Shown here in pieces: positions 1-64,000 of a stretch of DNA of 64,000 nt. The position numbers and the translations under genes were made by a program. The stretch is from Blastocystis hominis (taxonomy: Eukaryota > Sar > Bigyra > Opalinata > Blastocystidae), in the NCBI RefSeq assembly GCF_000151665.1, contig NW_013171818.1:181424-245423 (forward strand), read 5' to 3'. Under the pieces are notes generated by a model that ran no database searches, was not told the DNA's origin, and saw only the letters and a list, made by a program, of their open reading frames with translations. Position 1 is the first letter of the stretch. The number at the start of each line of letters is the position of its first letter.

Positions 1-1
1 T

Positions 2-454
2 GCAAGGAAGAACAGAGACATCGGATATGCACCCACTGACATTTGGAACAACAACATCTTGTACACGGAGAAGACAGAACCATCCAACATGACAGCGAAG
101 GACACAACACCTCAATTCGATGTGGGTGATTATGTTCGAGTGACACGAAGACCTCGCGTTCTGGAAAAGCGATCATTGACCAGCAAATGGTCTCAGGACT
201 TGTATGAAGTTGTTGACATTGACGATCGATTCATGCCATTGATGTACGAAGTGAAGAATATGGAAAGCGGTAGCAAGCAGAAGTGCTATCATTGGGAACT
301 CCTGGCAAGCAAATGCAAACCACAGCCAGCACCTCCAGTCACGCGATCCAAGAGTCGAAAGGAACCCAATGCATTGCGAGATGCAGCAAGGTCACATCGA
401 CCCATTACGAGGAGTCAGAAACAACGTCGCCTAAATGTTCGAAAACGATCGTGA
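2..454 (+). CDS. Polinton integrase, C-terminal part (5' end outside window)
   Basis: The frame is open from the left edge to the stop at 454. The first residues contain a segment of the form RDIGYAPTDIW, typical of the end of the DDE catalytic domain of retroviral and Polinton integrases. It is followed by a compact beta-rich module (FDVGDYVRV, then KWSQDLYEVVDI and a YEV strand) that matches the SH3-like/chromodomain-like C-terminal region of these enzymes. The tail is basic and rich in Arg, Ser and Lys, as expected for DNA binding. The catalytic residues lie to the left of the window. The last 50 nt overlap the end of the convergent gene at 405-998. The enzyme would insert the element into host DNA. 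Confidence 0.8.
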   Translation, partial: ARKNRDIGYAPTDIWNNNILYTEKTEPSNMTAKDTTPQFDVGDYVRVTRRPRVLEKRSLTSKWSQDLYEVVDIDDRFMPLMYEVKNMESGSKQKCYHWELLASKCKPQPAPPVTRSKSRKEPNALRDAARSHRPITRSQKQRRLNVRKRS

Positions 455-998
455 TGCTCTTCACACCACCTAGAAGCATGATAGGAAGATTCGAATACGT
501 ACGAAGGACAGGAGAGTTGTAGGGGGAAGCAACGCTTCCCCCAACATTCACAACAGCATAACCAGTATGAGACACAAGACTATTCAATGTATCGATGTAC
601 GGTCTGTCTAGGATAGGCGTGTTGTCAAACGTGACTAGCACTCGATAACCCTTTTCAACCACCGATTCGATTGACGTGCAATCGTTGAACATGTCTTCAG
701 GAAGGTACGTTATGACAGTCGTGGTTATCAGGTACGATCCGGACGGCATAGGCGGCATACCATCACCACCCCATTCGCCATTGAATGATTCGGTAGTTTC
801 TGGTGTGTACTCGAAGACAAATGCTTCGTTCGCTTTCACGATGTAGGAAGGAGTACTACCCCACGAGTACTGAGGAACACCATCCACTGTCTCTCGAATT
901 AATACATGATGACCGTCCTTCTCTGGCATGTTGATGAGCATGTTGTCGAGCTTCTTGAACGTGTAGTTGTTTCCATTGCTGCTGAAAATGTACGACAT
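405..998 (-). CDS. Polinton-encoded protein of unknown function (197 aa)
   Basis: This is an intact 197-aa frame read leftwards from an ATG at 998; the start context is TAAATG. It is not recognised. The sequence is beta-rich, with alternating hydrophobic residues and many Gly, Pro, Thr and Val, a Gly/Met/Pro-rich loop near residues 75-87, and no membrane segment, zinc motif or catalytic signature that I can name. It ends by overlapping the integrase gene tail to tail. The next gene (1006-1515) follows the same strand only 7 nt upstream, suggesting co-expression. By position it could be a structural or accessory virion protein, but that is a guess from element organisation only. Confidence 0.55.
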   Translation of the reverse strand: MSYIFSSNGNNYTFKKLDNMLINMPEKDGHHVLIRETVDGVPQYSWGSTPSYIVKANEAFVFEYTPETTESFNGEWGGDGMPPMPSGSYLITTTVITYLPEDMFNDCTSIESVVEKGYRVLVTFDNTPILDRPYIDTLNSLVSHTGYAVVNVGGSVASPYNSPVLRTYSNLPIMLLGGVKSITIVFEHLGDVVSDSS

Positions 999-1005
999 TT
1001 ACTTT

Positions 1006-1515
1006 TTATTTACTTTGTCTTTGATATGCACGAACGTACACACCCTTCAGACACGCACCATCATCGATGAACAGATCGGACAACTCGGGAGGCACTTCAT
1101 CATCCACCACCTTGAAGACCACGCGTACATAGTAGTTGGAGAAGAAGTAAACAGCACGATTCTCGGTTACCACAGGTACGACATAAGGATAGGTTTGCTG
1201 TTCCCGTCCGAAAATATTCAGAGGCACACCGAGCAAACCGTTGGATTTCAATTGAGGCAATAGATACTCCCATTCATCCTCGGTAAACAAGGGTGGACGA
1301 GTTTCATCCAACGTCATCTCCATGCAATCATAGTCGTGCAATATCAAACCACAGTTCACATTTGCTTGCGGAGTGCAAACACTGAAGCCGAATAGACGCT
1401 CGGAATTGATCGGATACTTGGTGTGAATGATGATGTCGGCGAGTTCGATATTCTCGTCCTCACAAGTGCGTACCAGGGAAGACCATGTGTTGTTCTCTGT
1501 TTTCTTGTACTTCAT
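1006..1515 (-). CDS. Polinton-encoded protein of unknown function (169 aa)
   Basis: This is an intact 169-aa frame starting at an ATG in the context CTAAATG. It is not recognised. It is acidic to neutral, with a hydrophobic beta-strand pattern in the second half (the segment around YYVRVVFKVV) and a basic C-terminus. It has two Cys-containing segments (SVCTPQANVNCG) but no recognisable metal-binding spacing. It is transcribed away from the adaptor-domain gene at 1568; the 52-bp spacer between the two start codons is very AT-rich and would have to serve both genes. Confidence 0.55.
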   Translation of the reverse strand: MKYKKTENNTWSSLVRTCEDENIELADIIIHTKYPINSERLFGFSVCTPQANVNCGLILHDYDCMEMTLDETRPPLFTEDEWEYLLPQLKSNGLLGVPLNIFGREQQTYPYVVPVVTENRAVYFFSNYYVRVVFKVVDDEVPPELSDLFIDDGACLKGVYVRAYQRQSK

Positions 1516-1534
1516 TTAGGGAAGCATCTAGGGT

Positions 1535-1570
1535 TAAAAGAGAAAATATAAATATATAAATATATAAATG
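1535..1570 (+). promoter_or_regulatory. AT-rich element ending in TATAAATG at the adaptor gene start
   Basis: The 30 bases before the start codon are almost pure A/T, with three TATAAAT-like repeats, the last merging with the ATG. The polymerase gene has the same junction (TTATATAAATG at 2087-2097). Such a merged TAAATG is the core of poxvirus late promoters. A TATA-like or initiator function here is inference. Confidence 0.45.
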
Positions 1571-1996
1571 AATAGACCTACTCACACTTTGAACCCCAAC
1601 ACAGGACGAGAAATTCAAATCAACGGAGTTCGCTTCTGGAACCTTCTCAAGCGTGGATACAAGTACGACGAGAAATTGAATCGCTTGTACGATACACCTT
1701 TACCACCAGATACGACGAAATATGTTCCCAAGTCGAGAATGCTTTCTCCCAGCAATCGCTCCATGATTATTGGTGGCACAGCATACTACGAGTTACTCCA
1801 TGACAACTACAGACGCGTAAAAGGACAATGGGTGAAAATGACCAAAGAAGAAGCTGAGGCATACGATAATGATCCAGACATTAGCATTGCATTCGCTGAC
1901 CCCAATTCTAGTGATTCTGATTCATCGGAATCCGAGTTCTACGACATCGATGAATTCGAGTACGATGCGGATGGTCATGCCATTTTCCCATTCTAG
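1568..1996 (+). CDS. Small adaptor-motif protein of the Polinton (142 aa)
   Basis: The N-terminal segment, residues about 8-40, has the pattern NPNTGREIQINGVRFWNLL. It closely resembles the N-terminus of the neighbouring DNA polymerase (NPETGKQIKIGGPTWKRL). A second, weaker copy follows at residues about 60-95 (SPSNRSMIIGGTAYYELL). This is the layout of the short NPxTGRxI..G...L adaptor motif found in large DNA viruses (the 2-cysteine adaptor family), although the cysteines are missing here. The C-terminal third is strongly acidic with a Ser-Asp run and ends in aromatic residues. It may bind the polymerase or a shared partner. The start lies directly after an AT-rich run ending in TATAAATG. 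Confidence 0.6.
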   Translation: MNRPTHTLNPNTGREIQINGVRFWNLLKRGYKYDEKLNRLYDTPLPPDTTKYVPKSRMLSPSNRSMIIGGTAYYELLHDNYRRVKGQWVKMTKEEAEAYDNDPDISIAFADPNSSDSDSSESEFYDIDEFEYDADGHAIFPF

Positions 1997-2085
1997 GGAT
2001 GCCTTCGGTAGCTCAAGGAGGAAGCCAAGCTCCTAACTATTTCACTTTGGTCATACGTGTATCACCACTTAAAGATTTTGTGACC

Positions 2086-2097
2086 CTTATATAAATG
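2086..2097 (+). promoter_or_regulatory. TTATATAAATG at the polymerase start codon
   Basis: An A/T run immediately abuts the start codon of the DNA polymerase and matches the junction at 1560-1570. It decides the start: no upstream in-frame ATG precedes it, and the downstream residues begin with the adaptor motif shared with the small gene. Confidence 0.4.
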
Positions 2098-5000
2098 AGT
2101 TCACAACGCGTAGGATATACTATCAACCCTGAGACTGGAAAACAAATCAAAATCGGTGGACCGACCTGGAAACGATTGGCCGCCAAGTACTACATGATCG
2201 GCGATACGTTCACCGATCAGACCATTCCTGACACGAGAGCCTATCTCTCGAGAAAGGTGTTTGGATTAAATATACCCGATGAATATATCGCCTTTTTCGC
2301 ACCCTCAAAACGTGGGTTGCGTAAACGTGAAGTTGAGAAACACTATGATGACAGTGATAGTTTCCCTGAGCCTCCGAAACGTCCGTCACGCAAACGAGTG
2401 CGTGATCCTGCTGGAAAGCGCAAGTATCTCGTCGTGGGAAGCAAGGCATGGAACGAGCGGTACCTCGAGTACGAGTGGGATGGGCACAAGTTCGGTGAGA
2501 AGCGACAACGTCACTTACCCGGTTACCTGAACACCGTGGAGAAGAGACGTGAAATGAGACGCAATAAGGCATATGAACGATTCGATCGCAAGGTATCACA
2601 GGGACGATTGAGTGATGTGATCGATTCAACTCTCGGGTATGCACTCACGTATTATCACACCGTGCAAGGAGATATGTACAAGGAATGGGTGAAAGAGAAA
2701 CGAACCAAGAAGGACTTCCGTCTCAACAACGATTTTGACAACAGGTTGTGGGTTCGACTACCGGGTGAGAAGAGCGATGAGGAAGTGGAACCGATCAACC
2801 TCATATTCGATGAGACAAATGAATTCAATGAAGTCTTGAAGAAGTACATCCTCAATGGTATGCGCGAGTACAATCAGTGCTTCATCACCATCATGGCATA
2901 CAACCTCATGTGGACACATGATGGAGATCCCAAGATCCTCAACCTCACCGATGATCGATTGGGACACCTTCGCATCGTTCAACGAGATCGCATCGATGAT
3001 TGGATCGAGGAGTACCTGAAGTGGTACCGAAATGCCGTAGAGGAACAAGAGACAGAGGGAAGTGGTTTTGTATACGCTGGTTGGATCGGCTTCCACATTG
3101 AGATGTTCCCACTACGTACATTCGTGGGGTACAAGCAGCACACACCGTACGTCATCGGACGCACAGCGCTCAACCCGGATTTCGATGACAACCGATGCCT
3201 GCAGCGGTGTCTCATTCTGGCCAGTGAAGGTGGGCACAAGATCGTCGCGAATTGCAAGATTGGCGATGCAACCGTGTACAACAAGTGGTGGAAGCACCCT
3301 GAGAAGAACAAGGTATTCGGAGTGACCATTCACGAAGTAGAGGAGACGATGGGCATTCGTGACAATACACCCTTCGATGCGAGTGAAGAGAAATTCGCCG
3401 CATTGGAGGCATTGTTGAAAGTATCGCTCAATGTATTCGAGGTCACACTCTTACCTGGGTACATCGATAAGTCGAAGGAACAATTCGATTTATTCACATG
3501 CGATGTCGTGTACAAAGGTAAGGGAACGAAGCTTCCTCTCTCCCTCTGCATCTTGAACGATCTGAATCTACCTGAGGGCACCCCAAAGCATTTCTTGTAC
3601 ATCAAGGACTTGAATGATTTCAAGCATCGTGTGACACGACGAAGTGATGCGAAGAATGAAAACCTTTCGAGAAACGTGAAGTGCAGGTTCTGTGACGACT
3701 TCTTCGGATCTCGCAAAGCCGTTCATGATCACGAAGTACAAGTACATCGTGAACTCGTCAATGAGAGCGATCAGTACGATTTGTCAACCAATGAGACTCG
3801 GTTACGTTTCACCAACCAGCGATATGAAATGCCAGCACCGGTCGTCGTGTACGCTGACTTCGAGTCAGCCATTGATGACAAGAACAAACACAAGCCAATC
3901 ATGCTATCATGTCTAGCCGTGTCACGCATTCCAGCCATTGACAGCCAACTGCGAGTCTTCCATGCACCACATGAGAGTGAAGAGGATCTTCGCCCTTTCA
4001 TGGACTATCTCACACAATTGCAGAGCAGAGTGAAAGAGTATCTCTTCGATGAATTACCACTCGAGAACTCTCCGAGTATCGAGAGGGACTTTCGTGCAAC
4101 AACCGTGTGTCCCTTCTGTCACAAGAAACTGGATAACGACAAAGTACGACATCATGCACATGTGACAGGTGAATACACCACAGGGAATGGAGGGATATGC
4201 AACTTCGAAGCAGGGCAGTACATCTGCACCTGTTGTACCAAGTGCAATCTACAACTCTCATTCAACAAGAAGAACTATCGTTTACCCGTATACTTCCACA
4301 ATGGATCTCACTACGACTTCACATTCATCATGAAACTCATCGCAGCTCATTCAACCTCTAGTGACTCCTTGGATGTCATTCCAACCACTGAAGACAAGGA
4401 GATGCAGATCGAATACAATGGTATTCAATTCAAGGACTCGTTGAAGCTCATCAGCAGTCCTCTCAGATCCATCGTCGCACAGACACTCGGAGGCAACCTC
4501 GATTTGTACGTGCACACCAAACAACAACTACGCAAGTACTGTGAATCACGAGGTAAGCAATGGAATGACGAGTACATCGATCTGTTGACACGGAAAGAAC
4601 CCATGTTTTACAGTCTCATCAAATCGTACGACACATTGAACAATACCACCATTCCTTCTCGTGAACAATGCATTGATGATATGAAGGGAGAAATGATGCC
4701 CCAAGGCGAATATGATCACATGGTGAAACTGTGGAAGATCTTCGATATCAAGACATGGGGTGAGTACTACGAGTTGTACAATGTACTCGATGTAACTCTC
4801 ATGGCTGATGCATTCGAGCACTTCCGCGTTACCACACTGAAGGCATTCGGTGTTGATCCGATGCACTACATCACAGCACCACAAATGGCCTATTCGCTCT
4901 TCTTAAAGGTCACAATGGAGGGCGATCATAGCGAGAGTAGCCTCATGACCCTCGCAAGGAAATGGGCTCAGTACATCATGCGCATCAACGCGAATGAGGG

Positions 5001-6606
5001 ACTTGAGGAGAAACAACTCGTGAAAGTGTTCTTGAACCGCATGGGTGAGTTCTATGAGAGCAAGGGAATTCGATTGATGGAGACAAATGAGATCGATGAC
5101 TTCATGCGTCTACTCAAAAACCTGCGAGGAGGCATCACACAGATCGTGAAAAGGCATGCCAAAGTCGACCTTGACAGCACCGCCAACAACGGAGAGCAAT
5201 CATCCATCTACTACCTCGACGCCAACAACCTGTATGGTGGAGCCATGCACAGAATGATGCCTTACGAATTAGTGGGTGTACCCGAACGACGAGAAGTAAT
5301 GGAAAGGATCAACCGTGATCCGAATGAATGGGTGCAATCACTCAATACGTTCGGCAAGTATGGGTTCTTCATCGAGTGCGACATCGAGGCACCAGTGGAA
5401 CTCCATGATAAATTCAATGACTTACCATTCTTCCCCGTACAGAAGGCGGGTATGTACTCCGATGGAATCAAGAAGTACGCAGCGAAGAACGACATTGTGG
5501 ACAAAGTGAAAGAGGTGAATACACCGAAACTCATTTGTGATCTTGTACCTCGACGCAAATATCTCGTACACTACTCTCTGCATCAATTGGGTCTTCAACA
5601 GGGTTATCACGTCACGCACATCCACCGCATCATCCGTTTCAAACAAGCACCCTTCATCTTCGAATACGTCAACATGCTGAGTGAAAAACGAGCCAAGTCC
5701 AAGACTACTGTGGAGAAGAACCTGTATAAGCTGTTAGCAAACTCCACCTATGGAAAATTCGTGGAGACTGGACTGAAGCGAATGAAGGTGAAGTTCGCTA
5801 GCACATGGAATGAACGTGAGGCAATCATTCAGAAGCATGGATACGACATGATCGCAGGAACCACCATGTATTCCGAGAATCTGATCGGCATTAAGCTGAA
5901 CACACCGGTGCGCAGAGTGGAGAAGCCATTCTTCATCGGGTTCGCCATTCTCGACATGTCCAAACACATCATCTACGATTTCTACTACAACGTGCTCAAG
6001 ACGACATTCAACAGTGTAGAGTTGTTGGGACAGGACACGGACTCACTCATCGTGCAGTTGAACGACCGTGGTAACATCGTCCACAAAATGTGCGATATGT
6101 ACAAATCATTCGACTTCTCTGAACTCGATAATACGAGCTACTTCTACGGAGAACTCGTAAAATACTACGAGCATGAAGTGGACAAGAGAAAGTTCCCTTC
6201 ATTGGAATCATTCCTCAACTTCAACAAGAAGTTGCCGGGACCCATATTCAAGGATGAGCATAACGGGCATCGCATCACTGAATTCGTGGGTCTTAGACCA
6301 AAGATGTACTGTTTGATTGACGAGAAGCATGTAGTGCATAACGCAGCGAAGGGAGTTCCTCGCAATGTGGTAATCGATGGTGAGAGAATGAGCGTGAAGA
6401 ACATCGAGCTGTACAAGCGTGTCCTCGAGGCAGAGAAGAAGGAAGATGCAGTGATCGAAGGTACTTTCAAGCGTATCAACAACCAGGCCTTCAATATCAG
6501 CACGAAGGAGCAGACCAAGACACTCATGACTTGCACGGACAACAAGAGATGGATCTTGGACGACAACATACACACACTTGCATTCGGGCATTATAGACTG
6601 AAGTAA
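2095..6606 (+). CDS. polB: Protein-primed family-B DNA polymerase of Polinton type (1503 aa)
   Basis: This replicative polymerase would copy the element using a protein primer. The N-terminal 130 residues carry two adaptor-like motifs. A C2H2-like zinc finger (CRFC...HDHEVQVH) starts near residue 530. The 3'-5' exonuclease motif I is VYADFES (D588, E590). A Cys/His cluster of CPFC...CTKC type follows, then exonuclease motif II in YFHNGSHYDFTF and motif III around YNVLDVTLMADAF. Polymerase motif A is YLDANNLYG (D1042), motif B is KNLYKLLANSTYG (1208-1220) and motif C is QDTDS (1313-1317). All catalytic aspartates are present and the frame is uninterrupted, so the enzyme looks functional. Its length is in the upper range for Polinton polymerases because of the N-terminal extension. 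Confidence 0.95.
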   Translation: MSSQRVGYTINPETGKQIKIGGPTWKRLAAKYYMIGDTFTDQTIPDTRAYLSRKVFGLNIPDEYIAFFAPSKRGLRKREVEKHYDDSDSFPEPPKRPSRKRVRDPAGKRKYLVVGSKAWNERYLEYEWDGHKFGEKRQRHLPGYLNTVEKRREMRRNKAYERFDRKVSQGRLSDVIDSTLGYALTYYHTVQGDMYKEWVKEKRTKKDFRLNNDFDNRLWVRLPGEKSDEEVEPINLIFDETNEFNEVLKKYILNGMREYNQCFITIMAYNLMWTHDGDPKILNLTDDRLGHLRIVQRDRIDDWIEEYLKWYRNAVEEQETEGSGFVYAGWIGFHIEMFPLRTFVGYKQHTPYVIGRTALNPDFDDNRCLQRCLILASEGGHKIVANCKIGDATVYNKWWKHPEKNKVFGVTIHEVEETMGIRDNTPFDASEEKFAALEALLKVSLNVFEVTLLPGYIDKSKEQFDLFTCDVVYKGKGTKLPLSLCILNDLNLPEGTPKHFLYIKDLNDFKHRVTRRSDAKNENLSRNVKCRFCDDFFGSRKAVHDHEVQVHRELVNESDQYDLSTNETRLRFTNQRYEMPAPVVVYADFESAIDDKNKHKPIMLSCLAVSRIPAIDSQLRVFHAPHESEEDLRPFMDYLTQLQSRVKEYLFDELPLENSPSIERDFRATTVCPFCHKKLDNDKVRHHAHVTGEYTTGNGGICNFEAGQYICTCCTKCNLQLSFNKKNYRLPVYFHNGSHYDFTFIMKLIAAHSTSSDSLDVIPTTEDKEMQIEYNGIQFKDSLKLISSPLRSIVAQTLGGNLDLYVHTKQQLRKYCESRGKQWNDEYIDLLTRKEPMFYSLIKSYDTLNNTTIPSREQCIDDMKGEMMPQGEYDHMVKLWKIFDIKTWGEYYELYNVLDVTLMADAFEHFRVTTLKAFGVDPMHYITAPQMAYSLFLKVTMEGDHSESSLMTLARKWAQYIMRINANEGLEEKQLVKVFLNRMGEFYESKGIRLMETNEIDDFMRLLKNLRGGITQIVKRHAKVDLDSTANNGEQSSIYYLDANNLYGGAMHRMMPYELVGVPERREVMERINRDPNEWVQSLNTFGKYGFFIECDIEAPVELHDKFNDLPFFPVQKAGMYSDGIKKYAAKNDIVDKVKEVNTPKLICDLVPRRKYLVHYSLHQLGLQQGYHVTHIHRIIRFKQAPFIFEYVNMLSEKRAKSKTTVEKNLYKLLANSTYGKFVETGLKRMKVKFASTWNEREAIIQKHGYDMIAGTTMYSENLIGIKLNTPVRRVEKPFFIGFAILDMSKHIIYDFYYNVLKTTFNSVELLGQDTDSLIVQLNDRGNIVHKMCDMYKSFDFSELDNTSYFYGELVKYYEHEVDKRKFPSLESFLNFNKKLPGPIFKDEHNGHRITEFVGLRPKMYCLIDEKHVVHNAAKGVPRNVVIDGERMSVKNIELYKRVLEAEKKEDAVIEGTFKRINNQAFNISTKEQTKTLMTCTDNKRWILDDNIHTLAFGHYRLK

Positions 6607-6982
6607 AGGAAGCAATCTTTCACTTTGGACATCCATGGATACCATGGCCTACAATGGAAGTCAGGTTAACATTGCAGAAATTTGCCGAAATTGGCAGCCA
6701 TTGAGTTCCGCGTGTTTCTTGTTATGGACAATACGGTAGCCAGGCAGGCAATGGCAGAAAATGGTGGAAATGGGTTGCCGCGGTTATTTGGTAGGAAATG
6801 GATTTCCGCGTGTTTCACGTCGTGGCCATCGAGGTGGCCAGGCAGGCAATGGCAGGAAATGGCCGAAAATAACAAAAAACGGGTTGCCGCGGTTATTTGG
6901 TAGGAAATGGATTTTCGCGTGTTTCCCGTCATTCCCCTACTACTTACGTTGCCTCTCAAAAGAAGATCACTTCGATTAAGGA
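6607..6982. repeat. Tandem/dispersed repeat of about 109 bp
   Basis: The block beginning GGGTTGCCGCGGTTATTTGG occurs at 6772 and again at 6881 (period 109). It is followed each time by GGTAGGAAATGGATTT and CGCGTGTTTC. A third, partial copy lies upstream (CCGCGTGTTTC near 6708). Between copies is a CAGGCAGGCAATGGCAG segment, also duplicated. No gene is visible. It sits between the end of the Polinton polymerase and the decayed MORN/LRR gene and may mark the element end or a separate satellite. Confidence 0.7.
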
Positions 6983-8560
6983 GTGGAAAATGAAGCGACC
7001 CCATATCAAGGAAACCATTCGAATAAATATTTGTTGAGTGAAATGAAAGAGGGTAAAGTTGAAGGTCGATGTCAATTATTCAATCGTGGAATTTTGATTC
7101 TTGCATGGTTGATGAAAAATGGTAAACGAATAGGTGGAATAATAGAATATGAGAATGGTAAAGCATTACAAAGAGAAAACTGGGATTCGATTGTTGGAAA
7201 TGATGGAGATCGGAGAATAATCGAAAATAGTAAAGAAGGATTAATCATGATAATTCGAAGTAAGTGTGAGAATGATTATGATGATGATATGGTGATCTAT
7301 CGAGGTGGATTTGATGAAGAAATGAATCGAGATGGTTATGGAATCGAATATGATATAGAAAATGATGGTAAACAGAAGATTGAAGGATATTGGTCGAAAG
7401 ACAAATTGATTCGAAGAAATTGTGAATTTGATGTTGATAATAACCAAATGATCGAATATGCTGAAAACAATGATGAGAATGGTTAATATGTACAAAAGAA
7501 AACGGGATATTTGCTTGATGAAGCCAGTGGAACAGCAATTCGTGAAAGTGAATGGGAAATTGTGTTAAAAAACAAAGAAGGGATCGATTAGTATGAAGGT
7601 TGGTATGTGAATGGAATGAGTGATATTTTCGGAATGTATAGAAAAAAGAGAATCCAGTTGAAATGTTTAGTGAGCTAATTGTGCGTATTATTGTCATATA
7701 AATTGAAATTTACAATCATTCTGAATTAAATGAAATGGATTTGAAAGTGAAAGAGATAGTAATAGGTTCAAATTGTTGTAATGATATGAAGGCATAGAAT
7801 TTGAACAAATATGAATGGCTAAAATCGATCAAAATTGGCGATGCTTGTTTTAGAAAGGTAAAAAGAGTAAAAATCGATGGACTGAATCGATTGAAAAGAA
7901 TCAACATAGGAAACAATTTATCCACTCATTCTGTTAAGTCTCTATTAGATAAAGAATAAGATTATTATCACAATTGCAGAATAATCCTAACCTAACATAC
8001 TATCATTCGGGCTTTTTCTACATATTGAATTGTGGATCATTGGAATTCATTCAAATGGGCGAATTCCGTCTCAGTGATTTTGCAGGTGACTTTGTATTGA
8101 AGAATCTACCACAATTACAATCCATTCAAATTGGCACAATTGGAAAAGACTCTTAGGATTTCTATTCTAGTTCACTTGTGATCCGAGGTAAGAAATAACA
8201 TGATATTGCGTATTTGAATGATTAGATCTTCCAAATCTACACATAATAGCAATAGGTGATTATGTATTTTGTAATTCCCCATCAACTATATTCGAATCTA
8301 TTGAATGAATTCGACTGTAATGATGGATGTTGATATTTTATCATTACAGTCCATTATCTTAGGTAATATGGCATGAGTTGCAAGATCTTATGATGAATCA
8401 TGCTGATGAACTATGCGTAGTATGAATGAAATCGTGTTTTTAATTGAATCTAGACCTTCCATATCAAACAACTTTTATTTCTTAAAATGAATTTGCGAAG
8501 TATGTATGTAAAGTCACACCTGAGTATATTTGAAGACAATTGTATTTTCTATGTATAGGT
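6983..8560 (+). pseudogene. Decayed MORN-repeat plus leucine-rich-repeat gene
   Basis: The first 168 codons are open and contain MORN-like signatures (YRGGFDEEMNRDGYGIEYD, then a GYW.K segment) matching the intact relative at 55.9 kb. The frame is then broken by TAA at 7484 and TAG at 7588, and further stops interrupt the linker. The LRR part is recognisable from about 7730 (motifs like LKSIKIGD, LKRINIG, FILNCGSLEFIQMGEF and LPQLQSIQIGTIG), ending before a short intron at about 8187-8224 and a further exon starting ATCTTCCAAATCTAC. Later LRR exons near 8345 and 8455 are eroded. There are several independent lesions, so I call it a pseudogene. Confidence 0.75.
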
Positions 8561-9560
8561 GATCCAATTCTAAGCAAATTATCTCTTCCGAACTCCTTTG
8601 TGAAAGTTCGATCCATACGCTATTTGAGTAATCCGTTTTAAACCTATTCTATTGATAGATATTTCTATACAACTTGAATATGTAGTGAAGGATAAATGCA
8701 GAGGCATTTGTAACTCAAGCTTTGCTTTTCTCACAATGATCGTGTATTCGTATTGTTGGCTTGCTCCCCTACTTAACACTCTTGATCTGTTGTTTTTTTT
8801 ATCACATTATACTTTACAACAATCATAATATCCTTTCGAATAATCATCTTTTACAAGGTGTCTGATAACATACATATATGAGAGAGTTGCACCACTATAG
8901 AATAGATTTCGTTTCCCGCCTTTTTTCTTCTTATTGCTCGAAGATAAGAATACATATTTTTTAGGGTGTGTGCGCTTAATTGCAATAGCAGCTACAAACA
9001 ACACTTTCTTATGTATACCATCAAACTGTTGTGTCTCTGTATCACGTCCTGGCTATCAAATAAAAATAAAAATCAATTGCTGTGATTCAAATTAGAGCAT
9101 AAGCACTCTCGATACACTTCTATTCACCATTCTCTGCATTGCTCATTGCACATCATACAGAGCAATATAGTTCATCCATGTAGACAAGTAATAGCAAATT
9201 TATATAATAGAAAACAATTCTATTCTTCACAAATATACTTCTTCATTCCAATTCAAGTCATAAAAACTCGAATTTCCATCACTATACAAATATAACCTTC
9301 ACAACCAATTTTGCACATATTTCAACCGTATCCTTTGACTTACTCAAAACAGTAGATCCACAACCCCAAATAAGGTAATACAACCCTTAGACAATAAATA
9401 CTAATCTCTTCAATTTCAAATACACTGCTCTCTGATTTTCATTCCCTTTCCATCTTCCATTTCATCCGTACTTCAAATAATAGAAAAAACTCAAATTAGA
9501 CCCAAATATCTGCAATTCCAGAAATCCGATCTATTTCGTCAGGACGTTTTCGTTTTTGTG
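8561..9560. other. AT-rich intergenic region, no gene seen
   Basis: About 1 kb of A/T-rich sequence without a frame resembling a protein family, an obvious repeat or a structured RNA that I can recognise. It separates the decayed MORN/LRR gene from the bZIP gene. Confidence 0.6.
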
Positions 9561-9570
9561 ATGACGTCAT
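9561..9570. promoter_or_regulatory. CRE/ATF palindrome ATGACGTCAT upstream of the bZIP gene
   Basis: A perfect 10-bp palindrome containing the TGACGTCA core lies 28 bp upstream of the proposed start codon of the bZIP gene. TGACGTCA is the classical binding site of CREB/ATF-type bZIP dimers, so autoregulation is plausible; binding is inferred, not shown. Confidence 0.5.
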
Positions 9571-9597
9571 TGTTTTACCCGTACGCCTCTCTTTGCA

Positions 9598-11146
9598 ATG
9601 AATAATGCAGGGGCGAATAAACTTGATTCCATGCTCTCATATGTGTCCGGGAGAGATGGGAGCCATGGACCAAATTTATTTGATAAAGGTGATTATAGTT
9701 AATTCGTTGATGATGTTTCAGAAGTTGGGTCATGGTTGATGATGGCAACAGAATTAGTTCCTCAAACATCCAATCTAGATTCGACATTTCCAGTAGATTC
9801 TGGGAAGCCAGGTTCATTCACATTCGGGGCGTCATCGAATAGAGGAAGACACCCTTCCATTTCCAGCGAATCCTGAATTTGATGCTATTGGTTTCAATAG
9901 CGGCTCTCCGTTTTTTCCGCCGAATCTGTTGCCGCCGTCCCCTTTTGTTGGATCGAAAAGTCCTTTCCGAAAGGATTCCTTGGACTTGATGGCGTTGCCT
10001 AGCCCCGTTTTGAATAGTTCCACAAAGCCAGAAACGCTGTCTGAGGGTTCTATTTCGATGTCAGGTGCCCCAAGCTTTTTTGACACTTCTTCCGCTGGGC
10101 AATCTGATATTTTTTCGAATCTCCCATCCCTGGAGCCGATCCACCCCCTGAAACGAGAGCCCGATTATTCCGTGACCTCCACGCCGGTAGACGAGGAATA
10201 CGAGGACGAGGCGTCCGCCAAGCGCCAACGGCGCCTCGCGAAGAATCGAGAGATCGCCAAGAATTGTCGTCGTCGCAAGAAGGAGCGGAAAGCAGCGATC
10301 CAGGAAGAAGTACTTTCAATTCATTCGAACTCGAGTGATTCTCTGTAGATCCTGCAGCTGCGCGAGGAGAACGGGAAGCTTCGTCAGCAATTGGAGAACA
10401 TGAGCAGCCAAATGTTCCAGAGCAAGCAGAGCGAGGAGGAGCACGCAGCCTTTCTGCAGCGACTGAAGCAGGGCATCGAGGCGCACGACGAAGCGAGCAT
10501 TCTGCGCGAGATCAAGGAGTACTATCGGCTGTGGAGCGAGTACGGGCAGGAGCGCAGCGCGGCGTGCCAGCTGTATTTGGAGCAGCTGAAGATGCTGCTG
10601 CTGCCGACACAGGTAGGAAGAGAGAGGCGGAGGAGAGGATGATGATGATGATTAGATGACGAAGATGTGTTTGTGGTCTATGGGTCAGGAAGACGAGTTT
10701 TACGACGAGAAATTGAATCAGATGAAGTACGGAGGCGGAATCTGGAACTTGCTGACATCGGTAATGCATGTTCGTGTTCTACCCAAAAATCTGAAATCTA
10801 GCTCTCAGACGAGCAGAAGAAGCGGATTGTGGGGAGTCGCGGGGGTCTGCTGCGTCAGCAGGAGAACATCTCGTCGATCCTGGACATCGTGGACAGCGTG
10901 CAGAAGAAGATGAAAGACAACATCGAATCGATGCACGAGCAGATGAAGGGCATTCTCAGCGTGCTCACGCCGCTGCAGCAAGCCAAGTTCCTCCTGTGGG
11001 TGGAGGAAGGGATGAGCGGCCCGGGGATCATTTGCACGCTGCGCAGAGTGCTGGAGATGCAGAGAGAAGGGCAGAGAGAAGGGCAGGGAGGCGAGGCGGA
11101 GGACGAACAGTCGCAATCGCGATCGATGTCGGAGTTGGAAGGGTAG
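9598..11146 (+). CDS. bZIP transcription factor
   Basis: Six exons are joined by introns at 9689-9721, 9812-9842 (31 nt), 10310-10348, 10613-10655 and 10761-10801. The N-terminus is Ser/Pro/Phe-rich with acidic stretches, like an activation domain. The basic region reads KRQRRLAKNREIAKNCRRRKK, and a leucine zipper follows across the exon junction (ILQLREENGKLRQQLENM). The C-terminal half is the long helical domain seen in stramenopile bZIP proteins, with LSDEQKKRIVGSR and LTPLQQAKFLLWVEE segments. A CRE palindrome sits just upstream of the start. The encoded stop is TAG at 11144-11146, followed by an AAGA-rich run and TGTTTGTT. It is expected to act in the nucleus as a dimer. Confidence 0.9.
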
Positions 11147-11207
11147 AAGGCGGCGAGAAAGAAGAAAGAAAGAAAGAAAGAAAGAAGGGGTTGTTTGTTG
11201 CGCGATT

Positions 11208-11225
11208 TGTTTGTTCGAACAAACA
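11208..11225. terminator. Palindromic poly(A)-site motif shared by two convergent genes
   Basis: TGTTTGTTCGAACAAACA is a perfect palindrome carrying the TGTTTGTT octamer on both strands. The bZIP gene ends 61 bp to the left and the minus-strand gene ends 4 nt to the right, so one site can serve both genes. In Blastocystis TGTTTGTT lies a few bases downstream of the poly(A) site. Confidence 0.6.
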
Positions 11226-11229
11226 GGCG

Positions 11230-11844
11230 AAGCGTCGTGGAGGCGGGAATGCATACCGGCCTCGCTGATGTCGCGGATTTGCTTCATTTGCGTGATCATC
11301 GCGTCCGCGTTGAAGATGTAGTCCGGATGCACCCAGATCGGGGGAGGAACGTCCGTGCCCGACTGCTCCTTCTTATTCTGGGAGTGAAAAAAGGCAAGAG
11401 AGATGTACGAAGAGCGAAAAACCCTTCTTGGGACGACGATCTTGACATGTATTGAATACTGTTGTGCATTGCTCTTCAAAACGGTTCAGAGAAGACTCCA
11501 CCTCGTCCAAGGCTTTCTATTGAAATCACAAGAAACACAGGGAGACACACATCGACAAAATCAATGATCGGGAAAAAGCAATTCGCTTCTTCCACCTTCT
11601 TCACAATGCCGTTGATTAGCACACGCCGCTGTTCAAGAAACTCGTCAACTAACTAAACGGTATTATCCAGACGAATCTCTACTGATTGTGGAATGACGCT
11701 CGTTTCTAGATTCGATTTATATTCAACTATCTTTCTTTGAGACTCATCAACCAAGTTCGTTAATTCGGCTATCAGCTGTACGAATTTCTCGTACATCTCT
11801 TTATATAGCTGATCTTGCACCTCTCCAATCTGTTTACTACTCAT
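11230..11844 (-). CDS. Small helical/coiled-coil protein, no encoded stop
   Basis: The first exon (11844 leftwards) begins MSSKQIGEVQDQLYKEMYEK and ends in LDNT. A 30-nt intron is followed by RRVLINGIVKKVEEANCF, a 34-nt intron, KALDEVESSLNRFEEQC, a longer intron of about 83 nt, and a last exon with TDVPPPIWVHPDYIFN and ITQMKQIRDISEAGMH. All joins keep frame. It is mostly helical and charged. The layout (helices plus a PPP segment) recalls small Mediator subunits, but I cannot assign it. No stop codon is encoded before the palindromic TGTTTGTT. An in-frame T at 11230 followed by four bases and then TGTTTGTT would give TAA on polyadenylation. Confidence 0.55.
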
Positions 11845-12167
11845 TGGTAGAAGATTATGTGATGGAATCTACTCTCTTGTAATGTTCACAAATAGAATCG
11901 ACAAAATTCATAACATTGTATTGCAGTTATTTTGGTTGTTAGTACGATCCTTAGTGTCGTATCCGAATCCTATTACCCAATCATACCCTTCTTAATCGTT
12001 TGTTGATACTAATAAGCAAAAACTACTCATGTTTATTCCTAATTCAAAAATAGATCGTATTTTTGCCATTCATTTTCTATCGATTTTCTCCTTAACTATT
12101 CTGCTATTTTTGGAGGGTAAGGTATTTTTGATTTGGTCATCGAGTTTGTAATCTAATGTCTTTTAGA
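11845..12167. other. Divergent intergenic spacer
   Basis: Short AT-rich spacer between the minus-strand coiled-coil gene and NDUFA5. No frame or motif is recognised; it presumably holds both promoters. Confidence 0.5.
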
Positions 12168-12615
12168 ATGTTTGTCTCGAGGGTTCTTTGTACTACACTG
12201 AAGCGAACGACCGGACTCGTCGGAGTTCCCGTGATTCCCAATGCCCGATCGGTGCTGATTGAACTGTATGATAAAACACTGGAAAATGTGAAGGTGGGAA
12301 GGCGTTTGGAATGCGCAGCTAATTTTTAGAAGATCCCTGCGAACACCGAATATAGAAAGAATGTGGAGGCGTTTACCAAATATAGAAAGAACGTAGTTGA
12401 ACAAAATGAAGATGTATTTTCTTTTTGAGTTTTTAAAATCATTTCCAGATCAAGACAATCGAGCGAATTATTGGCTGTGGTCAAGTGGAGGAGTTGGTGG
12501 AACAAGCCAACGATGAACTCTCGCTGATTGAGGATTATTATCGTGGAGCATTCTCGAATTGTGTCATTGTGTAGAGTACAGAATCTGGGAAGGTCCGAAG
12601 GTCGAGGAGCCCTGA
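12168..12615 (+). CDS. NDUFA5: NADH dehydrogenase (complex I) subunit NDUFA5/B13
   Basis: An accessory subunit of the matrix arm of respiratory complex I. Four exons join in frame across introns at 12294-12329, 12414-12448 and 12543-12574 (32 nt). The family core is clear: KRTTGLVGVPVIPNARSVL, then KIPANTEYRKNVEAFTKYR and VEELVEQANDELSLIEDY. The last tiny exon gives the conserved aromatic-acidic tail (YRIWEGPKVEEP) before the TGA at 12613-12615. The N-terminus is short and basic, as expected for an organelle-targeted protein. TGTTTGTT follows at 12636. Blastocystis-type mitochondrion-related organelles retain complex I, so the gene fits. Confidence 0.93.
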
Positions 12616-12717
12616 ATGTTCTTTTACTTTTTGCTTGTTTGTTCACAAACGGAGCGCTGCGCGTTTCTGTGCAATTGCGTTAGCTTGTTTTCTTTATAGT
12701 TTCTCTTTCTTCTTGCC

Positions 12718-13468
12718 ATGTTTCGTTGCACTGCTAAACTGGTGAAACTACTAGCGAAAGGACAGGTGGCTGTATGGAAACGAACGACTTTTGACCGTGA
12801 ATTGTGGCATTCGTTTTCTTCTGCAGAGTGTTCTGTGTTTCGTGTAGGCTACTCTGGTCTCCATCGATCCTAGTCGGCATTCAATCAATATTCCAGTTGC
12901 CTTCGCCAAAACAGTCGTTTCTATGTTATGACCCTATCTACCTACGCAAAGTCAAAGTATAAGATTCAAAATGCATGGGATCGGCTTGTAAACGGAGAAA
13001 GAGTGATGGATGCTGCTCGGGTTGCCTTTATGGTGTGTGAAGTGCATTCTGTTCATGAATAGATTACAAACAGCATGAAGCAAGAGCTGGCCAACCTGAA
13101 CTACCCCTCAGAAGAAATCAACCAATTGAAACCTTCTCATGCTCAATATGTTTTTAGTTTCGTACCCTTCTCCTTATCGATAGATTCTGTCGAATGAGAT
13201 TCCCTACGAAACCTGGCAGTCTTCCAAGAGCGAATTGATTGAAAAGTGTGAAGAAATCGAAAGAAAACAAGTAGAAAAAGAATCGGATGGAGCGGAGCAG
13301 ATGAGTAATGACGACACAAATAAGGCTTTGAGCAGCACGAGCTCTGCGATCGTGGTGGTTGGCGAAAGCCAGTCAGATTCTTTCGGTTTGACAGACGGTA
13401 CAGACACACATAACACCTCCCAATTGGGAAGTTCTGCAAACGAGTCGTCGTTGATGAAGGCGGTTTGA
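12718..13468 (+). CDS. Unknown protein with possible organelle-targeting N-terminus
   Basis: Exons at 12718-12843, 12874-13032, 13063-13149 and 13184-13468 are joined by introns of 30, 30 and 34 nt, all in phase 0. The N-terminus is basic and amphipathic (MFRCTAKLVKLLAKGQVAVW), compatible with import into a mitochondrion-related organelle. The central part is conserved-looking and helical (NAWDRLVNGERVMDAARVAF, then ELANLNYPSEEINQLKPSHA). The C-terminal third is low-complexity, acidic and Ser/Thr-rich. I do not recognise the family. The stop is TGA at 13466-13468. Confidence 0.65.
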
Positions 13469-13598
13469 GGGTGTGCGTCTGATGATTTTGATTTTGATTT
13501 GGACGATTAGGAGGGAATGAAGTCGGAGTGTTAAAGCGTGAGCAAGGTTACGTAGTTAGTTTCTGGGTTATGGGTTGTTTTTTTCATTGAAATAAAAA

Positions 13599-14500
13599 TA
13601 GAATTTACTGGAAGAAAGGCCACCCGCCGTAGAATAGTGTCTTTGAATTTTCTCTACCCGTAGCACCATTTGGAAGTCCCTCTCAACCTTTAATAATGTG
13701 TTCTCTATCTTAAAAGGCAAGATTTTTCGCTCTACTGGATCTTTCAACGGGAACCACCAATCAAAAAGAACGAAGTGTGGAAAATATTTGAGGTATTTGT
13801 AATCTTCATTTTTTTATGCAATTAGTTGACCCAAATTATGAGAATTTATCCGATTAACTCTACGATGCTCTCGAGCACCAATGCTAAGGTCTGTCGACAG
13901 TGTCATCGGACCAAGCCCATTCGTAACTTTATTAGCAAAAATAACATGGGGATATGTATTATTTGCAGTACATGTCGCGAAAACCAAATGAAACGTTATT
14001 ATGGTAATGTGTTCGTTTGAGGCTGTAAGGGCGTAGATAAGAAGAGGAGGCTCCAAGAAAGTCTTCTTTTGAATTCAGGAAGGGGTAGTGAAACACAAAG
14101 GAACACTACTAATATTCCCTCTTCCATATCACCATCACCATCACCCACTCAGAAACCATGCCTATCGCCCAGTGGGTCGTCGTATCAAGTGCAGATTGTG
14201 TCCCAGTCCTTTAGTAGTGAACATACTAGTGTATCTGACAGAGCTTTTCCTGTCCCTTACTCTGTATGGATCCCAGTGAAGCAGTTTGAAGCTGGTTCAT
14301 TTGGAAGTGAAATTTACGTAGCTAAGTTATTACACAGCCCGCTTAAGATCCTTACCTCTGACAGGATGTGCAAAGGATCTTATGCACAGGCCCAATCCTC
14401 CTATCAGCCAGTCGAAAGCGCTTATCCCTCTAAAAGTCGAGTTATTGACTTGAGTCCTGTGTGCAATGATAGCATACAATCTTATGAAGCTCAGGTTTAA
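13599..14500 (+). CDS. Zinc-binding (CxxC...CxxC) protein, 5' end unresolved
   Basis: The clear part is an exon at about 13834-14002 with CRQCHRTKPIRNF and CIICSTCRENQ, i.e. paired CxxC motifs of the kind seen in Stc1-like and related nucleic-acid-associated zinc modules, followed by a basic KRYYDKKRRLQ. Intron 14003-14035 (33 nt) leads into a long Ser/Pro/Thr-rich, probably disordered tail ending in TAA at 14498-14500. Upstream, short exons with aromatic-rich sequence (DFSLYWIFQREPP) join in frame across short introns back to about 13600, but I could not place the start codon. TGTTTGTT lies at 14565-14572. A nuclear or RNA-related role is only a guess. Confidence 0.6.
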
Positions 14501-15134
14501 GTTTTTTATCAAGGAAGCCATGCTTACTGCGAAAGCTCATAGATTAGTAACTTCTCACACCTTTTGTTTGTTTCACTCATTCTCTCGTTTTGTCTGTGTA
14601 TGATGCGCTATCTGGGAAGCTGAGAAAGTGCGTTTATTTGATGTTTACACAACGACTTTCAAAACTGAAACTCCTCGATGTGTTTTGTCTTGAACAATGC
14701 GTATTCTTGCTACATATTTTCTTGTTTTTTGTATCATAGTGAATGAATAAATGGGTGCGCACATTTCTTCTCTTTCTAGGTGAGTTTTTTGAATTGAGAT
14801 TGAATTGCAGGAGTTGTTTTGTGTTGCAGTCCTAGAGAGAATCCTTACAATCTATTTATTTTATTTAAATCGAATCCAGCGTCCCAGGTGCTGACAATTC
14901 TTGAAGTGGAGTCTGCAGAAACTGTTTTCACTATAAACGGATACGGGAAAGATAATACATACTATGTTACAACACTTTGCCTGAGTCCAAAACCTTATCA
15001 CGTTGTTGTGAGTGATAGGTAGATTCTGTGTTAGCGTGGATAACGAATTAGTCTTCGAAGTAGCTGGGAAGAGGGTTCTTACTTCGTGATAAGTACATTG
15101 CAGAGGATAGAGCTGTTGCGAGGAACTTGCGATT
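14501..15134 (+). other. Spacer with probable first exon(s) of the large surface glycoprotein
   Basis: Positions 14501-14760 look non-coding. From about 14810 to 15010 there is an open stretch ending in VTTLCLSPKPYHVVVSDR, which resembles the CLPxG.Y.LQ.-type segment repeated later in the large surface protein. It is probably that gene's first visible domain, with short introns before and after. The start codon was not determined; an ATG at 14751 is out of frame with this stretch as I joined it. Confidence 0.4.
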
Positions 15135-18100
15135 TTGGGGGGAACCAAGTTTTTTATTTTTTTCGTAAGTTTTGTTGCTTTTTATTTTTTATGTGCAGCA
15201 CATATCCTTATTCTCCCGAATCAAAGCTGGAAGTTTTCTGATGGTCCCGTTTCATCGGACTGGACACAGCCAGACTTCGACGATCGTGCCTGGCTAGTCA
15301 AGCAAACCGAGTTCCCCCTGTACTCTGGGTCTCGCTATTACCGCTTTTCGGTCACAGTGAATACTTCATCCTTTCAAACTTCTGGCTCTGCTATGTTTTG
15401 TGTCGCCTCGCGCGACGTTTCTTCGCTCTTTCTTAACGGGAGAGCGATCTTCGAGCGTCTGAATACCACGCTGTCCAACACGAGATCGCATGATGATGAT
15501 CATGTCTCTTCTAACAATACCGATTCTTCTTCTTCTTCTTCTACAGGAAACTACGATAATTCAACGCAATTCCAATCGCCCAATCGTTGTTTTCAGTACT
15601 CCATCCCCATCCATTGGCTGCAATCCACGATCACCCTCGCCGTCCAATCAGATTCCGCCGTGACGCAGCCAATCGCCGACCACTTCGATCTGACGCTGGT
15701 GGCGATTCCCGAGACCTCGAACCGTCTTGGTGAGTCCGTGGTGTCGAGTCTGCATAACCGCGATTATTACAGCAATCCGTTGGAGAAGGCGTGGGACGGG
15801 AGTCGCGTGTCGTTCTGGAAGTCGATCGGCGACACGACGGAGTTCGTGGTGACGTTCGAGGCGAATCGGTAGAGGATGCGGAGCGAGGCGATGAGGCGTA
15901 GATTCGAGTACGTGAACGGGTACGCGATCACGTCGGGGAGGCAGAAGGAGTTCGATCCGGTGCGGTGGCAGGTGCGAGGATGCGTGAGGGAGGCGGAGGG
16001 AGAGAAGAAGGGGGTGGATGGTGTGCGAAGGAAGACAAGGAAGGAAGCAGGGAGGAAGGCGTTGAATGGTTCTTCTGGCAGTTCGTTGAAGGACGTGGCG
16101 AAGGTTTCTTTGAATCATTCAGCCGGAAAGCTGCGGAGTGAATCAGCGAAGTCGCCATTCATTGACCCATCAGGCAATTCATCGAACTCTTCAATGAATC
16201 ATTCAGCCAACAATTCATCGAACTCTTCATTGGATCATTCATCGAGCAATTCATCGAACTCTTCAATTAGCAATTCATCCAGCAATCCATTGAATGACCC
16301 ATCAAACTCTTCCTCCAGCAATTCTCTGAGAGACTCATCCATCCATTCCTCATCGAACCATTCATCCAATGCATCACCCCTCACTTCCTCGTCGTCTTCT
16401 TCGAATGACGGCTGGCTCTGCGATCTCTTGGACGAGCGGAGCGACGCTCTGTGGCAGGGCGGCACCCACACTCTCCGATTCGCCATGAACACGCACGCCT
16501 CCTCCTATCAGCGCTACCGCCTCGACTTCCGTCCCTCTTTCTCCCCATCTCTCATTCCTAGTCGGCGCATCCCACGAAATCTGGCTCGCCGAGATCCAAT
16601 TCTTCGCTTCTTCTTCTCCTCCTCAGCCCATTCTTCGCTACTCCAAGTCTTCCTATTCCTTCCTCTGCTTCTACGACACCGTCGATATCGCGCCCATCTC
16701 CCCAGGATTCCAGGACTTCGCCGTCGAACCCGGCCTCCCCGCGGGAATCTCCCTCGACCGCGTCACAGGAGAGATCGAAGGCGTGGTCTCCGAGCCGTCG
16801 AGCGCGGTGTATCGCATCGAAGCGCGCGACCGAATCACGCGGGAAGTCGCGCGCGTGAACCTGACGATCACGTTCGAACGCTGCCCGACGGACTCGATGC
16901 TGCTCGAGATCGCGCAGATCAGCCATCTGAACAGTGGAACCGAACAGTGGAAACTCGTCCTCCTCCCAACCACCAATGAAACCGCCATCAACGAAGAAGA
17001 AATCGTCATTGGAGAGGGCAGAGGCGTGGACTGCGGTCCCTCGACGCTCCAGGTTTCGCGGTTTTTCTGCCTTCCGCCGGGTCGGCAGTTCGCGATTCAG
17101 CGTCGTCTCCGCGCGGATGGCGCGGCTTCGCGGACAGGCCGCTTGACGGTGCGTTCACATGAGGCGTTCCGCACGTCGACGCGCGCGTGGAGCACGCTGG
17201 CGCAGCTTGGGTTCGACGTGTGCGCGACGGAGTGGTCGAGCGAGGCGTCTGCGTTCGGCGTGGACGAGTGCGCGACGTTCCGGTTCGCATCGAGTCCGCT
17301 GCTGTCGCGGACGAGCGAGTGGAGTCTGAACGGAGACAGCAAGGTGGACTGCAGCTGGTTCGAGGAGGACTTCGAGGAGGACTGGCGGTGGCACAGAGTC
17401 TCCATGGAAAGCCTCGAGTACGCAGGGACCTTCCATCTCCGCGGCTGGTTCGACGTCGCCAAGCGCGAGCTCGAGGCCGTCGACCTGCTGCTAGCGCACA
17501 CCGGCACGGTCTGGGCCGCGCTGAACGGCGCGTACCTCTTCGACCGCGTCTGCAGTCCGCAGAGCGTCGTCACCGTCCGGATCTCCGCCGACCGTCTGCG
17601 CGACGGTCGCAATCTTCTCGCCCTCCGGCTAGTGCGAGGCTGGACGCAGCCCAGCGCCGTGCAGAGTGTACTGCTCCGCGCCGTGCTCAGCCGCGAGCCG
17701 CTCTGGGTGGGCGGAGAGCTGGTCTCGATGAGCGCGTCCTCGTCGCTCCCCGACTTCTACCCGCTTCTCGCGATCGACGGCGACCCCTCCACGCTCTGGA
17801 AAGGGAAACTGGAGAACGGCTTCGCCGTGCTCAAGGCCAGCTTCCAGTCCTCTCTGGCTATGGGTATCAGTGCTTACTGCCTCACCGCGTCGCCTAGCGA
17901 GCTGGAGACCGCGCCTACGGGGTGGAAAGTCCGCGTGCAGAGCGCCGATCTCGCCTGGCGCGCGCTGCAGACGCAGAGCGCCGTGTGGTTCGCGCACCGC
18001 GGCGAGAAGCGCTGCTTCCCGGTGACCGACCGCGCGATGCAGAGCCGCGTGCTGATCGCCATCGAGTTCCTCTTTTTCGGCAATGCCTGGCAGACCGAGG

Positions 18101-20685
18101 TGAGCATTGCCGAGCTCCAGGTGCGGACTCTGGCCTTCGACCGCGTGGAGCGGCCGCCCTTCGCCTACCCGCGGGACACCGTCGAGTTCGTTTTGGGCGT
18201 CGACTTCCCGCGCATCGACACGCCCGGCGGGTTCTACACGTCCTTTCTCACCAGCTCCCCATTACCCGCGGGGATTTTCCTGGACTCGGGGAACGGCCGG
18301 TTCTTCGGCACTTCCCAGCTGCCCCTCTCTTCCTCTGGGGATTCTTCTGTGGATTCTTCTGTGGATTCTTCTAAGGATTCTTCTAAGGATTCTTCTAAGG
18401 ATTCTTCTAAGGATTCTTCTTTGACCTCTTCTTTGGCCTCTTCTTTGGCCTCCTCGGTGGCTTCGGTGCGTCCGTTCCGCGTGGTTGTGCAGGCGGACGC
18501 CGACTCCACTCGCTGGACCACAGCGATCACGCTGGTGCCGTCTGTCTGCGCGGCGCCGTCGTCCCTCGTGACCGTCTCGCTAGAGCACATCGAGAACGTG
18601 CAGGCCTTTCTCTCCTTCTCGCTCTGGTCCGCGGACGCCCAGCTCCTTTCCGAGACGCTCGTCTCCTCCACCACCGCCAGTCCCTCCTTCTCCCGCGCCT
18701 TCTGCCTCCCCCGCGGGGACTACCTCCTCCAATTCGCCGACGCCAGCAACGCCGGCTTCCTCTCCACCACCTTCACGCTCGCTACCGACGGCGTGTCCCT
18801 GGCGCACGGCTTCTTCAACCCAGGCTTCTCCTCTCCGCGCATTCCTTTCCACGCTGGGCTTCTCCTCCCCCGCGGATCGCTCTGGCACTTCTCCTTCGAC
18901 GCCTCCGCCGAGCCTCCGCCCGCCTGGTTCCGCGTCCTCGACCCTCTCCACGAGCCCTGGCCCGCCGCTCGCCCCGGCGCCTTCCCCGCCTCCCCGACCG
19001 CGCGCACGCAGTACTACAAGACCCTCCTCGACGTGGGATCCCACGCTCTCGACCTCCTGCCCTACGTCGCCATCGAGGTCCAGATCGTCGTCCGCGGGGG
19101 ATTCGCGCTCTATCTCGCCGGTCGGGAGCTCCTGCGCCACCGCCTCCCCGCGGGGAACCTCTCCAAAGACACGCTCCCGCTGCGGGAGTTCGCGCAGCCG
19201 GAGACGGTTTCCGCGGTTCTCCCGCTGCAGTTCGTGGGGCTCTCGACCGACCCCGCGGTTCTGGCGGTGGAGGTGCATGAGTCGGTTCCCCGCGGTTCTG
19301 TGTTCGATCTGTGGGCGACGCTGCTGCGGGACGAGTCGTTCAGACCGCTGGGAGGCGTGGTGCGAGCGAGCGCGGCGGCGATGGCGGGACACGATGCGGC
19401 GCTGGCGGTAGACGGAGAGTACTACGATTATGCGGGGTTTGAAGAAGCGGCGGTGACGGTCGAGATCGATTGGGAGGAAAAGCGGTACGAGTACGTGTCG
19501 AGGGTGTGCGTGTTTGCGAGCAATCACGCGGGAGCGGACCCTCACTGGATGACCGTGCTGGGAGGAAATCGTGGAAACGGGGAAACGGTGGAGTGGAGGG
19601 AGCTGCTGATGACGAAGGAGGTGGCGTTCGAGAAGGTGGCGTTCGGACAGCGGCAGTGCTTCGATTTCTATAACGATGGCGTGTTCTCGATGCTGCGGAT
19701 CCGGCTGGAGCAGACGGACTTCAAGCAGAGCGTGGAGGTGGCCGAGCTGGAAGCCCAGGCCGTGCGGCTGGACGGGTTTTGCGAGGATCCTGAGGAGAGA
19801 AGTGTGGAAATGGTGGAAATGGTGGAAATGGTGGAAATGGTGGAAGAAAAAGGGGAAAGCGAGGGGAAGGAGGATGGAAAGCGGGCGATGAATCGACCGT
19901 CCCAACCATCCATGAAGCCAGCAGCAGCAGCAGCAGCAGCCAATTCGATGAGGTCCAGAGAGCCTTCAACGACTCCACAATCCAAATCATCCATCAAATC
20001 ATCCATCAAATCATCATCCTTCAATTCGATGGATTCTCAATCCCAATCCCAATCCTCTTCTCGCACGCCCAGCGGGCACTGGAAGGACTTCGGCTGTCCC
20101 TCGCTCTACGAGGGCCGTCTGCTCCGCTTCTGCGACGCGGGCGCCTGGACCGAGTCCCTCGACCTCTGCATGCCCAAAGCGCCCGCCAGCTTCCGCTACG
20201 CTGCCTCGCTCTTCTACATCCCGCGCCATCGCCATGTCTCGCTCGCGCCCTCCGTGCTCGGCGTCGAGCTCCTCTTCACCGCCAGCGACATTCCCGCGGG
20301 ACTCGTCTTCCATAACGAGAGCGGCGTGTTCGAAGGCGAGTATCGAGAGAGTCGAAGCGTCGTGGAGGTGGAAGTGGAGGTCCGGAACGCAGGGGGAGCG
20401 CAGAAGCTGACACTGACGTTCTGTTTAGTGAATAATCGAGAGGAGTGGATGCTGGGACTCGCGTTGCTGAGTGTGGTGTGTCTCGTGGTGCTCATCATGT
20501 GGCTGTGTGTGGTGATGCGGAGAAGTGAGGAAGTGGTGGAACGAGAAGCGGAAATGTCGCATTTGAACACGAATCGCGTGCCGAAACGAATGTTGCCTTT
20601 GCTAGTTTGTTGTGTTTGTGAGAGACTCGAACAAACAGGGAAAAATACATGGTCTTCGGTCTCTTTCTGGCTCTTCTGCTCGTAG
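15135..20685 (+). CDS. Very large type I surface glycoprotein, adhesin-like
   Basis: About 1800 residues, read through introns at 15165-15198 (34 nt), 15869-15901 (33 nt) and 16531-16561 (31 nt). The ectodomain holds discoidin-like (F5/8 type C) segments (YQRYRLDFLGASHEIWLAEI; LAIDGDPSTLWKGKL), three putative-Ig/He_PIG-like repeats (LPAGISLDRVTGEIEG; LPAGIFLDSGNGRFFG; IPAGLVFHNESGVFEG) and CLP.G repeats. A Ser/Asn region near 16.1-16.4 kb is dense in N-x-S glycosylation sequons. A single membrane helix lies near 20.45-20.51 kb, followed by a short basic/acidic tail. It is much richer in G/C than its neighbours and contains several in-frame microsatellites. The 5' end is unresolved, and the true 3' end may be near 20600, where T-GTTG-TGTTTGTG occurs in frame. 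Confidence 0.75.
18340..18450 (+). repeat. In-frame 15-nt repeat encoding DSSxDSSK
   Basis: GATTCTTCT(G/A)(T/A)G-type units repeat about six times inside the large surface protein and encode a Ser/Asp/Lys-rich linker; GCCTCTTCTTTG units follow. It is likely to vary in copy number between strains. Confidence 0.7.
19805..19845 (+). repeat. In-frame GTGGAAATG repeat encoding VEM units
   Basis: Four to five tandem copies of a 9-nt unit lie in the large surface protein, just before a GCA run encoding poly-alanine at about 19920-19940. Microsatellite-like, in frame. Confidence 0.7.
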
Positions 20686-21100
20686 TTCTACGATTATACG
20701 GAGCGAATTCGAAACGTACTGCGATATCATTACTCAGATCATGGCACAGTTGAATTAGGCGGTTGCAACTCTCAGTCATGGCTTTTGCAGGCGGATATTT
20801 CGGTCCTGTTGTTTGAACCTACAAGGGAAACGAATTTCACGAAAACGACTCTCATCTCGATGCAAGTGCTCAACGGATGAGGAACGCGGTATCCCACAAA
20901 CTTTACATTCGGGTCTTCGATCATATCCCTACGTATTCACGAAAACACACAACCATCGTACATTCGCATAATATTTCCCAACGTGTGATCTTCAACTTCG
21001 ATAATATATTTGCAGGAATTATTCATTTTGGTTTCGACGATCTGGGTGATTCTACACGCAATAATTGATTGCACAATGGTCTCTACTTCTTCATGCCCAC
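20645..21100 (+). CDS. Possible coding exons, unassigned
   Basis: Several open stretches suggest exons: a hydrophobic MVFGLFLALLLVVLRLYG at 20651, a charged run containing DYTERIRNVLRYHYSD at about 20693-20745, ISVLLFEPTRETNFTKTT at about 20800, and KLYIRVFDHIPTYSRKH at about 20900, with a plausible 33-nt intron at about 20981-21013. I could not join them into one gene with confidence. They may be a small gene or a longer tail of the surface glycoprotein. Confidence 0.25.
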
Positions 21101-21409
21101 GTCAAGATGGACAGCAAGCGACGGATCAGGAGCGTTCATCTTCCAAAGTTAATTTTGCTGAGGAGTTGTGTTTTATATTATTATTCCTTTATTATTATAT
21201 AGTACATTATGCTCCAGTATAAATCATCCTATCCTACTACTAGACGAAATATTGGTAACAACAAATATCTCATGTAGCAACAAACAAGCAAAAAGACAAT
21301 TTACAAACAACCGCTTATTCACTCTTCTGCTTTCTCGCCTCCACCCACTACACATCACACTCTCCTTTCCCTCTCTCCTACATTCTTTTGGCGCTGTCGA
21401 ATCATATTC

Positions 21410-22185
21410 TTAATCATGAACGGTCCCACTATTCATCACTTCCTTTCCCCAAAAATTCTTACAAGGCACATAAATCAGCAACAGAATAATCGTATAAACG
21501 TAATAGCTGAACGCGAAGTTCCACGTATTGGGCAGACGAATAGACCAAACTTCCGTTTGCTTCAAGAAAGGAAGCGACTTCCACATGGTCAGCATTTCGC
21601 CCGTGATTCCGGTCGGGTACAACACATAGAACAGATTGTAGCGGAGGAACAAAAGCCAGGTCGGCATCTGCAGACCCAGAAGCTTGAAAAGGTAGAACAT
21701 GTAGCGAGGCACCTCCACGAGAGACCAGCTGGTTGTGATTTATATAAGGATTATGGAGGTACCTGAGGACCATGAGGCGAATCGACCACGCTTGCTGCGC
21801 AGCAGGGCAGAGATTAGCATATCCCCAGACAAGCATGACACGGGAGAAAACTGTAAATTAGAAAAGGGGAGAATATAAAAATATACCTTGGAGAGCGGTC
21901 GTCATGACAGGAGAACGGACCAAACCCAGCATGGAGTGAACAATTTCTAAAACGGCAGCAGTTTGCACCCACTTCAAAGGAGTTCCAATTAAACCCCAGA
22001 AATCGCCCGATCTAGTGATGACGTGTTTGTCAAAAGCAAACCCCGTGGTATAGAACTGATACTGAAGAACCCAGAGGTAGAACCATCCCAGCATGCAGGC
22101 AGTATTGTAAAGGATCAAGTAGACTACAAGATTAGCAAACTCCCCAAAGATAACAATTCGAAATAGGCGAGTTTTCCTTTGCCAT
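21410..22185 (-). CDS. HACD: 3-hydroxyacyl-CoA dehydratase (HACD/PTPLA family)
   Basis: This ER membrane enzyme performs the dehydration step of very-long-chain fatty acid elongation. Reading leftwards from ATG at 22185, four exons join through introns of 31, 36 and about 34 nt. Family marks are YLILYNTACMLGW at the start of the first membrane helix, VHSMLGLVRSP, SRVMLVWG and the active-site motif YPTGITGE with the catalytic Tyr and Glu. Several hydrophobic helices follow the expected pattern. The stop TAA is at 21410-21412, and the minus-strand TGTTTGTT lies at 21279-21286. Both catalytic residues are present, so it should be active. Confidence 0.93.
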
Positions 22186-22381
22186 TATTCAAAATTTAGA
22201 GAAATGAATATATTTTTTGACAAAGTAGTGCACGACGACGTCGTAAATCTCATGATGACAACGAGGGCGTTTCATCCAACAAACAGAAATAAGGGCATTT
22301 TTTGTCAACTGCATCCAATCCAACTTCCTCATACTCCGCTTTTGATACTGTAAATTCTACGCCTCACATTATAAAATTCGT

Positions 22382-23852
22382 TTAAAAACCCGAAAAGGAA
22401 CTTAACGAAGCTAGTAAACTACCTCCCAAAAAAGCGCTTGATCGGTTCTCGTTTTCGGGCAAGGGAGCCAACCGTGCAGCCTACGTCCCAAGCCACATAA
22501 TAAAATCGACTCCGTTTGACATCACCTCCAACTCTCGATTTAATCGCGTCGCCAGTCCTTTCATTCCTGCAACGCCGCCACACAGCAACACAGAATTGCC
22601 TAGATCGCGTGTTGTGTCGCCGCTACATCGTGTTAACCTGTCTAATAGCCCGCTAGAACGCTTACTGATCCGCTACGAACAGTTGGAGAGATTTCAATGA
22701 TGGATCGCCTAGAGGCGTTGGAGTGAATAAAAGCTCTGGAATTGTGTTTAGATCGCTGCCTATCGAGATCTATGTGAAAAGGAGCATGGAAAATGGACAG
22801 AATGGCCATCAGGAAGCGTAAATGAGGTCGCTTTTGATGATTTCGTGGAAACCGTGGAACCAGAAGAAACCGAAGGAACCGAAGCGACGTCCAGCGCAGA
22901 TTGATAAGGATTTTCCGACACAAAACACCTCGATTATAGGAATTCCAAAAATAGGCACATTTTTTCGCACACATCGCGTGCAATCGAATCGAACAAACAA
23001 ACTTTTCCATCCTCCGACAGCGGCGGCTACGCTGAACCCCAAAACACAAAATCGCACACATCCCGGGAGTTTCATTTCGTGACCGTGAATCGCGGGGATA
23101 ATGCACTTTTGGAGGGCGAGGGATCGAATTCGGTGCGCACCAAATCGCTGCATCACGACATTTTCACGATCGACAAAACCATCGATAACGCCGCAGCAAC
23201 GCGTGAAATGCTCTCCAATATCGACGACCATGGCGACGGTGCGACCGCGGGAGAAGCAGGTGAGGGCTGCGTCTTTGAACATTAAAAGGGAGGGAATTTG
23301 GAATTTCTCAAAGAAAAGTTCGCTGAATCTAGAGAGGGAGGGGAGGGAGGAAAGGGCACTTTTGACGACGGGAGAGCTTGACGATGGGAGGCTCGATGAG
23401 GAGAACGGGGTTTTCGTCGGGGTTCACACAGAGCCAATCTTGGAGTGCAAGGGTCACGAGCTGTTCGACGCCTCCCCAGTTGCAAACTAGTCGATAGAGA
23501 GAATACGTTTAGAAATACTTGTTAGATCGCGAACGAGAGGAGAGACGATGGAATCTTGATATCTAACACTTGTAAATAGCACATTCAAATACCTCCAAGG
23601 TCTTGACTCTCCTGCGATTGTCGTTGTTTGAATGTCGGACGAGGAAGACTTGGGTCTTCCTTTTGTATATGTTACAATGTTGGATGGAAGGTTTACCTAG
23701 AGACTAACGCAATCCACTACCAAACAACTTGTGTTTGCTCATCTCCAGCAAAACCGAAACGAGACTCATAAGTGCCGATTTCGATTACGATAACGTTTGA
23801 TTTTTCTAGAGGAGATTCAATCGCACAGCTTTCCACTTTGTTCCACTTCCAT
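22382..23852 (-). CDS. Divergent actin-related protein
   Basis: The first exon is tiny (MEVEQK), followed by a 31-nt intron and VIVIEIGTYESRFGFAGDE, the actin phosphate-1 region. Further exons give SIVSPLVRDL, the NWGGVEQLVTLAL helix and NPVLLIEPP, then SELFFEKFQIPSLL, and VAMVVDIGEHFT, the second phosphate loop. Near the end are NSVLLCGGVAGMKGLATRL and FLGGSLLASLSSF, the actin C-terminal landmarks, with stop TAA at 22382-22384. Introns of 29-41 nt separate the exons; the joins between 22640 and 22810 are not fully resolved. Divergence in both nucleotide loops suggests a nuclear Arp rather than conventional actin. The assembly gap begins 45 bp upstream of the start. Confidence 0.82.
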
Positions 23853-23897
23853 TCCTAAGACTATTTCGTTTGGAGAGAAGAAACAAAATTTCTACAT

Positions 23898-24047
23898 NNN
23901 NNNNNNNNNNNNNNNNNNNNNNNNNNNNNNNNNNNNNNNNNNNNNNNNNNNNNNNNNNNNNNNNNNNNNNNNNNNNNNNNNNNNNNNNNNNNNNNNNNNN
24001 NNNNNNNNNNNNNNNNNNNNNNNNNNNNNNNNNNNNNNNNNNNNNNN
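23898..24047. other. Assembly gap of 150 N
   Basis: A run of exactly 150 N. It hides the 3' end of the copine gene and probably the promoter of the actin-related protein gene. Confidence 1.
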
Positions 24048-26167
24048 AATGATACACTGCATACGACATATTATTATTTGACTTAATATTCGGCTTAATA
24101 TTCGACGGAGTGATTCCCCTCGAGGTCATGTACGACGTGACTTGTCTCGGAATTTCCTCCAGCAAGACCTGGGCGATTCGTTGGGGCGGATACGATTCAA
24201 CCTCCCGCATCGCCACAAACTGCACGATATCGCGCGCTGCCTCCACGCCGTTATAACTGAGTCTCTTCTCATCGCCATCCAGAGTCTACTTCGCACATTC
24301 CTCCAACAACAAATACCTCCATATTGTGGAAGTTCTCATTTCCCACTCCAACGATCAGAATCGAGAGTGGCAATCTCGAAGCATTCACGATCTCCCGAAT
24401 CGTGGGTTCCATATCGTGAATCTCTCCATCCGTGAGAATGAGCATCACGAGATATTTATCTCGTTGTGTCTGCATCATGGATGCGACTCTACTATCTTAT
24501 TAGTTCAAACAAACAATAACGTCGCCGCCTTCGCCAAGCAAGGGGCGAAGAGCGTGGGTCCAGAAAATCGCAACTGAACCAATTGCTGATGATACAAGTC
24601 CATAATTCCCTGCACGCCGTGCACTTCCGGATTGGCCTCGTTCCCGTTCAGCGCGAAACAGTGTTCCGTGGTGGTGGAGCCCATGCGGCAGGCTCCGAAG
24701 CCATAAACGGGGAAGAACTTATCGAAGTCGTAGAACTCGATCACGTTTCCGATCATGCAGATCGCCTTTTCGTATCTACGCCGCTGATTTCCGCTCGATT
24801 CACGCACTGATTGAAGAGTCCTTGCATGTAGTTCGACGGGTTCGCGTAGTGCAGCGAGGACGGGCTCTGCGGAGCCCCGTTGCTCGCCGTGAAGTCGATG
24901 CACACCATGAAGTTCAGCTCTAAACCTGCTTGAATGAACTGCAGGAACGACGCTTTCTCTTGGAACACGCATTTCGCGATGGTTAGCGAGCCTTCTGCGG
25001 ACTCTCCGGTGAAGGGAAGCGTTTGGTTCGCGCTTTGGAGCAGCGACTGCGTGGTGGAGTGGATGCAGCCAAGGTTGCGATGGCTGCCGTTGCGCTTGTA
25101 TTGGAAGAGCTCGATGAGAACGGGGCGGTTCTGGGGGTAAGAGAGAGAAAGAGAGAGAGAGGAACGTAGTCGCAGTTGCAGAGAAGGGAAACGTCGATGG
25201 AGAACTCGCGCCAGTCGCCGGCGGAAGCGACTTCGGTCTTGAAGACGGGAACCACGCCGTTTTTCTCAGACTCGGGTGGAATGAAGGAAACAAAGAGAGG
25301 AAAAGAGGGAGAGAAGATTCAAAGAACTGGAGGATTCAATCGATGATTCAATCGATGATTCAATCGATGATTCAATTCATTCAATTCATTCATTCAATTC
25401 ATTCAATTCATTCATTCAATTCATTCATTCAATTCATTCAAAACCCGTTCATTCAATTCATTCATTTCACTCCTTCCTCCTCTTCTCTTCAAGAAACAAG
25501 CATTCAAAAAAAAGGATATTAGAAAAACGAAGGAAACACTTCGAGGGCACATTATTCCCCTGCACCTTAAATATTACATTGCCAGAAGAATTATTCAATT
25601 CCTCGCATTTTACAGAAACCGTTCCCGTGGTTTTGCCCTTTCCCTTCAACTCCTGAGAATAGGCATTTCGGGAATGCACCAAATTCGGAATTTCCATCTC
25701 AGCATCACCTAGAAAGTCCTGCTTCGATAGATCCAGGCTAGTTGCATCACCTTCTGTATCGGCATCATAAACCTCAAGACGAAGATGCTGAATTTCCTCA
25801 AACTTATAGTCCGTTACCACTTTCTTTACAAAGGAAGGACTGCGTGTTGATTTTTACAAAGTTCGTTACCTCTGACTGTTAACGACCACTTCCGTACGGC
25901 CTATTTCCTGCCACTGCTCATTTCCAGTGCGTATATAAACTACAATAAACGGATCACTTTTGCTAAGAACATCAGAACGAATAAGGTTTTGGCATTCAAA
26001 TGAAAGCTTAGGGTAAGGATAATGCACTTAATGCATACACTGATTTTCGAACTCATAACCATGTTTCCATTGTAAATCAAAGCAGCCTCATCACTTCCGT
26101 TTTCCAAAGAGGAGACTGCACTATCAACGATTTTACCATCCGTAGGTGAAGAAAGACAAGAACCCAT
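24048..26167 (-). CDS. Copine (two C2 domains plus copine vWA domain), 3' end in the gap
   Basis: A calcium-dependent phospholipid-binding protein. It starts at 26167 with MGSCLSS, a likely N-myristoylation/palmitoylation signal. C2 domain segments follow ([10 protein letters not shown]-type first C2; [20 protein letters not shown] in the second). The vWA part includes [13 protein letters not shown] with the metal-site DxTx[29 protein letters not shown] and [13 protein letters not shown]. The C-terminal copine segment [12 protein letters not shown] runs into the N gap without a stop. Short introns include a 32-nt one at about 24488-24519 that itself contains TGTTTGTT. One intron (about 25255-25553) is greatly enlarged by a TTCAATTCA minisatellite. 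Confidence 0.92.
25320..25465. repeat. TTCAATTCA/TCAATCGATGA minisatellite inside a copine intron
   Basis: Tandem short units (ATTCAATTCATTC and GATTCAATCGAT) fill most of an intron that is about ten times longer than the 30-nt norm here. Similar GAAT/TTCA arrays occur at 29.49-29.57 kb and 35.16-35.29 kb. Confidence 0.75.
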
Positions 26168-26219
26168 TTCACACAAAATAAAATATAGTCGAAGTCTACC
26201 CAGTTAGATTGTGTACGAA

Positions 26220-28033
26220 ATGACTTCAGACTTGGGTTCTGAACATTCCACACTATTAAAGAATCGTGTACGTACTCTCGCTCTGTGGTTGGCATTCTTA
26301 ACCATTTTAGTGTTTTGCATTTTGTATTCTTGCTTTCTGTGAGTATAAATCTTTCCCATTATTGCTGTAGAGTAGTTGTATCGACAATTGGAATTTCCCC
26401 TTCGAGTGTATTATTATGGAATAAAAAGAAGTTAGATGGTAATTATATGATCATTGGTGGCTATATGCAAATTTTGTTCACCAATGACTATCAAGTTCGC
26501 AATCAGTATTACCGTTGGAGGGACATAATGAGCAGGTTTTTTCAATTGGTTTCCGATCGATTTTTGAGAGACATTTCTGAGTGGTATTACTCAGATCCAA
26601 CCTGTCAAGTCAATAAAACAAAACAGTAATCCCTTTTTTTCTTTTTATTCCTACTTCCAGTCTACTTCTACCGGCATCCAGTGAACTGCGAGCTTCGTGA
26701 TAGTTACAGCGACATTTACATGAACGTGTATTCAAGCGACGATGTACCATCGGAAGATGAGCTAGGCTTTTCTCAGCAATATCGGATCATTCCGTATGTG
26801 GGATCGAGCCAGAAGGAGAGAATCATCTATGAAAATAGTATTGGGGAGGATAATCCTCTCCATGAAGATGCTTCCTTCGATGTGACCATCGTTTCTCAAA
26901 CCTCGTAGAACGCATTTGCTCGCCCTCCCCTTTAGAAAGAGTCGTCTCTTTTACATCCAGCACTTGCTCGACCGATGGAGGGGGTACGTTTTCTTTTCGC
27001 AATAGAAAGTGGAATTTATATCTAGACCGCTTTCGATTACCGTTTATTGCACTGCAAGAGAAGAAATTGAAGTGAGGGCGTTCATTGAGAACGGAAATTT
27101 CCCGCCTCGTATTTTATTCACTCTTTATGTTGTTGTTACTCCTTCCGAGGATTGCATCTTTAGAAAGACGTCGAGAGGCACCATAGACTGTGTTCGTAGT
27201 AAAATTTACCCACTTAACCGACTTCGCAACATTTCCATTAAGCGAGTCCAAACAACCCACTTTATTGTTCTTGATATGGACACCTGGCCGTCCCTATCGA
27301 CATACGACGAGATTTTGAAGTTGCCAAAGGATTATCTCCGGAATGAAAACTTCATAACCATTCTGCCCGTTTTTTCCTTCGATCCAAGCTATGTCGACGG
27401 AAGTCGACTGCGTTCTCTAGAAAAAAGTGTTGAAACAGCTCTTTCAAGAATTCCCTCCACAAAGGCCGAACTTGTGAAAGACTTTGAGAAGGGTCGCTTC
27501 ACAATCTTTAGACCTCATTCTCTCACCCATGTTCCCAAACCCGCTCGTTGTGACTGTGTAGAATTATCTGCCAGATGATTGGATGCACCGGAATCCCGAT
27601 CAGCCAGTCATTTACATGCCTTGTTTTAAAGAACGTTTTTTGGAGCCGTATGTCATGATCAAACGGTCTGAGCGGATTCCACTTTTTAATGAGCTTTTTA
27701 TCAATTATGGTTTCAACAAAGTGGAGTGGATTGAGAATTTGCGGTATCTTGGCTACGAGTTTTATATTCTGAACAATGGTTTTGCTGTGGACATTCCACA
27801 CAAATCGTACGATGAACGCACTTCGTCGTGATGATTGTAGGTCGTCTTTTGCGATGCAGTATCGCTTCAATTTCTTTTTAAAATCCTCGTCGATGCTTCC
27901 CATTTATCGATCGTTTCTGAAAACTATGAGAAAACAACCTGATCGCAGTCGGCAGCTTTTGTGCTTGAACAAAAGTGAGTGGTTTGCTAGGGTCTTGAGG
28001 GTAGAAATTCAATTAAATCAGTATCGATTTTGA
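26220..28033 (+). CDS. LARGE/B4GAT-type glycosyltransferase (family 49), type II membrane protein
   Basis: A probable Golgi enzyme. The N-terminus is cytosolic, followed by one membrane helix (ALWLAFLTILVFCILYS) and a lumenal domain. The catalytic region has LSITVYCTAREEIE, YPLNRLRNISIKR and the donor-binding DxD in TTHFIVLDMDTWPS. Further family marks are DDWMHRNPDQPVIYMPCF and the C-terminal YGFNKVEWIENLRYLGYEF, then NNGFAVDIPHKS. Introns of about 31-34 nt (for example 27531-27561, gained between THV and NYLPDD) keep the frame. The start lies only 52 bp from the divergent copine start. The end near 28033 is the least certain part. Confidence 0.85.
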
Positions 28034-28089
28034 GTTTTTTACGATTTGTTTGAGTGAATCACACACTATCTGTTTTGATTCCTTTTCCC

Positions 28090-29487
28090 ATGGATCGGAA
28101 TAAAGCTACAGAACGTATAGAGCGCTTCACCTTCTCCAGGAGAGTGTGGCGCCTCTGCAAGCAGGGCTTGTTGAACATGTTCTATTTTTGTCAGTTAAAT
28201 GGAAGTTATATTGCTCTGTACGGGCTCATGCTTCCTAGTATATTAATGAACATACTTAGTGCAGTCTTTAACGAGTACCTTCTTTTTGGTTCATCTTGCT
28301 CATTTCCAGATTTCAAGGTGGATGCCTATTTCCCTATTTGTCGGAGGTTGGGAGGGAAGGCTATAATCGTGCCATTTTTATGACTTCAACTGCCTCCATT
28401 ATTGTACCATGGCTAATTTTCTCCATTTATTATATGTTTACTAGTTGGCAATATGCACAATTTGTTATTCCTAATCTTCTATTCCGAGGTATATTCGACT
28501 TGTGCCAGCTTGTATTTTTTATTCGCTTGGCTAAGAAACTAGATAATTTTCATTCTTACATCCCATAGCAATGTGTACTTTTTCATCACTTCGCTATTTG
28601 ACATTCTAAACTATCCAGATTATCATAGCAGTGTATGGCTTGCCCATATTTTTGAAAGATGTAGCTCACAACGAAACTGGCGCTTTATGGATGCATCGCA
28701 TATTCAATCGATGTGATTTGCTCTTTTTTGTTTTTGCCCTCCATCTGGAAGAAGCTAAAATGGACCAAGATTTTGTGTTGCATCTTATCGTGGGTCTTCA
28801 GCCTGGCCTTCGGTCTTTTATACTACGTTGGCGATTGTTCGGGTATTTTCGCTTCTTTTGCTTGTTTGTTTGTTAACGCGTAGCGCGTATCCTGCCGATG
28901 GACCTCTGCTTCCTGTGGACCTCGGAGGACTACTGCTTCGCGATGCAGGACAGTTCCAACTCCTCGAGTGGGATCGAACAAAAACCGCGAAGTCTGATGC
29001 GTAGTGACGATTCTGCGCTACTATCCGAACTGTCAACTGCTCAATTTTATGCGAGGAATCATCGAAGTGGGCGCTGAGCAATGCGAGGAGTGATGCGTAG
29101 TACTTGGATCTCCTCGCAGCGATGAGCTACATGAGCTTTCTGCGCGGCGATGTGATCATCGAGCAGTACGAGATGTGCAAGTGGCGGTCGCTGAATAGCG
29201 GGCTGGCGCGGCAGAGCAGCGCGCTGTCGGAGATCCGCGATGAGCAGGAGCGACTAGCGGCGAATGAGGAGCAGAACGAGGCGGTGAAGGACATCATCGA
29301 CAGCCTGAATCCTTATCTGCTGAAGTACATCAAGCATTATTGGGAGGACTACGACAGCGTGCAGAGCAACGAGGCCATGAACCAGTCCTTTCACCAGCTC
29401 ACCGAGCGCGAGCTCAACCAGCTCAGCCAGCTGCAGCAGCAACAGGAGGAAGCCAAGGAGACGGAGGAAGCGGAGGAAGATGAATGA
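28090..29487 (+). CDS. FRAG1/DRAM/Sfk1-family multi-pass membrane protein with acidic tail
   Basis: The N-terminal region has about six hydrophobic helices with the family signature GCLFPYLSEVGREGYNRAIF after the first helix (compare FPYISETG in FRAG1/DRAM/Sfk1 proteins). Introns at about 28275-28309 (35 nt), 28838-28878, 28968-29004 (37 nt) and 29067-29100 (34 nt) restore one frame. The last two begin GTGGG and end TGATGCGTAG. After the membrane part comes a soluble segment (ILRYYPNCQLLNFMRGIIEY, then FLRGDVIIEQYEMCKW) and a long Gln/Glu-rich acidic tail ending EEAEEDE at TGA 29485-29487. The soluble part is not recognised. Family members act in lipid or GPI-related membrane organisation. 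Confidence 0.7.
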
Positions 29488-29575
29488 ATGAATGAATCGG
29501 AGAATGAATGAATGAATGAATTGAATGAATCGGAGAATGAGTCGATTGAATGAATGAATTGAATGAATCATTGAA
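29488..29575. repeat. GAAT minisatellite directly after a coding region
   Basis: (ATGA)n/(TTGAATGAAT)n units start at the stop codon of the FRAG1-like gene (the stop itself is part of the repeat) and run about 90 bp. Confidence 0.8.
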
Positions 29576-29649
29576 TGTGGAATCACACGAATGTGGAATC
29601 AGTTGGTTGGGCTGTTTGAGGAACAAACACGCGGACTTATTCAGAACAT

Positions 29650-30250
29650 TTAGTGCTCCGCTTCCTTGCAGAACTTGTCGTAAGCAGCCTTGTCCATCAG
29701 CTCCTTCAGCTCATCGGGGTTCGACAGCTACGCATCACACCTCGCTCAAAGAAACCTACCTCGAGCTTCATGAACCATCCCTTCTCCATGGGGGACTCGT
29801 TCACCAGAGAGGGAGTCTCCGAAAGAACCTAGACTCACAACTCAACACCATCCCTACAGTGTTCACCTCCAGAACCTTTCCAGTGGCAGGGCAGAAGGCG
29901 TCCGAAGCAGCCTTCACGGACTCCACAGAAGAGAAAGAGTCTCTGACGATGAACTCAAACCAATGCTATCTACCCGGCCTTGATGGTGGATCCGACTTCA
30001 GGGAGCTCAATGTACACAATATCTCCAAGGGAGTGCTGAGCGTAGTCAGTAATTCCAACAACAGCGGGCTTTCCAGCAGTGTACTACGCAATATCGCCAA
30101 ATGATCAATAAAAGGTACCTCAATCCACTCGTGATCCTTCGAGAAATAAGTAGCGAAGGAACGAGAAGCCAAGAAGCGAGCGCTAGTGAGAGTCTTTGAA
30201 GCAAATCTAGAGCCTTAGAACGTCATTCCAAGCAATTACCTAGAGAGCAT
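29650..30250 (-). CDS. GCSH: Glycine cleavage system H protein
   Basis: The lipoyl carrier of the glycine cleavage system in mitochondria or related organelles. The first exon is MLSR, spliced over a 33-nt intron to a basic, Ser-rich presequence and then FSKDHEWIE. Later exons give [20 protein letters not shown], the lipoylation loop with [10 protein letters not shown] (the Lys is the lipoyl site), [20 protein letters not shown] and a C-terminal KEAEH. Introns are 33, 35, 31 and 29 nt, plus a further one in the last third. The stop TAA is at 29650-29652 and the minus-strand TGTTTGTT at 29622-29629. All key residues are present. Confidence 0.95.
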
Positions 30251-31275
30251 GACTTATACGAAAGAATATGTAAGAGAATGAATAGAGAAAAGGAGAAGCT
30301 CTTAAAGTGACCCAATTTCACTGTGGACCTTTATTATAAAATGGTAGTTCTAATAGTATTTGCCCCACTTTATTTAGGGTCCAATATTGGAAAGAAAGGA
30401 ATGGAAGGTGATTTGGAGTATAAAAGGAGTGCAGAGAGAGTCGAAACGAAAATAGAAAGTGAAAGGAATAGTGTTTGAACAAGAGTTAAAAACGAAAAAG
30501 GAAATATGAAAAGAATGATATTTGAGTCAGTGAATGGTGAATAGATAACAGAAGTGTGGTCGTGAGTCAATCAATCACAATAGACATTATTTGTGGTTTA
30601 GATGAATTGTATATAAGAAGAAGCATGGATTTTTAATATGATATTATGATTTGATGGAGTAATAAAAGTACAATGAGCAAAACAATAAAAAGCAGTCTAT
30701 ATGAGCAATTATAAAATGACTGGCTTCAAAGAGCAAAATAGTAGAATCATTGAACCTGCAAGCAAGCGAACTACAGCGAGAAAAGTCTACATATCCAAGA
30801 AAATCCATTGAGAGCACATAGTACGAATGTATGAACCATTCGAAAATAACTTGAAAGCCACCATAAATGAAAACCATACAGACTCATAAATCGACTCTGT
30901 TTTGTCCAAATATTTTCACTCCAACAGCCAACAACCACATCTCGCCAATTAAAATAACTACCACCCGACACACCCAGAAACGAGCAAGACTATTCCAATT
31001 CCTCTATTATAAGAAAAAGGTTCCTATGCCTATCACACATCACATCTATTCCACTATCTCACTCTACTGGAAAACCCATTCCACAACCCCAATAACCCCA
31101 TATAGACTCATCGCTTCCTAGCCTTATAATAGCATACCCCTATATTATCCAATTCGCTATATTGTGTAAAGTGAAGGGGTTAACCACTGTACACTTGCAA
31201 ATCATGCGATCACTGTACGGTTACAATTGTGGCTTGAAGTTTCAATACTATCGCTAGAACAGTCGATTAGAAAGC
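30251..31275. other. AT-rich spacer between GCSH and RPS8
   Basis: About 1 kb without a recognisable frame or RNA gene. GCSH and RPS8 diverge from it, so both promoters should lie here. Confidence 0.6.
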
Positions 31276-31993
31276 ATGGGTAAGTATTGGATTGCAGCTA
31301 GATTGAATTCGTGAATTTCGATCGGGAGCAAAGGGAGTTAACAGTGATCTAGGTATTTGCCGTGATTCTCGTCATAAGCGTCGCTTAACTGGAGGAAAGG
31401 TTGTGATCAACATCAAGAAGAGAAAGTTCGAGATGGGTCGTCAGCCTGCCATGACCAAGCTCGGAGCTAAGAGAATTTACCTGGTCCGCTGCCGTGGTGG
31501 AAACATCAAGCACCGTGCTATCCGTCTGGATACTGGTTCGTTCTCCTGGACTGGAGAGGGTGATTTTTGTCTAGTGAAGTGATTTGTAGCTTTCTCTGCC
31601 AAGACCAAGATCCTGAACATTGTGTACAACGCGTCCAACAACGAGTTGGTGCGTACGAACACCATTGTGAAGGGCTGCATTGTTTCGATCGATGCGACCC
31701 CCTTCAAGGCCTGGTTCGAGAAGCACTACTCGTGCAAGATCGGAGCCAAGGGCGAGGTGACGAAGGACGATCTGAGCAAGCTGGAGGGCGTGAGCAAGTC
31801 GAACCTTGCGAAGCTGCAGAAGCTGCAGGATTCCCTTCAGGAGCAGAAGGAAGTGATCGATCAGCTGGCTTCGGGTAAGATCCTGGCTCGCATCTCGTCG
31901 CGTCCGGGTCAGTGCGGTCGTGCTGACGGATACATTCTGGAGGATGAGGAGCTGGCGTTCTACCACAAGAAGATCAACCAGAAGAAGAAGTAA
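31276..31993 (+). CDS. RPS8: 40S ribosomal protein eS8
   Basis: Small-subunit ribosomal protein. The first exon is only ATGG (31276-31279). A 73-nt intron leads to [17 protein letters not shown], and a 30-nt intron at 31560-31589 interrupts the conserved SWTGE-AFSAKTK segment. Family marks continue with [17 protein letters not shown] and [16 protein letters not shown] near the C-terminus. The stop is TAA at 31991-31993 and TGTTTGTT lies at 32030-32037. The protein is slightly shorter than the animal form, in the charged insert region. Confidence 0.97.
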
Positions 31994-32144
31994 AGCGAAA
32001 TGCCAACCTTGTTCAGCGGTATTTGTTGTTGTTTGTTGCAGGAAAGGTACAATAGTCGTGATGCTTGTGGAGAGGAGTGACAAGTGCGAATGGAATCTCA
32101 AAGTTTTCGAAAGCAATTCATAGATTTGTTATCGTTTGGTAAAA

Positions 32145-33556
32145 ATGTCGGAGATTGAGTCGATGAGCAGTACATCCGAGAGTGATGATGCTCCGTGCTG
32201 TCCTTTGTGTGCAAATGAGCTCGATGACACAGACCAATCTTTATTTCCCTGCTCTTGTAATTGTCAAGTATTTGGAGCTGTTGGAGTGTAATTGTAGGTG
32301 TGTTTGTGGTGTTTGAGGCAGCTTATGGATTCGAATAAGCCGTGTCCAAACTGCCGTAAGCCTTATAACGAGAAGAATTTTCGCCGCACAGAGGTGAAAG
32401 AAAAGTGAGTTGCTCCAGATTGTTATGATGGGGTAGGAAAAAGAAAACAATTCATTCCAGAGTGCATAGTGACGAAGACTCGCGGCGTTCTACCACTACA
32501 GAGGACACTCATGACTTAAAAACGGTCCGAGTGATTCAAAAGAATTTAGTGTATGTCATTGGTTTACCCAATGAATCTGCATCGGAGTCAATCCTCCGTC
32601 GTCGTGACATGTTTGGCCAATACGGCAAGCTGAACAAGATCGTGTTCAACAACCGCAACCCTGTGGGCGATCGTTCGAATACCTGCGGTGTGTACCTGAC
32701 CTACGAGACGAACGAGCAAGCCCTCGACTGCATCAACGCGGTGGACGGCTACATCTACCTCCATCGCATGCTGAAGTGTGTTTTCTCCTCTTTGTTCACA
32801 AACAGAGCCAGCTACGGCACCACCAAATACTGCTACACCTTCATCCGCGGGCAGAAGTGCAACAACCCGGACTGCCTCTACCTCCACCGCCTCGCTGCGC
32901 CGGAGAACTGCTTCACCAAGGAGGAGATGGCCGCTCGCCAGGCCGACTTCCACGCCCAGACCCACCCCGGACCGGGCTCCTACTGGGACGACCATCACCA
33001 GCGCTGCGTCTATCGCCGCAGTGCCGACGAGTCCCACACCTCCCTGCCCCCTCCGCTCCATTCCCAGACCCGCCTCGCCTCCCAGTCTCAGTCACAGACA
33101 CAGACGCAGACGCAGACGCAGCCACGCGGCTGGCACGCGCTCCAGACCGCTCCAGCGCTCGGTAGCGCTCAGGCCGTGGGATCCCAAGGATTGCAGACCG
33201 TGCAGTCCGCGCCCACCGGACCCAATGGGCCCATGGCTTTGCTCCGCCAACCGGGGAAACTGGAGAAACTGGAGAAACTGGAGAAACTGGAGAAGGGCGA
33301 GCGGGAGAAGGTGGAGGAGCCGTTTGTGATCCGAGCGACGTTTCTGCCGGTGATTTGGTCGTTCCAGGGGAAGGAGAGCAGCGGAGGGAGCCGAGGGAGC
33401 GAGGCGAAGGGGTGCTTGGAGTATTCGTTCGGTAGGAATGGGGAGGAGTTGCGATGTAGACACGGTGGGGAAGGGATTGCACGGATGCGTTTTTGGATTA
33501 CCTTGTCAGGACCGAACCGAAGAAAGTGGGTGAGGAATGGGTGGAGTGAGTCCTAG
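32145..33556 (+). CDS. CNOT4: CCR4-NOT subunit 4 (RING E3 ligase)
   Basis: A RING-RRM-CCCH protein of the CCR4-NOT complex. The RING is CCPLC...PCSCNCQVCLWC...CPNC, split by a 30-nt intron (about 32269-32298). A 56-nt intron follows. The RRM begins VRVIQKNLVYVIGLP and ends YLHRMLK, interrupted by a 30-nt intron right before ASYGTTKYC, exactly where the CCCH finger (GQKCNNPDCLYLH) begins. FTKEEM follows as in other CNOT4 proteins. The tail is Gln/Thr-rich with a LEK repeat (about 33255-33295). The stop TAG is taken at 33554-33556, but a 31-nt intron ending there would extend the protein by about 16 residues. TGTTTGTT lies at 33727-33734. Confidence 0.93.
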
Positions 33557-33802
33557 AGGTGAGTTTCGAGCGGTTGATACGACCAGGGGATTTGATTGAT
33601 GGAGGTTCGGGGAATGTGAAGCTCTCAAGACAGGAGATCGCCTTCTAGGCGTTTTTGGAATATAGTTTGTGGTGTTGTCGGTTTTAGGGATTCTTTTATG
33701 GGAAGTAATAGAGTTTGTGGGTTTTTTGTTTGTTCGAAAATGATTGGCGGAACGAGATTTCCCTCTCTCTCGCCCAAGCTTCCATGAATGTCATAAATTA
33801 GT

Positions 33803-35096
33803 ATGGCCTTAAGTTATTCTGTGAGAAAACAGTACAGGGTGAGCGGTAAGATGTGATTTCTAGACTGGAGATTAATGCATCGGAGGTGGAGGGAGATGAG
33901 GACATCACGTATGACCCCGTGGAAAAGCTTCAGCAGCTGGGCATTAATGCGGGAGATATTCAAAAACTGAAAGATGGAGGATACTACACAATTGGAATGG
34001 TCTTGAAAACGCCTCAGAAAGTGCGTCCCTGAATTGCATATCAAAATACTAATAATGTAGGATTTGATCAACGTGAAGGGGCTCAGTGAAGCCAAGGTGG
34101 ACAAGATCATGCAGGCTTGTCGCACCATGCAAGTGAGTATGAACCAATTTCTCCACTCCTAGTCTACCGGAATCTTTTACACCGGCCGCGAAATGATGCA
34201 GCTTCGTCAGCGTGTGATCAAAATCACCACAGGAAGCAGCGACTTGGACACATTGCTAGGAGGAGGCATCGAAACCATGAGCATCACCGAGATCTTCGGT
34301 GAGTTCCGCACAGGCAAAACCCAACTCGCCCACACTCTCTGCGTGACCGCTCAGCTCCCCTCAGAGATGCACGGAGCGAACGGGAAAGTGATCTTCCTCG
34401 ACACGGAAGGCACCTTGTACGCTCCGCACCCACACTTTTAATCTCTCTAGCCGGCCTCAGCGCGTCGTGGAGATCGCAGGGCGCTACGGCCTCAACGGCG
34501 ACGAAGTGTTAGACAACATTCTGCTGGCTCGCGCGTACACACACGAGCAGCAAATGGACGTGATCACGGCCGCTGCGGCCAAGATCGTGGAGGACAACTC
34601 CCCCTATCACTTACTGGTATTGTTTGTTTTCACTCCTCAGATAGGTGGTCGACTCGATCACCGCGCTGTTCCGAGTGGACTACAGCGGACGCGGCGAACT
34701 CGCAGAGCGCCAGCAGAAGCTCGGAAGACACTTGAGTGCTTTGAAAAAACGTGGAAATGGGGAAATGGGGTGAGAGATAGTGGCGGAGGAGTTCAATGTG
34801 GCGGTGGTGATTATTAATCAGGTCACAGCGGACCCGGGCGCTGCGGCCATGGTGGAAATGGGGAAACGGAATGAGGGGTAGTTCGTGAAGGACACGAAGA
34901 AGCCGATCGGAGGAAATATCATCGCGCATGCTAGTACGACGCGGTTGTATTTTAAGAAAGGGAAGGGAGAGCAGCGAATTTGGTAGGGGAGGAGAAGGGA
35001 TGCGAGGGTAGCAAAGTGTACGACAGTCCTGATTTGGCAGAGAATGAAGCGACGTTTGCGATTGGACCGCAGGGAGTGATGAATGCAGATGGGTAG
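33803..35096 (+). CDS. DMC1: Meiotic recombinase DMC1
   Basis: A RecA-family strand-exchange ATPase for meiotic recombination. The helix-hairpin-helix domain is present ([16 protein letters not shown]). Walker A is [14 protein letters not shown] and Walker B lies in [29 protein letters not shown] and VTADPGA are DMC1-type rather than RAD51-type residues, and [18 protein letters not shown] completes the core. Eight or so introns of 28-40 nt are needed: 33832-33863, one near 34021, 34131-34160, about 34420-34453, a 28-nt one near 34619, 34751-34780, 34852-34881 and a 29-nt one near 34983. The stop is TAG at 35094-35096 and TGTTTGTT at 35136-35143. Confidence 0.93.
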
Positions 35097-35159
35097 AGGA
35101 GTGTACATGTGTATGTGTGTGTGTATTGTTTGGAATGTTTGTTTGCAAATGAATGAAGG

Positions 35160-35290
35160 TTGTGGAACCAATGAATGAATCAATGAATGAATCAATGAAT
35201 GAATCAATGAATCAATGAATCGATTGATTCAATTCCATATCAATGAATCGATTGATTCAATTCCATATCAATGAATGATTCTGTCGTATG
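35160..35290. repeat. AATGAATCAATGAATG minisatellite
   Basis: Tandem GAAT/CAAT units followed by a duplicated CGATTGATTCAATTCCATAT block, between DMC1 and the convergent actin-related protein gene. The rest of 35097-35477 holds no gene. Confidence 0.75.
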
Positions 35291-35477
35291 TGATACAGTC
35301 TGAATCAATATTTCTGTTTATTTGAATTGCGATTGGCTATTGTTGTTTCATTTCTGTTTTAGTAGTCCTTCATAATAAAAGTCGATTGACTCTCTATTGT
35401 TCTCGTTCACTCCTCTCCCTCTCTCTCTCAACTCATCCACAATTACTCCCTTCCAAGTCTATCGCCAAACAAACACT

Positions 35478-37006
35478 TCAACAACGATTCAGAACGATTT
35501 CATTCCCCTTCTCATGATACTCACTCTTCGAGATCCACAGCTGCTGGAAGGAGCCCAACGAGCACTACGCCTCACTCCCCCACAAACCTATTTACGATGA
35601 TCGATCCGCCCGTCCACGCATTGAACGGACTATAAATCGGCTCCGTGAGATACAGCTTCGGCTTATAACTCTACGCTCCCACCCCTCTCCCTCTCCTCAC
35701 ACTATTAAACAGCTTCCCTAGCTCGTAATTCAGTCGATCCGACAGCCCTTTCATGCACGCACCGCCGCCTGCCAGCACCACATTATTCGTGAGCTCCTTT
35801 CGAATCTACCATGAAAACCCGATCCGCGATTTCCACGTCCACATCGCACTTCTGCACGCACTGAAACATCGTGTCCGGCAACGGCTGCGTTTTCTCCTAC
35901 CCCTCACCTCCCATCCAAACCCGCACCGTCCCCGTCCCCACCATCATCACCTCGGGGATATAATACGAATCCTGGTCCAAATGCACCTCCATGTTATCAG
36001 GCAGCGTGTACGAAATCGGCGTCGACGGCGGCGGTCTACACAAAAACCCGATCACACACCGCTACGCCTGCGAGAGCGGTTTGGGAGCGAGGCGGAAGCA
36101 GCATTCCTTCATATCCCGGATGATGTTCTGCTTCGAATCCGCTCTCAAAGCCTACCATCTGCGAATAAGTAACGAAAGACGGCCGCGTGTTGGGGAATTG
36201 GATCTTCTGGATGTTGGCGACCACGCCTTCGACGGTTTGTTTCTTGATGAAGCACGGCGCCGTCACCTGGATCTCCTTCGATTTCAGCTTCTCGCTGAGC
36301 AGCTGGTTGAGGTAGTTGCCGCCGTAGGGAGACACGACGCTCGCTACCTCGCAGCGGGGCCGAAAGCGTACACATCATCAGGGAGTAGCCGTCGAAGACG
36401 GGAACCACGCGGATTCCGCTGGCGCCGAAGTCCACGGAGAGACAGGTCGTCTTGCCGAGGGAGAAGCTGGGCGTGGAGGGAGGAGAGAAGCGAGTACCCG
36501 ATGCAGGAGGAGGATTTCATGAAGTAGATCGCGGGGAAACCGAGTTTTTCGAAGGCGAGCTCTGCGAGTTTGAAGAGCTGCTCGTTGTAGAAGAAGGGGT
36601 CCACCACGATGAAGAGCGGGTGCTCCGATGCGTTGTAGTGAAGGCCGGAACTCACTCCGTATTGGAGAAGCTTTTCTAAAGCATCAAAGTTTGTTACTAC
36701 ACATGAATCAAAAGAAACGCAGTGACTCTTTCCGTCCACAAGGCAGGGACTAATATCCATCTGATCCCGACGAGTGTTGAGATCGAGTGTGCCTAAATAG
36801 AATGCAGACGGATCTTGAATATTGTAACCGTAAGACTATTTCATCAAACCATTCTGCATTGGGATACTGAGGGGTACACAGCTTTCGGGGCATCTTCTCC
36901 TCCATATCCCATTTTGATGGATGAACTACCTATGTCCACCACGATTCCTCCAGTTTCATCTATAAGGATTTAAAAACTCGTAAAAATGCGTACCACTGCA
37001 ATACAT
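35478..37006 (-). CDS. Actin-related protein (ARP4/BAF53-like)
   Basis: Reading leftwards from ATG at 37006, the first exon is MYCS, then a 34-nt intron and DETGGIVVDIGSSSIKMGYGGED. NFDALEKLLQYGVSSGL, EHPLFIVVDPFF and KLAELAFEKLGFPAIYFM match the subdomain helices of nuclear Arps, followed by TCLSVDFGASGIRVVPVFDG, VSPYGGNYL, NNVVLAGGGACMKGLSDRL and WTGGSI plus SLGSFQQLWISKSEYHE. A 31-nt intron splits the last two. The stop is TGA at 35478-35480, only 2 nt before the minus-strand TGTTTGTT (35468-35475). ARP4-type proteins work in chromatin remodelling and histone acetyltransferase complexes; the subclass is tentative. Confidence 0.85.
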
Positions 37007-37183
37007 GCTGTAATTAATATATTGAATAGATGTGACAAGGTAAATTCAAAAACACAACTATTGGAAAAGACCAATTACTGCTTGTTTGATGATTTCGAGA
37101 GATTCAAAATTCTGTTCGTCTTTTGGAATTCCGAAGAGACAAACCTTTTTTCACTAAGACAGGTTTTTAACTCTTGTTTGCTC

Positions 37184-38267
37184 ATGAATACCTACAGATG
37201 GTCTGATCGTGCGAAGCAAGACGATGGTAGTGATGTTTGCGTCGAGTAATGAAAAGATGAAGCCTTTTCGGAAGACGACCGCTCCCTCGATGTGCTGGGA
37301 AATTCTATATTACGAAAATTACGTCAAGCTGGAAAACACTCGGTTATGACTCTGGAAGAGCTCAGTCGTTGCATCGGTTATGATATTGAAGGAAATCAAG
37401 AGTTGATGGATGCACTCCAGCGGAATCCGTTGATTGAATTTGACTATCCGGAATTGCGTTACAAAGTATGCATTTTGAATGTGTACCATCGCTTTAGCCT
37501 CCAATCAATGCAGATAGCGAACAAGAACTGTTGGATGACTTGAAGGACATGCCAGATGGAGTGTATAAATCGTTAGTAGAAGCTGCGTATAACTTTTTTA
37601 TCATTGGCGATTCTTCTTTATAGAAATATCAATTCTGACTACATGATCGATTCGTTAGTTCGTTCTGGAGAAATCATCGGAGCGCGTGACGAGAAAAGCA
37701 ACAGCGTCAGCAGCATATTTCCTCGCCGCTACCGCTTTTTCTCTCGGCTCTCGGGGACAGCCACCGTTGAAAAGAACAGTTCATGTATCATTATGACAGA
37801 AAACGTCTCCGGAGAAATCCGCCAAGGCGATGCGATTCGAATTCGCAACGTGGTGTATCGAGGTAGGATCCAAAGAAATCATCATGAAGTCAGTGGACTC
37901 GAGTCCGAAGAAATTCCCATTGTCTGTGAGTAGTACGCGCTCATTAGACGAATCGATCGATAAACGAGAAGCGTAGCGAGACATCGACGAGATGATGAGC
38001 TGTAGAGGGAGAGAATGGACTCACAAGATCACGGATCGGTTCTACATCGATTCTAAATACCAGGGAAATAGCGAGAGCGGAGTTCCGGTGTATAAGTTCG
38101 GACTCACGAACGATCTGCGAGCGTTGTGGCTGGAGAATTGCAATCGCAACTTTTTGGATCGGCGCGCGGAGGAGCTGGAGAAGGAAATACGAGAGACGGA
38201 GTTCCATATGGATAAGCTGTTTACGATGGAGACGAAGCAGGTGAAGAGGGAACGAGGTGCAGAATGA
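37184..38267 (+). CDS. TFIIE beta-like general transcription factor
   Basis: The winged-helix core is SILRKLRQAGKHSVMTLEEL then NQELMDALQRNPLIEFDYPE, as in the TFIIE beta central domain. A second module with DDLKDMPDGVYKS, DYMIDSLVRSGEIIGARDE and, near the end, FGLTNDLRALWLENCNR fits the second winged helix and its linker. Introns at 37227-37256 (30 nt), near 37465, a 52-nt one at about 37570, 37862-37892 (31 nt) and about 37975-38007 (33 nt) keep frame. The start at 37184 is the first in-frame ATG; it is 178 bp from the divergent ARP start. TGA at 38265-38267 is followed by TG and then TGTTTGTT (38270-38277). Confidence 0.72.
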
Positions 38268-38354
38268 TGTGTTTGTTGGAGAAACGAAATTGGAGAGGAT
38301 CGAGGGTGTGGAGATTTTGGGATGGTTGGAAACATGGAAGGAAGCAGAAATGAA

Positions 38355-39400
38355 ATGAATCGAATCGTGGGAAATACTTCAATGATTACGCGTTGTTGGT
38401 GTGTTATTTGATTCTTCAGGATCGTGTGATGACCACCCTTTCTGTGTTTAAACAGTTCGTCTGTGAAGAACGAGAAGGCTGCTTTGTTCCGCGCGCAGAC
38501 TGCGTTTGCAACGTCCAGGTCGATTCTATGATCGCGTATTTCGATTGTTTCACGGAGAGTTTGACGCAGGCTCGCGAGATCTGTGCTCGCTATGAGTCCT
38601 ATCCAGTTCTGTACTGGCGAAATCTATTCAGCAACATTTCTACAATGGTAGAGAGCGTGGATGGAACGATGGATGTCGAGAAGACCTTCGGAATCAGGGA
38701 CGAATCGGACTTTGCTCGCGATGAATTCAAATAGAAACGATCGCAAATGAATATGGACAGTTCGCTCGAAGTGTCATCCACGAATCAGGTGATTACGCTG
38801 CACTACTACAATCTACGCGAGGCAGACATCAATCTCTACGAGCTGGATGTGGAGTTGCTCTTCAGTCTGAATCCCTTCATGTTCAACAAGTCTTTGTCGC
38901 TCTTCATTCGTCCCAACTACACGCAGCATGTCCAGCTGCCTCCTGAAGTCGATGGCGTGGGCGAGTTTTGCTACACGCTTCCGAAAGAATACCAGGAGAA
39001 GAATGTTTTGGTGGAAGTGCGGAATCGAAAGGAACGGAACGCTGCGCGAAGCCTGCTATTCGCTGAACAATTCGCTGCTTGTGGCGCTGTCTGTGAAGTC
39101 TGGACAGTTGCGAGTGATGGATAAGAAGACGCATACGGGCATTCCGTGCTGCTATGTGAAGGTGTACGCGGAGACGAATAGTGGAGAAAACAAGTTCTTG
39201 AATGATGGATTCACGGATATCAGTAACTGTTTCGATTTTTATTATTCGGTTGAGTACGGAGGTGGCCGAACAAGCAAAGAAACTGGAGATTTTTGTGGAT
39301 AAAGAGGGGTATGGATCGTGCATTCGGGAAGCTTTGCCTCCCATTTCTGCTGCGCATAAGAGAGTATGTGTGAGAAGTGTTATTGTTTGTTGAAATACAA
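38355..39400 (+). pseudogene. 5'-truncated, frameshifted gene fragment of an unknown large family
   Basis: The fragment begins abruptly with a repeat-like helix (YFNDYALLVCYLILQDRV) and lacks any start. It continues through MIAYFDCFTES, YPVLYWRNLFSNI and the beta-rich HYYNLREADINLYELDVE and LPKEYQEKNVLVEV. Then it shifts frame at an AAA run near 39029, reads EACYSLNNSLLVALSV and ATNSG-type sequence, and shifts again at a TTTTT run near 39236 before RLSTEVAEQAKKLEIFVDKE. Both shifts are single extra bases in homopolymers, so they may be assembly errors. The missing 5' part, only about 90 bp after TFIIE beta, argues for a real fragment. Confidence 0.5.
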
Positions 39401-39845
39401 GGATAGTTGAAGGACTTGAATGATATGTGGTGTGTTGGATTTGGGAGGTGATAAGGAAACAAATGAAATAAGACTAGAATGCATTGCATAATATGGTTTG
39501 CAGCTATTAGACGTATTAGAATGCAACACAAACACAATCGTTGAGCAAATACTGATTAATTCGACAGCGTTGAGAACTGCATAGCAAAAAGAATCTAACC
39601 ACATTCTATTTTTCAATATATACTCGTCAAACACACGTTCCTCCAATTCATTGTTTGTTTACTCATTTCCTTTCTATCAGATGGATTCTGCAGAAGACTT
39701 GTAGGCAAGATACTTCATGAATTCTTTGTGGAGGTGAGCAAATTACGAAAAGAGGCGTGTTTAGCGATTTTAGCTCAGCCCATGACTTCATTTTAGTACT
39801 TTTGCTATAATCTTACTATCTTAGGCATTTTCAGTGGTCAACAGT

Positions 39846-40421
39846 ATGAATTCTGCCGGAGAGGTCTACAATGAAGCGCTGAACGTTCAGTGCATTCAAG
39901 CTCTCAAGTTTCTGAACATTTTTGCTTCGAAGGTCCATATCCGAAAGGAAGATGTACGATTTGTCACTTTTGGACCATTCTAGGTTATAGGACTGCTTTT
40001 TGATTTTGGACTCCCCGCTGATATTATTTCTGACGTTGTGGACAAGGTGATCACTCTTGCCAAAGAATACCGTGAGATTTTGGACTCCTTTATCCAGTCG
40101 ATCTCCTCCATGAGGCTACTCGACTTTAATTGGTCCCTTCGAGTAATCTGAAGATCAAACCTTTTCCTTTAGCTGATCGTTTGTGACGGCAACTCGCTTC
40201 GCCACCAACTCACAGTCATCCGAATCAGTTTAAAACTGGAGGATAAGCAGCATTCTTCTGTAGGTTGCAGTCTCTGTTTGCGATTCGTAGTCCACAGTGG
40301 TATTTGAGCTTACGCAACCTCAGCTCCAGCGTCTTCTTGAGATTTTCGACTCGATCGACAATGTGCCTCTATTTAGCCAAGTTTACCCTAGACTCTCGGT
40401 CTTCTCAATGTTAATTTGTAA
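39846..40421 (+). CDS. COMM-domain protein
   Basis: Coding exons are joined by introns of 30 nt (about 39954-39983), 30 nt (about 40142-40171), 31 nt (about 40261-40291) and 29 nt (40363-40391). The N-terminal helical part includes CIQALKFLNIFASK and LLFDFGLPADIISDVVDKV. The COMM domain is MRLLDFNWSLR, then LIVCDGNSLRHQL and TVVFELTQPQLQRLLEIFDS, matching the W-rich strand and FELT...L motif of the family. The stop TAA is at 40419-40421 and TGTTTGTT at 40445-40452. An upstream exon near 39680-39735 (LVGKILHEFFVE) probably belongs to it, so the start is uncertain. COMMD proteins act in endosomal sorting (Commander complex). Confidence 0.7.
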
Positions 40422-40643
40422 CAGTAACGTCTTGTGCAGAGTGCTGTTTGTTTAAAAGGAGTGGGTCAAATCATCTTTTCTTTTGTTCCATTGAATGCAA
40501 GATTCTCTTCGATAAAACAGTTGCCGGAAACGCACAGGTGTTATTGATAATCAAGAACTCTTTGAACAACTGAACGCGATTGTGGGGTTTGTGGATTATT
40601 CACTATTATTTCAATCAAAGGGTACTCGAAAGGTTTAGAACCA

Positions 40644-42200
40644 ATGTCCTCTCCTCTTGTTGTAATTTTTATGGGCTCCAAGAGTGATCTTTCTCATTGT
40701 GAGAAGATCGAGAAAGCTGTCAAGGTACTCTTCGGAATGGCTTGGCTTGACGCCTTAGAACCTTGGCATCAACTGCGAGATGCGAATCGCCTCGGCTCAC
40801 AAAACTCCGGCTCGCCTGTTGGAACTCCTGGAGGTTGGCGTGAGAGCGGTTGCTGAGGGCTAGAGATACGAGGCTAAGAAGCAGCCCAAGGTGTACATCA
40901 CGGTGGCTGGACGTTCGAACGCTCTGAGCGGTTTTGCTGATGCGAACGTCACGACCCCTGTGATTATTTGCCCTCCCTACAGCTCTTCCTTCAACGGTGC
41001 GGATCTGTACTCTTCGATCCGTATGCCCTCGGGTGTGTGCCCGATGCTGGTGCTGGACCCTGAGAACGCCGGTATGGCTGCGGCGAAGATCCTTGCTCTG
41101 AGCGACGAGTCGATCGCCCGTCGTATCCGCAAGATCCAGAAGGAGAACCAGCAGACTCTGTTCGTGGCGGACTCGGACATCCGCACGAAGTCGTATCTGA
41201 GCAAGATCGACCAGGCTCGCTGTAGGATTGGTTGACGAGAGAGAGAGGCTAACCCGCAGGCAACACGCTTTCGAAGACGAACCTGGAGGGCATCAACGTG
41301 CAGAACCTGTACATCGGTAAGGTGCGTGACCGCTTCGAGTGCAACGACAAGGTGGTGCTGATCACCACGGACCGCATGTCGGGCTTCGACCGCCAGCTGT
41401 GCACGGTGCCGTTCAAGGGCCAAGTGCTGAACCTGACCTCGGCGTGGTGGTTCAAGCAGACGGAGCACATCGTGCCGAACCACGTGCTGGCGATCCCCGA
41501 CGCGAACGTGACGATCGGGCGCAAGTGCACGCCGTTCCCGATCGAGTTCGTGATGCGCGGGTACATCACGGGCTCGACGTCGACGTCGCTGTGGACGAAC
41601 TACCAGAACGGTGTGCGCAAGTACTGCGGCATCGACCTGCCCGAGGGCCTCAAGAAGAACCAGAAGCTCTGGGAGAACCTGATCACGCCGACGACGAAGT
41701 CGGACGAGCACGACGAGCTGATCTCTCCCGAGGACGTGGTCAAGCGCGGCTTCATGAGCCAGGAGGACTGGGACTACTGCGCGCAGAAGGCGCGCGAGCT
41801 GTTCGCGTTCGGACAGAAGGTGGCGGACGAGCACGGCCTGATCCTGGTGGACACGAAGTACGAGTTCGGCAAGGACGAGAACGGAATGATCCGCCTGATC
41901 GACGAGATCCACACGCCCGATTCTTCGCGCTACTGGATCTCCTCCACCTACGAGGCGCGCTTTGCCGCCGGCGAGAACCCCGACAACATCGATAAGGAGT
42001 TCCTGCGCACCTGGTACCGCACGCACTGCGACCCCTACAAGGACGAGGTGATCCCCGAGGCCCCCGCCGACCTGGTCAACGAGCTTTCGCGACGCTACAT
42101 CCAGCTCTACGAGCTCATCACCGGAGAGGACTTCCGCTTCCCGGAGGACGGGCGAAATGCGGCCGATCGCATCCATGACAACGTCGTTGCTAACCTTTAA
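40644..42200 (+). CDS. Bifunctional AIR carboxylase (PurE) - SAICAR synthetase (PurC)
   Basis: Two consecutive steps of de novo purine synthesis in one polypeptide. The PurE module is N-terminal: VVIFMGSKSDLSHCEK, MRIASAHKTP, VYITVAGRSNALSGF, PVIICPPYSS and MPSGVCPMLVL. The PurC module follows after a 36-nt intron: LYIGKVRDRFE, TDRMSGFDR, VMRGYITGS, LWENLITPTTKSDEHD, LVDTKYEFGKDENG and IDEIHTPDSSRYW. Introns are about 40724-40757 (34 nt), 40831-40860 (30 nt) and about 41222-41257 (36 nt). The order is opposite to animal PAICS, where SAICAR synthetase comes first. Stop TAA 42198-42200. All active-site motifs look intact. Confidence 0.93.
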
Positions 42201-42266
42201 TCGGGTTCCATAGAGAAAAGAGAATTGATCGCTACCTTACTACTTCTTTCCTTGTTTGTTGCAGAC

Positions 42267-43556
42267 ATGAACCAGAGATCGGTACGCTACGCCACCGCAG
42301 CGTTGAGACCTGGAACCGCTCTGAGGAGAACGCAGAATGCCGCGGCAGAGGAATCCAGCGAATCAAAGGACAAGCAGGGAGCAGGTGATATTGAGGTAGG
42401 CTCCAGATTTTGAAATGGATATGCTTACGACCAGAGAAAGCGTAGTTGGCAATTTTCCGATTTTGGGTTTCGAAAGAGTATTGGGGACGGTCAATATGGT
42501 ACGCAGCGTTTGAGAATCGAGTTAGACGATAGGGAAGGTGTTTCTGGCAAGAGAAAAAGAATCGAAAAAGGACGTGGCAATTAAAGTGATGTTTTTACCT
42601 CATTTTTGTGAGCGCGGGATTCAGGCCCAGCTTCGCGATGAAATACAGGCAAGGCGCATGGTTGTCAAGTCGATGGTAGATCCACTCGCACTTAATTCAC
42701 AATCGCATTACACGCGTCTACGGATGCTTTTTCGACAAGGACCGAGGTGGGTTGTCTCCTATGGGTTTTCTGTAGTCGGAATTGTGATGGAATACGCTCC
42801 GCTCGGTACGCTCTTCAACGTGATGATTAAAAACCAATGGCTGAATGGCATGCCTCTCAAATACGTGCAGCAAGTTGCTATCCAGGTCTATGCGTATTTT
42901 TCAAATGCCGTGCATTGATTCTAGCGCCCTGGCCTATTGCCATACACACAACGTCATGCATCGCGACTTAAAGCCGGAGAACATCCTCGTATTCAAAAAC
43001 TACAACGTCTCTTTTCTGTCCTTCCGCTTCCTTCTAGTCCGACGGTCCGAACGGCGACATGGAGGTCAAGCTCACGGACTTCGGGTGGTCGTGCGCGGTG
43101 GAGACGACGGGGCTTCGCACCACGAAGTGCGGCACAGTGAGCTACATGGCTCCCGAGCAGGCCGGGAAGTCGGGGTACACAATGAAGGCGGAGACGTGGG
43201 CCTGTACGCGTGGTAGCGGAGAGAAGTGATGCGTAGACGGCGTGTTGCTCTATGAACTCATCGTGGGAATCACCGCCGAGCAGGAAAGTGGGTTCTTAGG
43301 GAGGAGAGAGGTTGATGCGTAGCGGAGAAGAAGGATATTCGAGAGCTCTCGGAATCCTTCCGCAATCCGTACTACCAGTCCGACCAGATGCGCGCGGTGA
43401 ACAATCGACGGTTCATCCGCAACGCGCCGGACTCCGCGAAGGATCTCTGCATGAAGCTGCTGATCCAGGACCCCAATAAGCGCTTCTCCTTCGAGCAGAT
43501 CAAGTTTCACCCGTTCTTCTTAGAAGATTTCAGTGCGTGTGTCACGCCTCCGAAGT
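42267..43556 (+). CDS. Aurora-like protein kinase, stop completed by polyadenylation
   Basis: The N-terminal 45 residues are basic and Ala-rich; the kinase domain starts SIGDGQYGKVFLA. A 31-nt intron with GC-AG ends (42648-42678) restores DEIQ-IHSHLIHNRITRVYG; a 29-nt intron follows and then VGIVMEYAPLGTLF. Catalytic marks are VMHRDLKPEN and TDFGWS (the DFGWS form is Aurora-typical), then TKCGTVSYMAPEQ. Introns 43204-43236 and 43288-43322 both end in TGATGCGTAG. The last segment is FEQIKFHPFFLEDF. One join near 42885-42940 does not keep frame by eye and may hide a sequence error. No stop is encoded: after CCGAAG an in-frame T (43556) precedes GTTG and TGTTTGTT (43561-43568). Confidence 0.85.
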
Positions 43557-43568
43557 GTTGTGTTTGTT
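43556..43568 (+). terminator. T-GTTG-TGTTTGTT poly(A)/stop-generating site, kinase gene
   Basis: An in-frame T at codon position 1, four bases, then the octamer. Cleavage after the T would give TAA. The arrangement is identical to the one at 45000-45012. Confidence 0.65.
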
Positions 43569-43641
43569 TATACAAAAAACAGCGCACAAAGGCGTCCCAT
43601 AAAGTTGTAGGAATGGTAGTCAACTTCGAATGCTCCGCTGC

Positions 43642-44249
43642 TTACTTCGCCTTGTCCAGAATGATTCCATCGTACGTCTTCTTGAACCACTCCATGGCCT
43701 CCTCGCGAGTCACCTTGTGAGAATAGCCGATGCGGCTGCGCTGAGCCTTACGCTTGCTCACACGGCCACCAGGGCGGGCCAGCTGCACGTAGAAATCCAT
43801 ACCGAAGATACCGGTGTTGGGATCGTACTTGATACCCAGATCGATGTGCTCCTGAATACCAAAACCGAAGTTTCCGGAGTCGGAGAAGTTTCTCTTCACC
43901 AGCTCGTACTCCTTCACCTTCAGACCACGCTCCAAAATCTCCAGAGCCTTCTCACCACGAATGGTGGCATGCACGGAGATCTTCTCGTTACGACGGATGG
44001 AGAAGGAACGAATGGTGAAACGGGCTAGAATGTAAGCGCCTCCCACTCAAAACTCCCTACCCTTTCCGTAAATGGGCTCCTGACCAGAAATCTGCTGGAG
44101 GACACGAGCAGCCTTGGAGACAGCATCTCCAGACTCACCAACGCAAATGTTGATGACGAGCTTCTCAACTCGGATGTTTCTCATCACGTTAGACTTTTCA
44201 CTCTAAAAAGCAGTTAGCGCGGTGTCAGAAAAGCAGCAAACCTTACCAT
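43642..44249 (-). CDS. RPL11: 60S ribosomal protein uL5
   Basis: Large-subunit ribosomal protein. The first exon is just ATG (44249-44247); an intron of about 45 nt leads to [19 protein letters not shown] and [21 protein letters not shown] 36-nt intron then precedes [19 protein letters not shown]. Conserved marks are [30 protein letters not shown] and the C-terminal [16 protein letters not shown]. The stop TAA lies 73 nt from the kinase octamer on the opposite strand. The start is 170 bp from the divergent PIN1 start. Confidence 0.97.
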
Positions 44250-44419
44250 TTTAATAACTGAATGGACGCCGAAGTAATCTGAGGCAATACCACAGAGTCA
44301 ACTTGCCACGGCAGAATCTAAGCACATACTCGAATATGCCTCAGATTGCAATTTGTGTTATCGATTTCTTATATAGCACGCATGTCCACATCGAAGGTGG
44401 ATTATCATAATTGTACTCA

Positions 44420-45000
44420 ATGTCATTACCTTCTGGTTGGGAACGACACGAAAGCAAGAGTCATCCGGGTGCGTTTTACTACTTCAACCCGTAAAGACTC
44501 GGTGCTTAGGTGATGTGGTAGGGTTACCGGAGAATCAACATGGGACGAGCCAAGAGAGGAAGTAATCGATTGGTGCACAAACTAATCGGAATAGCTAACT
44601 CAGGTGCGCTGCTGTCATATCTTGAAGAAACACAAGTAGATTCTGTTAGGATCTTTGATTTGAAGTGGATCGAGAAGACCGTCTTCGTGGAGAAATCCGG
44701 TGATCACTTGTTCGAAGGAAGAAGCGACGCGGGAGTTGGCTGCGATCCGCCAGCAGATCATGAATTCCTCAAACCCACAGGAAACGTTCAAACGGATCGC
44801 TGAAAAGGAGAGTGATTGTAGCAGGTAGTTCGAATTTGATTTTGATTACACCAGCGCAAAGCGTGGAGGCGACCTAGGATTCTTCAAGCGGGGGCAGATG
44901 CAAAAGCCGTTTGAGGATTGCGCTTTCCGCTTGAAGGTGGGAGAGATTAGCAACATAATAGAAACGGACTCGGGTGTCCATATCATCCTCCGCATCGCGT
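44420..45000 (+). CDS. PIN1: PIN1-type peptidyl-prolyl isomerase, stop completed by polyadenylation
   Basis: A WW domain plus parvulin domain enzyme that isomerises phospho-Ser/Thr-Pro bonds. The WW domain is [21 protein letters not shown] then [10 protein letters not shown], split by a 31-nt intron. The parvulin part is [64 protein letters not shown] and [12 protein letters not shown]. Introns are 31, about 43, 30 and 30 nt. The family normally ends a few residues after HIILR. Here the frame runs on without a stop, but the T at 45000, four bases (GTTG) and TGTTTGTT (45005-45012) would make RIA-stop. Confidence 0.95.
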
Positions 45001-45012
45001 GTTGTGTTTGTT
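45000..45012 (+). terminator. T-GTTG-TGTTTGTT poly(A)/stop-generating site, PIN1 gene
   Basis: The in-frame T follows GCG (Ala) at the exact place where PIN1 proteins end. The octamer overlaps the 5' leader of the next gene, whose start codon is at 45031. Confidence 0.75.
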
Positions 45013-45030
45013 TTCAATCATTTTTTGAGT

Positions 45031-46869
45031 ATGTTGTCCTACGGTACACGCCGCTTGTACCGAGCAGGAGGATTCCTTTCCAAATCATTGCGCGCTTTTT
45101 CCATCGCTTCTGTGCGAACTCCTCGAATTCGAAGTGTACGTGTGGGAGAGAAGCATCTTTTTCCTACAGTCGTGGTACAAAAGCGATTTGTGGACGTCCG
45201 GAAGGAGTTGAAGGAGGTTCAGTGTTGCAGTGGTTGTGGAGTGAAGTTGCAGTATAAGGAAGAAAAGGACTATGGTTATATACCCAAGGACACACTCGTT
45301 TCCTATTTAGAAGCCGGAAAGAAGCCATTGTGTCAGCGGTGCCACAAAGTATGCGAGGTTTTTGAATCACTATGAATAGCTACGGTACAGCAGCACCGTG
45401 GAGGGAGATCAAGTTCCTGCCGCGATTCCTAAGGAAATAATCAATCGCATTCCGTTCAAGAAGCACTCGTTGATTCTGTTCGTGTGCGATGCAATGGATT
45501 TGCCCGTAAGCGATCAAATCCACTTCTACTTCTTTTAGGGAAGTATCATTCCCCATTTGAACGAATTGGTCCACGAAAAGCCAATGGTTGTGATCGTAAA
45601 CAAATCCGATCTGCTGCCTGTGAGTTCGCCCACCCCTCAAATGAAGCGCTGGGTCTTTGGTCTCTTCAAAGCTCACCACATCAACGTATTTTTCTCCTCC
45701 TCGCCATTCATCCCATCTAGAACATCAAAGACGTGTTCTTCGTGAGTTCGTTAAACAACATCGGGATCAGCAGCGTCCTGAACTACATCAACCACACTCC
45801 CTTCAAGCACGTCTATCTCATCGGCATGACCAACTGTTCCTCTCTCCTCTCTCTCCCTGATCACTAGCCGGGAAATCGTCCTTTCTCAACCAATGCATCG
45901 CCTTCACCAAGAGCAAAGTCTCCGTGTTCAATCTCCTCTCTCTCTCCGACGACGGCATTCAGCTCAACAAGCAAGGCATGATCGCCGATGACCACTTCGA
46001 TATCGATTATTGGAACACAGAAACAGGTCCATCCGAGCTCGAGTTTGAGCTCGAGCCCTCCGACAACCTCCTCACCATCTCTTCTCTCCCCTCCACCACG
46101 CTCGGCGTCACCGCGATCAAGCTCTACGGCGCTCGGTTTCTCCTGTACGACACTCCAGGCATCTGCCCTTCCGCCTATCGCATCCGTCTGCTCACTTCCA
46201 TGCTCTCCGAGGAGCAGAAGAAGGCCAAGCTGCTCTTTCCGCGCAAAGCGCTCGTCCCCACCGTGTTCTCCCTCCATCCAAACCACTCCATTTTGTTGGG
46301 CGCTTTAGGACACATCGATTACGTTGCAAACGAAAACGTTTTCGCTTTTGCGTTTTTTTCACTTAGACCAATCCGCTCATTGGATATAGTTATTCGCCTT
46401 TGTCTCTCCATCTATGCAAAACAGAAAACGTTCCTTCTCTCCTCACAAAACACGCAGGAACGCTTTTCGTTCCGCCCTTTTCGGAGGCGCAGTATTTGGC
46501 ATCGGGAGGGATCGTGCACCAGAGCGATTTCCCGCTTTCTCGTGTGCTCAACACGCCGAGTGAAGTGCGAAACACGCTGTTGCCGGCCTCTCCGAGCAGT
46601 TTGAAATACACGGCGTTTTTGGATGTGAGCATTGGAGGGTTCGGATGGATCGCTTTTTTCGCGCAGGGTGAGAGACGAGGGAAGGAACTGAGAGAATAGG
46701 TGGGGATAATACCAGGAAGAAGTATGCGCAGATTATGGCGGGAACGTTGCGGCTGAACGCTGTGAAGGGGTTTGAAGTGGGTTTGGAGGAAGGGAGTGAG
46801 AGGTAGTTGTATCCTAGACCACCGCTGTTGACGAGTATTCCCGAGAAGATGCGAAAACTCAAGAAGTAG
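45031..46869 (+). CDS. NOA1: NOA1/YqeH-type circularly permuted GTPase
   Basis: A mitochondrial ribosome-assembly GTPase family. The N-terminus is a basic presequence ([20 protein letters not shown]). A zinc module follows (CSGCGVKLQ...YIPK...CQRCHK). The GTPase motifs come in permuted order: G4 VNKSDLL first, then [11 protein letters not shown]1 GMTNSGKSS (split by a 32-nt intron inside the P-loop) and G3 YDTPGI. The C-terminal domain includes [12 protein letters not shown] and [15 protein letters not shown]. Introns are mostly 29-33 nt, the last being 30 nt after KGFE. The stop is TAG at 46867-46869, followed by a (TAG)n run and TGTTTGTT at 46910-46917. Confidence 0.92.
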
Positions 46870-46891
46870 TAGTAGTAGTAGTAGTAGTAGT
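46867..46891. repeat. (TAG)n microsatellite at the NOA1 stop codon
   Basis: About eight tandem TAG triplets begin with the stop codon itself. Confidence 0.85.
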
Positions 46892-47258
46892 TTTTCTTTT
46901 GTTCTTTCGTGTTTGTTGTTGTTGGAAATGAGAGAGATGGTTGGGGATCATTCATTCGCAAGCTTCAACCCATTTTTCATCGATCCATACTATAATTCCT
47001 ATTCCTTTCCTATTTAAAATAAGAATAATAAATAGACAAACAAGTAAAAGAACAGAATGGGGTAAGAATTCAATTATACATAAATCAAATACAGAGGATC
47101 AATTTATCCCCTTCCACTCTCAGAATAGGAAATGTTCCCAACTCTACTCTTATTCACTTCGATTTGATTTAAGAGGTAAGTTCGCGTTGAAATGCTCTGT
47201 AGTTTACAACGCTCTTCTTTGTCGTTGTTTTCAATGAGCCAAACCTAATTCTTCGTAG

Positions 47259-47637
47259 ATGAGACATCTTGCTGCTTACCTTATGCTCGTTTTGGGAGGA
47301 AACGAGAAGCCCACTGTATCATTCATTTGGTTTGCATAAATTGCAGGCTGAAGACATCAAGTCTGTTTTGGAGGCTGTTGGCGCTGAGGCTGAGGACGAG
47401 AAGATTGAGAAGCTCCTGGCCGATCTGGAGGGAAAGAACGTTGAGGAATTGATCAAGTCTGGAATGGACAAGCTCGTTTCGATTCCCACTGGAGGCGCTG
47501 CTGCTCCCGCTGCCGGTGCTGCTGCTCCCGCTGCCGAGGAGAAGAAGGAGGAGGCCAAGGAAGAGGAAGAGGAAGAGGAAGAGGACATTGATATGAGCGG
47601 AGGTGGTCTTTTCGGTGATGATGACGACGACTGGTAA
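47259..47637 (+). CDS. RPLP2: 60S acidic ribosomal protein P2
   Basis: A P-stalk protein. Exon 1 is [19 protein letters not shown], then a 31-nt intron (47316-47346) and [37 protein letters not shown], an Ala/Pro hinge and an acidic run. The C-terminus is unusual: P-proteins normally end in a conserved hydrophobic MGFGLFD tail, whereas this one ends [12 protein letters not shown]. The leader seems to be spliced, since CGTAG directly precedes the ATG. Stop TAA at 47635-47637. Confidence 0.95.
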
Positions 47638-47765
47638 ATTGCGAATAGTCAGTAAGCTACATTCTCTTATATCAGTTATTTTGCGATGTTTGTTGGAGAC
47701 GGGCGTTTCACCCATGGAAAACCTTCAAAACTCATTATTATCTGGCCACTCTCCAGTTGATTCGA

Positions 47766-48515
47766 ATGGAAGATCAAATTAGCAGCACAGAAAGCACATT
47801 TATTGCTAGAAAAAACGCAATTAAAATGATGACGAAGAGGTATTTGCTGCGTAGTGGGGGATAATTGGAATAGAGGATATGTTTTGCGAATGACGGACGA
47901 TATGACAAAGTACGATGCTTTTCTTTCCAGAGTAAGCTGTTGGTTTTCTCGTTTATCGAATAGTTCGGTAATGAGCCTGATTACGAGAGCCTTTCCGTGA
48001 TTGTAAGTCGTGGATGTGCACTGCATCATTTCTAGGGAAAACGATTGTCGAACAAGAATGATGGTTGTTTGCTCATTTTCAACGACAGTCCTAGTTTGGG
48101 TGCTCCTGCAATCCGAGAGTAGAAGTCGTGGCCAGCGTTTAGCCCTAGAATCATTGAGCAGTTGGAGAAGGAGAACATCTCATCTGCCATAATCGTAGTG
48201 AAGAACCGTATTCCCAGCACGGCGAAGCACGCGTGCAAAAAGTTCGAGCCCATTTTCCATCTCGATCTGTTCAAGGAAAGCAGTTTGCTGGTGGATATAA
48301 CGGAGCATTTCTTGGTTCCTCCGCATATTGCGTTGAGCGAGCAGGAGACGAAGGAGTTGTTGGAGCGCTTAAGCATTCCCGCGGATAAGCTTCCGAAAAT
48401 AAGTGTGGATGATCCGATTTGCCATTATTACGGATTTAAGCAAGGTCAGGTGATCAAGATTATTCGGAACAGTTTGGTGGGAGGTCGTTCGGTTGCTTTT
48501 AGAGTTGTGATGTAG
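47766..48515 (+). CDS. RPB5: RNA polymerase subunit RPB5 (RPABC1), shared by Pol I-III
   Basis: The N-terminal jaw domain is spread over several small exons (MEDQISSTESTFIARKNAIK; GYVLRMTDDMTKYDAFLSR; FGNEPDYESLSVI), with introns of about 34, 32 and 33 nt. A 30-nt intron precedes IIEQLEKENISSAIIVVKN. The conserved assembly domain is VDITEHFLVPPHIALSE, LPKISVDDPICHYYGFKQGQ and VIKIIRNSLVGGRSVAFRVV, close to the family C-terminus. Stop TAG at 48513-48515; TGTTTGTT at 48542-48549. Confidence 0.96.
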
Positions 48516-48624
48516 CTGTTGGTTGTGTTGTTTTGTTGGATTGTTTGTTGGACGAATATTCGAGGAGAACGGAGGAAGTCAGGATAAACTCAAATTTGAA
48601 TTTAAGTGAAAGAGTGACGGTGAA

Positions 48625-50392
48625 ATGAGTCACCACTGTCTTGAATCGCGTGATTCTGTATCGTCACTCAATATAAGTCCGTTAAAACCTGACATGTCGT
48701 CAATCCATGAGATTGCGGAGGAGCTCTCACGGAGTGGAAGCATATCCACTCCGAGAGCCGAACTGCTATTTGACAGACCTGGAAGATATAGTAGTGAGTG
48801 TGGCGTTGTAAACAGCACGGATCTTGTTTCAGATATCCGTAATTCCCTTGTCCGAAACCAACGGAACATTGGAAATGGAGCAGGATCCGCTTTTACTCCC
48901 ATTGCAAAGCGAGTGCATTCCGACAACCAAACACCTGTAAGAAGTATAGAATATTCGATAACTGCAGAGCCCATACATTCAGAAGTCATTGCGGTTTGAT
49001 TCTTCCACAGAGTCGTCTCCTTTTATGTCTCGAAACACATCTTCGATAATGGATGACCGTATTTGTGTAATTGATTGTGTTAGTTCTAGTCGAGATCGTG
49101 CCAGTGGACACCAATCACGACTTTGTAGTTTTGGACGTAGAAATTAATGGAATCCGCAGTCTCACTCTAGTCATGCCCTCCGCTAAACAGCGAATACGAG
49201 AAGGAGTTCATCACAGTGAAGAACCTGGGCGAGGGCAATTTCACGATGGTGGATTTTGTGATCAGCAAAAGCGTCAAAAAAGCGTACGCCATCAAACGCA
49301 GCAAAGAAAAAGTCCTCAAAACGACCGACCGGTTCTCCTCTTTCCACCTCCTCTCATCCTAGCCACCGCTTTCTCAAAGAAGTCCAGATGTTCGAAGAAG
49401 TTCGCGACTGTCCCCACCTCGTCCAATACTACAAATGCTGGCAAGAAGACTGTATTTCTCTCTCTCTTTTCCTTTTTTTAACCTTCTAGCGTTCATGTAC
49501 ATCCTCATGGAGTGCTGCGCTCGCGGCAATCTCACCGTCTCTTTCTCTCTCTCTCTGACTCACATCCAGTCCTTTCTCGCTCGCCAATCCTCCATCTCCG
49601 AGCCCTTCATCTGGGTTCTCCTCCACACCGTCCTCCAAGTCGGTTCCACGTTTCTACTTTTCAACAGGCGCTCACGTTTCTCCATTCTCATCGCGTCGTT
49701 CACCTCGATTTAAAGCCCGACAATCTTCTCTTCGACGACCTCGGCCGTCTCCGCATCGGCGACTTCGGCTGCGCCGCGCACTTCGACGAGCTCAGCGTGT
49801 TCAGTGATCGACGCTACATGGCTTTGGAAGGCCTCGAAGACCGCATCACGCCCAATCGCGATCTCTTCTCTCTCGGACTCATCGCCTATCAGCTCATGTC
49901 CCACGAGGATTTACCCGTCTCAGGCGAACGCTGGACCGCGTTACGGCAAGAAAATGGGGTATTCCAGAAATCGGGACTTTTTTTTAGATCCCCTCGGTAG
50001 CGGGATATTCGAGTCGGCTGAACCGAATGGTGCGAAATGTGCGGGTTATCCGCGGGGATGAGCGGTAGATGACGGCGCCGACGAATGGGCGGAGTGCGGC
50101 GGAGTTCCTGGAGGAGGTGCCGGGGAATGTGGGCGCGCTGGAGAGCGAGGTGAGGTCGATGATTCGATCGGTGGGAGAGCAGAGGGAGATTGATGATTAG
50201 ACATGTCCATCGGTGGTGGAGACGTCGAAGGTGCCTCGGAAGAAGTCGCTGCGAATAAAGACGGAATCAACGGATTTGGGAGATATGGTGGGGATGGAGG
50301 GACATGATGAGATGTAGTTGGAGGAGCGGTCGAATATGACGACGCCGGTGGACGTGATTCAGAGCTCGTATTCTGCAATGTTCAAGTTTTGA
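48625..50392 (+). CDS. Wee1-like protein kinase
   Basis: A long Ser-rich N-terminal region (MSHHCLESRDSVSS) is followed by a kinase domain: LGEGNFTMVDFVIS (Gly loop), AYAIKRSKEKVL, CPHLVQYYKCWQED, ILMECCARGNL, LHSHRVVHLDLKPDNLLFDD and IGDFGCAAHFDE. The VH.DLKPDN and DFGCA forms, with YYKCWQED in the N-lobe, point to the Wee1/Myt1 group that phosphorylates CDK. Introns of 30-39 nt are needed, including two of exactly 30 nt near the end (about 50170-50199 and 50289-50318). The stop is TGA at 50390-50392. It is followed directly by cyclin B. Confidence 0.85.
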
Positions 50393-50710
50393 TGTTTACT
50401 ATTGTTTCAAGGCGGGATCTTCGGAACTCGTCATTCTCTTCTATTTTCAATTTTCATTGGATTTGTTTGTTTTACACATTCTGCACGACGGGGCCCATTC
50501 TGGAGTGACTCAGGAAGCGGATTTCACTCCCAGAGAAATCGCGTGGCATTAATCGAGCACAAAACGAAGATGATTTCTTTCAACATGCACAGGGAGTAGA
50601 CCTTCTGGGACGTGCAATGGAGTCGATCTACGCCCTCAATTGCCACACCATGGGCGTTTCGCCCACTTTTTTAAACAGCAAACCTCAAGATTTCATTCTC
50701 TCTCACACCT

Positions 50711-51831
50711 ATGGACAAGAGCGTTGAGCCTGTCGCAGAGCGGAATGTCTTCAAGCGTACTCTACGCTTAGATGAAAAAGAGAGCGAGCTAGCGGTAAAA
50801 AAGCCAGCGCTTGTCAATCCGCTCCAGGACGCAAATAGCAATGTAAATCAAAGTGAGTAGACAGCAAATCACCGTAAGGAATAGAGCCCGTGACCCTTAC
50901 GAACGAACTCGTTCCTGCGAAGCCAGCTGTGGCTCCCGCTCCTACAATTCAACAAATCGTGGACGAACACGACCGAAATGTTCAACTAAATTTCTCTCCC
51001 TACGCACAACGCATTGTCAATTCCTGGCTACGAACAGAGGACAAATTCCGAAGCTTACCGAATTATTTAGATGGTCAGACCGATGTGAAGAGCTATATGC
51101 GTGAAACGCTCATCGACTGGATTGTGGAAATGAACAGTCACTTCCGCCACCGCCGTGAAACGTTATATCTATGCGTAAACATTATCGACCGCTACGTAGC
51201 TGCCACGATCCGCGAAAAGAAGGACATGGTGTCTCGCACCAATTACCAGCTCGTTGGCGTGAGTGCCTATCTGATCGCCTCGAAATACGAAGAAATCTAC
51301 TATCCAGAAATCCGAATGATTCTCCAGTTCGCAGATAATGTCTACTCGGAAGACGACGTGAAGAAAATGGAGCTGAAAATCGTGAACATGCTTAAATACG
51401 ATCTCACAATCCCCACCACAAACAAGTTTTTAGGGCGATTCCTGCGCGTAGCGTCGAGAGTGAGCGAGTCATGCGTAGTTATCCTCGAACAACGACGTGC
51501 ACTACATGTGCTATTTCATCTGCGATCGGATGCTGCAGAGCATCAGCATGTTGGCGTGGAAGCCTTCCGTGCAGGCCGCAGCCGCGATTTATCTGGCCCG
51601 GAAGTACTTCGGGTATACGGACAGTTGGGTGAGGGAACGCAGGGAGGGAGTGATGGGTAGAACAAAAGCTTTGAGGAGTTTACGGGGGTGAAGAAGTCGG
51701 AGCTGATCGGATGTGCGTCCGCGATCCACAGTCTGATTATGAAGCCGAACAAGCTGCATGCCTGTGAGAACAAGTACAAGGGCAGTCGGTTTAACCATAT
51801 TTATAACAGCATTCCGCATAAAAGCAAATGA
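50711..51831 (+). CDS. Mitotic B-type cyclin
   Basis: The N-terminus (MDKSVEPVAERNVFKRTLRL) has an RTLRL segment that could act as a destruction box. The cyclin box includes QTDVKSYMRETLIDWIVEM, HFRHRRETLYLCVNIIDRY, VGVSAYLIASKYEEIYYPEI and PTTNKFLGRFLR. A 31-nt intron (51448-51478, ending ATGCGTAG) leads to the second fold with KPSVQAAAAIYLARKYFGY, then a 32-nt intron and ENKYKGSRFNHI near the end. TGA at 51829-51831 is followed by TG and TGTTTGTT (51834-51841), so the T of TGA sits exactly 4 nt upstream of the octamer. Confidence 0.95.
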
Positions 51832-51841
51832 TGTGTTTGTT

Positions 51842-54800
51842 GGGAAGGAAATGAGAATAGCATGGTGAGATGGAGCAGAGTTTGAATGATCTTTGGGAAG
51901 GTGAATGGTGGGTAGAATTTGCAGAAACAGGTATAAGAAATGGAAAGATGGTATGCATGAAGTGAGTGTAGACAGAAAGAGTACGTATTTATTCATGGAT
52001 GGATGTTGTTTTTTGAAGTTTCTATTATGGTTTTGAAAATAGTGCGGGTTTCGATTACTAGGAAAATAGAATGTACAGCGGTAGTAAAAAGCATTGATTG
52101 ATGGAGATTTTGGTTCAGGGATTGTCTTGATATACAAGGATTTATGTAATTTATTTTCCGATTGTGAAGCATTGATGGTAGTGTGAGTACACTTATGGCT
52201 GTAAACATGGAAAGGGACAGAAACAAAAAAACAGTGCTTATTTGTACTAGCACAAATTGTAGTCATTTTGTAATGATCCACTTAAAAACAATTGTGTTGT
52301 GTGTGTCTATTATTATATGAATAGCTTCTTTTACAATAATGAAAAATAATAACAAGGGCACAGAAAATAATGGAAACAATATATCCGATAAAAAAGAAAT
52401 AGAATAGACTTGAATTGACAAACTAGATCATAATGCACTTTGATTATCTCATAATTGCTCTGTTATTGTTTTTTTGAAAGCATTATTCAGTGATATTGAA
52501 ATAATTGAATTATAATTCGACTGAGATGAATAACAGGAAATAGCATGAGGAACAAAAATGGACATAATAATTAGTAAGATATTGGAATCTATTCTAGATA
52601 TTCCATTAATTATCACTACCCATATATCTTTTATTTGTTAGTCATTCATTTCGATTTGAGTAATAGGACTTTATAGAGATGGTATTTCTAAAACACAACT
52701 TTAGCCATTTACTTATTTGCATGTTTGTTGATGGTTGGACTGAAGTGGTTGTTGTTGTTGTTGTTGTTGTTGTTATTTCGGTCATTTCTCAAAGGAACAA
52801 TGGAATGATTTTGAGGATATCCATAATAGGAAATAAGATAAGCATACATTGAATAATCTATCTGAATGGGACTATAAAATGAATAATCAAGAATCTATTC
52901 CTACAAATTATACGTATTCACCAAGTGTCTATTACTGTTCTAATAGTCGTAGATTAGATTTAGGAATATTTGTCACAACCAGTATAATTTCAAGATTTGA
53001 TCAATTGCATTGGTTTTATTTTTTTCCATACGGTGTGAAGTTGAATGATATGGGTAGATCGATTCATATTGGACATAATCAAATCATGATTAGAGTTGTT
53101 TCATTGAATGGATAAGAGAATAGAATAGGGATAAATGCATAGTATTATAATTAGTTTTTCTTATTGAACTGACCTTTAAATGCTATCATGATTATGCTGT
53201 ACATTCTCGTTGCTAAGGAATGGAATGATAACTCTTTTGAGGGGTCATGAACAGTGTAGAAGTTTTTGGACTGAATACTATGTGATAGTAATTGTTGTCT
53301 GTATGTTTGAATTATTGTAAGAGTTTATGGAATGAGAAAAGAATAGCAAGTGGAGAAATGCTTGTATAAATGCTGAGTCTTGGCACTTTACACCAGAAAT
53401 TTAACAAAACAGTAATGTGAGAAGGAAGGAATAAAGATAGTGTTTGTTTCCTGGAATTACCATAAAGAATTGATAGTCTAATGACGTTCTGATTGCTAAT
53501 TTGCATAGTGGAGTGGAAAGTATTACGTTATTTGTAAATGATAAATTGTTTGAAATCTGAAAGGTTTGCGTGAGTTTGGAATACTATGATACTACTGAAA
53601 ACAAAGAGTCATTTATCGTATTGGATGAGTGGTGGAGAAGTGAAGAAATGATGGAAACGCAGATGGTTATATTGAGTGAGGAGATATAATTCGATGTGGC
53701 TTGATTTCGTCATGACTACTATTCATGATCACGCAATATACCGTTTTCATTGAGTCCAGTCTCATTAACTTTGATTAGAAGGATATTTCATTCCATCAAG
53801 GCGATAAGTTGTAGGAAAGCGAATCGTGGGTAATTTGAATGTGGTCGATCGTCAATTGAACCCAAATCGAATAAAGAAATAGATAATAAGCAGAAAGAAG
53901 TTCTGAGTAAAAAACAAAAATAGAAATTGGTATTAACACATACCTTTTATACACAGTACGCGAATGGAAATATAGAAATGGCTTCAAATTAGTCACAATG
54001 CAGATTCACATGTCTATATAAATCGATATAAGTATTTAACAACAACTGATCGCCATTCCCTACCAAAGACTGTTCTTGCTAAATGTAATATACAAGTATT
54101 CGTTCCTCGAATGCAATTTGAAGTATTTAACAAGATCTCCAAGTGAAACTTGGCTTAACCGAATAAATGGTTGTGTGTGTTTTTAGCCCAATGATTCTGT
54201 ATTTGGTACTGAGTGTTTTTGATATAGAACATTTATAGTGGTGTTTTTCTTGGAATGGTGGATTGGATGGAATGAAGGAAGAGAGATTGATTTATGAATG
54301 GAAGAAGGTGAATGAAATGAATGTTTGTGGTATTGTATAAAAATAGAAGATCCCTGCAGTTTGCAGGTCGGAACGAAATGATAATAAAACACATGCTTGA
54401 ATGACTAGTTATTGTTGAGCTGTGATTGAAAGCAGTTGTATAATGAAATTGAGTATTACTAAAGAGTTCAGACACTACATATTATAAAAGAACGAAATAC
54501 GAATGTAGTTTTAACCCTTTCTCTTAACTCAAAATGGCCATTAACGCCAAAGGAATAGTCAAGAAGAGGGTTTTCTGGTTATTCCTTTACGAATGCTTTT
54601 TCTTATCCTGTTAATTAGAAGTTCTAGATATCGCACATGGATTAATAGAGATGGAAATATAGTGAATATTAATATTATTTGGTTTTGTTGATAAGAACCA
54701 CAATCATCAATGGATACATATTATATTGTAGCAGCTTATGCTGTAAAATACGTTTACAGCAGATTGCTAGAAATATAATCGGTACAGCTTAAATAATATG

Positions 54801-55910
54801 GAAAATGGAATGAAATCATCAAGTCAGTTGAATCAATTTTGTTAAGAATCAATTTAGAGTGAAACACTGAGGGAAAGTAAGTGGTCTTTCGGTCAAATTT
54901 GCGGATATTGAATCTAAATTATTATAAGTGTCGATGAATAGTATTGTGATAAACAAACAATAAGTAGAAATACGTAAGACAATAACTGATCACTCTGCTA
55001 ACAAAACTAATATGTACAACGTGAAAGGGAATTTCTTTATATGATGTTATCAATAGTAATGTGCTATTTCGTTGTTATCTCCGGAAAACGGCCAATTAGA
55101 ATTTCAAATGGCATATTTTAGTGTTAGAAATGAGAAACTGACAATAGATGCGAAGTATATGGAAAATACACGAAGTCTATTTGGAAACAACGAAACCTAC
55201 AATTTGGACATTTTCCTGACATTATAGGAAATTCCTTCGAAGCAAATCGAAAGTGACTTAACCAGTTGGATAACAAAGCCAAAACAAAACTATTCTTGAG
55301 CCCTATTATTTCGGTGGATTATATTGAGATAGCGAAATACACTACTGAAACTGTTTTCTACTGTGCTCCTTTAGAACTAGCTACAAAGCTCTGATAACAC
55401 CAATAATAGTGTTATAAACACAGACTAGCTTAGGAAATCTTGTTTCAAAGACACTCCATTCTCAAGTGTTCAAGAAAACAAAAACACAATCAAAATAGCG
55501 TTCTTCACTTCTCATATAATTGTATTAGCTATTAATGTGTGTGAATACCCAACCAAAAATAACAAAGCTTCCCAAAATAAACAATGGAATGTATTTGTGG
55601 AATTGCAATGAATCGACATATTTCCTATCGAATGCTCCACCACTCAATTGATAATGGTTCATTTTTGAATATTCACTTTGAAAATAGCAAGACATATTTG
55701 ATAGAAGAAATATGAAAAATCGAGAAGCAAATAGAACCACTTTTGCTGGAATTTAAGAAGCAGGCATTTCTAGCTCGACTTACACCATGTATACATACTC
55801 CAAAATTTCCAATAGAAAAATAGAATTGTGTTTCGGCGATATTTAAACTGGATATTAAACTGAGTGTGCTTTTGGATTTTCTCATAATTTTTTTATTTTG
55901 GTCAAATAAA
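51842..55910. other. 4-kb AT-rich region, essentially gene-free
   Basis: There is no recognised gene. A GTT trinucleotide run lies near 52750-52775, and one isolated 88-codon frame at 52849-53115 resembles no family and may be chance or a gene relic. The sequence changes abruptly from the dense gene block to A/T-rich sequence after cyclin B. Confidence 0.6.
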
Positions 55911-57771
55911 ATGGTAGAAGAATGTATTGTGTTATCTTCCATGCTAATGAATAGCCTATTTGACTGAAATTCGCTTCACCGAGTATCTGCTGGACGGATA
56001 CGGTACGCTCGGCCACCCTGAAACCCTGGTCAAGGGTGGAATCAAATACACTGTTCAGCGATTCCAGGGAAAGCACAAGAACGAATTTCTATTGCGCTCA
56101 GAAACTGATGATATGTATCTGTTTGAAAATAACGTACTGAAACAAGAATGGAAGGAGGACGAGAATGGGAAGAAATCGGAGGAGTTTATTCGATACAAGA
56201 ATGGTCGAGCCGATTTCAGTCAGCGATTCGAGTATATTTTGGAACAAATGAATAACAAACGTTTTGTTTACCACAAGAAAGGACTTCGAATGGAAATCTG
56301 GTCAGTTAGAACGGGGCATTTGCTGTATCACGGAGGGTACAACGAAAGACGAATGAAAGAAGGCTGGGGCATCGAATACGATGAAGAAAGCGGAAATGTG
56401 GCTGTGGAAGGGATGTGGAGCAAAGGAGTATTGAAAGAAGTGATTCGATGTTTCAATGGAGATACGATGACCGAATTGAAGCGAAACGGAGCAGATAGTT
56501 TGGACCCAACGAAACGAATTCCGATCTATGTGGGTGGATTTCGCTATGATGAAGACAATGAACGATTTATTCGTGAAGGGAAAGGATGTCTGATTGATGA
56601 AAAGACTGGAATGGCAACTCGAGAATGTGAATGGAAAGATGGAAAGGAAGTGAGTGGAGTGGATCTGACTGATGGATGGTACGATCCAAAATTGAGGTAG
56701 GGTTTATCAACAGCCATGATTCCTAGACCTGATTCTGTTCCTGCTCCTGCTCCTGCTCCTGCTCCAAAACGCGAAGAACCTGCTCCTCTTCGATTCAACG
56801 TCACTGGATCTACAAAATGGACCGATGTGAGTTTGCAAGTGACCGATTTGACGATTTCATCGAATTGCTGTAACGATTTGAATGCATTGGATCTGAATCG
56901 ATTCGAGTGGCTACGATCTATCGAAATCGGCGATGAATGTTTTGGATCAGTGCAAACATTCCAAATCGATGGATTGAATCGATTGAAAACGATCAAAATC
57001 GGAAGCAATTCATTTACTCAGGAAAAGAATTGGTATGGAGATGATAAATCGAAATCATTCCACATATTGAATTGTGGATCATTGGAATCCATTCAAATTG
57101 GTGAATTCAGTTTCAGTGATTTTGGAGGCGACTTTGAATTGAAGAATCTACCACAATTACGATCCATTCAAATTGGGACAATTGGAAGTAGGTCAGACAA
57201 TTTCCTCTATAGTTCATTTATGATTCGAGGTATTGATATGATATAATGAATATTTGAATAATGCATAGATCTTCCAAATCTACAATCCATTACATTAGGT
57301 GATGCTGCATTTTATTGGTCCTTATCGACAATAATTGAAAGTATTGAATGCACTTGAATGAAATGATTGATATAGATCTTCCATCATTACAATCCATTCA
57401 ACTCGGTATGTTTGCACTTGAAGGAAGAATGAATAATGATTCATCTTCATTGACACTTCGAAGTAATAATGAATTGATTGGTTATGATTTGTTTTGTAGA
57501 TCTTCCAAATCTAACATCAATAACTTCTGAGTATTATAGTTTCCATCAACCTCGTTGGGTGACATTGGAAAGTATTTCTGAATATTGAATATTGATAGTA
57601 TTTAGATATTCCAAATCTTCAAAATGTTGATCTACCTCGTTCATTCGAGTATATTCGATGGAAATCAATTTCGAGTATAGCTTGATTGATTTGATTTGAT
57701 TCATAGATGTTTCTTCCATTCTCGCTGATCTGATATTGTCAACATCTATAGCATTAGTTCCTCAGATCTAA
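55911..57771 (+). CDS. MORN-repeat plus leucine-rich-repeat protein
   Basis: Exon 1 is MVEE plus one base (55911-55923), then a 31-nt intron and LTEIRFTEYLLDGYGTLG. The first 250 residues carry MORN-like repeats (YHGGYNERRMKEGWGIEYD; YVGGFRYDEDNERF...REGKGCLIDE). A 30-nt intron (56697-56726) is followed by a (PA)n hinge and LRR units of the type LNRFEWLRSIEIGDECF and LPQLRSIQIGTIG. From 57230 each further LRR is its own exon, 57269-57340 and 57376-57462, separated by introns of 35-39 nt and always in phase 1. The unit at 57500 seems one base out of phase, so the 3' end is uncertain. The function is unknown; MORN/LRR modules suggest membrane or protein binding. Confidence 0.7.
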
Positions 57772-59700
57772 ACAATTTAAATATATAATCCAATCACTGA
57801 TCATTGATTATTATGCTTATTTTTTCTTTGTTTTCAACCCATACCGTCATTCTTAGGACTAAAATTTAGGATTTAACCTTAGATTGACTATTTTCCATAA
57901 TTAAAACCCATATTAGTGTTGCTAGCATGTTCCAATCCTCTGTACAACCGATGATAAGAATGAAAATGAAGAGTTGATGAGAAATGGAAGAGCCATTCTG
58001 AGATAATCGAGTATTGTATAATGGTCTAAATAGAAATGCGATATTCTCGGCAACTCTTTAAATAATGAACGATTAAATAGATAATATCAAGTATATAAAA
58101 TAAATTGTACTGAATAGTCTCATAATATAGTCATTATGAACAAGTATTCAAAAAATAAAATGACTGCAAATGTTATTCGTTGTTTCTATTCGATTTATGT
58201 GTAATGAATGACATTATCTTTCTGCAATCGCTCCAATAGTACTGCAAACAATAGTAATCTTTAGGAGTTAAAGATAAAAAAATAGTTCTAGTGTACTGTA
58301 TTACTAGTATGATCAAAGTGATTGACAATTAGAAAAATAGTAAAATGGAATGACTGTAATAAAACTCGTTATGGATTATTGTGGTTGGATGGATGAGATA
58401 TTACAGATATTCAAATCAACGTACTATTTTGAATTAGATTCAAAGGGTGTAAAATTGAATCTTCAGCAATAAAGGGTGAATATGGAATGTGTCCTCATAT
58501 TCACCACACTATGTTGTTAAAATGTGTGTATAATTCAAGTTAACGATAAAATAACAAGTTTGTCCTAAAGAATCACAACGATCTCTGTATTCTAGAACAT
58601 GTAGTGAAGTATTTCTCGAAAGAATCCACTCTCTTATCACATAATGATATGTTATTGCCTATTCTAGAATCGAATGAGCGATATCTTGTAAGTACAACTT
58701 CAGTAAGGTATTCAAGAAGATAGATAGATAGATAGATAGATATCATTGTCTATCTTCTATACATATATACATATATATATCTGAAAAGTAATAGTTTGAT
58801 TGTTGTCTCCAACAAATAATCAGCCAGATATGTCTCACAGCTTGATATTGGACAACTACTCATTCCCATAGAGTCCATTCTTATGGATTTCAGCTTTATC
58901 ATCAACAATACTGATATCACTATTAGTGAGTAATTCTATTCATCCTAATGAGTTGGGAACCAAAGCATTTCACTTTCATCAACCAACTCAAACAGCAAGT
59001 ATTATGTATACTATTGTTATTCATGCTCGTAATAGAACAACATTGTGAATCACTTTGTATCCCTATTGAAGTGGTGTACAATTCGATCCTTCCTTTAAAT
59101 AGGAGATATTCTGCATTATTTGGCAGGTGGGGGATACTATAAGGGATAGTATCCTCTGGCAATATAACAAACTCTGATAGGTTCAGAATGCATCAAAACG
59201 ACAAAAACTGCACACCAACTATCCAAAAACCTAGAAACAGTGGAATATGAATATATCTCTATTTGTTCGTATAAAATATATTATGTATTCTACCTTATTT
59301 TGCTCAGTTCTTCAACGACACACCCACCTTTCTCACAAACTCTACTATTCGATTCTACTATACACATATCACATATTATTACTATAAATGATAACCCAAA
59401 AACTGCTTATCGCTAGCTTTTCCATTTTCATTCCTATCATCATATTCTACATACCCTATTTCTTTCTATCCCATCTAGATAAAATTCCAAATGAATAGAA
59501 CGAAAAACAAAACGCTTCCACTGGAAACAACACTCTTCGATCTATTCATTCCACAATATCCCATTTCCACTCATCTCCTTCCACTTCACAGTAAAAACAA
59601 CTCCCTCCCTATTCGAAATCTATTCTTCCACTCATACCCAATTTCAACACTATTTTCACAATTGCACAATTCCTGTGTATTTTTGAAATCATTTGTTTTA
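57772..59700. other. AT-rich intergenic region with a GATA microsatellite
   Basis: No gene is recognised. A (GATA)n run lies at about 58717-58740, followed by (ATAT)n. Short open frames at 58.9-59.2 kb and 59.5-59.7 kb have no family features. Confidence 0.6.
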
Positions 59701-59729
59701 CAATAAAAGCTATTAGCTTCGTCTTACTG

Positions 59730-61270
59730 GGTTTGAATGTATTCAAAATTTGGAATTGGACTTGTATGTCCTGTCTTTTGTTTTGTTTTCGGACTTCTAT
59801 GTGTTTTTGTGTGTTGTGTTGTGGGAGTGTAAGTATTGTAGCTGGGATGGGTTCTGTCGTCAAGTTGGTGTGTTTGAAGAAGCTAGTGTAGTGTGCGCTA
59901 TCGTTACTTTGACTAAACTGTGTGTGTGTGAAATATGCATCGTGAACGCATTCAATACCATAATGGCAGTGGACCCTGGTTCCATTTTTGCTGTGTGGAA
60001 TGTGTTCCGAGTGAGGAATTTCTGTACTTCAAACTGTGCAACGTGGCGAACCCATTTATGCCATGTGCGACCGCGGATACATGGAGATAACTTGCAACGT
60101 GGGAGGTATCTGGTACAGGCACGACGTTCTTGCCTAGGATATCTGTTCTGTTTCTCGTATTTTCATTTTCATATTGTGAGGTGGTAGAGTGTGGTAGAGA
60201 GAACGGATTTGCGATGAGTGGAAGGGCAAACTATGGGAGCAAGAGCTGTAGGTTTGTAGAAGCGGAGCGTGTGTGGAACTTGGGAGAATGGGACAAGAAG
60301 GCGGAGTATGCGAACTGCTGTGGACACGGTCCTCGCCTCTGATTGATGGGAGCCGAGTGAACTGGAATGGCCAGTGGGAGCAGGCGAGTTCCAAGACGGT
60401 GCAGTTCTGCATTTGTGGGTCTGTGGAGCATGGGAAGGTGGAGGTGTGCGTGGTGCGGGCGTGTGGGAAGTGGTGGAATGGAAGAGAGGTGAGGTGCGTG
60501 GCGGTGGTGTTCCCCGCGGTTCTGTATGCGGTGTGTGTGGAATCAGGCGGAGGGCATTGAGTGGGACTGTGCGATGGCGATTACCGGATCCTTCCATGAT
60601 CTCTGCACCGCCACGTGCGAGCTTCGCGCTCCCGCCACTTCCTCCTTCCTCTTTCCGCCGAACCGTCTGGTTCCCCGCGGGACGCGATGTGTGGGACGTG
60701 TTGGAGGGTGGGATCCCCGCGACTTCCTACACGCTGGAGTGCGTCCCGAGCGAAGTGGGCAGTGCCGAGTGGATGGGCAGGCAATTCGGAGTGTCCACGA
60801 TGGCCACGTCGGAATTCGTTGGGTGTTGGTGGTGGACGGCGAGCCAACCTCCTCGCTCACCGGTTCGCTCTGGGTGTGGGTGTGGGTGTGGGTGTGAGTG
60901 AGCAGGAATCTGGTGGGCGATGGGGTGGGGTCCGTGGCTCCCTACGAAGGTGTGTAGAGTCGACCGGGCTCTCTGGATCTCTTCCTGTCCAACTGGGCGC
61001 AGAACGCCACCGTGGTCTCCGTCACCCAGCCCCTCCGCCTCCGCCTCCGCCTCCGCCTCCTCTTCCTCTTCGCCTACGACGTGACCGGCGCGCTCATCCG
61101 CGCCCACCTCGTCGATCACGCCTGGTGCGCCGTGGGTCGCGATGTTTCCACGTTTCCACGATCCAGACCGATTTGGCAGTTGCTGAGAGAAAGAGAAAGA
61201 GAGAAATGGTTGCGGTGTTTGGTTTGGAAGATGGATGGATGGATGGATGGATGGATGGAATTGTAGAGAT
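59730..61270 (+). pseudogene. Cys-rich surface-protein relic or uncharted gene, GC-rich 3' half
   Basis: Fragments contain spaced cysteines and tryptophans in sushi/CCP-like patterns (CDRGYMEITCNVGGIWYRH near 60060; WNGQWEQ...VQFCICGS near 60360; VRACGKWWNGREVRC near 60450). The second half (about 60340-61170) is strikingly G/C-rich, like the large surface glycoprotein at 15-20 kb, and lies in A/T-rich surroundings. Frames switch repeatedly and I could not join exons. GTGTGGGTGTGG and CTCCGCCTCCGC runs break the pattern. It is either a decayed member of a surface-protein family or a gene whose short introns I could not place. Confidence 0.35.
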
Positions 61271-61283
61271 GTGGAATGGTTGA

Positions 61284-62165
61284 AGCGTTGTAGGATTTGA
61301 ATGAGAATGGAAAATGTGTTTAGGAAGGAAAGAAAGAAAATGTAGATTTAGAGTGTGTAGGGTGTTGGAATGATTTAGAAACATGAACAGAATAATCCAG
61401 AACGAGGAACCAAACGACTCTAGTTGATAGGAATAATAATAGAGTGCTGTGAGTTGATAGTTGAAACAAAGATAGAAAGAAAGAAAGTGTATTTAGAGTT
61501 AGTTGGTTGGTTTAGGATAAGGAAATGATAGAAAATGGAGTGAATGGTTAACGATGTGCGAAGATAGGTTCTTTGTGTGAAAATCACTGGATCAAAACCA
61601 ATTTCCATTCCATTTGATTTGATTCGATTTACTAGTTTGAATTGCTTTCAAACCCAACCATTCCCAAGTCAAAATGATTTGGCTAGAATCATGGATGGAT
61701 AGATTGGATTATCGAAATAATGATAATAATAATAATAATGATAATATAGACTATTTAGACAAAGTGGAGTGAGCAACCAAATCCTTGTTTCATAACACGA
61801 TTTCACTATGATATCATAAATATACAACCTATACAGACATAGTAGACAACAAAATGGATTTTTCCATTCTGAGTGTTTCCAAACAATCCTGATATTATTA
61901 TTATTATAAATATCTATACCTCCGAACTATTTCAACCACAAAAATGTGAACAAAATGATGCGAAACACAAGTGAGTACTTCACTTGGAAATCTTGGATCC
62001 AATGTGTATATGGTAGCACTCTATCATAATTTTTAAATATGAAGAATACTTAGGTGTAAAGAAACAAACTGATCTCCCTGTTTTCTTCATAAATTCTTTA
62101 TATTTGGTTACAAATTACGGATTCAAAGAGTAGAGGCTAAGGATATGTGATTCCAAATAGGTAGA
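61284..62165. other. AT-rich intergenic region
   Basis: No gene recognised. A (GGAT)n microsatellite lies just upstream (about 61230-61257), with AATAAT runs near 61725. Confidence 0.55.
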
Positions 62166-62880
62166 ATGCAAGAACTTAAGGGAAGCGAATTTCTCCTGAA
62201 CGGTTACATAACGCTTGGTAAAGCAAAGGAAATCACTATTGGCGGCTGCAAGTATAGCTTCCAATGTTATCAAGGCGATCACGAGGATGAATACACGTTG
62301 ACGAGAGCTGGGAAGGTTTGCCTATTCCAAAATGGCATACTGAAGATGTGCTTTGAGGTGGATGCGAACGGGAGCGAAATCGGTGACTTCACGCGATTTG
62401 AAAATGGATGTGTCGCTTTTGTCCAATCTTTTGACGAAATTCTGGATCAGCACTATTTTCATCGTATAATAAACCATGTCCGAGGCGAGCGTATGGAAAT
62501 CTATTCGCATGCGAGTGATCACCTGATTTATCATGGTGAATTCAATGAGAAGCGAGAGAGAGAAGGATGGGGCATCCAATATGACGATAAAACGGGTGCC
62601 ATGCTGCTTGAGGGGATATGGAAGGGTAACAAGCTGGTGGAGATCATCCGCAAAATCGAAGGAACCATTATGATTGAGTTCAAGCGAAGCGGGAATAACA
62701 CCATCGCTTCGAATCGAATTCCCCTCTATGTGGGTGAATTCGTGTATGATGAATCGAAAGAATCGTTTCTTCGAAATGGTTGAGGATACTGGATCGATGA
62801 AGAAACTCGGATTGCTACTCGCGAAGTGGAATGGAAAGATGGAGTGGAAGTGAGTGGAAGAGATCTCTATGATGGATGGC
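62166..62880 (+). pseudogene. Truncated MORN-repeat gene related to the one at 55.9 kb
   Basis: It begins MQELKGSEFLLNGYITLG and follows its relative residue by residue (YHGEFNEKREREGWGIQYDD; LYVGEFVYDESKESFLRNG). An in-frame TGA at 62781-62783 interrupts it where the relative reads EGKG. After the TGA the same frame continues with IDEETRIATREVEWKDGVEV and DLYDGW, then breaks off in an ATTC repeat at 62883. The hinge and LRR part are absent. A 31-nt intron may end at 62160, so a first exon may exist upstream. Confidence 0.7.
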
Positions 62881-63661
62881 ATATTCATTCATTCATTCAT
62901 TCACTCAATATTACTTGTTTATTTAATACTATTGCTATGTTAATTACATTGCATTTCACATTGTTTGTTGATCAAATAGAAAGCAAGGTTTTCATTCATA
63001 GGATTCATGGATTCTATCCATTATCATATTATTCAATCGATTGTTTTGTTTAATGATACTATGATTCCTATTCACCATTTCAATCTATGAACCACATTCC
63101 TTTCTCTGCAATATCATTCTTTGTACTCAATATGGATGATCATTGTGACAGAAGAGAATCGAAGTATCAACAGAGAATCAATACAATATACCACTTGTCA
63201 AATAGAAATGATGGATTTTGCATTCTACATACTACTGCCATCCTCTCTATTACGAATCTAACCATTCCAACAGTATTCACTATTGTGAGTTCGATTGTTG
63301 CAAAACAAGATTAACAACCACATAATTGATATATTTTGAAGAGCATATATCCATTATAGACTTAATAGAACAGCCATTCTGACAGGAGAGAGTAAAGGTG
63401 ATCAAAATGTGTAATAATTTACAATTATAGCTATAAGTATCTGAAAATAACACAAGAATAAATGAATAGATGGAAATGCACCGAAATAAAGAAAAATAGA
63501 AATGGGTGGAGAAAATGAGATTTTATCCTATGTATTCTAGTTTATAACACACCAGCATATCAAAGACATACACAATAATCCATGACGTGTGTTCTATCGA
63601 GAAATAATGAAACAGATCTTGTTTCCAAAATAACCGTTTTACCATATTTCTTTTTATTTCC
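62881..63661. other. AT-rich spacer
   Basis: Begins with (ATTC)n where the truncated MORN gene ends; no other feature seen. Confidence 0.5.
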
Positions 63662-64000
63662 ATGCAAAACATTGCTGATTTTGTCAATTCTGCTATTAAT
63701 AACTGTTATGTTCGTAGATTTATTATTCAAAATATGCAGGGATGTTTGGGTAAAATGAAACCAAATGGCTGGATTTCACTCATTTTGAGTAATAGAGAAT
63801 GTATAGTATTGCAATTTGATAATAGAGTATTCATAAATCAAGGATTTATGGTCAATGAACAGAAAGTGTTGAAAGTGTTCGAAAATCATCAAATTGGTGC
63901 TATTTCATATAATGAAGAACAATCCATAGAAGTAGAGGGGATAGTGGATTTGGATCATGGGAGTCGATTTGAAGGATTGATATTGACAGAAAACAAGTTT
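63662..64000 (+). CDS. Partial open frame at the window edge, possible MORN-family member
   Basis: The frame is open from ATG 63662 through the right edge (113 codons), with another ATG at 63734. The second half has alternating hydrophobic/acidic segments and a GSRFEGLILTENK segment reminiscent of MORN repeats (F.G....G). Codon and base composition match the nearby MORN genes. The 3' end lies outside the window. It might be the N-terminal part of another family copy. Confidence 0.4.
   Translation, partial: MQNIADFVNSAINNCYVRRFIIQNMQGCLGKMKPNGWISLILSNRECIVLQFDNRVFINQGFMVNEQKVLKVFENHQIGAISYNEEQSIEVEGIVDLDHGSRFEGLILTENKF

What the first reader, a model, noticed from the sequence alone, without database searches (positions are those of the whole stretch)
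44420..45012. PIN1 gene with no encoded stop: TAA would be made by polyadenylation
The conserved C-terminus (SGVHIILR) ends at RIA, and the frame then continues without a stop. Exactly there an in-frame T (45000) is followed by four bases and TGTTTGTT. In Blastocystis a share of mRNAs gain their stop codon by poly(A) addition a few bases upstream of this octamer. This is the cleanest case in the window because the family end point is well known.
Basis: partly seen in the sequence, partly recalled or inferred. Interest (0 to 1): 0.82.

Follow-up and report, generated by a model that had tools for sequence, protein, structure and literature searches.

The report
PIN1 gene finished by poly(A) tail
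A gut protist's PIN1 gene has no stop signal in its DNA and very probably gets one when the poly(A) tail is added to its message, a trick already published for hundreds of genes of this organism.

Summary
A five-exon PIN1 gene (149 aa, WW + rotamase) runs from 44420 to T45000. T45000 is followed by exactly four bases and an exact TGTTTGTT (45005-45012). The frame then stays open for 85 codons, to TAA 45255 inside the next gene. The predicted end, two residues after the conserved Arg, is where 116 of 120 listed homologues end. Poly(A) addition after T45000 would make UAA.

This fits the published Blastocystis mechanism (372 of 2,419 ST7 genes with mapped tails), so PIN1 is a new individual case of a known phenomenon. 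No transcript was available; the tail is inferred.

I disfavour it: the GTPase has its own ATG and a presequence-like start, such bridges arise by chance, and the octamer at exact spacing would then be about a 1-in-5,000 accident.

The deposited Blastocystis Nand II 'pin1-like' model (566 aa) does join both genes, but elsewhere: it lacks PIN1's last ~21 residues and the GTPase's first exon. I read it as a gene-model chimera, and a hint that PIN1 lacks an encoded stop there too.

The parts
44420..44490 (+). PIN1 exon 1 (ATG at 44420; WW domain)
44522..44561 (+). PIN1 exon 2
44604..44635 (+). PIN1 exon 3
44666..44824 (+). PIN1 exon 4 (rotamase domain)
44855..45000 (+). PIN1 exon 5, ending in [10 protein letters not shown] plus T45000, predicted last base before the poly(A) tail
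   Evidence: tail position inferred from the published four-nucleotide rule
45005..45012 (+). TGTTTGTT, downstream poly(A) element
45255..45257 (+). first encoded in-frame stop (TAA), 85 codons beyond the predicted end
44999..45029 (+). 31-nt GT-AG segment whose removal would fuse PIN1 in frame to the downstream gene (rival reading)
45031..46869 (+). downstream YqeH/NOA1-type GTPase gene, 533 aa in 8 modelled exons, encoded stop TAG 46867-46869; its own octamer at 46910-46917

Best explanation
This is an ordinary, intact Blastocystis PIN1 (WW plus parvulin-type prolyl isomerase) gene without a genome-encoded stop codon. The element UGUUUGUU at 45005-45012 directs cleavage and polyadenylation after U45000, and the first two A's of the tail complete UAA. 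The protein then ends HIILRIA and the mRNA has no 3' untranslated region. Shown here: gene structure by homology, absence of a stop, in-frame T, motif, spacing, family end point. Inferred: the organism's name, the cleavage position, tail addition, termination, and any factor that reads the element.
For: Exact octamer at exactly the published distance from an in-frame T. Predicted end two residues after the conserved Arg, as in 116 of 120 listed homologues. No stop for 85 codons, the extension running into the next gene in another frame. Genome-wide, T stands at the cleavage place in 4298 of 7304 octamers against 3241 of 7304 four bases further upstream. In the 264-kb sample, at the 51 sites with T the frame in which T+AA gives TAA is open for 80 or more codons in 10, against 3 and 1 in the other two frames; at the 41 sites without T, 2, 1 and 3. 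Published: 372 of 2,419 mapped ST7 genes, and 2,333 of 2,419 tail sites with the motif (up to two substitutions) at this distance; in an ST7 reporter, changing the motif and two upstream T's lowered expression 324-fold.
Against: No transcript shows the tail here. A 31-nt in-frame GT-AG bridge to the next gene exists; only 2.6% of random frame pairs have one so tight, although these limits were set after seeing it. Its length is typical, and 2 of the 11 introns modelled here also start GTG. A deposited Nand II model joins PIN1 to the GTPase, and the ST1 gene set was corrected with RNA-seq and 58% examined by hand. Most genes with a mapped tail (about 85%) have an encoded stop, so the prior for any one gene is low.
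Confidence: 0.92

Rival explanations
1. PIN1 and the downstream GTPase are one gene: a 31-nt intron (44999-45029) is removed, giving an in-frame fusion, and the octamer inside it is not used.
For: The segment restores the frame without a stop; 31 nt is the published median intron length for ST7 and within the 30-44 nt of the 11 introns modelled here; two of those also start GTG. A deposited Nand II protein, P0121, carries WW, rotamase and MMR_HSR1 matches.
Against: P0121 joins at other points and lacks PIN1's last ~21 residues and the GTPase's first exon. Among the 120 proteins listed of 194 and the 20 found, only P0121 has both parts. Blastoise PIN1 is annotated alone, 160 aa. The GTPase has its own ATG, nine basic and no acidic residues before position 40, like an N-terminal organelle-targeting signal (inference). 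The acceptor GAG is seen in 0 of 11 modelled introns. A bridge of 27-45 nt exists in 23.6% of 4,000 random frame pairs. The octamer at exact distance would be coincidence.
Confidence: 0.04
2. A sequencing or assembly error, or a recent stop loss, hides an ordinary stop codon at the end of PIN1.
For: One assembly only was seen; a single changed base could remove a stop.
Against: The octamer sits exactly where the created-stop reading needs it, and the rest of the gene reads without a defect. An encoded stop would leave the octamer's exact phase unexplained.
Confidence: 0.02
3. Translation continues to TAA 45255, giving a PIN1 with an 85-residue tail.
For: The frame is open that far.
Against: The extension reads the GTPase's first exon in another frame, and the 120 listed homologues have no such tail: none ends more than 4 residues after the conserved Arg.
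Confidence: 0.01

Closest known systems
Polyadenylation-created stop codons of Blastocystis nuclear genes (Klimes et al. 2014, PMC4159000; Gentekaki et al. 2017, PMC5608401)
   Same: In-frame T, no encoded stop, TGTTTGTT exactly four nucleotides downstream, tight spacing to the next gene, chimeric or extended gene models as a by-product.
   Different: Nothing in mechanism. PIN1 is not named in either main text; supplements were not read. No tail has been seen here.
UAA completed by polyadenylation in mitochondrial mRNAs (as described in PMC4159000)
   Same: T or TA ends the gene and the tail completes UAA.
   Different: Organelle transcripts, other 3'-end machinery.
PAY*, Tyr-to-stop conversion by alternative polyadenylation in mammals (as described in PMC4159000)
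   Same: Nuclear mRNA cut inside a codon, which the tail turns into UAA.
   Different: There it makes a shortened isoform next to a normal one; here it would make the full-length, and only, end of the protein.

Membership tests
Blastocystis genes with poly(A)-created stops | no encoded stop at the end of the coding frame | tested here: met
   next in-frame stop is TAA 45255; family end point at 44999
Blastocystis genes with poly(A)-created stops | in-frame T, TA or TG directly before the tail site | tested here: met
   T45000 in frame
Blastocystis genes with poly(A)-created stops | TGTTTGTT or a near variant exactly four nucleotides downstream | tested here: met
   exact motif at 45005-45012
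Blastocystis genes with poly(A)-created stops | transcripts whose A-tail starts at that base, without another 3' end | not testable with these tools
   no ESTs or RNA-seq available
Blastocystis genes with poly(A)-created stops | the organism is Blastocystis | tested here: inconclusive
18.71 Mb against 18.8 Mb published for ST7; octamer 1 per 2,561 bases against 1 per 2,792 published (counting method may differ); relatives P0004 and P0121 are Blastocystis. Very likely.
PIN1-type parvulin | N-terminal WW domain plus rotamase domain, about 150-165 aa | tested here: met
   Pfam WW 39.3 bits and Rotamase 81.9 bits, both above cut-off; human PIN1 best solved match, E 2.9e-40
PIN1-type parvulin | conserved active-site residues (role recalled, not from a call) | tested here: met
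   H42, R51, R52, C99, S140 and H143 are invariant among the 7 sequences aligned
PIN1-GTPase fusion protein | both complete domains joined in one conserved protein | tested here: not met
   only P0121 joins them, and both of its parts are incomplete

The most novel reading that the evidence does not exclude
The poly(A) element sits inside a usable 31-nt intron, so competition between cleavage at 45000 and splicing of 44998 to 45030 would choose between free PIN1 and a PIN1-GTPase fusion: a regulated switch built on a created stop codon.
Probability: 0.03. Interest if true: 0.75.

Novelty: new member of a known kind. Interest (0 to 1): 0.3.

Why it matters
It adds a conserved gene with a very firm family end point, found once in this genome, to the genes that depend on the tail for termination. 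It also shows the annotation damage: the deposited Nand II PIN1 model is probably a chimera with its neighbour. If PIN1 lacks a stop there too, the dependence is older than the split between the two subtypes, and the gene becomes a simple marker for dating this habit.

Tried and rejected
No protein model from the window's own genome was recognised in the lists of three protein searches; these consider only proteins of 0.55-1.75 times the query length, and searches list 120 of 2227 and 120 of 194.

A de novo collection of introns was dominated by chance matches (740 loci, flat base composition) and was dropped; splice-site counts rest on the 11 introns that I modelled in PIN1 and the GTPase, fitted to frame and homology, not confirmed by RNA.

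Rfam scan of the window: 0 matches at gathering score. The open frame before 11230 (-) has only DOCK-C2 at E 0.067. P0122 and P0124, from metagenome assemblies, match only the GTPase part and say nothing about the junction.

Literature: at least two of 'Blastocystis', 'Pin1', 'parvulin' gave 188 papers; the 20 listed hold no 'Blastocystis'. What I saw: PMC4159000 parts 1-2 of 3 and found passages; PMC5608401 found passages and the intron section; PMC6395660 and PMC3129679 found passages only; others only as search listings; no supplements.

Full report
What is there. The window lies in an unnamed 18.71-Mb genome of 40 contigs. Genome size, octamer density and the Blastocystis names among its relatives point to Blastocystis, most like subtype 7. 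The plus strand from 44420 encodes a complete PIN1: 149 residues in five exons with four GT-AG introns of 31, 42, 30 and 30 nt. Pfam gives WW and Rotamase above cut-off, and human PIN1 is the best solved relative. The genome search found this copy only.

The end. The frame reads [10 protein letters not shown], then T45000, GTTG, TGTTTGTT (45005-45012). No stop follows until TAA 45255, which lies in the first exon of the next gene. Of 120 homologues listed, 116 end exactly two residues after the conserved Arg, as this protein does if it ends at 44999; the other four end 0, 3, 4 and 4 residues after it. The octamer occurs about once per 5,100 positions per strand, so an exact copy at just this place by chance is about 1 in 5,000 (genome average; T-rich stretches would have more).

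The rule checked genome-wide by sequence alone. T stands five bases before the octamer in 4298 of 7304 cases (58.8%), against 3241 of 7304 (44.4%) nine bases before it and 1948 of 5456 (35.7%) for the pattern read backwards. Tandem TGTT runs are counted repeatedly in these numbers. T followed by G at the cleavage place occurs 1573 times, against 604 times four bases upstream; G follows in 36.6% of the T cases, against 717 of 3006 (23.9%) where the base is not T. In 264 kb (window plus 20 stretches of 10 kb), 92 sites passed the filters (one per overlapping run, at least 700 bases before and 60 after). At the 51 with T, the frame in which T+AA makes TAA is open for at least 80 codons in 10, against 3 and 1 in the other frames; at the 41 without T the counts are 2, 1 and 3. 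In the window, 19 of 35 octamers have T there, and 0.89 matches of T-N4-TGTTTGTT are expected.

Mechanism. Klimes et al. mapped 2,419 ST7 tail sites; 2,333 have the motif, with up to two substitutions, exactly four nucleotides downstream, and 372 genes get their stop from the tail, 359 UAA and 13 UGA (PMC4159000). ST1 has 1,693 such genes (PMC5608401). In an ST7 reporter, changing the motif and two upstream T's lowered expression 324-fold (PMC6395660). PIN1 meets every part of the rule that can be read from DNA. A cut one base further downstream would still give a stop (TG+A), so the T|G context would forgive that slip; that is my inference. The genome-wide T|G excess could have this reason, or be a plain U|G preference of cleavage.

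The rival that had to be faced. A 31-nt GT-AG segment, 44999-45029, would fuse PIN1 in frame to the downstream gene. That gene encodes a 533-aa YqeH/NOA1-type GTPase (MMR_HSR1 above cut-off; best solved match YqeH 3ec1, E 1.9e-31, then NOA1). It has its own ATG at 45031, nine basic and no acidic residues before position 40, an encoded stop TAG at 46867 and its own octamer at 46910. Of 4,000 random frame pairs 31 nt apart in this window, 23.6% have at least one bridge of 27-45 nt and 2.6% have one within tight limits chosen after seeing this case. So the bridge needs no special cause, but it is a mild coincidence against my reading. Its length is typical, and 2 of the 11 introns modelled here also start GTG; its GAG acceptor is seen in none of them (8 TAG, 2 CAG, 1 AAG).

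The Nand II model. [quoted passage not shown] ATCC 50177/Nand II, 566 aa; that this isolate is the published ST1 genome is recalled. Taken at face value it favours a fusion, and the ST1 gene set was corrected with RNA-seq, with 58% of models examined by hand. But its junction is different: PIN1 breaks off after CAFNLK and goes on with LRFSG, which matches the start of exon 2 of the GTPase modelled here. PIN1's last ~21 residues with SGVHIILR, and the part matching the first 106 residues of the GTPase, are missing; the rotamase match stops at profile position 80 of 97, against 95 here. In window coordinates the skipped stretch would be 44937-45379, 443 nt, against a published median intron of 31. 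This is what a gene finder may do when it finds no stop at the end of PIN1; the ST1 authors name chimeric genes and false introns among such errors. So the two genes appear to be neighbours there too, and PIN1 there probably also lacks an encoded stop. Blastoise PIN1 is annotated alone, 160 aa, ending at the family end point; whether its stop is encoded is unknown.

Verdict. It is a new individual member of a known kind; 3'-end reads are the missing proof.

Noticed in passing
window 43316-43568 (+): An open frame whose end resembles a protein kinase C-terminus (Pfam Pkinase E 8.4e-05, 22.5 bits, below the 31.7 cut-off; match reaches profile end 263/263 twelve residues before the end) stops at T43556 + GTTG + TGTTTGTT, the same 13 letters as at PIN1: a likely second tail-made stop.
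   Followed up: partly
window 38265 (+), 51829 (+), 35480 (-): An encoded TGA begins exactly at the predicted tail base, in frames open for 97, 57 and 29 codons; a tail there would turn TGA into TAA, as published for 90 ST7 genes with UAG or UGA. Coding status not tested.
   Followed up: no
whole genome G000: T followed by G straddles the predicted cleavage place 1573 times against 604 times four bases upstream: a U|G cleavage preference, or tolerance for a cut one base late (TG+A = TGA).
   Followed up: partly
L012 near 979 (+) and L007 near 7007 (+): Long open frames (291 and 116 codons) run into T-N4-TGTTTGTT without an encoded stop at that place, though encoded in-frame stops follow after 4 and 9 codons; candidates for tail-made stops. 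In L007 a second frame is equally open.
   Followed up: no
window 11187-11230, both strands: Octamers on opposite strands lie within about 40 bases; the minus-strand one follows an open frame of some 85 codons ending T|AA without a significant Pfam match.
   Followed up: partly
window 34621-34628 (+): An octamer with G, not T, at the tail place lies just downstream of a frame that looks, by eye, like a RecA/RAD51-type recombinase; it may be an unused copy of the motif, perhaps in an intron.
   Followed up: no
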